A stretch of DNA of 31,145 nucleotides, from the NCBI GenBank assembly GCA_017435245.1, contig JAFSFK010000009.1, positions 1 to 31,145 on the forward strand, read 5' to 3'. The position numbers were made by a program, and so were the translations under genes. Source of the stretch: Oscillospiraceae bacterium (GTDB lineage Bacteria; Bacillota; Clostridia; Oscillospirales; Oscillospiraceae). Below the pieces are notes generated by a model. It searched no databases, had not been told where the DNA came from, and saw nothing but the letters and a program-made list of their open reading frames with translations. Numbering within the stretch: the stretch's first letter is position 1; each line of letters begins with the position of its first letter. Below are positions 1 through 31,145 of this stretch, piece by piece.

Positions 1-630
1 AGCAATGGTGAACAGGGCGGAAACCGGCACCATAATGCCCACAGTGCCGGAGTTAAGTGCCGGGACGTAAATGAACAGGATCAGCATCAGAATCACAGGT
101 GCCACAGCCAGCTTCCAGTTCTTGGAGACGAATGCCACACCCAGACCGCCAAACAGAGCGGGCAGGATCTGATCAAAGGCAGGCTGCAGTGCTTCTGCAG
201 ACAGGATGGGGGTCAGCGGCACGATGAGGATCACACCGATGATGATAATGATCGTGGTGACGATGCTGGAGGTGGCGATGGCAATGGTAGAGATGACCTC
301 ACCTTCCTCAGAGTTGGCACCGACTTCATTTTGTTCCAAAGCGCTCAGAGCACAGGGCAGCTTCAAATTGGAGATGTTGCCGGTGACGAAGCTTAAGTAA
401 GAACCGCCGGCACCCAGCATAGGCACATAAGTAACGGTTTCAATGATACCCACAGCCCAGTACATAGGGGCAGTGGCGATCAGGCCCATCAGCAGACCCT
501 TCCAGTCGGGAGCAACGCCCCAAATAAGTGCCACGGCAACGGGGAAGGCCATCAAAAGGATCATCACGCCGATGTTCCAGATCCGTCCGTCACGGTGGAC
601 ACTATCCATATAGCTAAGATTCTTTTTCAT
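1..630 (-). CDS. Polytopic membrane protein of unknown function, C-terminus cut by window edge
   Basis: The frame opens with ATG at 628-630 and runs without a stop to base 1, so 210 codons are visible and the C-terminus is missing. An AAGGAGG site lies 7 bases upstream and overlaps the stop codon of the preceding gene (643-1437), so the two genes are co-transcribed and probably translationally coupled. The protein starts MKKNLSYMDSVHRDGR and then has several hydrophobic stretches: about residues 20-35, 42-65, 118-140 and 170-205. A glycine-rich segment (MLGAGGSYLSFVTGN, about residues 72-86) and an acidic EEGEV stretch lie between them. This looks like a transporter-type subunit working with the neighbour in the cytoplasmic membrane. 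I do not recognise the family and assign no substrate. Confidence 0.75.
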   Translation of the reverse strand, partial: MKKNLSYMDSVHRDGRIWNIGVMILLMAFPVAVALIWGVAPDWKGLLMGLIATAPMYWAVGIIETVTYVPMLGAGGSYLSFVTGNISNLKLPCALSALEQNEVGANSEEGEVISTIAIATSSIVTTIIIIIGVILIVPLTPILSAEALQPAFDQILPALFGGLGVAFVSKNWKLAVAPVILMLILFIYVPALNSGTVGIMVPVSALFTIA

Positions 631-642
631 ATCAATACCTCC

Positions 643-1437
643 TTAGCTAAGCCATCCGGTGATGGGAATGGCAGCTGCCATACCCAGAACCAGACTGATG
701 GGCAGGGCGTATTCGCTGAGCCACTTCAGCTTGGGCTTGCGCATTAAAAGACCGCAGATCACCATGATCAGAGCAGACACACCCATCACACACACCGGGA
801 TCAGACCGGAGGTGGCGGAAACCGCAACTTCCTCTTTTACACCGTCCACAGTGATGGTAGCGAAACGGGAGCTTTCATCCCACAGCCGGGATACATCGCA
901 GAACACAAAACCCAGAAAAGCAGAGATCATTCCGATAAACAGGGAATTCTGGAAGGTATCTGCCCACTTGGCATCCCGGTTGGCAAGATTGCTCATACCG
1001 TTCTGCAGCTTTTTGCCGATGACAGGCACCAGCCAGATGCCCACCATAATGCTGATGGTCATTACCAGCAGGACATTGAGGTACTGCTGAGAGGTAAGAG
1101 GTTCGGCAGAACCCAGGCTCTGACCGATGGCAGACAGGGCGTTGTTGGCGGCGATGGTCTCATAGCTCATTGAGCCTACCACACTCAGCCGCAGCCAGGG
1201 CAGGGCAATGCCCAGTTTTCTGCTAAGGGTAATGACGCTGATGACGATAGCCACCGCCGGAGCGATGGTAAAGACAGCGGCGGAAATGATGGTCTTTTTG
1301 ACCTTCTTCATATCCATGCCCAGAGCCTTGCTGCGGCGGTAAGCCTTTACAAGGAAGAAAACTGACTGAGCCAAGACAACAGCCACGAGAATACCTGCCA
1401 TTATAAACAGCAGGGGATGGTTGACTTGAAATTCCAT
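643..1437 (-). CDS. DUF5058-like integral membrane protein
   Basis: 264 residues, mostly hydrophobic, with about six or seven membrane segments. The N-terminus MEFQVNHPLLFIMAGILVAV begins a first helix, followed by a basic loop (YRRSKALGMDMKKVKK). The start at 1437 was chosen because GGAGGT sits 7 bases upstream; a longer frame starting at 1491 has no such site and would cross the promoter. The sequence resembles the DUF5058 family of clostridial membrane proteins from memory, with no tested function. It is the first gene of a two-gene minus-strand operon with the protein at 1-630, separated by 12 bases, which suggests a two-subunit membrane complex. The complex and any transport role are inference. 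Confidence 0.75.
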   Translation of the reverse strand: MEFQVNHPLLFIMAGILVAVVLAQSVFFLVKAYRRSKALGMDMKKVKKTIISAAVFTIAPAVAIVISVITLSRKLGIALPWLRLSVVGSMSYETIAANNALSAIGQSLGSAEPLTSQQYLNVLLVMTISIMVGIWLVPVIGKKLQNGMSNLANRDAKWADTFQNSLFIGMISAFLGFVFCDVSRLWDESSRFATITVDGVKEEVAVSATSGLIPVCVMGVSALIMVICGLLMRKPKLKWLSEYALPISLVLGMAAAIPITGWLS

Positions 1438-1467
1438 AAATCTACCTCCATTTTGTAGGATGTACGA

Positions 1468-1496
1468 ATTATACCATATGTCAAATGCCAAAACAA
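1468..1496 (-). promoter_or_regulatory. Sigma-A-type promoter for the membrane-protein pair
   Basis: Read on the minus strand: TTGTTT (1491-1496), a 17-base spacer, then a perfect TATAAT (1468-1473). It lies 31 bases upstream of the start codon at 1437. The -35 box ends 2 bases from the left arm of the palindromic repeat element that starts at 1499. Confidence 0.7.
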
Positions 1497-1498
1497 GA

Positions 1499-1724
1499 CA
1501 AATTCCGATTTATCGAGTTGTTTGCGCACCGCACCCAAAGGCTCCCCTGTGTAAGGGGAGCTGTCAAAAATCTGTGATTTTTGACTGAGGGGTTGCTGGA
1601 AAATCTAGCAATCACGCACATTTTCATGATTATACTTATCCTAACAACCCCTCCGACCTCGCTTACGCTCGGCCACCTCCCCTTACACAGGGGAGGCTTT
1701 GACTGCTCGATAAACTGGAATTTG
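1499..1724. repeat. Palindromic repeat element 1 (CTCCCCT hairpin type) in common outer arms
   Basis: Outer inverted arms lie at 1499-1522 (ATTCCGATTTATCGAG) and 1701-1724 (CTCGATAAACTGGAATTT). Inside them is a second inverted pair. The left unit at 1535-1565 contains the hairpin CTCCCCT-GTGTA-AGGGGAG, and the right unit at 1673-1701 contains CTCCCCT-TACAC-AGGGGAG followed by GCTTTG. The centre holds small stems such as AAAATCTG-TGATTTT. There is no convincing gene: the only open frame across it runs straight through the hairpins. The same architecture recurs at 24691-24902, and the arms recur at 5969-6105 and 19362-19567. It resembles a non-autonomous MITE/BIME-like repeat. No clear target duplication was seen. 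Confidence 0.8.
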
Positions 1725-1806
1725 ATCGTTTTTCTCCTAAAAACGAAAGTTTGTCATGGACGGACAGCAATTTCTGTGAAACACTTGGTCAAAAGATACA
1801 AAAATA

Positions 1807-1893
1807 CCGATAAAATGCAATCGATATTTAGATACTGAATATGTTGACATTTTATAAACTCGGTGCTAATATATCGATAGAATCAAATCGATA
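1807..1893 (+). promoter_or_regulatory. Candidate operator pair flanking the adhE promoter
   Basis: A 20-base motif, YCGATA-N8-TCGATA, occurs twice: at 1807-1826 just upstream of the -35 box and at 1874-1893 just after the -10 box. The two copies agree at 16 of 20 positions and are 67 bases apart. A further CCGATA lies at 1896-1901. The placement around a strong promoter suggests binding by a regulator that represses or loops the DNA. The regulator is unknown, and the motif does not match the usual Rex consensus. Confidence 0.4.
1844..1872 (+). promoter_or_regulatory. Sigma-A promoter of adhE
   Basis: Perfect TTGACA at 1844-1849, a 17-base spacer, and TAATAT at 1867-1872. The transcript would start near 1880 with a leader of about 45 bases before the adhE start at 1924. 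A consensus promoter of this strength fits a highly expressed fermentation enzyme. Confidence 0.8.
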
Positions 1894-1923
1894 AACCGAT
1901 AATGAAAAGGAAAGGTGATTACT

Positions 1924-4518
1924 ATGACGAAGCAGTACGCTCCCGTTACCACGACTGAGGAACTGAACCAGGCCCTTGTGCGTGTCCGAGCCGCTCAGGC
2001 CAAATTTGCCACCTACACTCAGGAGCAGGTGGATGCTATTTTCCTGGCTGCTGCAACGGCTGCAAACCGTGCCCGGATCCCCCTTGCCAAGCTGGCGGTG
2101 TCTGAGACCGGTATGGGCGTTGTTGAGGATAAGGTCATTAAGAATCACTATGCATCGGAATACATTTACAATGCCTACAAGCACGAAAAGACCTGCGGTG
2201 TGCTGGAGGATGATCCTTCCTTCGGCATCCAGAAGATCGCAGAGCCCATTGGTGTAGTGGCAGCGGTGATCCCCACTACCAACCCCACCGCAACGGCGAT
2301 CTTTAAGACGCTTATTTGCCTGAAGACCCGCAATGGCATCATCATCAGCCCCCATCCCAGAGCCAAAGGCTGTACCATCGAAGCAGCCCGGATCGTTCTG
2401 GAAGCGGCGGTGGAAGCGGGCGCTCCTGAGGATATCATCGCCTGGATCGATAAGCCCTCTCTGGAGCTGACGGCACAGGTCATGTCCAGCGCCGATCTGA
2501 CTCTGGCAACCGGTGGTCCCGGCATGGTCCATTCGGCTTATTCTTCCGGTAAGCCCGCCCTGGGCGTGGGCGCCGGTAACGTGCCTGCCATCATCGACGA
2601 CAGCGCCGATATTCTGATGGCGGTCTCCTCCATTATTCACTCCAAGACCTTCGATAACGGTATGATCTGTGCTTCCGAGCAGTCTGTCATCGTCCTGGAT
2701 AAGGTCTATGACGCCGTCCGTGAGGAATTTGCCAACCGTGGCTGCTATTTCCTCAATGAGGAAGAAAAGGATAAGCTTCGTGCAACTATTTTGGTAAACG
2801 GCAATCTCAATTCCAAGATCGTAGGCCAGAGCGCCGTGACTATTGCAGGTCTTGCGGGTATTGAAGTTCCCGAAAACACCAAGATCCTCATCGGCGAAGT
2901 GGAGTCTGTGGATATCTCCGAGCCCTTCGCTCATGAAAAGCTCTCTCCTGTGCTGGCAATGTACCGCACCGATTCCTTTGAAGATGCCCTTGACAAGGCC
3001 CAGCGCCTGCTGGAGGACGGCGGCTACGGCCATACCGCTGCGGTGTATTTGAGCACCCGTACCGCTACCGATAAGCTGGAGGCCTTCTCCCAGCGGATGA
3101 AGGCAGGCCGAATCCTGGTGAATACCCCCTCTGCCCAGGGCGGCATCGGTGATCTGTATAACTTCCGGCTGACCCCCTCTCTGACACTGGGCTGCGGCAG
3201 CTGGGGCGGTAACTCCGTGTCCGAGAACGTGGGCGTGCGCCACTTGATGAACGTAAAGACAGTTGCAAGACGGAGGGAGAATATGCTGTGGTTCCGTGCA
3301 CCTGAAAAGGTTTACTTTAAGAAGGGCTGCCTGCCTGTGGCTCTGGAGGAGTTGGCAGGAAAGAAGAAGGCCTTCATCGTTACCGATACCTTCCTGTACC
3401 AGAACGGCTATACCAAACCTGTGGAAGATAAGCTGGACGCTATGGGTATCACCCACACCGCATTCTACAATGTGGCCCCCGATCCCACACTGGCTTGTGC
3501 AAGAGAGGGTGCGGAGGCAATGCGTTCCTTCCAGCCGGATCTGATCATCGCCATCGGCGGCGGCTCTGCCATGGATGCCGGCAAGATCATGTGGGTGCTC
3601 TATGAGCATCCCGATGCCGACTTCCAGGATATGGCAATGCGCTTTGTAGACATCCGTAAGAGAGTTTACGGCTTCCCCAAGATGGGCGAAAAGGCATACT
3701 TTGTGGCAGTTCCCACCTCCGCCGGTACCGGCTCCGAGGTGACTCCCTTCGCCGTCATCACCGATGAAAAGACCGGCGTCAAGTATCCTCTTGCCGACTA
3801 TGAGCTGATGCCCAAAATGGCCATCGTGGACGCTGATATGATGATGGATGCTCCCAAGGGTCTGACCGCCGCCTCCGGTATCGATGCTGTGACCCACGCT
3901 CTGGAAGCTTACGCATCCATGCTGGCTACCGACTATACCGACGGCCTTGCCCTGCGCAGCCTCAAGCTGGTGTTCGAGAATCTACCCAAGTGCTATGACA
4001 ACGGCCCTTACGAGCCCCGTGCCCGTGAGAATATGGCAAATGCCGCAACCATGGCAGGTATGGCCTTCGCCAATGCCTTCCTGGGCATCTGCCACTCCAT
4101 GGCACACAAGCTGGGTGCCTTCCATCACCTGCCCCACGGCGTTGCCAACGCATTGCTCATTACCCAGGTTCTGCGGTTCAACGCATCCGAGGTTCCTGTG
4201 AAAATGGGTACCTTCTCCCAGTATGACCATCCCCATACTCTGGAGCGGTACGCCGAAGTGGCTGACTACCTGCGTCTGCCCGGCAACACCGATGAAGAGA
4301 AGCTGGAGAGCCTCATCAATGCTATTGAAGAGCTGAAAGCCAGAGTTGGCATTAAAAAGACCATTAAGGAATATGGCGTGGATGAAGCTGAGTTCCTTGC
4401 CAATCTGGATGAGATGGTGGAGCAGGCCTTTGATGACCAGTGCACCGGCGCAAATCCCCGCTACCCCTTGATGAGCGAACTGAAGCAGATGTACCTGAAC
4501 GCCTACTACGGCAACTAA
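1924..4518 (+). CDS. adhE: Bifunctional acetaldehyde/alcohol dehydrogenase
   Basis: 864 residues, the usual AdhE length. It reduces acetyl-CoA to acetaldehyde and then ethanol using two NADH, regenerating NAD+ in fermentation; the family forms cytoplasmic spirosomes. The N-terminal aldehyde dehydrogenase half (about 1-440) carries the catalytic cysteine C249 in MICASEQS. A linker leads to the C-terminal iron-dependent alcohol dehydrogenase half (about 450-864), with the NAD motif [10 protein letters not shown], the [12 protein letters not shown] signature and the metal-site region [16 protein letters not shown] (histidines 724, 728, 734, 738). The start at 1924 was preferred over an in-frame GTG at 1915 because AGGTG sits 7 bases upstream of it and the GTG overlaps that site. 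The gene is monocistronic, with its own strong promoter and a hairpin downstream. Confidence 0.97.
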
Positions 4519-4533
4519 TCATAATTAAAACAC

Positions 4534-4565
4534 AACCGCAGCACCGAAAATTCGGTGCTGCGGTT
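4534..4565. terminator. Bidirectional hairpin between convergent genes
   Basis: A perfect 15-base inverted repeat, AACCGCAGCACCGAA at 4534-4548 and its complement at 4551-4565, with a 2-base centre. It lies 15 bases after the adhE stop and 40 bases from the end of the convergent gene at 4606, so it can serve both. The T-run is weak on both strands, so efficiency is uncertain. Confidence 0.7.
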
Positions 4566-4605
4566 AACTGTTATGGAAATTGAAATTTCGTGGATAGTTT
4601 CAAAG

Positions 4606-5136
4606 TTACACATTCCACCGATTGCCGATATATCTTCCAGGATTGTTAAAGTTTATAACTTTGGCATAGTTTCCTACAGCGGTTGCGTTATCTGGAATAT
4701 CTTTTGTAACCACGCTGCCTGCGCCGATAGTAACATTGTTGCCTATTGATACATTCTTCACGATACAAACATTAGGGCCGATGTAAGTATTATCTCCTAT
4801 AATTGCGGCTTGACCATGGTTACTGCCAATTGTTAAAAACTGAGACAGATTGCAATTATTACCGATTACTGCAGTTGGATTTACAATGATTGGACCACCG
4901 TGTCCAATATATAAACCATATCCAACCTTTGTTTGTCGAGGTAATTGAATCGTATGTTTTGCTCGATTGATTTTCCATAAGAATAGACCCGCAATTTTGG
5001 CGAGGCCTGTACAATGACATAGCCTGAAAGCATACTGAAATCTAAATGTACGATTCGTAAGATAGGCTTTGATAAATGTAAATGTATCGTACTTGCCATA
5101 ATATCGCATCAAATCGCTTTTGATGTAATTGTTCAT
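4606..5136 (-). CDS. Serine O-acetyltransferase-like hexapeptide acyltransferase
   Basis: 176 residues. The start at 5136 (MNNYIKSDLMRYYG) has AAAGGAG 8 bases upstream; an earlier ATG at 5157 overlaps that site. The N-terminal half is alpha-helical. From about residue 73 come left-handed beta-helix hexapeptide repeats: GYGLYIGHGGPIIVNPTAVI, then IGDNTYIGPNVCIVKNVSIG and IGAGSVVTKDI. The GHGG and NPTAVIGNNC segments match serine acetyltransferase/CysE-type folds that bind acetyl-CoA. The protein is shorter than CysE, and no cysK is adjacent, so it may instead act on a sugar in polysaccharide synthesis. It lies 58 bases after tcdA on the same strand. Base use is visibly more AT-rich than all neighbours, suggesting recent acquisition. 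Confidence 0.85.
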   Translation of the reverse strand: MNNYIKSDLMRYYGKYDTFTFIKAYLTNRTFRFQYAFRLCHCTGLAKIAGLFLWKINRAKHTIQLPRQTKVGYGLYIGHGGPIIVNPTAVIGNNCNLSQFLTIGSNHGQAAIIGDNTYIGPNVCIVKNVSIGNNVTIGAGSVVTKDIPDNATAVGNYAKVINFNNPGRYIGNRWNV

Positions 5137-5194
5137 TAAGATTTTCTCCTTTGTCAAATTTAAGTTTATCTGTTAACTTGCGAGAAAGTAACGA

Positions 5195-5914
5195 TTATTC
5201 GGAGGTCATATCTTTAATAACCTCACCGGCGATGATCAGTCCGGCGACGGAGGGAACAAAAGCCACACTGCCGGGAAGTGCCCGGCGGCCCTCCGGCAGT
5301 TCTTCGTCCGTAAGGGCGCTGGGGTCGGAGGGGACGGGGTCTTCCGTGGAGTAGAGGACTTTCAAGTGCTGGATGCCCCGTTTGGCACATTCCTTGCGCA
5401 TGATCCGGGCAAGGGGGCAGACGGAGGTTTTGGAGATGTCGGCTATCTGGAAACGGGTGGGGTCCAGCTTGTTGCCGGTGCCCATAGAGCTGATGATAGG
5501 TGTGCCAGCCGCCTGTGCCGCCGTGACCAGCGCCAGCTTACCGGTGACGGTATCAATGGCATCCACCACATAATCGTATTGAGAAAAATCAAATTCATCC
5601 GCCGTATCCGGGCCGTAAAACTTTTGGATGGCATTTACCTTGATCTGTGGATTGATGGACAGGACCCGCTGCTTGGCAGCTTCTGCCTTTCCTATGCCCA
5701 CAGTGTCCACTGTGGCGAGGATCTGGCGATTGATATTGGTGGGGGAGATGGTATCGTGGTCGATAAGATCCAGAGCGCCCACGCCGCTGCGGGCAAGAGC
5801 CTCCACAACATAGCCGCCAACGCCGCCCAGACCGAAGACTGCCACCCGGGCATTATTCAGTTTTTCCATAGCGTAGCTACCCAGCAGCAGCCGGGTACGG
5901 GAAAAAGGATCCAT
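5195..5914 (-). CDS. tcdA: tRNA threonylcarbamoyladenosine dehydratase (ThiF/E1-like)
   Basis: 239 residues. The family (CsdL/TcdA, YgdL) uses ATP to cyclise t6A37 in tRNA to ct6A. Visible features are the N-terminal FSRTRLLLG segment, the Rossmann nucleotide motif GLGGVGGY (28-35), the acidic strand end DLIDHDTISPTNINRQ, and the dinucleotide-pocket region YDYVVDAIDTVTGK. After these come SSMGTGNKLDPTRF and a CPLARIMRKE segment. The start at 5914 has GGAGT 7 bases upstream. It is the first gene of a minus-strand unit with the acetyltransferase-like gene and has its own promoter at 5943-5971. MoeB or ThiF are alternatives, but the GNKLDPTRF and CPLAR...RK signatures favour TcdA. Confidence 0.92.
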   Translation of the reverse strand: MDPFSRTRLLLGSYAMEKLNNARVAVFGLGGVGGYVVEALARSGVGALDLIDHDTISPTNINRQILATVDTVGIGKAEAAKQRVLSINPQIKVNAIQKFYGPDTADEFDFSQYDYVVDAIDTVTGKLALVTAAQAAGTPIISSMGTGNKLDPTRFQIADISKTSVCPLARIMRKECAKRGIQHLKVLYSTEDPVPSDPSALTDEELPEGRRALPGSVAFVPSVAGLIIAGEVIKDMTSE

Positions 5915-5942
5915 AGCAGTACTCCTTTGTGTTTATAACAAT

Positions 5943-5971
5943 ATCCTAACACGATTTTTTCAGTGTGTCAA
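5943..5971 (-). promoter_or_regulatory. Probable sigma-A promoter of tcdA
   Basis: Minus strand: perfect TTGACA (5966-5971), 17-base spacer, TAGGAT (5943-5948). The -35 box overlaps the outer arm of repeat element 2 by about three bases, so the element edge contributes to the promoter. Confidence 0.6.
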
Positions 5972-6105
5972 ATTCCGATATATCGAGCTGTCAATGTAGG
6001 GCGGGGCCTTGGTCCCGCCGCTCGAATTCCCGGCAATTTCACGGCGGCAGCAAGCCGCCGCCCTACAATGGCGTATGGAATTCGGTTCGATAAACCGGAA
6101 TTTGG
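5969..6105. repeat. Palindromic repeat element 2 (GTAG-headed REP pair) in common outer arms
   Basis: Outer arms lie at 5970-5992 and 6085-6105 (GTTCGATAAACCGGAATTTG). Inside are two GTAG-headed hairpins in inverted orientation. At 5996-6020 on the plus strand GTAG is followed by GGCGGG...CCCGCC. At 6042-6066 on the minus strand GTAG is followed by GGCGGC...GCCGCC. This is the classical BIME layout of REP elements mobilised by RAYT transposases. It fills most of the gap between the divergent tcdA and chromate-transporter genes (5915-6174). I see no further gene there. Confidence 0.8.
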
Positions 6106-6174
6106 TTGTTAGGGATTGATTTTTTTGCGGCTTTCTACTATTCTATAAAGAAAATACAGAAAGGTTCTGAAAAT

Positions 6175-6735
6175 ATGTCCTCTCGGTTAAAGCAGTTGTG
6201 GCAGATATTTGCCGCATTTTTCAGGATCGGCGCATTTACCTTTGGCGGCGGTCTGGCCATGATCCCGCTGATCCAGAAAGAAGCTGTGGAAAAGCACGGA
6301 TGGGTCAGTGATGATGATATCCTGGAGATCGTGGCTATTGCCGAATCCACTCCCGGCCCCATCGCTATCAATGCCGCAACCTTTGTCGGTTACCGTGCGG
6401 CAGGTGTGTTGGGCTCTGCCTTTGCTACCTTTGGTACGGTGCTGCCCTCCTTCGTGATCATTTTGCTGATCTCCTACGTGCTGCGGCAGTTCCAGCAGCT
6501 TCCTGCGGTGCAGTATGCTTTCTGGGGCATCCGTGCAGGTGTTTTGGCGATGCTGATCAAATCCCTCTATACGATGTTTAAGAAAAGTGCCAAGGGATGG
6601 CCTGCATACGTTGCGATGGCTGCGGCCTTCGTGCTGACGGCGGTGCTGGATGTGCATATCCTCATCGTGATCATCGGCTGTGCGGTCTTTGGCCTTGTAA
6701 CTGCAACACTGGCCGAAAGGAGGGCGGGCAAATGA
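6175..6735 (+). CDS. Chromate transporter family protein, first half-size subunit
   Basis: 186 residues with about five membrane helices. The CHR-family signature GAFTFGGGLAMIPLI lies near the N-terminus, followed by a charged loop ending DDDILEIVAIAESTPGPIAIN, which is characteristic of ChrA domains. Full-size ChrA has two such domains; here each is a separate gene, and the second (6732-7298) overlaps by 4 bases, so the two halves probably assemble as a heterodimer. The start at 6175 (MSSRLKQLW) was chosen because AGAAAGG precedes it; an upstream ATG at 6106 has no ribosome site. The real substrate in anaerobes is not established. Chromate export or another oxyanion is family knowledge only. 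Confidence 0.9.
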   Translation: MSSRLKQLWQIFAAFFRIGAFTFGGGLAMIPLIQKEAVEKHGWVSDDDILEIVAIAESTPGPIAINAATFVGYRAAGVLGSAFATFGTVLPSFVIILLISYVLRQFQQLPAVQYAFWGIRAGVLAMLIKSLYTMFKKSAKGWPAYVAMAAAFVLTAVLDVHILIVIIGCAVFGLVTATLAERRAGK

Positions 6736-7298
6736 TCTATCTGGAGCTGTTTTTTACTTTTCTGATGATCGGTGCTTTTACTTTCGGCGGCGGCTATGCG
6801 ATGCTGCCCCTGATCCAGGAGGAAGTGGCGGCAAAAGGCTGGGTCGACGCTGCTGCCCTTGTGGATTTTGTGGCAGTCAGCGAATCCACCCCCGGACCCT
6901 TTGCCATCAATATGGCCACCTATGTGGGTGCGGAGGTAGGCGGAGTTTTCGGAGCCGTTTGTGCCACATTGGGCGTTGTGGTTCCCAGCATTGTGGTGAT
7001 TTTGATCGTTGCCAAGTGCTACGATAGATTCCGCCAGAGCAAGGCGGTCAAGGGCTGTATGTCGGGCCTTAAGCCTGCGGTGGTGGGACTCATCGGCGGC
7101 GCCATCGTGTCTGTAGGTGCAACGGTGTTTTTTCCTGCCGGTTGGGCGGTCAGCGCCTTTAAGGAACTTAAGTTCTACCTGGCGGCTGTGATCTGCGGCG
7201 TGATGATGGTGCTGGCATTTAAGAAGGTCCATCCCATTATCATTATCTGCATATCTGCGGTGATCGGTATCGTAGCCGGTTATCTGGGACTACTTTGA
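6732..7298 (+). CDS. Chromate transporter family protein, second half-size subunit
   Basis: 188 residues, start ATG overlapping the TGA of the upstream half (ATGA), with AAGGAGG 8 bases before it inside that gene. It repeats the CHR signature as GAFTFGGGYAMLPLI and the loop DFVAVSESTPGPFAINMATY, followed by hydrophobic helices to the C-terminus. The strong similarity to the first half indicates an ancient duplication with antiparallel topology, as known for short-chain CHR pairs. A rho-independent terminator follows directly, so the pair forms a complete two-gene unit. Transport specificity is not shown by the sequence. Confidence 0.9.
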   Translation: MIYLELFFTFLMIGAFTFGGGYAMLPLIQEEVAAKGWVDAAALVDFVAVSESTPGPFAINMATYVGAEVGGVFGAVCATLGVVVPSIVVILIVAKCYDRFRQSKAVKGCMSGLKPAVVGLIGGAIVSVGATVFFPAGWAVSAFKELKFYLAAVICGVMMVLAFKKVHPIIIICISAVIGIVAGYLGLL

Positions 7299-7303
7299 TT
7301 TTG

Positions 7304-7333
7304 CGGAGGTTCTCTTAGTGAGAACCTCCGTTT
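7304..7333 (+). terminator. Rho-independent terminator of the chromate-transporter pair
   Basis: Perfect 11-base stem CGGAGGTTCTC (7304-7314), loop TTAGT, complement 7320-7330, followed by a short TTT. It lies 5 bases after the stop codon. Confidence 0.8.
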
Positions 7334-7344
7334 GCAAATGCTAC

Positions 7345-7372
7345 TTGAAAAGAAACGGAAAATTTGTATAAT
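7345..7372 (+). promoter_or_regulatory. Sigma-A promoter of the ktrB operon
   Basis: TTGAAA at 7345-7350, a 16-base spacer, TATAAT at 7367-7372; a second TATAAT overlaps at 7372-7377. It lies between the preceding terminator and the ktrB start and is the only good promoter seen ahead of the eight-gene operon. Confidence 0.7.
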
Positions 7373-7418
7373 ATAATGTATATTGAGAAGTGTTGCCTGG
7401 GGGAGGAGCGTGCCGATT

Positions 7419-8798
7419 GTGTCCCAGAGTAAAAAAATATTGCGTTTATGGCTAAAAAAACGGCGGATAAGATTATCCCCCACGCAGATCATTGCACTGG
7501 CGTTTTTGGGGATCATTCTTGTGGGTATGGTTTTGCTGAGCCTGCCTGCGGCTTCCCGCAGCGGTGAATCCTGCGGAATTCGTCCGGCGCTGTTTACCGC
7601 TACCTCTGCCACTTGCGTGACAGGCCTTGTGCTGTATGATACCTGGAGCCAGTGGAGCGGATTTGGACAAGCGGTGATCATTACCCTCATTGAGCTGGGT
7701 GGTCTTGGATTTATGAGTGCCGCATCACTGGTGGTGTTCATCTTCCGCCGGAAGGTTGGGCTGAAGCAGCGGATGTTGATCGCCCAAGCGCTGAGCCTTA
7801 ACGATATGGAAGGTGTTGTTCGGCTGCAGAAGTGGGTACTTCTTGGCAGCCTTGCCATTCAGCTGACCGGAGCACTGGTACTGATGCTGCGGTTTCTGCC
7901 CCAGTACGGACTAAGACAGTCGGTGATTTGGGGACTGTTTCACTCTATTTCCGCTTTCTGCAATGCCGGATTCGATATTTTCGGCTCTATCCAGCCGGGA
8001 GCCAGCTTGATGGTTTTCAATAATGACCCGGTGGTGTGCATCACGCTGATGGTGTTGATCACTGTGGGAGGACTTGGCTTCTTCGTGTGGGAGGAGCTGG
8101 CCCGGGTCCGCAGTTTTAAAAAATTCTCTGTTTATACCAAGCTGGTGCTGATCACCACGGCGGCGCTGATCCTGGGAGGCGCAGCGCTGATCCTGCTGCT
8201 GGAGTGGGACAATGCAGGAACCTTGGGGAGTATGCCATGGGGACAGAAAGTATTGAACGCTTTCTTCCAGTCTGTGACATTGCGTACGGCAGGTTTTGCT
8301 TCGGTGGACCAAGGAGCGCTTACGGATGCGGGAAAAGCGGTATCCACGGTGCTGATGCTGGTAGGCGGATCCTCCGGATCTACTGCCGGCGGTCTGAAAA
8401 CGGTGACATTTATGGTGCTGCTGTTGTTTATCTGGACCCGTGCCCGGGGAAAGAACAGCGTAAATGTTTTCCGCAGATCCATTCCTGCGGACAAGGTGAT
8501 CGATGCGGCGACCATTGCGTTGATTATGATCGTTCTGGCCTTTGCCGGTGCCATAGTTATCAGCGCCACCTCTCCCATCGCCTTTACGGATGCTCTGTAT
8601 GAAGCGGTATCTGCCTTGGCTACAGTTGGTTTGACGGCCGGAGTAACAACCAGTTTGAGTATTCCGGCACAGTTTTTGATCATCATTTTTATGTATTTCG
8701 GACGGGTAGGCGTATTGACCATCAGCCTTGGCTTCCTGATGGGAGATAAGGCGGAAGAGCGGCTGCAGTACGCCAAGACAAATCTTTTGATTGGATAG
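7419..8798 (+). CDS. ktrB: Potassium uptake channel subunit, TrkH/KtrB family
   Basis: 459 residues from GTG 7419. This start was chosen for GGAGGAG 10 bases upstream; GTG 7410 is too close, and TTG 7383 has no site. It is an integral membrane K+ (Na+-coupled) uptake subunit. The four channel-like repeats are visible through their pore-loop filters: TATSATCVTGL, ISAFCNAGFDIFGS, SVTLRTAGFASVD and VSALATVGLTAG, each with the conserved glycine. The segment GGSSGSTAGGLKT before the last repeat is also typical of TrkH/KtrB. The gating partner KtrA follows after 10 bases. The length (about 450) fits KtrB better than TrkH. It heads an operon continuing to rnc. Confidence 0.93.
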   Translation: MSQSKKILRLWLKKRRIRLSPTQIIALAFLGIILVGMVLLSLPAASRSGESCGIRPALFTATSATCVTGLVLYDTWSQWSGFGQAVIITLIELGGLGFMSAASLVVFIFRRKVGLKQRMLIAQALSLNDMEGVVRLQKWVLLGSLAIQLTGALVLMLRFLPQYGLRQSVIWGLFHSISAFCNAGFDIFGSIQPGASLMVFNNDPVVCITLMVLITVGGLGFFVWEELARVRSFKKFSVYTKLVLITTAALILGGAALILLLEWDNAGTLGSMPWGQKVLNAFFQSVTLRTAGFASVDQGALTDAGKAVSTVLMLVGGSSGSTAGGLKTVTFMVLLLFIWTRARGKNSVNVFRRSIPADKVIDAATIALIMIVLAFAGAIVISATSPIAFTDALYEAVSALATVGLTAGVTTSLSIPAQFLIIIFMYFGRVGVLTISLGFLMGDKAEERLQYAKTNLLIG

Positions 8799-8808
8799 GA
8801 GAAAGTGT

Positions 8809-9456
8809 ATGAAATCCTATATTGTGATTGGTTTGGGCCGGTTTGGCTCTGAAGTTGCACGGCGGCTGTGTGAGTACGGCTGTGAGGTGCTGGCGATGGA
8901 TACGGTCAGTGAGCTGGTGCAGCAGGTAAGCAATGAGGTCACCCACGCCGTGGTAGGCGATGCCCGGGACAAGGAGGTCCTGCGGGCACTGGACGCATCG
9001 AATTTTGATTGCGCCATTGTGGCTATCGGCGGCAGCCTGGCAGATTCTGTGCTGGCTACGATGAATTTGAAAGAATTGGGGATTCCCAAGATCGTCTGTA
9101 AAGCCCACGATGAGACCCACCGCCAGGTACTTCTGAAGCTGGGTGCGGATCAGGTTGTGATCCCGGAACAGGAGAATGCTGCCCGTTTGGCAAGAAGTCT
9201 TTCCAGCCCCAATGTGCTGGATTATATTGAGCTTTCCGATGAATACGGCATTATTGAAGTGCCGGTACCCAAGCGCTGGATCAATAAATCTCTCATTGAG
9301 CTGAATGTTCGGGCAAAGCTGGGTGTCAACATTATTGCCATCGAGCGTGACGAAAAGATCAACGTATCTCCCGGAGCGGATTACCGGCTTCTGGAGGGTG
9401 ATATTCTGGTGGTTCTGGGGGATACCGATGCCCTGAACACCGTGCAGAAACTATGA
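8809..9456 (+). CDS. ktrA: Potassium channel regulatory subunit KtrA (RCK_N + RCK_C)
   Basis: 215 residues, cytoplasmic. The N-terminal RCK/TrkA-N Rossmann domain starts MKSYIVIGLGRFGSEVAR, with the nucleotide motif GLGRFG (8-13) that binds ATP/ADP or NAD(H). The C-terminal RCK_C domain (about 135-215, from IELSDEYGIIEVPVP) is the part shown in staphylococcal KtrA to bind c-di-AMP, which closes the channel. The start ATG 8809 has AGGAGAAAG upstream. The gene lies 10 bases after ktrB and overlaps the next gene by 4 bases. An octameric KtrA ring on a KtrB dimer is family knowledge. A c-di-AMP phosphodiesterase (gdpP) is encoded 7.5 kb downstream. Confidence 0.93.
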   Translation: MKSYIVIGLGRFGSEVARRLCEYGCEVLAMDTVSELVQQVSNEVTHAVVGDARDKEVLRALDASNFDCAIVAIGGSLADSVLATMNLKELGIPKIVCKAHDETHRQVLLKLGADQVVIPEQENAARLARSLSSPNVLDYIELSDEYGIIEVPVPKRWINKSLIELNVRAKLGVNIIAIERDEKINVSPGADYRLLEGDILVVLGDTDALNTVQKL

Positions 9457-10205
9457 CCGAGCGGATATCCTCCCGTAAAAATCCTCTGCTGCAGCAGGTT
9501 CGCCGCTTGCTGACATCCCGTCGGGAGCGGGAAAATACGGGGCTTTTCGTGGCGGATGGAACCAAGCTTCTGGAGGAAGCGGTAAAATGGTGGCCGGGAT
9601 TGCAAACGGTGATCCTTTCCGACGGTGTGGAGGCCCAGGTGCCGGAGGGAGTTCGCCTTGTCCGGGTGCCGGAGGACGTGATGGAGTCCATATCTCCGAT
9701 GCAGACGCCTCAGGGTGCACTCTTTGTGTGCCGTTTGCCGGAGAAGCGGGAGCTTGTTCCCCAGCCGGGAATGCTCCTGCTGGACGGGATCCAGGATCCG
9801 GGCAACTTAGGTACGATCCTGCGTACCGCAGATGCGCTGGATGTTCCTGTTATATTGCTCGATGGCTGCGCTGATCCTTACAGCCATAAGGTTGTTCGTG
9901 CCAGTATGGGTGCGGTGTTCCGCCAAGTGCCGGTGCAGGCAAGCTGGCAGGAAGCGGTAAAGGCTTGTGCTGATGCTGGCATCCGGGTGGCGGTAACGGC
10001 CCTTTCTGACCGGGCAGAGGATCTGCGCCGTGCCCGGCTGAATGAGGTGGCGGTGGTCATCGGAAGCGAGGGACAAGGCGTCCGCAGGGAACTGCTGGAG
10101 GCGGCACAGGCGGAACTGATCATCCCTATGAACGAGCGGTGTGAATCCCTTAATGCCGCAATTGCCGCAGCCATTGTGATGTGGCAGATGAAACAGATCA
10201 CGTAG
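9453..10205 (+). CDS. TrmH/SpoU-family RNA 2'-O-ribose methyltransferase
   Basis: 250 residues. A substrate-binding N-terminal domain (ISSRKNPLLQQVRRLL...GLFVADGTKLLEEA) resembles RlmB/YsgA-type 23S rRNA methyltransferases. The C-terminal SPOUT knot domain has motif 1 (LDGIQDPGNLGTILRTAD), motif 2 (VVIGSEGQGV) and motif 3 (IPMNERCESLNAAIAAAI) for S-adenosylmethionine binding. The start ATG overlaps the ktrA stop (ATGA). The exact target nucleotide cannot be read from the sequence; 23S rRNA is the usual substrate of this subfamily. Linkage to ktrA probably reflects shared transcription only. Confidence 0.92.
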   Translation: MTERISSRKNPLLQQVRRLLTSRRERENTGLFVADGTKLLEEAVKWWPGLQTVILSDGVEAQVPEGVRLVRVPEDVMESISPMQTPQGALFVCRLPEKRELVPQPGMLLLDGIQDPGNLGTILRTADALDVPVILLDGCADPYSHKVVRASMGAVFRQVPVQASWQEAVKACADAGIRVAVTALSDRAEDLRRARLNEVAVVIGSEGQGVRRELLEAAQAELIIPMNERCESLNAAIAAAIVMWQMKQIT

Positions 10206-10222
10206 AGAAAGACGGTGAGAAA

Positions 10223-11428
10223 ATGCTGATACACTGGATTTGGTTTGCGCAGCTGAAAAAGATATCCTGCGCCCAGAAATGGCAGATGCTTCAGCATTTT
10301 TCCGACCCGGAGGAGATTTATCACAGCGACGAAACGGCGCTGAAGGAAATTGGATTTCTTTCAGCAGACGCTTTGGCAGTCCTGGAGGAGAAGGACCTGA
10401 CCGAGGCGCTGCAGATCCTGCAGGAATGTGAGGACAAGGGGATCCATCTTTTGACCATTGCGGATGATGCCTATCCCCGCCGTTTGCGGAACACCTTTGA
10501 TCCGCCGATGGTTTTGTATTTCCGGGGTAAACTTCCGGATTGGAATGATACTCCTGTCATCGGGATCGTTGGCACCCGAAAGGCAACTGCTTACGGCTGC
10601 AACACTGCCCGACAGTTTGGTGCCCAGATCGCAGCCTGCGGCGCACTGGTGGTGTCCGGTGCGGCTGATGGAGTCGATGCGATGGCAATGTATGGCGCAT
10701 TGGATGTGGGGAAACCTGTTGTAGGTGTGCTGGGCTGCGGTGTGGATGTGGTATATCCCAAGAAGAATCAACAGCTGTTTGACCTCACGGCGGCCAATGG
10801 ATGCCTGATCTCAGAGTATCCTCCCAGAACACCGGGAAATGCCTGGCATTTCCCTCAGCGAAACCGGATCATCAGCGGTATCAGCAACGGTCTTTTGGTG
10901 GTGGAAGCACCCAAAAAGAGCGGTGCACTGATCACAGTGGAGCGTGCGCTGGAACAGGGTCGGGATGTGTATGCGGTCCCGGGACCTGTGGATAATCCCT
11001 TTTGCGAGGGCAGCAATGCACTGCTGCAGGACCGGGCGTCGGCAGCTCTTTCCGGCTGGAATGTGGTGAAGGAGTATGATGCCCTTTACCCTGGCCGGCT
11101 GAAGAATGCAGCTGTGCTCCAGCCCCCTTTAAGGGTAGCGCAGGAGCCGGAGATCCCTGTGATCTCCAAAGGGAAAAGTCCGGCACCAGACAAAAAATCC
11201 ATTGACAACCGGGATAAATCCACTTATAGTGTTGTAAATAAACCAGCACCTGCTCTGACACAGGAGGAGCAGGGTGTTTTGGCGCAGATCGGCATGGAGC
11301 CTGTGCTCGTAGATGAGCTGGTGGATCGGCTGGGTCTAAGCGCCGGAGCCGTTAAGGCCGTTCTCACAAAATTGGCCATCAAGGGACTGACAAAGAATCA
11401 TCCCGGCGGCCGTGTATCACGCAAATAA
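10223..11428 (+). CDS. dprA: DNA-processing protein DprA
   Basis: 401 residues. It binds single-stranded DNA and loads RecA during natural transformation. Order: an N-terminal SAM-like region (about 1-65), an extended Rossmann fold (about 80-290) with GIVGTRKATAYG, VVSGAADGVDAMAM, the YPKKNQ segment, and HFPQRNRIISGISNGLLVVE, and a C-terminal winged-helix DML1-like domain (about 345-401, LVDELVDRLGLSAGAVKAVL). The linker is low in conservation. The start at 10223 (MLIHWIW) has GGTGAGAA upstream; an ATG at 10181 would lie inside the upstream gene. The dprA-topA-trmFO order is conserved in many Firmicutes. No com genes lie in this window. Confidence 0.95.
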   Translation: MLIHWIWFAQLKKISCAQKWQMLQHFSDPEEIYHSDETALKEIGFLSADALAVLEEKDLTEALQILQECEDKGIHLLTIADDAYPRRLRNTFDPPMVLYFRGKLPDWNDTPVIGIVGTRKATAYGCNTARQFGAQIAACGALVVSGAADGVDAMAMYGALDVGKPVVGVLGCGVDVVYPKKNQQLFDLTAANGCLISEYPPRTPGNAWHFPQRNRIISGISNGLLVVEAPKKSGALITVERALEQGRDVYAVPGPVDNPFCEGSNALLQDRASAALSGWNVVKEYDALYPGRLKNAAVLQPPLRVAQEPEIPVISKGKSPAPDKKSIDNRDKSTYSVVNKPAPALTQEEQGVLAQIGMEPVLVDELVDRLGLSAGAVKAVLTKLAIKGLTKNHPGGRVSRK

Positions 11429-11446
11429 TCATTACCGGAGGAAACT

Positions 11447-13663
11447 ATGGCAAGCGCATCCAATCTTGTAATCGTGGAGTCGCCGTCCAAGGCGAAGACC
11501 ATTGGTAAGTATCTTGGACCGGAGTATACCGTAAAGGCCAGTATGGGCCATCTGCGGGATCTGCCCAAGAGCACCATGGGTGTGGATATTGAGAAAAATT
11601 TTGAGCCGGAGTATATCCCCTTGGAGAGCAAGGCAGAGCTGATCGGTGAACTGCGGAAGATGGCAAAGAAGGCTGACCGTGTCTATCTGGCAACGGACCC
11701 TGACCGGGAGGGCGAAGCCATCTCCTGGCACTTAAAGGAGCTTTTGGAACTGCCGGACAGCAAGGCATTCCGGGTGACCTTCAACGAGATCACCCAGCGG
11801 GTTGTGCGGGAGTCCATCGAAAACCCCAGAGCCATCGACTACTGCCTGGTGGATGCCCAGCAGGCCCGCCGGATCCTGGACCGGATCGTGGGCTACCAGC
11901 TGTCTCCGCTGCTGTGGAAGAAGGTGCGAAGAGGCCTGTCCGCCGGCCGTGTCCAGTCTGTGGCTACCCGTATGGTGGTGGACCGGGAGAATGAGATCCG
12001 TGCCTTTGTTCCCAAGGAGTATTGGTCCCTGGAGGTCCTGCTGAATCTGCAGGATAAATCCGGCAGCTTTAAAGCCCACTATCACGGCGATACCAAGAAG
12101 CGGGAACTGGAAAATGAAGATCAGGTGGATGCTGTTATCCGGGACATTACCGGAAAGGTATTTACCGTGGCAGGGGTGAAGCGGGCAGATAAGAAGCGCA
12201 CCGCAGCACCTCCCTTTACCACGTCCACACTGCAGCAGGAGGCTTCCCGGAAACTGAATATGACTCCCAAGCGCACCATGGCCATTGCCCAGCAGCTGTA
12301 TGAAGGCGTGGACGTGGAAGGAGAAGGTACGTTAGGTTTGATCACCTATATGCGTACCGACTCTCTGCGGATTTCTAACGAAGCGATGGATGCGGCAGCG
12401 GATTTTATTATGAACCGTTATGGCAAGCAGTATTATTACGGCAAGCATCACGTATTTAAGACAAAATCCACTGCTCAGGATGCCCACGAAGCCATCCGTC
12501 CCACCCACGTGGAGCTGGACCCCGAGCGTATCCAGAGCAGTCTGACCCGGGAGCAGTACCGGCTGTATAAGCTGATCTGGAGCCGTTTCCTGGCCTCCCA
12601 GATGGCCAATGCGGTGTATGATACCGTGGCCATTGATACGGTCTGTGAAGGCCATACCTTCCGCAGCACCCATCAGAGCGTAAAGTTCTCCGGCTTCCTG
12701 GCGGTTTACGAGGAAGGCCGGGATGATGAGGCGGAAGAAGCAGGAGCAGCATTGCCGGAGCTCAATGAGGGCGATCAGGCGCTGTGTACCGATATTAAAA
12801 AGGAACAGCACTTTACCCAGCCTCCTGCCCGGTACACCGAGGCAACGCTGGTCAAGGCGATGGAAGAAAAGGGCGTCGGCCGTCCTTCTACCTACGCTGC
12901 AACCGTGTCCATCATTCAGGACCGGGAGTATGTGAACAAGGTGGATAAGCGTTTGGCACCCACGGCTTTGGGCGAGGTGGTCACCGGCCTGATGCTGGAG
13001 CGGTTCCAGGACATCATTGATGTGGAATTCACCGCCAATATGGAGACCCGTCTGGATGATGTGGAAGCCGGTAAGCAGCCCTGGAAGGAACTGCTGGCAG
13101 AGTTCTATAAGGATTTCCATCAGGAAATGGTGGATGCGGAGGCTGCCCTGGAGGGTACCCGCCTGAAGGTTCCGGATGAGGTCACCGAGGAAATTTGCGA
13201 GGTCTGCGGGCGCAATATGGTAGTGAAGATCGGCAGATTCGGCAAGTTCCTGGCGTGTCCCGGCTTCCCGGAGTGCAAGAATACCAAGCCCATCGTGGAA
13301 AAAATGCCCGGCCGCTGCCCCAAGTGCGGCTCTACCATCCTAAAGCGTAAGTCCAAGCGGGGATACGCCTATTACGGCTGTGAGCGTGGCGCTGAGTGCG
13401 GCTTTATGACCTGGGATGTGCCCACGGCGGAGGATTGCCCCAAGTGCGGTCAGACTATGTTCAAAAAGTCCGGCAGAGGCCGTAATAAGCCCTTCTGTAT
13501 CAACGAAAGCTGTGAAAACTTCCTGCCCGAAGACAAGCGGGGCTATTATAAGAAAAAGACGGAAGAGGCTGAGCAGGCAGAGGAAAAACCTGCCAAGAAG
13601 ACCGCCTCTAAAAAGACTGCTGCAAAAAAGACAGCAACCAAGAAAAAGAGTAAGGAGTCCTGA
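11447..13663 (+). CDS. topA: DNA topoisomerase I (type IA)
   Basis: 738 residues. It relaxes negative supercoils by transient single-strand cleavage. The N-terminal Toprim domain begins [17 protein letters not shown], with the metal-binding DPDREGE (84-90). The catalytic tyrosine is Y301 in LITYMRTDS, and the HEAIRPTH motif lies shortly after it. The C-terminus has three four-cysteine zinc ribbons (CEVCGRN..., [10 protein letters not shown]..., [11 protein letters not shown]...) and then a lysine/alanine-rich tail ([20 protein letters not shown]), probably unstructured and DNA-binding. GGAGG precedes the start by 6 bases. The stop overlaps the next start (TGATG). Confidence 0.97.
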
Positions 13664-14970
13664 TGATGGCAACTGTAAAAGTGATCGGAGCAGGCCTTGC
13701 CGGTTCTGAGGCTGCCTGGCAGCTGGCGCAGCGTGGAGTACAGGTGGAGCTGTACGAAATGAAGCCCCAGAAAAAATCTCCTGCCCACCATACCGATACC
13801 TTTGCAGAGCTGGTTTGCTCCAATTCTCTGCGGGGCGACCGTCTGGAGAATGCGGTGGGCCTTCTGAAGGAAGAGCTGCGCCGTCTGGACAGTGTGATCA
13901 TTTCCAGTGCCGATGCCACCCGAGTAGAGGCTGGCGGCTGTCTGGCGGTGGACCGCCAGGGCTTTTCCGACCTGGTGACCGAGAGGATCCGCAACCACCC
14001 TAATATCACTGTTATTTCCGGGGAAATAACGGAAGTGCCTGAAGGGCCGGTGATCATTGCAACCGGTCCTTTGACCTCCGATGCCCTGTCTGATGCCATC
14101 GGTAAGTACTTTGGCAGCGATTATCTGCATTTCTTCGATGCGGCAGCACCGCTGGTCACGGCAGAGTCCGTGGATATGGAGCTTGCGTGGTGGCAGAGCC
14201 GTTATGATCGTGGCACGGCGGACTATATCAACTGTGCAATGAACAAGGAAGAGTATGATGCTTTCCTCAATGAGCTGGTAAACGCCGAAGAGGCGGAAGT
14301 CCACGGATTTGAAGATAACCGGGTCTTTGAGGGCTGTATGCCTGTGGAAGTTATGGCTCGCCGGGGATATGATACCCTGCGCTATGGCCCGCTGAAGCCT
14401 GTGGGACTTACTGACCCCAGAACCGGCAAGGAGCCGTATGCCGTTGTCCAGCTGCGGCAGGATAACGCTGCCAAGAGCGTATATAATCTGGTGGGGTTCC
14501 AGACCCATTTGAAGTTCGGTGAGCAGAAGCGGGTATTTACGATGATCCCGGCGCTGCGCAATGCCGAGTTTGTCCGTTACGGTGTGATGCACCAGAATAC
14601 TTTCCTCCAGAGCCCCAAGCTGCTGGACCGATACTACGCTGATCGGCGGAATCCTCTGGTTGCTTTTGCCGGCCAGATGACCGGCGTGGAAGGTTATGTG
14701 GAAAGTGCCGCCTCCGGCTATCTGGCGGCGGTGGCGATGGCTGCCAAGGTGCAGGGCAGGGAACTGCCTGACTTCCCCAAGGAAACCGCCATCGGTGCCC
14801 TGGGCCTTTACATCAGTGACGAGCGGATCGAGAATTTCCAGCCTATGAATATCAACTTCAGCATTATTTCCGGTCTGGAACAGCGCATCCGCAAAAAGGC
14901 AGAGAAAAATCTCGCCATTGCCAACCGTTCCCTGGCCATCATCGATGAGCTGAAAGAAAAGGGTATCTAA
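13663..14970 (+). CDS. trmFO: Folate/FAD-dependent tRNA (uracil-54-C5)-methyltransferase TrmFO
   Basis: 435 residues, the standard length. It makes ribothymidine at U54 of tRNA, using methylenetetrahydrofolate as carbon donor and FADH2 as reductant. The N-terminal FAD motif is [17 protein letters not shown]. Further family segments are [48 protein letters not shown] and the FAD-contact region [17 protein letters not shown]. TrmFO is distinguished from MnmG by this shorter length and by the SNSLRG segment. ATG 13663 overlaps the topA stop; a second ATG at 13666 has better spacing from AAGGAG (8 rather than 5 bases) and may be the true start. Its folate use links it loosely to the cyclo-ligase at 25631. 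Confidence 0.95.
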
Positions 14971-14974
14971 AAAC

Positions 14975-15000
14975 CTAGGGCGGGGGGTTGCTCCTGCCGG
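14975..15000 (+). repeat. Decayed REP-like hairpin
   Basis: CTAG (a one-base change from GTAG) is followed by an imperfect palindrome GGCGGGG...CTCCTGCC at 14979-14998. It resembles the first hairpin of repeat element 2. It lies in the only sizeable gap (76 bases) of the ktrB-rnc operon, between trmFO and plsX. Decay makes this tentative. Confidence 0.4.
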
Positions 15001-15046
15001 CCATACGGATATTGGCAGACAATCGATAGAAAGAAGTGTGTATGCT

Positions 15047-16084
15047 ATGAGAATCATTCTGGATGCAATGGGCGGCGACAATGCCCCGCAGGCTCCCGTT
15101 TTGGGTGCGCTGCAGGCTGCCCGGGATTTTGGCGCTCAGATCACCCTGGTGGGACAGGGGGAAAAGATCCTGACGGTGCTGCGTGAAAACAACATTGCCG
15201 ACCTTCCCGACGGCGTGGAGATCGCCAATGCCGAAGAAGTGGTGGATATGCACGATGATCCTGCCAATGTGATTCGGAAAAAAAAGAATTCTTCCATGGT
15301 CATCGGCTTGCGGATGCTCTCTGAGGGACAGGGCGATGCCTTTATTTCCGCCGGCAGCACCGGTGCGCTGCTTTCCGGCGCCACGCTGATCGTCAAGCGG
15401 GTCAAGGGGATTCGCCGTGCGGCAATGGGCCCTGCGATGCCCAACAAGGCAGGCGGCAAGACTGTCATTTTGGACTGTGGTGCCAATGCTGAGTGTACAC
15501 CGGAGTTTTTGCTCCAGTTTGGCTTGGTGGGAAGCCTCTATGCCAAGAAGTACTTAGGTATTAAAAATCCCAGAGTTGGTCTTTTAAATATCGGTGCCGA
15601 GGACAGCAAGGGTACGCCCCTGCAGAAAGAGGCTTATGCGCTGCTGACCCAGGCCCACGAAAAGGGACTTTTGAACTTCACAGGCAATGTGGAAGCCCGG
15701 TATGTGCCTCTGGGTGAAGTGGATGTGGTGGTGTGTGACGGATTCTCCGGCAACGTGCTGCTCAAGTCCATTGAAGGCACCGCTATGTTTATGGGCAGCT
15801 TGATGAAGCACAAGATCTTTAAGAGAAACATCTTCTCAATGCTGGGTTATCTGTTCTGCAAGCCCGGTGTGGATGAAGTAATGAAGATGCTGGATTCTGA
15901 GGAGATCGGCGGCACCCAGTTCCTGGGTATCAAGAAGCCGGTCATCAAGGCCCACGGCTCCTCCGGTGAGCGTGCTTTCCGCAATGCGGTAAAGCAGGCG
16001 ATGGATGCGGCAAATAATGATTTTTCCCTAGAGCTGGAGCAGCAGCTTCAGGTGTTGAACGAAAAGGAGAACTCTGATGATTAA
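15047..16084 (+). CDS. plsX: Phosphate acyltransferase PlsX
   Basis: 345 residues. It converts acyl-ACP and phosphate to acyl-phosphate, the donor for PlsY in membrane phospholipid synthesis; it is a peripheral membrane protein. The N-terminal signature MRIILDAMGGDNAP is canonical, followed by SAGSTGALLSGATL, the DCGANAEC segment, VGLLNIGAED and VVCDGFSGNVLLKSIEG. The start at ATG 15047 fits this family start; an in-frame GTG at 15038 is possible. The ribosome site is weak (AGAAAGAAG). plsX overlaps rnc by 8 bases. The acpP gene often found between plsX and rnc is absent here. Confidence 0.96.
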   Translation: MRIILDAMGGDNAPQAPVLGALQAARDFGAQITLVGQGEKILTVLRENNIADLPDGVEIANAEEVVDMHDDPANVIRKKKNSSMVIGLRMLSEGQGDAFISAGSTGALLSGATLIVKRVKGIRRAAMGPAMPNKAGGKTVILDCGANAECTPEFLLQFGLVGSLYAKKYLGIKNPRVGLLNIGAEDSKGTPLQKEAYALLTQAHEKGLLNFTGNVEARYVPLGEVDVVVCDGFSGNVLLKSIEGTAMFMGSLMKHKIFKRNIFSMLGYLFCKPGVDEVMKMLDSEEIGGTQFLGIKKPVIKAHGSSGERAFRNAVKQAMDAANNDFSLELEQQLQVLNEKENSDD

Positions 16085-16757
16085 GGATCTGGAGGCAGCC
16101 ATTGGCTACCGTTTTTCCAATATCACACTGCTGCAGAATGCACTGACCCATTCTTCCTATGCCAACGAGCGTTGGCACGACAGCCTGAAAAGCAACGAGC
16201 GGCTGGAGTTTTTGGGGGATTCCATTCTGGGAATGATCGTGGCAGAGCATCTTTATAAGCAGTTTCCGGACCGTCCGGAGGGTGAGCTGACCCGGATGCG
16301 TGCGGATATGGTTTGTGAAACCAGTTTGGCGGTCATTGCCGAAAAGCTGGACCTGGGTAAGCATCTGCTGCTGGGTCACGGCGAGGAGCAGGGCGGCGGC
16401 AGGACCCGGGCATCTACATTGGCGGATGCGGTGGAGTCTGTGATCGCAGCTTGCTTCTTGGATGGCGGTATGAGCGCCGCAGAGCGTTTTATCCGACAGT
16501 TTGTGCTGTGCAATGCAGGTGTTGGCAAGCTCCAGAACGCAGACTACAAGACTGCTCTGCAGGAGCTGGTGCAGCAAAAAAAGAATCAGGTCCTCACCTA
16601 TACCCTGGCAGGAGAGTCCGGTCCTGACCACGATAAACAGTTTTTTGTGGAAGTGGCGCTGAACGGAGAAAAGATCGGCGAGGGCAGCGGTTCCAGCAAA
16701 AAGCGGGCAGAGCAGTCTGCCGCCCAGCAGGCATTTGAAATGCTCACAGAAAAATAA
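16077..16757 (+). CDS. rnc: Ribonuclease III
   Basis: 226 residues. It cleaves double-stranded RNA in rRNA precursors and regulatory duplexes. The N-terminal catalytic domain carries the signature NERLEFLGDS (40-49) with the acidic catalytic residues E44 and D48, and a second acidic patch in LADAVESVIAA. The C-terminal double-stranded RNA-binding domain (about 155-226) starts at DYKTALQELVQ and ends in GSGSSKKRAEQSAAQQA. GGAG lies 7 bases before the ATG, inside plsX. It is the last gene of the operon, followed by a terminator; smc and ftsY, common downstream partners, are not present. Confidence 0.96.
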   Translation: MIKDLEAAIGYRFSNITLLQNALTHSSYANERWHDSLKSNERLEFLGDSILGMIVAEHLYKQFPDRPEGELTRMRADMVCETSLAVIAEKLDLGKHLLLGHGEEQGGGRTRASTLADAVESVIAACFLDGGMSAAERFIRQFVLCNAGVGKLQNADYKTALQELVQQKKNQVLTYTLAGESGPDHDKQFFVEVALNGEKIGEGSGSSKKRAEQSAAQQAFEMLTEK

Positions 16758-16759
16758 TC

Positions 16760-16787
16760 AACCGGCGTGTCATTTGACACGCCGGTT
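16760..16787 (+). terminator. Terminator of the ktrB-rnc operon
   Basis: Perfect 12-base stem AACCGGCGTGTC, loop ATTT, complement at 16776-16787, followed by TCTGCTTTGC. It lies 2 bases after the rnc stop. The T-run is modest. Confidence 0.75.
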
Positions 16788-16834
16788 CTGCTTTGCAATT
16801 GGAGTCCGTACATACGGATGCGATAAATTAACAG

Positions 16835-16863
16835 TTGCACCTTTGGTGCTGATTTGCTATAAT
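16835..16863 (+). promoter_or_regulatory. Sigma-A promoter of the gdpP operon
   Basis: TTGCAC (16835-16840), 17-base spacer, perfect TATAAT (16858-16863). It lies 58 bases upstream of the gdpP start and downstream of the preceding terminator. Confidence 0.75.
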
Positions 16864-16921
16864 GAATCAAATAATAGGGTAATATGGGTTTGCATACCCA
16901 TTTTGTAGGAGGCGGTTAAGG

Positions 16922-18895
16922 ATGAATAAAAAGCTTGGCAGACTTCTCAATCCCTCAATGGGAGCGTATTTTGTTGTATTGATCGCATTTTCCGTGGCAG
17001 CGGCACTGCTGCAGTATTTTATTCTGGCAGGTGCCACGCTGGTGGTTACGGCAGGCGTGTTTACCCTGTATATAGTGCTGCGTGCCCGCCGCCGCAGAGA
17101 ACTCAAGAACTATCTGGAAAACCATCTCAATGAACTGGAGCAGGGGACAGCGGTGGCACCCTTCCCCATGGTGGCTGTGCGGATGTCCGACAGTATGATC
17201 GTATACGCCAATGATCCCTTTATTCATCTGACCGGTTTTTCTGACAGATCCAAGGAACGGCAGATCCAGCAGTATCTGCCCGAATTCGGCTTGGACTGGC
17301 TGTCCTCCGGCAAGTCAGAGTATCCCTACGACGTGACGATTGATAAGCGCCGTTACCGGATCTACGGTACCACCATCCAGGCGGATGATCCCCAGCAGAC
17401 CTGGCTGGGCGTGCTGTATTTTACAGATTTGACAGAGCTCTACCAGATCCGGGATGAGTATATCCGTTCCCGTCCGGTGGTTTCCATCATTCTGGTAGAC
17501 AACTATGAGGAGCTGACCAAGAACCTGTCGGAAGGTGCTACCTCTGCTATGAATGCCCGGCTCAATGAGACCATCACCAACTGGACAGAGGGCTATCACG
17601 GCCTGCTGCGCCGTATGGAGCGCAACCGTTTCCTCTTCATTTTTGAAAAGAAAGACCTGAAGCAGGCCATTGGTGATAAATTCTCCCTGCTGGAGGATAT
17701 CCACGAGATCACCAGCCCCTCCGGCGTAGCGGCATCCATCTCCTTTGGTATCGGCGTGGATGCAGAGACCTTTGAGGAGGCATATGATTTTGCATCCCTG
17801 TCCATTGAGATGGCGCTGAGCCGTGGCGGTGACCAGGCGGTGATCAAGGACCGGGTGAATTTTGAGTTCTATGGCGGACGTACCCGGGAGTCCGAGCACC
17901 GCAGCAAGGTCCGTTCCCGTGTGACTGCCAATTCCTTGATGGAGCTCATCGGGCAGTCGAGCGAGGTCTTCATTATGGGCCACAAGAATGCGGACCTGGA
18001 TGCGCTGGGTGCGGCGATGGGTATCGCCTGCCTGTGCAGAAAGAAAAACAAACCCTTTGCCATCGTTCTGGACCTGCAGCGCAATGCGGCGGAAAAGCTG
18101 ATCGAGGAGATCCAGCAGGTGCCGGAATATAAGAATGCGTTTATCTCCGGCCAAGAGGCATTGCTGCGGTGCGATAATCGCTCTACTCTGGTCGTGGTGG
18201 ATACCAACCGTCCTGACCAAGTGGAGAATAAACATCTTTTGGAGGCGGTTCCCAAGGTCTGTGTGGTGGATCATCACCGCAGAGCGGCGGATTATATCAA
18301 GCCTGTGGTTGTAAATCTCCATGAGCCCTATGCCTCCTCTGCTGCGGAACTGGTGACAGAGCTGCTTGAGTACGCAGTGGAAAAGAAGGACGTGCTGCCC
18401 ATTGAGGCCAAGTCCTTGATGGCAGGTATTTTCCTGGACACCAAGAGCTTTAACGTCCGTACCGGCGAGCGTACCTTTGAGGCGGCGGCCTTCCTGCGCC
18501 AGCTGGGTGCGGATACGGTGGAGGTCAAAAAGCTGCTGCAGAACGATTTCCAGGATACCATCGCCAAGCATCAGATCATTAAATCCGCCCGGTTGTACCG
18601 CCAGGATCTGGCCATTGCGGCACTCAATTCCGCAACCTCCCGGACGCTGGCTGCCCAGGCGGCAGATGAGCTTTTGAATATTTCCGGTATTACGGCCTCC
18701 TTTGTGCTGTACCCGGATGGTGATCAGGTGGTCATATCTGCCCGTTCTATCGGTGATGCCAATGTGCAGATGATTCTGGAGCCTTTGGGCGGCGGCGGAA
18801 ATACCGCAACCGCAGGTGCCCAGATCAAGGACAGTACCGTCAAGGATGTGCTGGACCGCCTGGTGGATTCTATTGACAGATTTTATGAATTGTAA
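16922..18895 (+). CDS. gdpP: Cyclic-di-AMP phosphodiesterase GdpP (PAS, degenerate GGDEF, DHH-DHHA1)
   Basis: 657 residues, the usual GdpP length. It hydrolyses c-di-AMP to pApA, lowering a second messenger that controls K+ and osmotic balance. Order: two N-terminal membrane helices (about 15-30 and 35-55), a PAS-like domain (about 75-160), a degenerate GGDEF domain (about 170-315) without a recognisable GGDEF motif, a DHH domain (about 335-500) with GHKNADLDALG and the DHH triad at 450-452, and DHHA1 (about 575-657) with the GGGGNTATAGAQ segment. GGAGG lies upstream with a 10-base spacer. rplI follows by 12 bases; gdpP-rplI-dnaB is a conserved Firmicutes order. Confidence 0.96.
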   Translation: MNKKLGRLLNPSMGAYFVVLIAFSVAAALLQYFILAGATLVVTAGVFTLYIVLRARRRRELKNYLENHLNELEQGTAVAPFPMVAVRMSDSMIVYANDPFIHLTGFSDRSKERQIQQYLPEFGLDWLSSGKSEYPYDVTIDKRRYRIYGTTIQADDPQQTWLGVLYFTDLTELYQIRDEYIRSRPVVSIILVDNYEELTKNLSEGATSAMNARLNETITNWTEGYHGLLRRMERNRFLFIFEKKDLKQAIGDKFSLLEDIHEITSPSGVAASISFGIGVDAETFEEAYDFASLSIEMALSRGGDQAVIKDRVNFEFYGGRTRESEHRSKVRSRVTANSLMELIGQSSEVFIMGHKNADLDALGAAMGIACLCRKKNKPFAIVLDLQRNAAEKLIEEIQQVPEYKNAFISGQEALLRCDNRSTLVVVDTNRPDQVENKHLLEAVPKVCVVDHHRRAADYIKPVVVNLHEPYASSAAELVTELLEYAVEKKDVLPIEAKSLMAGIFLDTKSFNVRTGERTFEAAAFLRQLGADTVEVKKLLQNDFQDTIAKHQIIKSARLYRQDLAIAALNSATSRTLAAQAADELLNISGITASFVLYPDGDQVVISARSIGDANVQMILEPLGGGGNTATAGAQIKDSTVKDVLDRLVDSIDRFYEL

Positions 18896-18907
18896 GGAGA
18901 AGATATT

Positions 18908-19354
18908 ATGAAGGTTATTTTGCTGCAGGATGTAAAAGGTAAGGGCAAGAAGGGTCAGATGATCGAGGTCTCTGACGGCTATGCCAGAAACTATATGCTG
19001 CCCCGGAAGATCGCCGTGGAGGCAACTGCCGATGCGGTGAACACGATGCGTATGAACGACAAGGCGGCTGCCGAAAAGGCTGCCAAGGAGCGTGCTGAGG
19101 CTCTGGAAATTTCCAAGAAGCTGCGCCAGATGACTCTGGTGGTCACCGCTAAGGGCGGCGGCGCAGGCAGACTCTTTGGCTCTGTTACCAACCAGGAGAT
19201 CGCCGATGCCCTGGCAAAGAATAGCGGTATTAAGCTGGATAAGCGCAAGATCGTTATCTCTGACCCCATCAAGAACGTCGGTACCTACACCGTCCAGTGC
19301 AAGCTGGGCTATGAGATCACTGCGCCTCTGAGCGTGAAGATCGAGGAAGCCTGA
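18908..19354 (+). CDS. rplI: 50S ribosomal protein L9
   Basis: 148 residues. It binds 23S rRNA at the base of the L1 stalk. The N-terminal domain [32 protein letters not shown] is the family signature. A long charged helix (about 40-78, alanine, lysine and glutamate rich) links it to the C-terminal domain with [27 protein letters not shown] precedes the ATG by 8 bases. The gene is followed by repeat element 3 rather than directly by dnaB. Confidence 0.97.
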
Positions 19355-19361
19355 CATATAG

Positions 19362-19567
19362 ATTCCGGTTTGCCGAGCAGTTGGATAGAACCTGTAGGGG
19401 CGGATATTATCCGCCCGGTGGTTTTGCAAAACAAAACCATATCGCCGAAGGCGATCATATATGATTTCCTTCGGAAATCCCAATAATTTGCACACAAATT
19501 ATTGGGCGGGCGATTGATAATCGCCCCTACAATTCTTATCGAAAACTGCTCGACAAACCGGAATTTG
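19362..19567. repeat. Palindromic repeat element 3 (GTAG-headed REP pair) in common outer arms
   Basis: Outer arms at 19362-19382 (ATTCCGGTTTGCCGAGCAGT) and 19544-19567 match as inverted repeats at about 20 of 21 positions. Inside, GTAG plus the 9-base stem GGGCGGATA-T-TATCCGCCC lies at 19394-19417 on the plus strand. The minus-strand partner at 19508-19530 is GTAG plus GGGCGATT-ATC-AATCGCCC. The centre adds further palindromes (GGTTTTG-CAAAACAAAACC; TCGCC-GAAGGCGA; CCAATAATTTG-CACACAAATTATTGG). The plus-strand REP is identical over 24 bases to one inside the RAYT gene (30447-30470). The element occupies nearly all of the 244-base rplI-dnaB gap and would be transcribed as a large hairpin. Confidence 0.85.
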
Positions 19568-19598
19568 GAAAACAGATTATGGAAAAAGGGGAGAAAGT

Positions 19599-20936
19599 AT
19601 GGACGAAGAATTGCTGAGTAAGCAGGCGCCGCAATCGCTGGAGGCGGAGCAGGCCCTTTTGGGCTCTATTCTCATTGACAGCCGGTGCGTCACCGATGTG
19701 ATCGGCTTGGTGCAGGCGGAGGATTTTTATCTGAAGCAGAACCGGCAGATCTTTGAGGCTGTGTACACCATGTTCAATTTCTCCCAGACCATCGATCCGG
19801 TGACGGTGCTGGAGAAGCTGCGGGAGCTGGGGTATTACCAGGATAACACCCGGGACTACATTATGCAGCTGATGCAGATCACTCCCACCGCAGCCAATGC
19901 GGTACGCTACGCAAATATCGTCCGGGAAAAGGCGATGCTTCGTGGCTTGGGGGATGCATCCACCGAGATCTCTGAGATGGTCTATTCCCAGAAGGGAACC
20001 CCTTCCCAGATCCTGGAGGTTGCGGAGAAGAAGATCTATGCCCTGCGTAAGGGAGAGCGTACCGAGACCCTGGAGCATATCGGCGTGACGCTGCACCGGG
20101 TCTTTGATAACCTGACGGAACTGAGCATGTCCGATTCCGCCATTCCCGGATTGTCTACGGGTATGCGGGACCTGGACAAACAGATCAACGGTCTGAATAA
20201 GTCTGATCTGGTACTGCTGGCTGCCCGTCCGGCAATGGGTAAGACTGCTTTCGCCCTGAATGTGGGATTGAATGTGGCGAAAAAATATGATAAGACCGTG
20301 GCTATGTTCTCCCTGGAAATGTCCCGGGAGCAGCTGGCAATGCGTCTGTTATCCATCGAAAGCTTCGTCGATGGCAATAAGCTGGTGACCGGTAAGCTTT
20401 CCGAAGAGGAGTGGAGCAAGATCAGCATGGCCGCCGGTGCCCTCAGCCAGACGGATATCCGTGTGGACGACAATCCTGCTATCACTGTGGCGGAGATGAA
20501 TGCCAAGTGCCGCCGGGTGGAGAATCTGGGCCTTGTGATCATTGACTACCTGCAGCTGATGAACGGTTCCGGCTACGGCAAGGGCGGCGACAGCCGTGTT
20601 AACGTGGTCAGTGAGATCTCCCGAAGCCTGAAAATTATGGCAAAGGAACTCAATGTCCCTGTGGTGTGTCTGAGCCAGCTGTCCCGTGGTCCGGAAAGCC
20701 GTCCCAACAAGCGGCCTATGCTTTCTGACCTCCGGGAATCCGGTGCTATTGAGCAGGATGCGGATGCGGTCCTGTTTTTGTACCGTGACGAATACTATAA
20801 TGAAAATTCCGAGGATAAGGGAATTGCGGAGTGTATCGTAGCCAAGAACCGCCACGGCGAAGTGGGTACGGTGAAACTGCAGTGGATTCCCCAATATCAG
20901 ACCTTTGCCGATCGGGAGTGGAAGCATGCTGAATAA
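19599..20936 (+). CDS. dnaB: Replicative DNA helicase DnaB
   Basis: 445 residues, normal for DnaB (DnaC in Bacillus naming). It is the hexameric helicase that unwinds DNA at the fork and recruits primase. The N-terminal collar domain starts PQSLEAEQALLGSILID. The RecA-like C-terminal domain has Walker A ARPAMGKTAF (K215), the FSLEMSREQLAMRLL segment, Walker B LVIIDYLQLM, and the LSQLSRGPESR and LRESGAIEQDAD motifs. GGGGAG precedes ATG 19599 by 5 bases. It overlaps tilS by 11 bases. No intein or insertion is visible. Confidence 0.97.
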   Translation: MDEELLSKQAPQSLEAEQALLGSILIDSRCVTDVIGLVQAEDFYLKQNRQIFEAVYTMFNFSQTIDPVTVLEKLRELGYYQDNTRDYIMQLMQITPTAANAVRYANIVREKAMLRGLGDASTEISEMVYSQKGTPSQILEVAEKKIYALRKGERTETLEHIGVTLHRVFDNLTELSMSDSAIPGLSTGMRDLDKQINGLNKSDLVLLAARPAMGKTAFALNVGLNVAKKYDKTVAMFSLEMSREQLAMRLLSIESFVDGNKLVTGKLSEEEWSKISMAAGALSQTDIRVDDNPAITVAEMNAKCRRVENLGLVIIDYLQLMNGSGYGKGGDSRVNVVSEISRSLKIMAKELNVPVVCLSQLSRGPESRPNKRPMLSDLRESGAIEQDADAVLFLYRDEYYNENSEDKGIAECIVAKNRHGEVGTVKLQWIPQYQTFADREWKHAE

Positions 20937-22194
20937 GCTTTGCGCCTTTGCCCGGCGATATGATATGCTTTTGCCCGGAGAAGAAGTGGTTTGCGCCGTT
21001 TCAGGCGGAGCCGATTCCGTTGCGCTGCTGTTTGCGTTATATCTTTTGAAGGATAAGCTTGGCATCCGGCTCGCTGCGGCCCATTTTAACCACGGACTGC
21101 GGGGAGAGGAATCGGACCGGGATGAAGCGTTTGTCCGGGAGCTTTGTCAGCGTTATGACATCCCTCTGCATTGCGGCAGAGGTGCTGTGACGGCTGGTAA
21201 AAAAGGCCTGGAAGCGGCTGCCCGGGATGCCCGGTATGCTTTTTTAAAAAGCCTTCCCGGCAAGATCGCCACAGCCCACACAGCCGATGACAACGCCGAA
21301 ACGGTGCTGATGCACCTGGTGCGGGGTACGGGACTGAAGGGTTTGGGCGGTATCGCACCGGTAAACGGCAGACTGATCCGTCCGCTGCTGCTGGTTACCC
21401 GGGAGGACGTCCTGGCATTTATCGAAGAATACAATCTTAGCTATGTTACCGACAGCTCCAACAATACCGATGCCTTTCTGCGCAACCGACTGCGCCATAA
21501 GGTAATGCCTCTGCTGGTGCAGGAGAACCCCCGGCTGGCGGAGAATCTGTCCCGGATGGCGCTGCATCTGCGCTTGGATGAGGATGCACTTTCCCAAGGT
21601 GCGGAAAACCATATTGAAGAGCTGAAAGCAATGCACCCGGCAAGCCGGAACCGTGCACTGGCGGCTTTCTTGGAGGAGGCCGGTGTGAAGGAGCCGGATT
21701 CTGAGCATATTGCTCTGGCAGAAAGTCTGGTGTTTTCCCAGAGACCCTCTGCCAAAGCGGATTTCCCCGGCGGTGTTACGATATGCCGCAATTATGGCAA
21801 GCTGGAACGCTGTGACGGGCAACCCGGACTGAAAACCGTGGTGCTGAACTGCCCCGGTGTGACGCAGATCCCGGAGCTGGGATTGCAGGTGCGCTGTGTG
21901 CTGGAAAAACAGCCGGAAAGTGAAAGCTGCTTTACAGTAGCTCCGGCAGGACAGATGGTGCTGCGCTCCCGGATGTCCGGAGATGAGATGCGGCTGCACG
22001 GCGGTACAAAAAGCCTGAAAAAACTGTTTATCGACAAAAAGATCCCTGCAGCCCGGCGTGACCGGATCCCGGTCGTCGTGGACGATGCGGGCGTTCTTGG
22101 CGTGTACGGCGTTGGCGCCAATCGGGAGCGGATCCCTGCAGATAATTCCGGCGTGACGGTGATCTTTGAGCCGATCCCGCATTCCGGTGAATAA
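20926..22194 (+). CDS. tilS: tRNA(Ile)-lysidine synthetase
   Basis: 422 residues. It modifies C34 of the CAU-anticodon tRNA-Ile to lysidine using ATP and lysine, so that AUA codons are read. The N-terminal PP-loop ATPase domain has SGGADS (26-31), AAHFNHGLRGEES, TAHTADDNAETVLMHLVRGTG and the DSSNNTDAFLRNRLRH region. The C-terminal part contains the TilS substrate domain and a final domain ending with RDRIPVVVDDAGVLGVYGVG. ATG 20926 is used because GGGAG lies upstream within dnaB. The tilS-hpt-ftsH order that follows is highly conserved in Firmicutes. Confidence 0.95.
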   Translation: MLNKLCAFARRYDMLLPGEEVVCAVSGGADSVALLFALYLLKDKLGIRLAAAHFNHGLRGEESDRDEAFVRELCQRYDIPLHCGRGAVTAGKKGLEAAARDARYAFLKSLPGKIATAHTADDNAETVLMHLVRGTGLKGLGGIAPVNGRLIRPLLLVTREDVLAFIEEYNLSYVTDSSNNTDAFLRNRLRHKVMPLLVQENPRLAENLSRMALHLRLDEDALSQGAENHIEELKAMHPASRNRALAAFLEEAGVKEPDSEHIALAESLVFSQRPSAKADFPGGVTICRNYGKLERCDGQPGLKTVVLNCPGVTQIPELGLQVRCVLEKQPESESCFTVAPAGQMVLRSRMSGDEMRLHGGTKSLKKLFIDKKIPAARRDRIPVVVDDAGVLGVYGVGANRERIPADNSGVTVIFEPIPHSGE

Positions 22195-22222
22195 AAAGAA
22201 AAGAATAATGGGAGGATTCCAA

Positions 22223-22762
22223 GTGATTAATGATATTAAGGAAATTCTGATCAGTGAGGAGCAGATCCAGGCCAAGGTCAAGGAACTGGCAGCGCAGATC
22301 AGCCGGGAGTATGCCGGTAAAGACCCTGTTTTTATTGGTGTTCTCAAGGGCGTGGTGATCTTCTTTGCGGATATGGTCCGCAATGTGGATATTCCCTGCC
22401 AGATCGATTTTATGAGCATCTCTTCCTACAGCGGCACGACCACCACAGGAAGAACGGAGATCCGCAAGGATGTATCCGTGGATATCAAAGACCGCCACGT
22501 GATCATTCTGGAGGATATTTTCGACACCGGCACATCCCTGACCTTTACGGTGAACCACCTGCTGAACAAACAGCCTGCATCCCTGAAGGTCTGCACTTTC
22601 CTGGATAAGCCTGACCGCAGAAGACCGGGCGTTACTCTGAAGCCGGATTATGTGGGTTATACGATCCCCAATGAATTTGTGGTGGGTTACGGCCTGGACT
22701 TTAACGAGCATTACCGGAATCTTCCCTATGTGGGCATTTTGAAGCCGGAACTGTATGAATAA
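22223..22762 (+). CDS. hpt: Hypoxanthine phosphoribosyltransferase
   Basis: 179 residues. It salvages hypoxanthine and guanine to IMP and GMP with PRPP. The PRPP-binding motif is HVIILEDIFDTGTSLTFT. Other family segments are VFIGVLKGVVIFFADM, the flexible loop SSYSGTTTTGR and the base-binding region PDYVGYTIPNEFVVGYGLDF. The start is GTG 22223, because GGGAGG lies 7 bases upstream; an ATG at 22208 overlaps that site and would be a poor start. The gene sits between tilS and ftsH as in other Firmicutes. Confidence 0.95.
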   Translation: MINDIKEILISEEQIQAKVKELAAQISREYAGKDPVFIGVLKGVVIFFADMVRNVDIPCQIDFMSISSYSGTTTTGRTEIRKDVSVDIKDRHVIILEDIFDTGTSLTFTVNHLLNKQPASLKVCTFLDKPDRRRPGVTLKPDYVGYTIPNEFVVGYGLDFNEHYRNLPYVGILKPELYE

Positions 22763-22780
22763 CTAAGGAGAACCCAAAAT

Positions 22781-24649
22781 TTGAAAAATCGCAAAATTAT
22801 TACCGTAATTCTCTATGTAGCAGTGCTGGCGCTGCTGTTTTCCTGGATGCTGGGACTGTTTGATGCGGGAAAGAAGACCCTGGAGTATTCCCAGGTGGTA
22901 AAGTTTTTTCAGCAGGAGCAGGTACGCAGCTTTACCGTAGAGGGTGAGTACATCAAAATGAAGCTCTATGAGCCATACGATGGCAGCACCCAGGTGGGGA
23001 CCACCCTGGCGCAGCCGGAGCTGTTCCGCCAGGAGATGTGGGAACTGATCCAGCAGCAGGCAGAAGCCGGTATTCTGGAGAGCTATCATTTCCTGCCGGC
23101 GGAGGAGCTGTCTCCCTACGACTATATCCTGCCCATTATCCTTGCCGGACTGGTATTGCTGCTGGTGTGGATGCTGATCATGGGCCGTGCCAACAATAAT
23201 AACCCTATGGCCAACTTCGGCAAGGCCCGTACTCAGAAGGGACTGGGCGGCAGTAAGGTCACCTTTGAGGATGTGGCCGGTGTGGAGGAGGAGAAAGAGG
23301 AACTGCAGGAAGTGGTGGATTTTCTCCGCAACCCGGAAAAGTATACCGCCATCGGCGCCAAGATCCCCCACGGCATTCTGCTCTCCGGTGCTCCCGGTAC
23401 CGGTAAGACCCTCCTTGCCCGTGCGGTGGCGGGAGAGGCGGATGCCCAGTTCTTGTCTATCTCCGGTTCCGATTTTATGGAGATGTATGTGGGCGTGGGT
23501 GCCAGCCGTGTGCGTGACCTGTTCGATCAGGCGAAAAAGACAGCACCTGCCATTATTTTTATCGATGAGATCGACGCTGTGGGCCGTAAGCGTGGCTCCG
23601 GTTTGGGCGGCGGTCACGATGAGCGTGAGCAGACTCTGAACCAGCTGCTGGTGGAAATGGACGGCTTCAGCCGTACCGAGGGCGTCATCGTGCTGGCGGC
23701 TACCAACCGTCCTGATATTCTGGATCCTGCCCTGCTGCGCCCCGGCCGTTTTGACCGGCAGATCCACGTCAGTAGACCCGATGTGAAGGGGCGGGAGGAG
23801 ATCCTCAAGGTCCACGCAAAGGGTAAGAAGCTGGATGCTTCTGTGGACCTGAAAACCATTGCCCGGGCAACCACCGGCTTTACCGGTGCGGATCTGAGCA
23901 ACCTGCTCAATGAAGCGGCAATTATGGCTGCCCGTGGAAACCGGCCTGTGCTGACGATGCAGGACCTGAATGACGCAATGATGAAGATCATTGCAGGCCC
24001 TGAAAAGCGCAGCCACATTCGTCAGCGCAAGGACCTGCGGTTGACTGCCATTCACGAGGCCGGTCACGCCATTGCAATGTACCGTCTGCCCACGCAGGAT
24101 GAAGTCCGTCAGATCACCATCATTCCCCGGGGCAGATCCCTGGGTGCCACCTGGCATATGCCCAAGGATGATTCTTCCAATCTGACCCGGAACGAGATGT
24201 ACGAGGAGATCGTCAGTCTGTTGGGTGGACGTGTGGCGGAGGACCTGTTTGTAGGTGATATCTCTGTAGGTGCGTCCAATGATATCGACCGTGCCTCTAA
24301 GTTGGCACGGGATATGGTGGCTCGCTATGGTATGAACGACAAGCTGGGTACGGTATCCTATACCGGCGGCGATGAGCTGTTTATCGGCAGAGATTACCAG
24401 AGCACCAAGAGCTACTCTGAGAAGGTGGCAGGCACCATCGATGATGAGGTCAAGCTTCTCAGCGACAAAGCCTATGCCCACTGTACGCAGATCCTGAAGG
24501 ACAATGAGCAGAAGCTGTGGCAGGTGGTGGAATTTTTGTTGGAGCATGAGTCTATGACCGGTGCCCAGTTTGCCCAGTGTATGGAGGGCAAGCCCATCCA
24601 GGGCGGCTCCGATACGGCGATGTTCGATGAGTTTTCCGAAGAAGAATGA
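22781..24649 (+). CDS. ftsH: ATP-dependent zinc metalloprotease FtsH
   Basis: 622 residues. It is a membrane-anchored hexameric AAA+ protease that degrades misfolded and regulatory membrane proteins. There are two membrane helices (about 5-23 and 111-131) around an extracytoplasmic domain. The AAA module has Walker A GAPGTGKT (203-210), Walker [12 protein letters not shown], and a second region of homology ending [11 protein letters not shown]. The protease domain has the zinc motif HEAGH (425-429). The start is TTG 22781 with AAGGAG 10 bases upstream; no better ATG lies nearby, and [13 protein letters not shown] is a natural N-terminus. It is the last gene of the gdpP operon. Confidence 0.96.
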
Positions 24650-24652
24650 GTG

Positions 24653-24683
24653 AAAAGCAGCGGATCAAAGATCCGCTGCTTTT
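24653..24683 (+). terminator. Rho-independent terminator of the gdpP-ftsH operon
   Basis: Perfect 14-base stem: AAAAGCAGCGGATC (24653-24666), loop AAA, complement at 24670-24683 ending in TTTT. It starts 3 bases after the ftsH stop. Confidence 0.85.
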
Positions 24684-24690
24684 GCGTATA

Positions 24691-24902
24691 AATACCAGTT
24701 TATCGAGCAGTTGCGACACTCCGCCAAAGGCCCCCTTGTGTAAAGGGGGCTGTCGAAAATCTTTGATTTTCGACTGGGGGATTGTCAAAAACCGTTAATT
24801 TACAACCCCTCCGTCTGAAATCACAGATTTCAGACACCTCCCCTTACACAGGGGCGGCTTTGGATTGTGCACCTAACAAACAGCTCGATAAACTGGAATT
24901 TG
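24691..24902. repeat. Palindromic repeat element 4 (CCCCCTT hairpin type) in common outer arms
   Basis: Outer arms lie at 24691-24713 (ACCAGTTTATCGAGCAGTTG) and 24881-24902 (CAGCTCGATAAACTGGAATT). The left inner unit at 24724-24754 contains GCCCCCTT-GTGTA-AAGGGGGC. The right inner unit at about 24835-24864 contains CTCCCCTTACACAGGGGCGG and ends in GCTTTGG. A central palindrome is TCTGAAATCACAGATTTCAGA. It is the same family as element 1 (1499-1724), with diverged sequence but the same order of parts. The 341-base gap 24650-24990 holds this element, the terminator before it and a promoter after it, and no gene. Confidence 0.8.
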
Positions 24903-24933
24903 AAGAGGCTTTGGGGGGCAATTGATTTGGTTA

Positions 24934-24962
24934 TTGAAATGTTCACAATTTTCTGGTAAAAT
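24934..24962 (+). promoter_or_regulatory. Sigma-A promoter of the seven-gene XRE operon
   Basis: TTGAAA (24934-24939), 17-base spacer, TAAAAT (24957-24962). It lies 28 bases upstream of the first start codon (24991) and 32 bases after repeat element 4. Confidence 0.7.
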
Positions 24963-24990
24963 GAACAAAACTATGTGCTGGAGGCAAAAT

Positions 24991-25638
24991 ATGAACGACG
25001 AGAAGCTGAAGGATCAACTCGGCGCAAATATTGTAATGTACCGTAAGCGCAATGGCCTTACCCAGGCTGGCTTGGCGGAAAAACTGAACTATTCGGATAA
25101 AGCTGTATCCAAGTGGGAGCGGGGAGAGTCTATGCCGGATGTGCTGACCCTGGTCCAACTGGCAGAGCTGTTTGATATTACAGTCAATGACCTGCTTTCA
25201 GACCCGGATGCTCTGCCGGAGACCACCGGCAAGGTGGAAAAGGTAATGGAGATGGCAGTGGAGAGAGCAACCAAGAATAAAGCCAATAAACGTAGTATTT
25301 TGGGTCTTTCCTCTCTGTGCGTATGGTTTGTGGCACTGTTTTTATTTGTTGTGATCTCTTCGCTGGATGTTCCCAAAAGCTGGATCGCTTTTATCTATGC
25401 CATTCCGGCTGATGCCATCGTCCGGCTGAGCCTGCGCTCTGCCTGGCACGATTTCCGGTGGAATAAGCTGCTGGTATCCATCATTGTATGGGGTGGCCTT
25501 CTGAGCATTTATTTGACGCTGCTGCTGTTTTTCTCTTTGAACATCTGGAAATTATTCCTTTTGGGAATTCCCGGACAGTTGGCGGTATTCCTGGCATTTC
25601 GAATCAAAAATCCCCGGAAGGAGGATAAAAATGGATAA
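24991..25638 (+). CDS. XRE-family helix-turn-helix regulator with C-terminal membrane domain
   Basis: 215 residues. The N-terminal HTH_XRE domain (about 8-65) contains YRKRNGLTQAGLAEKLNYSD and KAVSKWERGESMPDVLTLV, a clear DNA-binding fold. After a charged linker, about four hydrophobic helices occupy residues 105-207 (ILGLSSLCVWFVALFLFVVI and following), so the DNA-binding domain would be held at the inner face of the membrane. ATG 24991 has GGAGG 6 bases upstream; ATG 24961 overlaps the -10 box and is rejected. The gene overlaps the next by 8 bases. Regulators at the head of an operon often control it, which is inference here. The signal sensed is unknown. Confidence 0.9.
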   Translation: MNDEKLKDQLGANIVMYRKRNGLTQAGLAEKLNYSDKAVSKWERGESMPDVLTLVQLAELFDITVNDLLSDPDALPETTGKVEKVMEMAVERATKNKANKRSILGLSSLCVWFVALFLFVVISSLDVPKSWIAFIYAIPADAIVRLSLRSAWHDFRWNKLLVSIIVWGGLLSIYLTLLLFFSLNIWKLFLLGIPGQLAVFLAFRIKNPRKEDKNG

Positions 25639-26164
25639 GAAAGAATTGCGTCGGCAGATCCGGCAGTTAAAGCGGGCGATGACTGAAGAGCAGATCGTGG
25701 AAGCCAGCGAAAAGCTGGGCGAGCTGTTTGTTGATACGCCTCAGTATAAAAATGCAAAGACCATTTATGGCTATCTTCCCTATAACCAGGAGGTACGCAC
25801 GGTTCCAATGCTGGAGCGGGCAATCCGGGATGGTAAGCGTGTGGCGGTACCTAAGGTCTACGGTGACGATATGAAGTTTATTTATATGGAGGACCTGACC
25901 CGGGTGGAGCTGGGGTATGCCGGGATCCCCGAGCCTGTGGATGACGGCCCTGTGGCGGATGACCCCACGGCGTTGGTGCTGATGCCGGGGATGGCATTCA
26001 CCCAAAAGGGGGACCGGATGGGCTACGGCGGCGGATTCTACGATAAATTTCTGGCATCTGAACCTGAGCATCCCACGGTGGCGCTTTGCTATGCCTTCCA
26101 GATGGTGGAGAGCCTGCCCACGGAGGAATACGATATTCCCGTGGACTGTGTCCTGTGGGCGTGA
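25631..26164 (+). CDS. 5-formyltetrahydrofolate cyclo-ligase
   Basis: 177 residues. It converts 5-formyl-THF to 5,10-methenyl-THF with ATP, returning a storage or inhibitory folate to one-carbon metabolism. The N-terminus MDKKELRRQIRQLKRAM is the basic helix typical of the family. GYLPYNQEVRT and the C-terminal signature RMGYGGGFYDKFLA form the ATP and folate site. GGAGG precedes the ATG inside the upstream gene, with an 8-base overlap. It is a housekeeping enzyme (YgfA/FAU1/MTHFS family) placed second in an operon of mostly unknown genes. Confidence 0.94.
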   Translation: MDKKELRRQIRQLKRAMTEEQIVEASEKLGELFVDTPQYKNAKTIYGYLPYNQEVRTVPMLERAIRDGKRVAVPKVYGDDMKFIYMEDLTRVELGYAGIPEPVDDGPVADDPTALVLMPGMAFTQKGDRMGYGGGFYDKFLASEPEHPTVALCYAFQMVESLPTEEYDIPVDCVLWA

Positions 26165-26172
26165 GGTAGGAT

Positions 26173-26742
26173 ATGGAATATATTGCGGTTATCCTTGTGG
26201 CGGCAGTGGTATTCGGTGTATGCTTTCTGGTGGACAAGGGCTTTACCAAGCTCTTTCGTTCTCAGGCACAGCATATGTCCGGCACGGCGGTACGGCTGAG
26301 TAAGCGCTATGGCTCCATCGGCCTTGTGATTGCGGTGATCGGAGTGGCGGCCATTTTTGCGGGTCTAAGCTCCGGTTGGGTGCTGATCGTCGGCGGCAGT
26401 GTGCTGTTGGTGTTTGGCATTGGTTTGGTAGTCTACTATATGTCCTACGCTGTGTTCTACGATGAGGACAGCTTCATTTTTACCACCGTCGGAAAGAAAG
26501 CCAAGACCTATTATTATCGGGATATCAAGCAGCAGCAGCTGTATAATAATCAGGGACACCTGCTTATCGAGCTGCACATGGCCGACGGAGATACGGTGCA
26601 GCTGCAGTCTACCATGAACGGCTGTTTTGATTTTATGGACCACGCATTTGGTGCCTGGCTGCGCCAGACGGGCAAGACCCAAGAGGATTGCCCCTTTTAT
26701 GACCCGGCCAATTCCTGCTGGTTTCCCTCTGTGGAGGTTTGA
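26173..26742 (+). CDS. Membrane protein with probable PH-like cytoplasmic domain
   Basis: 189 residues, function unknown. A first helix (about 3-22, YIAVILVAAVVFGVCFLV) is followed by a basic stretch and two more helices (about 50-68 and 72-91). The rest is a soluble domain. Its beginning (VFYDEDSFIFTTVGKKAKTYYYRDIKQQQLYNNQG) reads like the strand pattern of bacterial PH-like domains found in small membrane proteins. Cysteines near the C-terminus (CPFYDPANSCW) are notable. It lies 8 bases after the cyclo-ligase gene and 3 bases before the DUF1643-like gene, so it is part of the same transcript. The PH-like call is inference from pattern only. Confidence 0.8.
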   Translation: MEYIAVILVAAVVFGVCFLVDKGFTKLFRSQAQHMSGTAVRLSKRYGSIGLVIAVIGVAAIFAGLSSGWVLIVGGSVLLVFGIGLVVYYMSYAVFYDEDSFIFTTVGKKAKTYYYRDIKQQQLYNNQGHLLIELHMADGDTVQLQSTMNGCFDFMDHAFGAWLRQTGKTQEDCPFYDPANSCWFPSVEV

Positions 26743-26745
26743 TCG

Positions 26746-27357
26746 ATGCATATTCCCCAGTCTACCACGGACCAGCTGGAGCTGGTTACTTTTCAGGATG
26801 CGCTGAAGGCGGCCAACACCCCAAGCGCTGATTACGATTTTGAAAAATGGCTGTATGCCCCCAATTTTTATTCGGAGTACCGTTACATATTGGGCACCCG
26901 GGGAAAAAATCCTCTGATCTGTATTGGGATCAACCCCTCTACGGCTCAGCCGGGAGATCTGGACAATACCCTCAAATCCGTAGAACGGATCGCCCTGGGC
27001 AACGGCTTTGACAGCTTTATTATGTTCAACGTCTATGCTCAGCGGGCTACCGATCCGGATGCGATGGAGCGTCAGTGCAACCACCTGCTGCATAAAGAGA
27101 ATCTGGAGGCTTTCCGTTATGTGTTATCCATATCGGAAAATCCTGCGGTCTGGGCAGCCTGGGGCACCATCATAGAAAAACGGGACTACCTTCCTTTGTG
27201 CCTGCGGGATATGCTGGAGGTTGGGCAGGAGTATGGCGCACAGTGGTATTGCGCCGGTAAGGTGAGCAAAAAAGGACACCCCCACCACCCCCTGTATCTG
27301 CGCAAGGACGAGCGAATCAGACCCTTTGATGTACAGGCATACCTGGAAACGCTGTGA
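26746..27357 (+). CDS. DUF1643 family protein
   Basis: 203 residues, cytoplasmic. DUF1643 segments are visible in order: RYILGTRGKNPLICIGINPS (about 44-63), the following TA, then FDSFIMFNVYAQRATDPDAM, AVWAAWGTIIEKRDYL and the C-terminal KVSKKGHPHHPLYLRKDERI. These fit a small Rossmann-like fold with conserved polar pockets; no enzyme activity is established for the family. It begins 3 bases after the upstream gene and ends 13 bases before the next. DUF1643 proteins occur on both chromosomes and phages; nothing else phage-like is seen here. Confidence 0.88.
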   Translation: MHIPQSTTDQLELVTFQDALKAANTPSADYDFEKWLYAPNFYSEYRYILGTRGKNPLICIGINPSTAQPGDLDNTLKSVERIALGNGFDSFIMFNVYAQRATDPDAMERQCNHLLHKENLEAFRYVLSISENPAVWAAWGTIIEKRDYLPLCLRDMLEVGQEYGAQWYCAGKVSKKGHPHHPLYLRKDERIRPFDVQAYLETL

Positions 27358-27370
27358 CAGGAGGAAGCCT

Positions 27371-27547
27371 ATGGGAACGAATGAATGTGAGACCTGCTGG
27401 TACTACGATTATGACGAGGAGTACGAGGAGTACTACTGTATGATGGATCTGGATGAGGATGAGGTTTACCGCATCGTAAGCTCCAGAAACAATCATTGTC
27501 CTTTTTACCGGCAGGGCGATGACTATACTTTGGCAAGGAGGCAATGA
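27371..27547 (+). CDS. Small acidic four-cysteine protein, DUF6472-like
   Basis: 58 residues. Cysteines occur as CETC (6-9), one in YYC (about 23) and one in CPF (about 44), suggesting a small metal-binding knot. The middle is extremely acidic and tyrosine rich (YYDYDEEYEEYYCMMDLDED). The pattern resembles the short clostridial family annotated DUF6472, recognised from memory. AGGAGG lies 7 bases upstream of ATG 27371. It sits between the DUF1643-like gene and a lipoprotein gene, within the same transcript. Function unknown. Confidence 0.8.
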   Translation: MGTNECETCWYYDYDEEYEEYYCMMDLDEDEVYRIVSSRNNHCPFYRQGDDYTLARRQ

Positions 27548-27549
27548 GC

Positions 27550-29331
27550 GTGAAAAAGCTGATCGTTGTCTTGTCCTGTTTGCTGCTGTGCGGCTGTGCC
27601 GCAAATCAGGAGCAGGCTGAGCTCCCGTCCACTACAGAAAAAGCTGCCGAGCCTACCCAAGAGGTGGTGGTGAGCCTTTATGATGCCGACAGTGCCGTTG
27701 AGAAGGAAAGCGCCGGTGCGGTGCGGGCCTATCCTCTGGGTGACGGTATTTATACCGACCTGTGCGTGATGGGCGATAAGCTGCTGGTGGTGTCCTCCAG
27801 CGGAGATATCACGATACTCAAAGGAGAACAGGGGCAGATCGTGGCCACCGAGGCTACAGACCTGTCCCATACGGAAGCGGGACTGCCCCTGTGGACATCT
27901 CCCAAGGGTGCAGGCTATTACGTACCGGAAAGTGCCGAAGCGGTGCTGCTGGATCCTCAGCTGCTGGAGCTGGCCCGAATCCCTATGCCCGGGGATATCC
28001 AGGGAGATCCGGTGATCCTGCTGCAGCGCAACGAGGTTTTCTACTGCACAGCCGGGGAGATCCGGGCAATGGACATCCAGACCGGCATTTCCCGTCTGGT
28101 CAGAAGCCACAGCTGTGCAAGTCAGCAGCTGACCGGGAGCTATTTTAATGATACGGTCCTGGGCTGCCGGATCACAGATGAGCAGGGGGCGGAAAAGGTC
28201 ATTTATCTGTACGCCGATACCGGTACGGTGGTGGCGGAGGATATTACGCTGGGAACCTTATATACAGAAGGTACGGCGTATTTTGCAATGCGCAGCGATG
28301 ACCAGCAGACCCAGATCCTCTTTGGTCAGGCGGACGGGGAGACGATGTGTCTGGAAACAGAGCCGGAGGGCCTGACAGCGGCATTGGCGCTGGGCGGCGC
28401 AGTGCGCTGCACGGCGGACGAAGCCGGACTGACCTTGTCTTTTTACGATTTTACCGCCGGCACCAACAGCGCAGAAGTGGTACTGCCGGCGCTGACTGTA
28501 CCCATGGCAACCGTGGCAGATGGAGATGCTTTCTGGTTCATCATTGACCAGACCCTCTACCGCTGGGATCCTGCGAAGTCTGCTACCGGGGATGACACCA
28601 ATTATGTTTCCCAGCTGTATACCCAGCAAAACCCCGATACCCAGGGACTGGAACAGTGCCAGAAACGGGTAGAGGAGCTGAAGAATTACGGAATTGACCT
28701 GCGGATCTGGACGGATGCCACGGCGGATACCGGAGAGTATACCTGTCAGCCGGAGTACCGGGTCAGTACCACGGAGCAGGCGCTTACACAGCTGGAGGAA
28801 GTGTTCAAGCAGCTGCCGGAGGGTTTCCTGGCAACTACAGGCAGCATCCGGGTAAGCCTGGTGCGAAGTGTAGGGGAGGAGAATGTGCCGGTGCAGTACT
28901 GGCAGGGGAATACCTGCTGTGTGATCATTCCTGCGGAGCAGGCGGTCACAGGCTTCCTCTGGGGCCTTGGCCACGGCATCGATGCCCGGGTCTTGGGTAA
29001 CAGCCGGGCACTGGATGCCTGGAATCAGCTCAATCCCGGCAGCTTTGCGTATACTTATGATTATGCCGCCAATGCGGTTCGTGAGGATGGGGAAAAGTAT
29101 CTGGATGACTTTGTGGACCTGACAGCTATGAGCTTCCCCACAGAGGACCGTGCCCGGGTGTTTATGGCAGCAATGCTCCCCGGCAATGAAGAACTGTTCC
29201 AGAAGGAAACCCTGCAGGATAAGCTTCTGTGCCTGTGTGAGGGCATCCGGGAAGCTTATAATTTGGAGGACAATACTACAGTGTTCCCCTGGGAACAGTA
29301 CCTGCAAGAGCCTTTGGCGGCTGAGGAATAA
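27550..29331 (+). CDS. Lipoprotein with N-terminal propeller-like region and C-terminal degenerate zincin-like domain
   Basis: 593 residues from GTG 27550 (AAGGAGG 9 bases upstream); ATG 27544, which overlaps the preceding stop, is the alternative. A lipoprotein signal peptide ends in LLLCGC, with the lipidated cysteine at 16, so the protein is anchored outside the cell membrane. Residues about 55-345 show repeating short strands typical of a beta-propeller. The C-terminal part resembles zincin-fold putative metallopeptidases: LWGLGHGIDARVLGNSRALD, then WNQLNPGSFAYTYDY, then MSFPTEDRARVF and a final LCEGIREAYNL. The expected HExxH is replaced by WGLGH (only H475 remains), so catalysis is doubtful. 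Co-transcribed with the lipoprotein that follows by 14 bases. Confidence 0.85.
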   Translation: MKKLIVVLSCLLLCGCAANQEQAELPSTTEKAAEPTQEVVVSLYDADSAVEKESAGAVRAYPLGDGIYTDLCVMGDKLLVVSSSGDITILKGEQGQIVATEATDLSHTEAGLPLWTSPKGAGYYVPESAEAVLLDPQLLELARIPMPGDIQGDPVILLQRNEVFYCTAGEIRAMDIQTGISRLVRSHSCASQQLTGSYFNDTVLGCRITDEQGAEKVIYLYADTGTVVAEDITLGTLYTEGTAYFAMRSDDQQTQILFGQADGETMCLETEPEGLTAALALGGAVRCTADEAGLTLSFYDFTAGTNSAEVVLPALTVPMATVADGDAFWFIIDQTLYRWDPAKSATGDDTNYVSQLYTQQNPDTQGLEQCQKRVEELKNYGIDLRIWTDATADTGEYTCQPEYRVSTTEQALTQLEEVFKQLPEGFLATTGSIRVSLVRSVGEENVPVQYWQGNTCCVIIPAEQAVTGFLWGLGHGIDARVLGNSRALDAWNQLNPGSFAYTYDYAANAVREDGEKYLDDFVDLTAMSFPTEDRARVFMAAMLPGNEELFQKETLQDKLLCLCEGIREAYNLEDNTTVFPWEQYLQEPLAAEE

Positions 29332-29345
29332 AGGAGAACCTCTGG

Positions 29346-30176
29346 ATGAAAAATTATCTTGCGATTTTGCTGGCGCTGGTTATGGCAGTGTCGTTGATGG
29401 GCTGTTCCGGTAATCAGGAAGAAACGGTCCCCACAGAGCCGGAGGTCACTGCAGCACCGGAGACGGAAGCGCCTACCGAAATGGTGATCGATACAGAGGA
29501 AAAACTGGATGCTGCATTGCAGTATTCCGGTTATGTGGAGCTTGGCGCATCTTTGGAGCTGACAAGACATGTGGTTATGTCCAATGATGGAGTCCTGGAC
29601 GGATGCGGCAATATCCTGACCGGCCCTCAGTATGTGGAGGGAGTGCCTGCTACGGAAAACGGCATTACTATGCGCAGCGGACGGCTTAAGAATATCACCG
29701 TCCGGGATGCATACCGCTGTATCGGCGATTCGAAGGAGAATCCCCAGACCGGTAACGTCCGTTTGGAGAATGTAACAGTGGATGGTCCCAGCTATGCGCT
29801 GAATTTCGGCTACGGTGATTTCACCGGGCAGCTGATTGCCGACGGATCTACCTTCCTTGGCTGGAGCAGCTATACCGGCCTGGATGCTGCCACATTCACA
29901 GACTGCACCTTCGGTTGGGACTCCACCGGCGCCAACGGCAACCTGCGTCCTTATGTGGATACCATTCTGATCGGCTGTACCTTTGAAGGAAAGACTGCCG
30001 ATGACGGCAGCACCGTGCCTTTTAATATCAGCCTGCGGGAAAGCATCAGCGGCATCACCATCACCCTGGAAGATTGCTACGTGGGTGATACCTTGCTCAC
30101 CCAGGAAAATGTTTTTGAGCTTCTGAACCTGGAGCTTTTTGAAAACGAGCTCTACGTCAGCAACTCCGAGGGTTAA
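29346..30176 (+). CDS. Lipoprotein with beta-helix-like body
   Basis: 276 residues. The lipoprotein signal peptide MKNYLAILLALVMAVSLMGC has its lipobox cysteine at 20, followed by a Thr/Glu/Pro-rich spacer (about 24-47). The remainder carries repeated short strands with Asp/Asn/Gly turns (VVMSNDGVLDGCGNILTG, LKNITVRDAYRCIGD, VRLENVTVDGPSYAL, FTDCTFGWDS, ILIGCTFEGKT, ITLEDCYVGDT), the look of a right-handed parallel beta-helix as in pectate-lyase-like or adhesin folds. No catalytic motif is seen. AAAGGAG lies 10 bases upstream. It is the last gene of the XRE operon and is followed by a strong terminator. Function unknown; a surface-binding role is inference. Confidence 0.85.
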   Translation: MKNYLAILLALVMAVSLMGCSGNQEETVPTEPEVTAAPETEAPTEMVIDTEEKLDAALQYSGYVELGASLELTRHVVMSNDGVLDGCGNILTGPQYVEGVPATENGITMRSGRLKNITVRDAYRCIGDSKENPQTGNVRLENVTVDGPSYALNFGYGDFTGQLIADGSTFLGWSSYTGLDAATFTDCTFGWDSTGANGNLRPYVDTILIGCTFEGKTADDGSTVPFNISLRESISGITITLEDCYVGDTLLTQENVFELLNLELFENELYVSNSEG

Positions 30177-30181
30177 TAAAG

Positions 30182-30225
30182 AAAAACAGTCCGCTGTGGA
30201 AATTCCCACAGCGGACTGTTTTTTT
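30182..30225 (+). terminator. Strong rho-independent terminator of the XRE operon
   Basis: Stem AAAACAGTCCGCTGTGG (30183-30199), a 6-base loop, and the complement at 30206-30222, extending into a run of seven T. It starts 6 bases after the last lipoprotein stop. Confidence 0.92.
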
Positions 30226-30284
30226 GTATCGTCCTTAGATATGCCCTTTTCTCTTTCTGTTAGGTGTGATATACTAAAAACGCA

Positions 30285-30308
30285 GGGAACGGGAGACACG
30301 TCCCCTAC
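30285..30308 (-). repeat. GTAG-headed REP-like hairpin upstream of the RAYT gene
   Basis: On the minus strand, GTAG (30305-30308) is followed by GGGACG...CGTTCCC (30285-30304), an imperfect hairpin with one bulged base. It sits 24 bases before the transposase start. REP copies flanking RAYT genes are a known hallmark of these systems. Confidence 0.6.
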
Positions 30309-30332
30309 AAAAGAAATAAAGGGTGTATGCCG

Positions 30333-30818
30333 ATGGATCTTCCGCAAAGAAAACCCAATCGAATAGAGGCTTATGATTACAGTCTGAACGGTGCGTATTT
30401 TGTTACCGTCTGCACCCGGGACAGAGAGAAAATTTTCTGGGATATCGTAGGGGCGGATATTATCCGCCCGCAAAATGTACCGCTATCCTCTATTGGAGAA
30501 ATAGCGGTACAGGCGATTTGTCAGATTCCAAAGCATTATGAAAATGTATTCGTGGATAAATACTGCGTTATGCCTGATCACGTTCATTTGATTCTGCGTA
30601 TTGAACTAGAGATGGACGGGCGGATAATATCCGCCCCTACAGTATCGACTGTAGTTGGCTCAATGAAACGATGGACATCCAGACAAATCGGCAGACCCAT
30701 TTGGCAAAAATCCTACTATGACCATGTGATTCGAAACCAAAAGGATTACGACGAAATATGGCAATACATTGATAATAATCCGAGGAAATGGTTGATACAA
30801 AACGGTGGCGATGAATAA
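30333..30818 (+). CDS. REP-associated tyrosine transposase (RAYT, Y1_Tnp family)
   Basis: 161 residues from ATG 30333 (AAAGGG 9 bases upstream); ATG 30327 is the alternative. RAYTs are single-strand nucleases related to IS200/IS605 TnpA that recognise GTAG-headed hairpins. Visible parts are the N-terminal IEAYDYSLNGAYFVTVCTRD strand, the HUH motif in MPDHVHLIL (H83, H85), and the C-terminal WQKSYYDHVIRNQKDYDEIW followed by QYIDNNPRKW. Y145 in that last segment aligns with the catalytic tyrosine of the E. coli RAYT. The frame is intact and includes two REP sequences (30447-30470 and 30617-30640), translated as VGADIIRP and DGRIISAPT in probable surface loops. The gene is a single copy here, between the XRE-operon terminator and a shared hairpin. 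Confidence 0.92.
   Translation: MDLPQRKPNRIEAYDYSLNGAYFVTVCTRDREKIFWDIVGADIIRPQNVPLSSIGEIAVQAICQIPKHYENVFVDKYCVMPDHVHLILRIELEMDGRIISAPTVSTVVGSMKRWTSRQIGRPIWQKSYYDHVIRNQKDYDEIWQYIDNNPRKWLIQNGGDE
30447..30470 (+). repeat. REP hairpin inside the RAYT reading frame, copy 1
   Basis: GTAG followed by GGGCGGATA-T-TATCCGCCC and a final G. It is identical over all 24 bases to the intergenic REP at 19394-19417 and the exact reverse complement of 30617-30640. It encodes VGADIIRP without breaking the frame. Confidence 0.9.
30617..30640 (-). repeat. REP hairpin inside the RAYT reading frame, copy 2 (inverted)
   Basis: The minus strand reads GTAG followed by GGGCGGATA-T-TATCCGCCC and a final G, a perfect inverted copy of 30447-30470. 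The pair encloses 146 bases that include the codons for the HUH motif. On the plus strand it encodes DGRIISAPT in frame. Confidence 0.9.
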
Positions 30819-30824
30819 CAAAAA

Positions 30825-30853
30825 ACACCCCGGTTCGTTAAGAACCGGGGTGT
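30825..30853. terminator. Hairpin terminator, mainly for the minus-strand gene
   Basis: Perfect 12-base stem ACACCCCGGTTC, loop GTTAA, complement 30842-30853. On the minus strand the stem is followed by a TTTTT run, giving a good terminator for the gene ending at 30875. On the plus strand the T-run is broken (AAATTGTTTTG), but the hairpin can also end the RAYT transcript. Confidence 0.8.
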
Positions 30854-30874
30854 AAATTGTTTTGTAAGATTATC

Positions 30875-31063
30875 TTACTTCAGGGACTCTTCAACAGCAA
30901 CAGCCACGGAAACGGTCATACCGACCATGGGGTTATTGCCTGCGCCCAGGAAGCCCATCATTTCCACGTGAGCGGGGACGGAGGAAGAACCAGCGAACTG
31001 TGCATCACCGTGCATACGGCCCATGGTGTCGGTCATGCCGTAGGAAGCGGGACCTGCAGCCAT
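30875..31063 (-). CDS. GGGtGRT-type protein, C-terminal fragment (62 residues)
   Basis: Only the last 62 residues are present, MAAGPASYGMTDTMGRMHGD onwards, ending AVAVEESLK. From memory this matches the C-terminus of the conserved roughly 330-residue GGGtGRT protein family of anaerobes, where these residues follow a TGRTLHPDN segment. Function is unknown. The methionine at 31063 is not a natural start: no ribosome site lies before it, and the expected upstream codons are absent. Reading further upstream on this strand gives four unrelated codons (F, L, L, K) and then a stop at 31076-31078. The break coincides with the start of an unrelated coding sequence at 31066, so the truncation is probably an assembly artefact. 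Confidence 0.7.
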   Translation of the reverse strand: MAAGPASYGMTDTMGRMHGDAQFAGSSSVPAHVEMMGFLGAGNNPMVGMTVSVAVAVEESLK

Positions 31064-31065
31064 CT

Positions 31066-31145
31066 TTAAAAGAAATTAGCGATATCCGTGATGAGACAGA
31101 TAAGTCCGGTCTTAAAATTACTATTGACTTAAAACGTGGTGTAGA
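31066..31145 (+). CDS. Type IIA DNA topoisomerase subunit A (GyrA/ParC) internal fragment
   Basis: The plus-strand frame from 31066 reads LKEISDIRDETDKSGLKITI followed by DLKRGV, cut by the window end. This is the well-conserved KxxEIxDxRDExDxxGxxIxIxLKRG segment of GyrA/ParC, normally about 260-300 residues into the protein. There is no start codon and no N-terminal part; the frame joins directly to the end of the oppositely oriented GGGtGRT-like fragment. Base use is more AT-rich than nearly all of the window. GyrA and ParC cannot be told apart from so short a piece. Most likely it belongs to another locus or another genome. Confidence 0.65.

Follow-up and report, generated by a model that had tools for sequence, protein, structure and literature searches.

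Near the end of a 31,145-nt contig stretch from an Oscillospiraceae bacterium (JAFSFK010000009.1; the whole stretch is here called the window), a RAYT transposase gene carries two inverted copies of a GTAG-footed REP hairpin inside its own reading frame. This raises the question whether the hairpins are kept as DNA or as peptide, and what role a pair of presumed targets might play within the gene of the enzyme. A gene with its own presumed target in two copies makes both RAYT-REP matching and the restraint of RAYTs directly testable. The features concerned are:

30327..30818, + strand: RAYT / TnpA-REP-like HUH tyrosine transposase gene, 163 aa, HUH formed by H85 and H87
30765-30767, + strand: presumed catalytic Tyr, Y147, of the RAYT gene 30327-30818
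30285..30308, - strand: upstream REP-like hairpin GTAGGGGACGTGTCTCCCGTTCCC, of a stem type other than the in-gene GGAT
30447..30470, + strand: N-side in-gene REP GTAGGGGCGGATATTATCCGCCCG, GTAG foot, 8-bp stem and 3-nt loop, coding for residues 41-48 (VGADIIRP)
30471..30616, + strand: inter-REP segment, 146 nt, encoding the HUH motif
30617..30640, - strand: in-gene REP on the C-side, GTAGGGGCGGATATTATCCGCCCG as in the N-side copy but inverted (exact reverse complement), coding for residues 98-105 (GRIISAPT)
19394..19417, + strand: intergenic REP of GGAT type, identical to the N-side in-gene copy
19508..19530, - strand: GATT-type REP that pairs with 19394-19417 as an inverted, REPIN-like heterodimer

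The protein read from ATG 30327 (the alternative ATG 30333 yields 161 aa, matching database entry P0001) combines a HUH motif (codons 30579-30581 for H85 and 30585-30587 for H87), a single Tyr and the RAYT fold, as expected of a RAYT / TnpA-REP protein, and its predicted fold is that of the REP-binding 4er8. It exceeded the curated cut-off of Pfam PF01797 (Y1 HUH transposase; 27.9 bits vs 23) and fell below that of NCBIfam NF047646 (REP_Tyr_transpos; 70.4 bits vs 80), and is therefore not filed under the latter family. The gene is associated with the GTAG-footed REP family of its genome, and it was the single RAYT match in a search of the 1.56 Mb assembly (63% complete). Further downstream, at about 31063-31145, the sequence changes abruptly in character near the contig end, by eye possibly a chimeric assembly join, and the reading frame running off the end there presumably resembles GyrA/ParC.

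Several properties bring the gene close to subclass 2.4 of the tnpA-REP genes as presented in the main text of Quentin et al. 2018 (PMC6006769), where this subclass is equated with RAYT group 4 of Bertels: an in-frame REP, a beta3-alphaC insertion, double-foot REPs, and the Table 1 signatures WQ (W126 Q127) and YIxNNP (YIDNNP, 147-152). In contrast, the HUH context reads DHVH instead of the subclass consensus NH[IFV]H (relatives have D or N), and we therefore name the gene subclass-2.4-like only. The subclass 2.4 taxa given in that text are Cyanobacteria, Bacteroidetes and various phyla, whereas the named relatives in our sample are mostly gut and rumen clostridia. In-frame REPs are described there as a unique feature of subclass 2.4, generally placed between HuH and Y, which leaves the frame undisrupted and possibly has minor consequences only. 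The end of alphaB is listed as the site of an 8-aa insertion, not termed a REP in the text considered, and it is suggested that a double-foot REP could be derived from an inverted dimer by central deletion. The text considered was found to contain no statement of a further REP ahead of HUH, of an inverted pair or of a matched change of two copies.

The two 24-mers were found at the coordinates originally predicted, as exact reverse complements whose arms can be extended to 30 nt at 93% identity. They flank the HUH codons and the frame stays open, as had also been claimed. Bertels and Rainey are said to have described inverted REP pairs as REPINs or BIMEs in 2011; the in-gene pair has the REPIN geometry of two inverted REPs with GTAG feet outermost, and differs from REPINs in that it is embedded in coding sequence and the HUH codons serve as its spacer. 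In the structure model, the N-side REP peptide falls into a low-confidence loop (residues 41-50, mean pLDDT 54) ahead of a predicted helix at 55-70, a position compared with the alphaB insertion of subclass 2.4 by description only. The C-side peptide lies between the modelled strand 85-92 and helix 106-121, matching the beta3-alphaC REP insertion described in PMC6006769. Alignment with the REP-free homologues L033, L037 and L043 revealed gaps at both peptide sites, so that the in-gene REPs represent clean, roughly 8-codon insertions, in agreement with the suggestion that they had entered loops. The gene is thus a subclass-2.4-like RAYT whose frame houses an inverted, REPIN-like REP pair as 8-codon insertions in two loops around HUH. 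Directly after the N-side REP, within the inter-REP segment, a further inverted repeat (TGTACCGCTAT / ATAGCGGTACA, 14-nt loop) occupies window positions 30476-30511.

The in-gene copies belong to a genomic REP family. The 24-mer was detected in 14 exact copies, the two in-gene ones included, and in 4 copies with 1-3 mismatches in the same 1.56 Mb, 63% complete assembly, in which the reversed control pattern had 0 matches, and thus the in-gene copies are not due to chance. GGAT-type REPs as a whole amount to 17 copies in this incomplete assembly, 2 of them inside the RAYT gene. The identity of the N-side copy with the intergenic REP at 19394-19417, noted in the original prediction, was verified. 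Extragenic REPs of this genome pair as GGAT/GATT heterodimers, in contrast to the GGAT/GGAT pair in the gene.

A pair within the coding sequence had been considered unusual, a view not supported by the homologues or by the in-frame REPs reported in the main text of PMC6006769. A protein search returned 1785 homologues, and 120 of the 120 listed (window included) encode VGADxIRP-like and GRxxSAPT-like peptides. Among 148 distinct RAYT ORFs, a GTAGGG hairpin was present on both sides of HUH in 71, in convergent orientation, only before HUH in 12, only after it in 19 and on neither side in 46. The corresponding numbers for the 73 ORFs from relatives of the window's genome (window included, mostly same genus) were 43, 8, 7 and 15. 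Since 46 ORFs lack the hairpin and 31 have only one, the pair is not required for the existence of a RAYT. Spacing between the two in-gene REPs ranged from 105 to 191 nt in the 71 paired genes. The hairpin searches required a GTAGGG foot and extended over 60-170 nt on the 5' side of the HUH codons and 20-110 nt on their 3' side. The set comprised one ORF per locus from L019-L205, with L070 included, an HUH match required and identical cores removed; it was drawn from relatives of the window's genome and named genome records, and sequence was taken for part of the RAYT matches listed (30 loci, some already known, and 52 stretches). Being picked by similarity to the window protein, the sample is not representative of RAYTs at large. 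An earlier hairpin comparison had kept 99 of 110 loci, leaving out those without an HUH match, with nine removed by hand as near-duplicates (L047, L056, L060, L070) or fragments (L038, L039, L040, L048, L112).

In-frame REPs of other layouts were also seen. L097, L103, L107, L120, L121 and L122, from records of Cloacimonadota, Magasanikbacteria, Calditrichaceae, Bacteroidales/Bacteroidia and Caldithrix, harbour in-frame REPs downstream of HUH that are perfectly or almost perfectly palindromic, consistent with subclass 2.4. L101 and L104 (Paucihalobacter and a Flavobacteriaceae MAG) carry perfect 20-nt palindromes, e.g. GGGCAAGTCGCGACTTGCCC, in frame before HUH, and the L114 RAYT ORF contains five copies of one REP within the open frame, four in the same orientation ahead of HUH and an inverted one behind it.

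Both in-gene peptides, with small variation, recur in every listed homologue, which would be expected if VGADIIRP and GRIISAPT were ordinary conserved protein sequence and the palindrome an accident. However, fourfold sites were identical in 757/868 comparisons within the N-side REP, 767/877 within the C-side REP and 2015/5372 elsewhere (comparisons that share ancestry and are hence non-independent), which corresponds to a synonymous-site identity of 87% inside the REPs vs 38% outside. Gene pairs were compared at the N-side only where the C arm was the same, at the C-side only where the N arm was the same, and elsewhere where either was alike; a first test with 8 genes chosen by their N-side arm was biased for the N-side REP, and the repeat was conditioned on the other REP only. 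Moreover, other lineages have different hairpins at these sites, which code for different peptides, partly in another frame. The stem types with an 8-bp stem and a 3-nt loop were GGAT, GAAC, GAGC, GACC, GATC, GGTC, GGCA, GCGC and GCAC, and further in-gene hairpins had a 9-bp stem with a 4-nt loop or an 8-bp stem with a 6-nt loop, so stem and loop of the REP unit vary relative to the unit in the window. The reading frame of the N-side REP split the 71 paired genes into 64 and 7, that of the C-side foot into 60, 10 and 1; because 7/71 N-side and 11/71 C-side REPs use another frame, the peptide looks like a by-product. Homologues retaining the peptides and lacking the palindrome, to which the original prediction had pointed as evidence of mere protein conservation, are thus not the picture obtained. 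We consider coincidence practically negligible, conservation at the protein level being ruled out by the fourfold sites, and the comparison shows that, as far as the sequences reveal, the in-gene hairpins are kept as DNA rather than as peptide.

The same comparison shows, at the sequence level, that changes of the N and C hairpins are mostly concerted and follow the RAYT lineage. N/C identity within a gene averaged 0.93 vs 0.55 between genes (71 genes; maximum of 10000 permutations, 0.63) and was at least 0.85 in 66/71 genes. Over the trimmed hairpin, N and C were identical in 23/71 pairs, the 8-nt arm differed in 22/71, and stem and loop lengths were equal in most genes. On a 70-row tree built with the REP-coded residues removed and L114 excluded for its long branch, the minimum numbers of stem-arm changes were 21 for N, 27 for C and 30 for both combined, compared to 48 for fully separate change; an earlier 37-row tree gave 18, 14 and 18. 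These are raw minima without a shuffled-label control, and many branches are weakly supported. Tests of independent pairs on the 70-row tree found at most a few supported pairs among the types listed, with significance out of reach. Within the resolution of the tree, REP type tracks the RAYT clade. Exceptions to the matched change were L020, L022 and L140, with GAGC before HUH and GACC after it, and L061, L063, L065 and L068, with GATT before and GGCA after, in which each hairpin is still paired. In the GGCGGCG class N and C mostly differ at one pair, and a few further genes differ. As mismatched copies each satisfy the hairpin criterion (at most 1 mismatch), the single hairpin rather than N-C pairing appears to be the unit.

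The match extends to REPs outside the gene. Within 400 nt, 63 REPs were counted beside 35 of the 71 genes, of which 37 have the same arm as the in-gene REP (permuted mean 6.5, maximum 20) and 26 do not. Across whole genomes the association is less tight. Extragenic GGAT copies were found in 8/9 genomes with the GGAT in-gene type vs 4/16 with another type (Fisher p 0.004; counted by hand with in-gene copies subtracted and G032 left out, with which the latter would be 5/17), and thus the link is to the gene's own REP type. G032 has 173 GGAT-type REPs, those listed being mostly dimers 85 nt apart, and the sole RAYT match found in it is without an in-gene REP pair. A rule that the in-gene REP is the commonest REP of its genome was ruled out by G008, where the C-side type GATC is outnumbered (12 vs 23 GGTC among the 38 rows listed). 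In G017 the N-side type GAGC is minor among the rows listed, compared to 21 copies of the C-side type GACC; the stem-type searches excluded G070, whose listed rows were those of G017. G061 has two exact in-gene copies and no further copy was found in its genome as examined, zero counts being weak because the genomes are mostly incomplete.

Broken genes point to the REPs as places of rearrangement. In L154 (G122; assembly as deposited), the N-terminal part is followed by one perfect double-foot REP and the C-terminal part, with the HUH segment lost, which looks like central deletion of an inverted REP dimer, here inside a RAYT gene. In L155, L156, L157 and L160 (L156 and L157 being two loci of the same genome, G151) the 5' part is gone, and the remainder begins at the C-side REP beside other REPs or upstream sequence. 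In L196 (G165:C51:9200-10700), the first two thirds of the gene are duplicated in tandem with a period of 331 nt, the duplication running from an upstream REP to the C-side REP, both in the same orientation, the reverse product of a deletion. The break lies at the hairpin apex of the N-side REP in L130 and L161, within the C-side REP in L158 and at its edge in L159 and L199; L201 is an insertion at the GTAG foot and L202 a loss just past the REP. L194, L197, L200 and L203 are broken away from REPs. The census started from 26 places with partial RAYT matches (under about 120 residues each), of which 17 were broken or rearranged and judgeable; L195, L198 and L204 (contig end), L205 (frameshift without in-gene REP) and L162-L166 (not truncated) were excluded. 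In 13/17 (L130, L154-L161, L196, L199, L201, L202), or 10/17 when L196, L201 and L202 are subtracted, a break or junction lay within a REP or at its margin. Against a rough 26% expectation, which assumes two uniform breaks per gene, binomial tests gave 1.9e-5 and 0.004, respectively; breakpoints being judged by eye and unblinded, these are indications only. The deletion scars lend indirect support only to self-targeting.

In our preferred explanation, to which we lean on balance, the gene harbours the enzyme's cognate target in cis, maintained at the DNA level and matched to the lineage, and REP-to-REP recombination deletes or duplicates parts of the gene. If the in-gene hairpins are the cognate target, as we infer, target and recogniser would stay matched as both drift. 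An in-gene REP would recombine with another REP in or beside the gene, through RAYT cleavage and rejoining on single-stranded DNA, through host slippage or through RecA, and part of the gene would be deleted or duplicated, loss of the HUH segment ending the activity of that copy. Recognition of the in-gene hairpins by the window enzyme is presumed here, as is any part of RAYTs, rather than ordinary slippage at palindromes or repeats, in producing the scars. According to the part of PMC8266576 considered, TnpA-REP acts on single-stranded REPs, cuts beside the hairpin and joins ends; if the window protein acts in the same way, its own gene would be a substrate whenever single-stranded. Against this explanation stand the ability of host slippage or recombination between palindromes and repeats to give such scars without a transposase, the in-gene types outnumbered in G008 and G017, the finding of no copy beyond the gene in the genome of G061 as examined, the other stem type of the hairpin upstream of the window gene, the GGAT/GATT pairing of extragenic REPs in its genome, the flanking REPs without the in-gene arm, and the ORFs with one hairpin or neither. 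A narrower version, in which the pair is a built-in self-inactivation switch and the RAYT excises the HUH segment from its single-stranded gene, leaving one fused REP, is in our estimation doubtful. With the target forming part of the enzyme's own reading frame, the two would then co-evolve, and the switch would cap transposase dose and help explain low RAYT copy number.

A role of the pair would be dispensable if REPs had inserted into surface loops of an ancestral RAYT that tolerated them, and had then been homogenised by REP recombination. This comes close to the view in the main text of PMC6006769 that such insertions may affect activity little, and fits the REPs known within unrelated genes (PMC3733652, section on intragenic REPs), the low-confidence loop predicted for the N-side peptide, the peptide content differing among lineages, and the ORFs without either hairpin. 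We nevertheless regard it as unlikely, though a serious contender, given that the same sites and orientation recur across lineages, that REP type tracks the RAYT clade within the resolution of the tree, that G061 retains two exact in-gene copies with none other found in its genome as examined, and that extragenic GGAT copies accompany the GGAT in-gene type. Pairing of the copies in the transcript, closing the HUH segment in a long hairpin that limits translation or stability, is rather improbable. mRNA folding had been suggested in the original prediction: the RNA of 30436-30651 is predicted to fold at -93.7 kcal/mol with the copies paired (z -8.1; 0/200 shuffles as stable), and the single-stranded DNA at -47 kcal/mol (z -6.9). 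Moreover, long-range RNA pairing would usually be possible because of the high N/C identity in 66 genes, and an effect of these predicted folds on expression is possible. However, the stems in L061, L063, L065 and L068 differ between the two sites, yet each hairpin stays paired, and RNA pairing alone needs no GTAG foot, the presence of GTAGGG being no evidence by itself because it was a search condition. Movement of the inter-REP segment as a cassette between loci, or mobilisation of a defective internal cassette as had been proposed, is very improbable. The GTAG feet are outermost, as in the genome's other REP dimers, and L154 is without the segment, but none of the matches listed was confined to residues 48-97, and a free inter-REP segment was found neither among the RAYT matches listed nor in the own genome with its one RAYT match; a mobile HUH cassette was rejected since no listed match lies solely between two REPs. 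Cassette and outer protein parts also diverge together (rho 0.41), a comparison without sign of exchange between RAYT lineages, the six pairs with most excess cassette identity involving long-branch rows (L114 five times, L053 once).

Like the REPtrons of Escherichia coli, Stenotrophomonas and Marinomonas treated in part of PMC8266576, the window gene is a transposase associated with GTAG REPs. The REPs described there lie beside the gene, whereas the window gene also has two inside, and it is group 4-like, not of the groups 2 and 3 whose enzymes and REPs were concluded to have co-evolved. Changes of GTAG were reported there as not tolerated in the E. coli system and partly tolerated in those of Stenotrophomonas and Marinomonas. 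According to the section on intragenic REPs in PMC3733652, REPs occur in many other genes, and Rickettsia palindromic elements are inserted in frame, twice in some ORFs, similar to the window gene; in contrast, these elements and intragenic REPs occupy genes of many functions at mostly varied sites, and this section makes no mention of a cognate transposase with a conserved matched pair. Neither RAYT nor transposase is mentioned in the main text of PMC12306157 (RepRanger, 2025). REPs lying in frame within RAYT genes were already published in 2018 (main text of PMC6006769), and in the open-access RAYT/REPIN literature searched no description was found of a paired in-gene REP with matched change.

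Synonymous recoding can separate DNA from protein constraints at the in-gene REP sites, and the arm common to most REPs beside such genes makes them a source of candidate enzyme/target pairs. Apart from this, a MITE-like element with terminal inverted repeats of about 20 nt (TTCCGGTTTGTCGAGCAGTT and variants) occurs in the window at 1503-1720, 19363-19563 and 24693-24898, and its terminal repeats had 54 forward and 56 reverse matches with at most 3 mismatches in the own genome (1.56 Mb, 63% complete). The GGAT/GATT REPIN 19394-19530 lies inside one copy of this element, and its right-hand repeat is located about 150-160 nt past the REP start at 6/18 REP loci.
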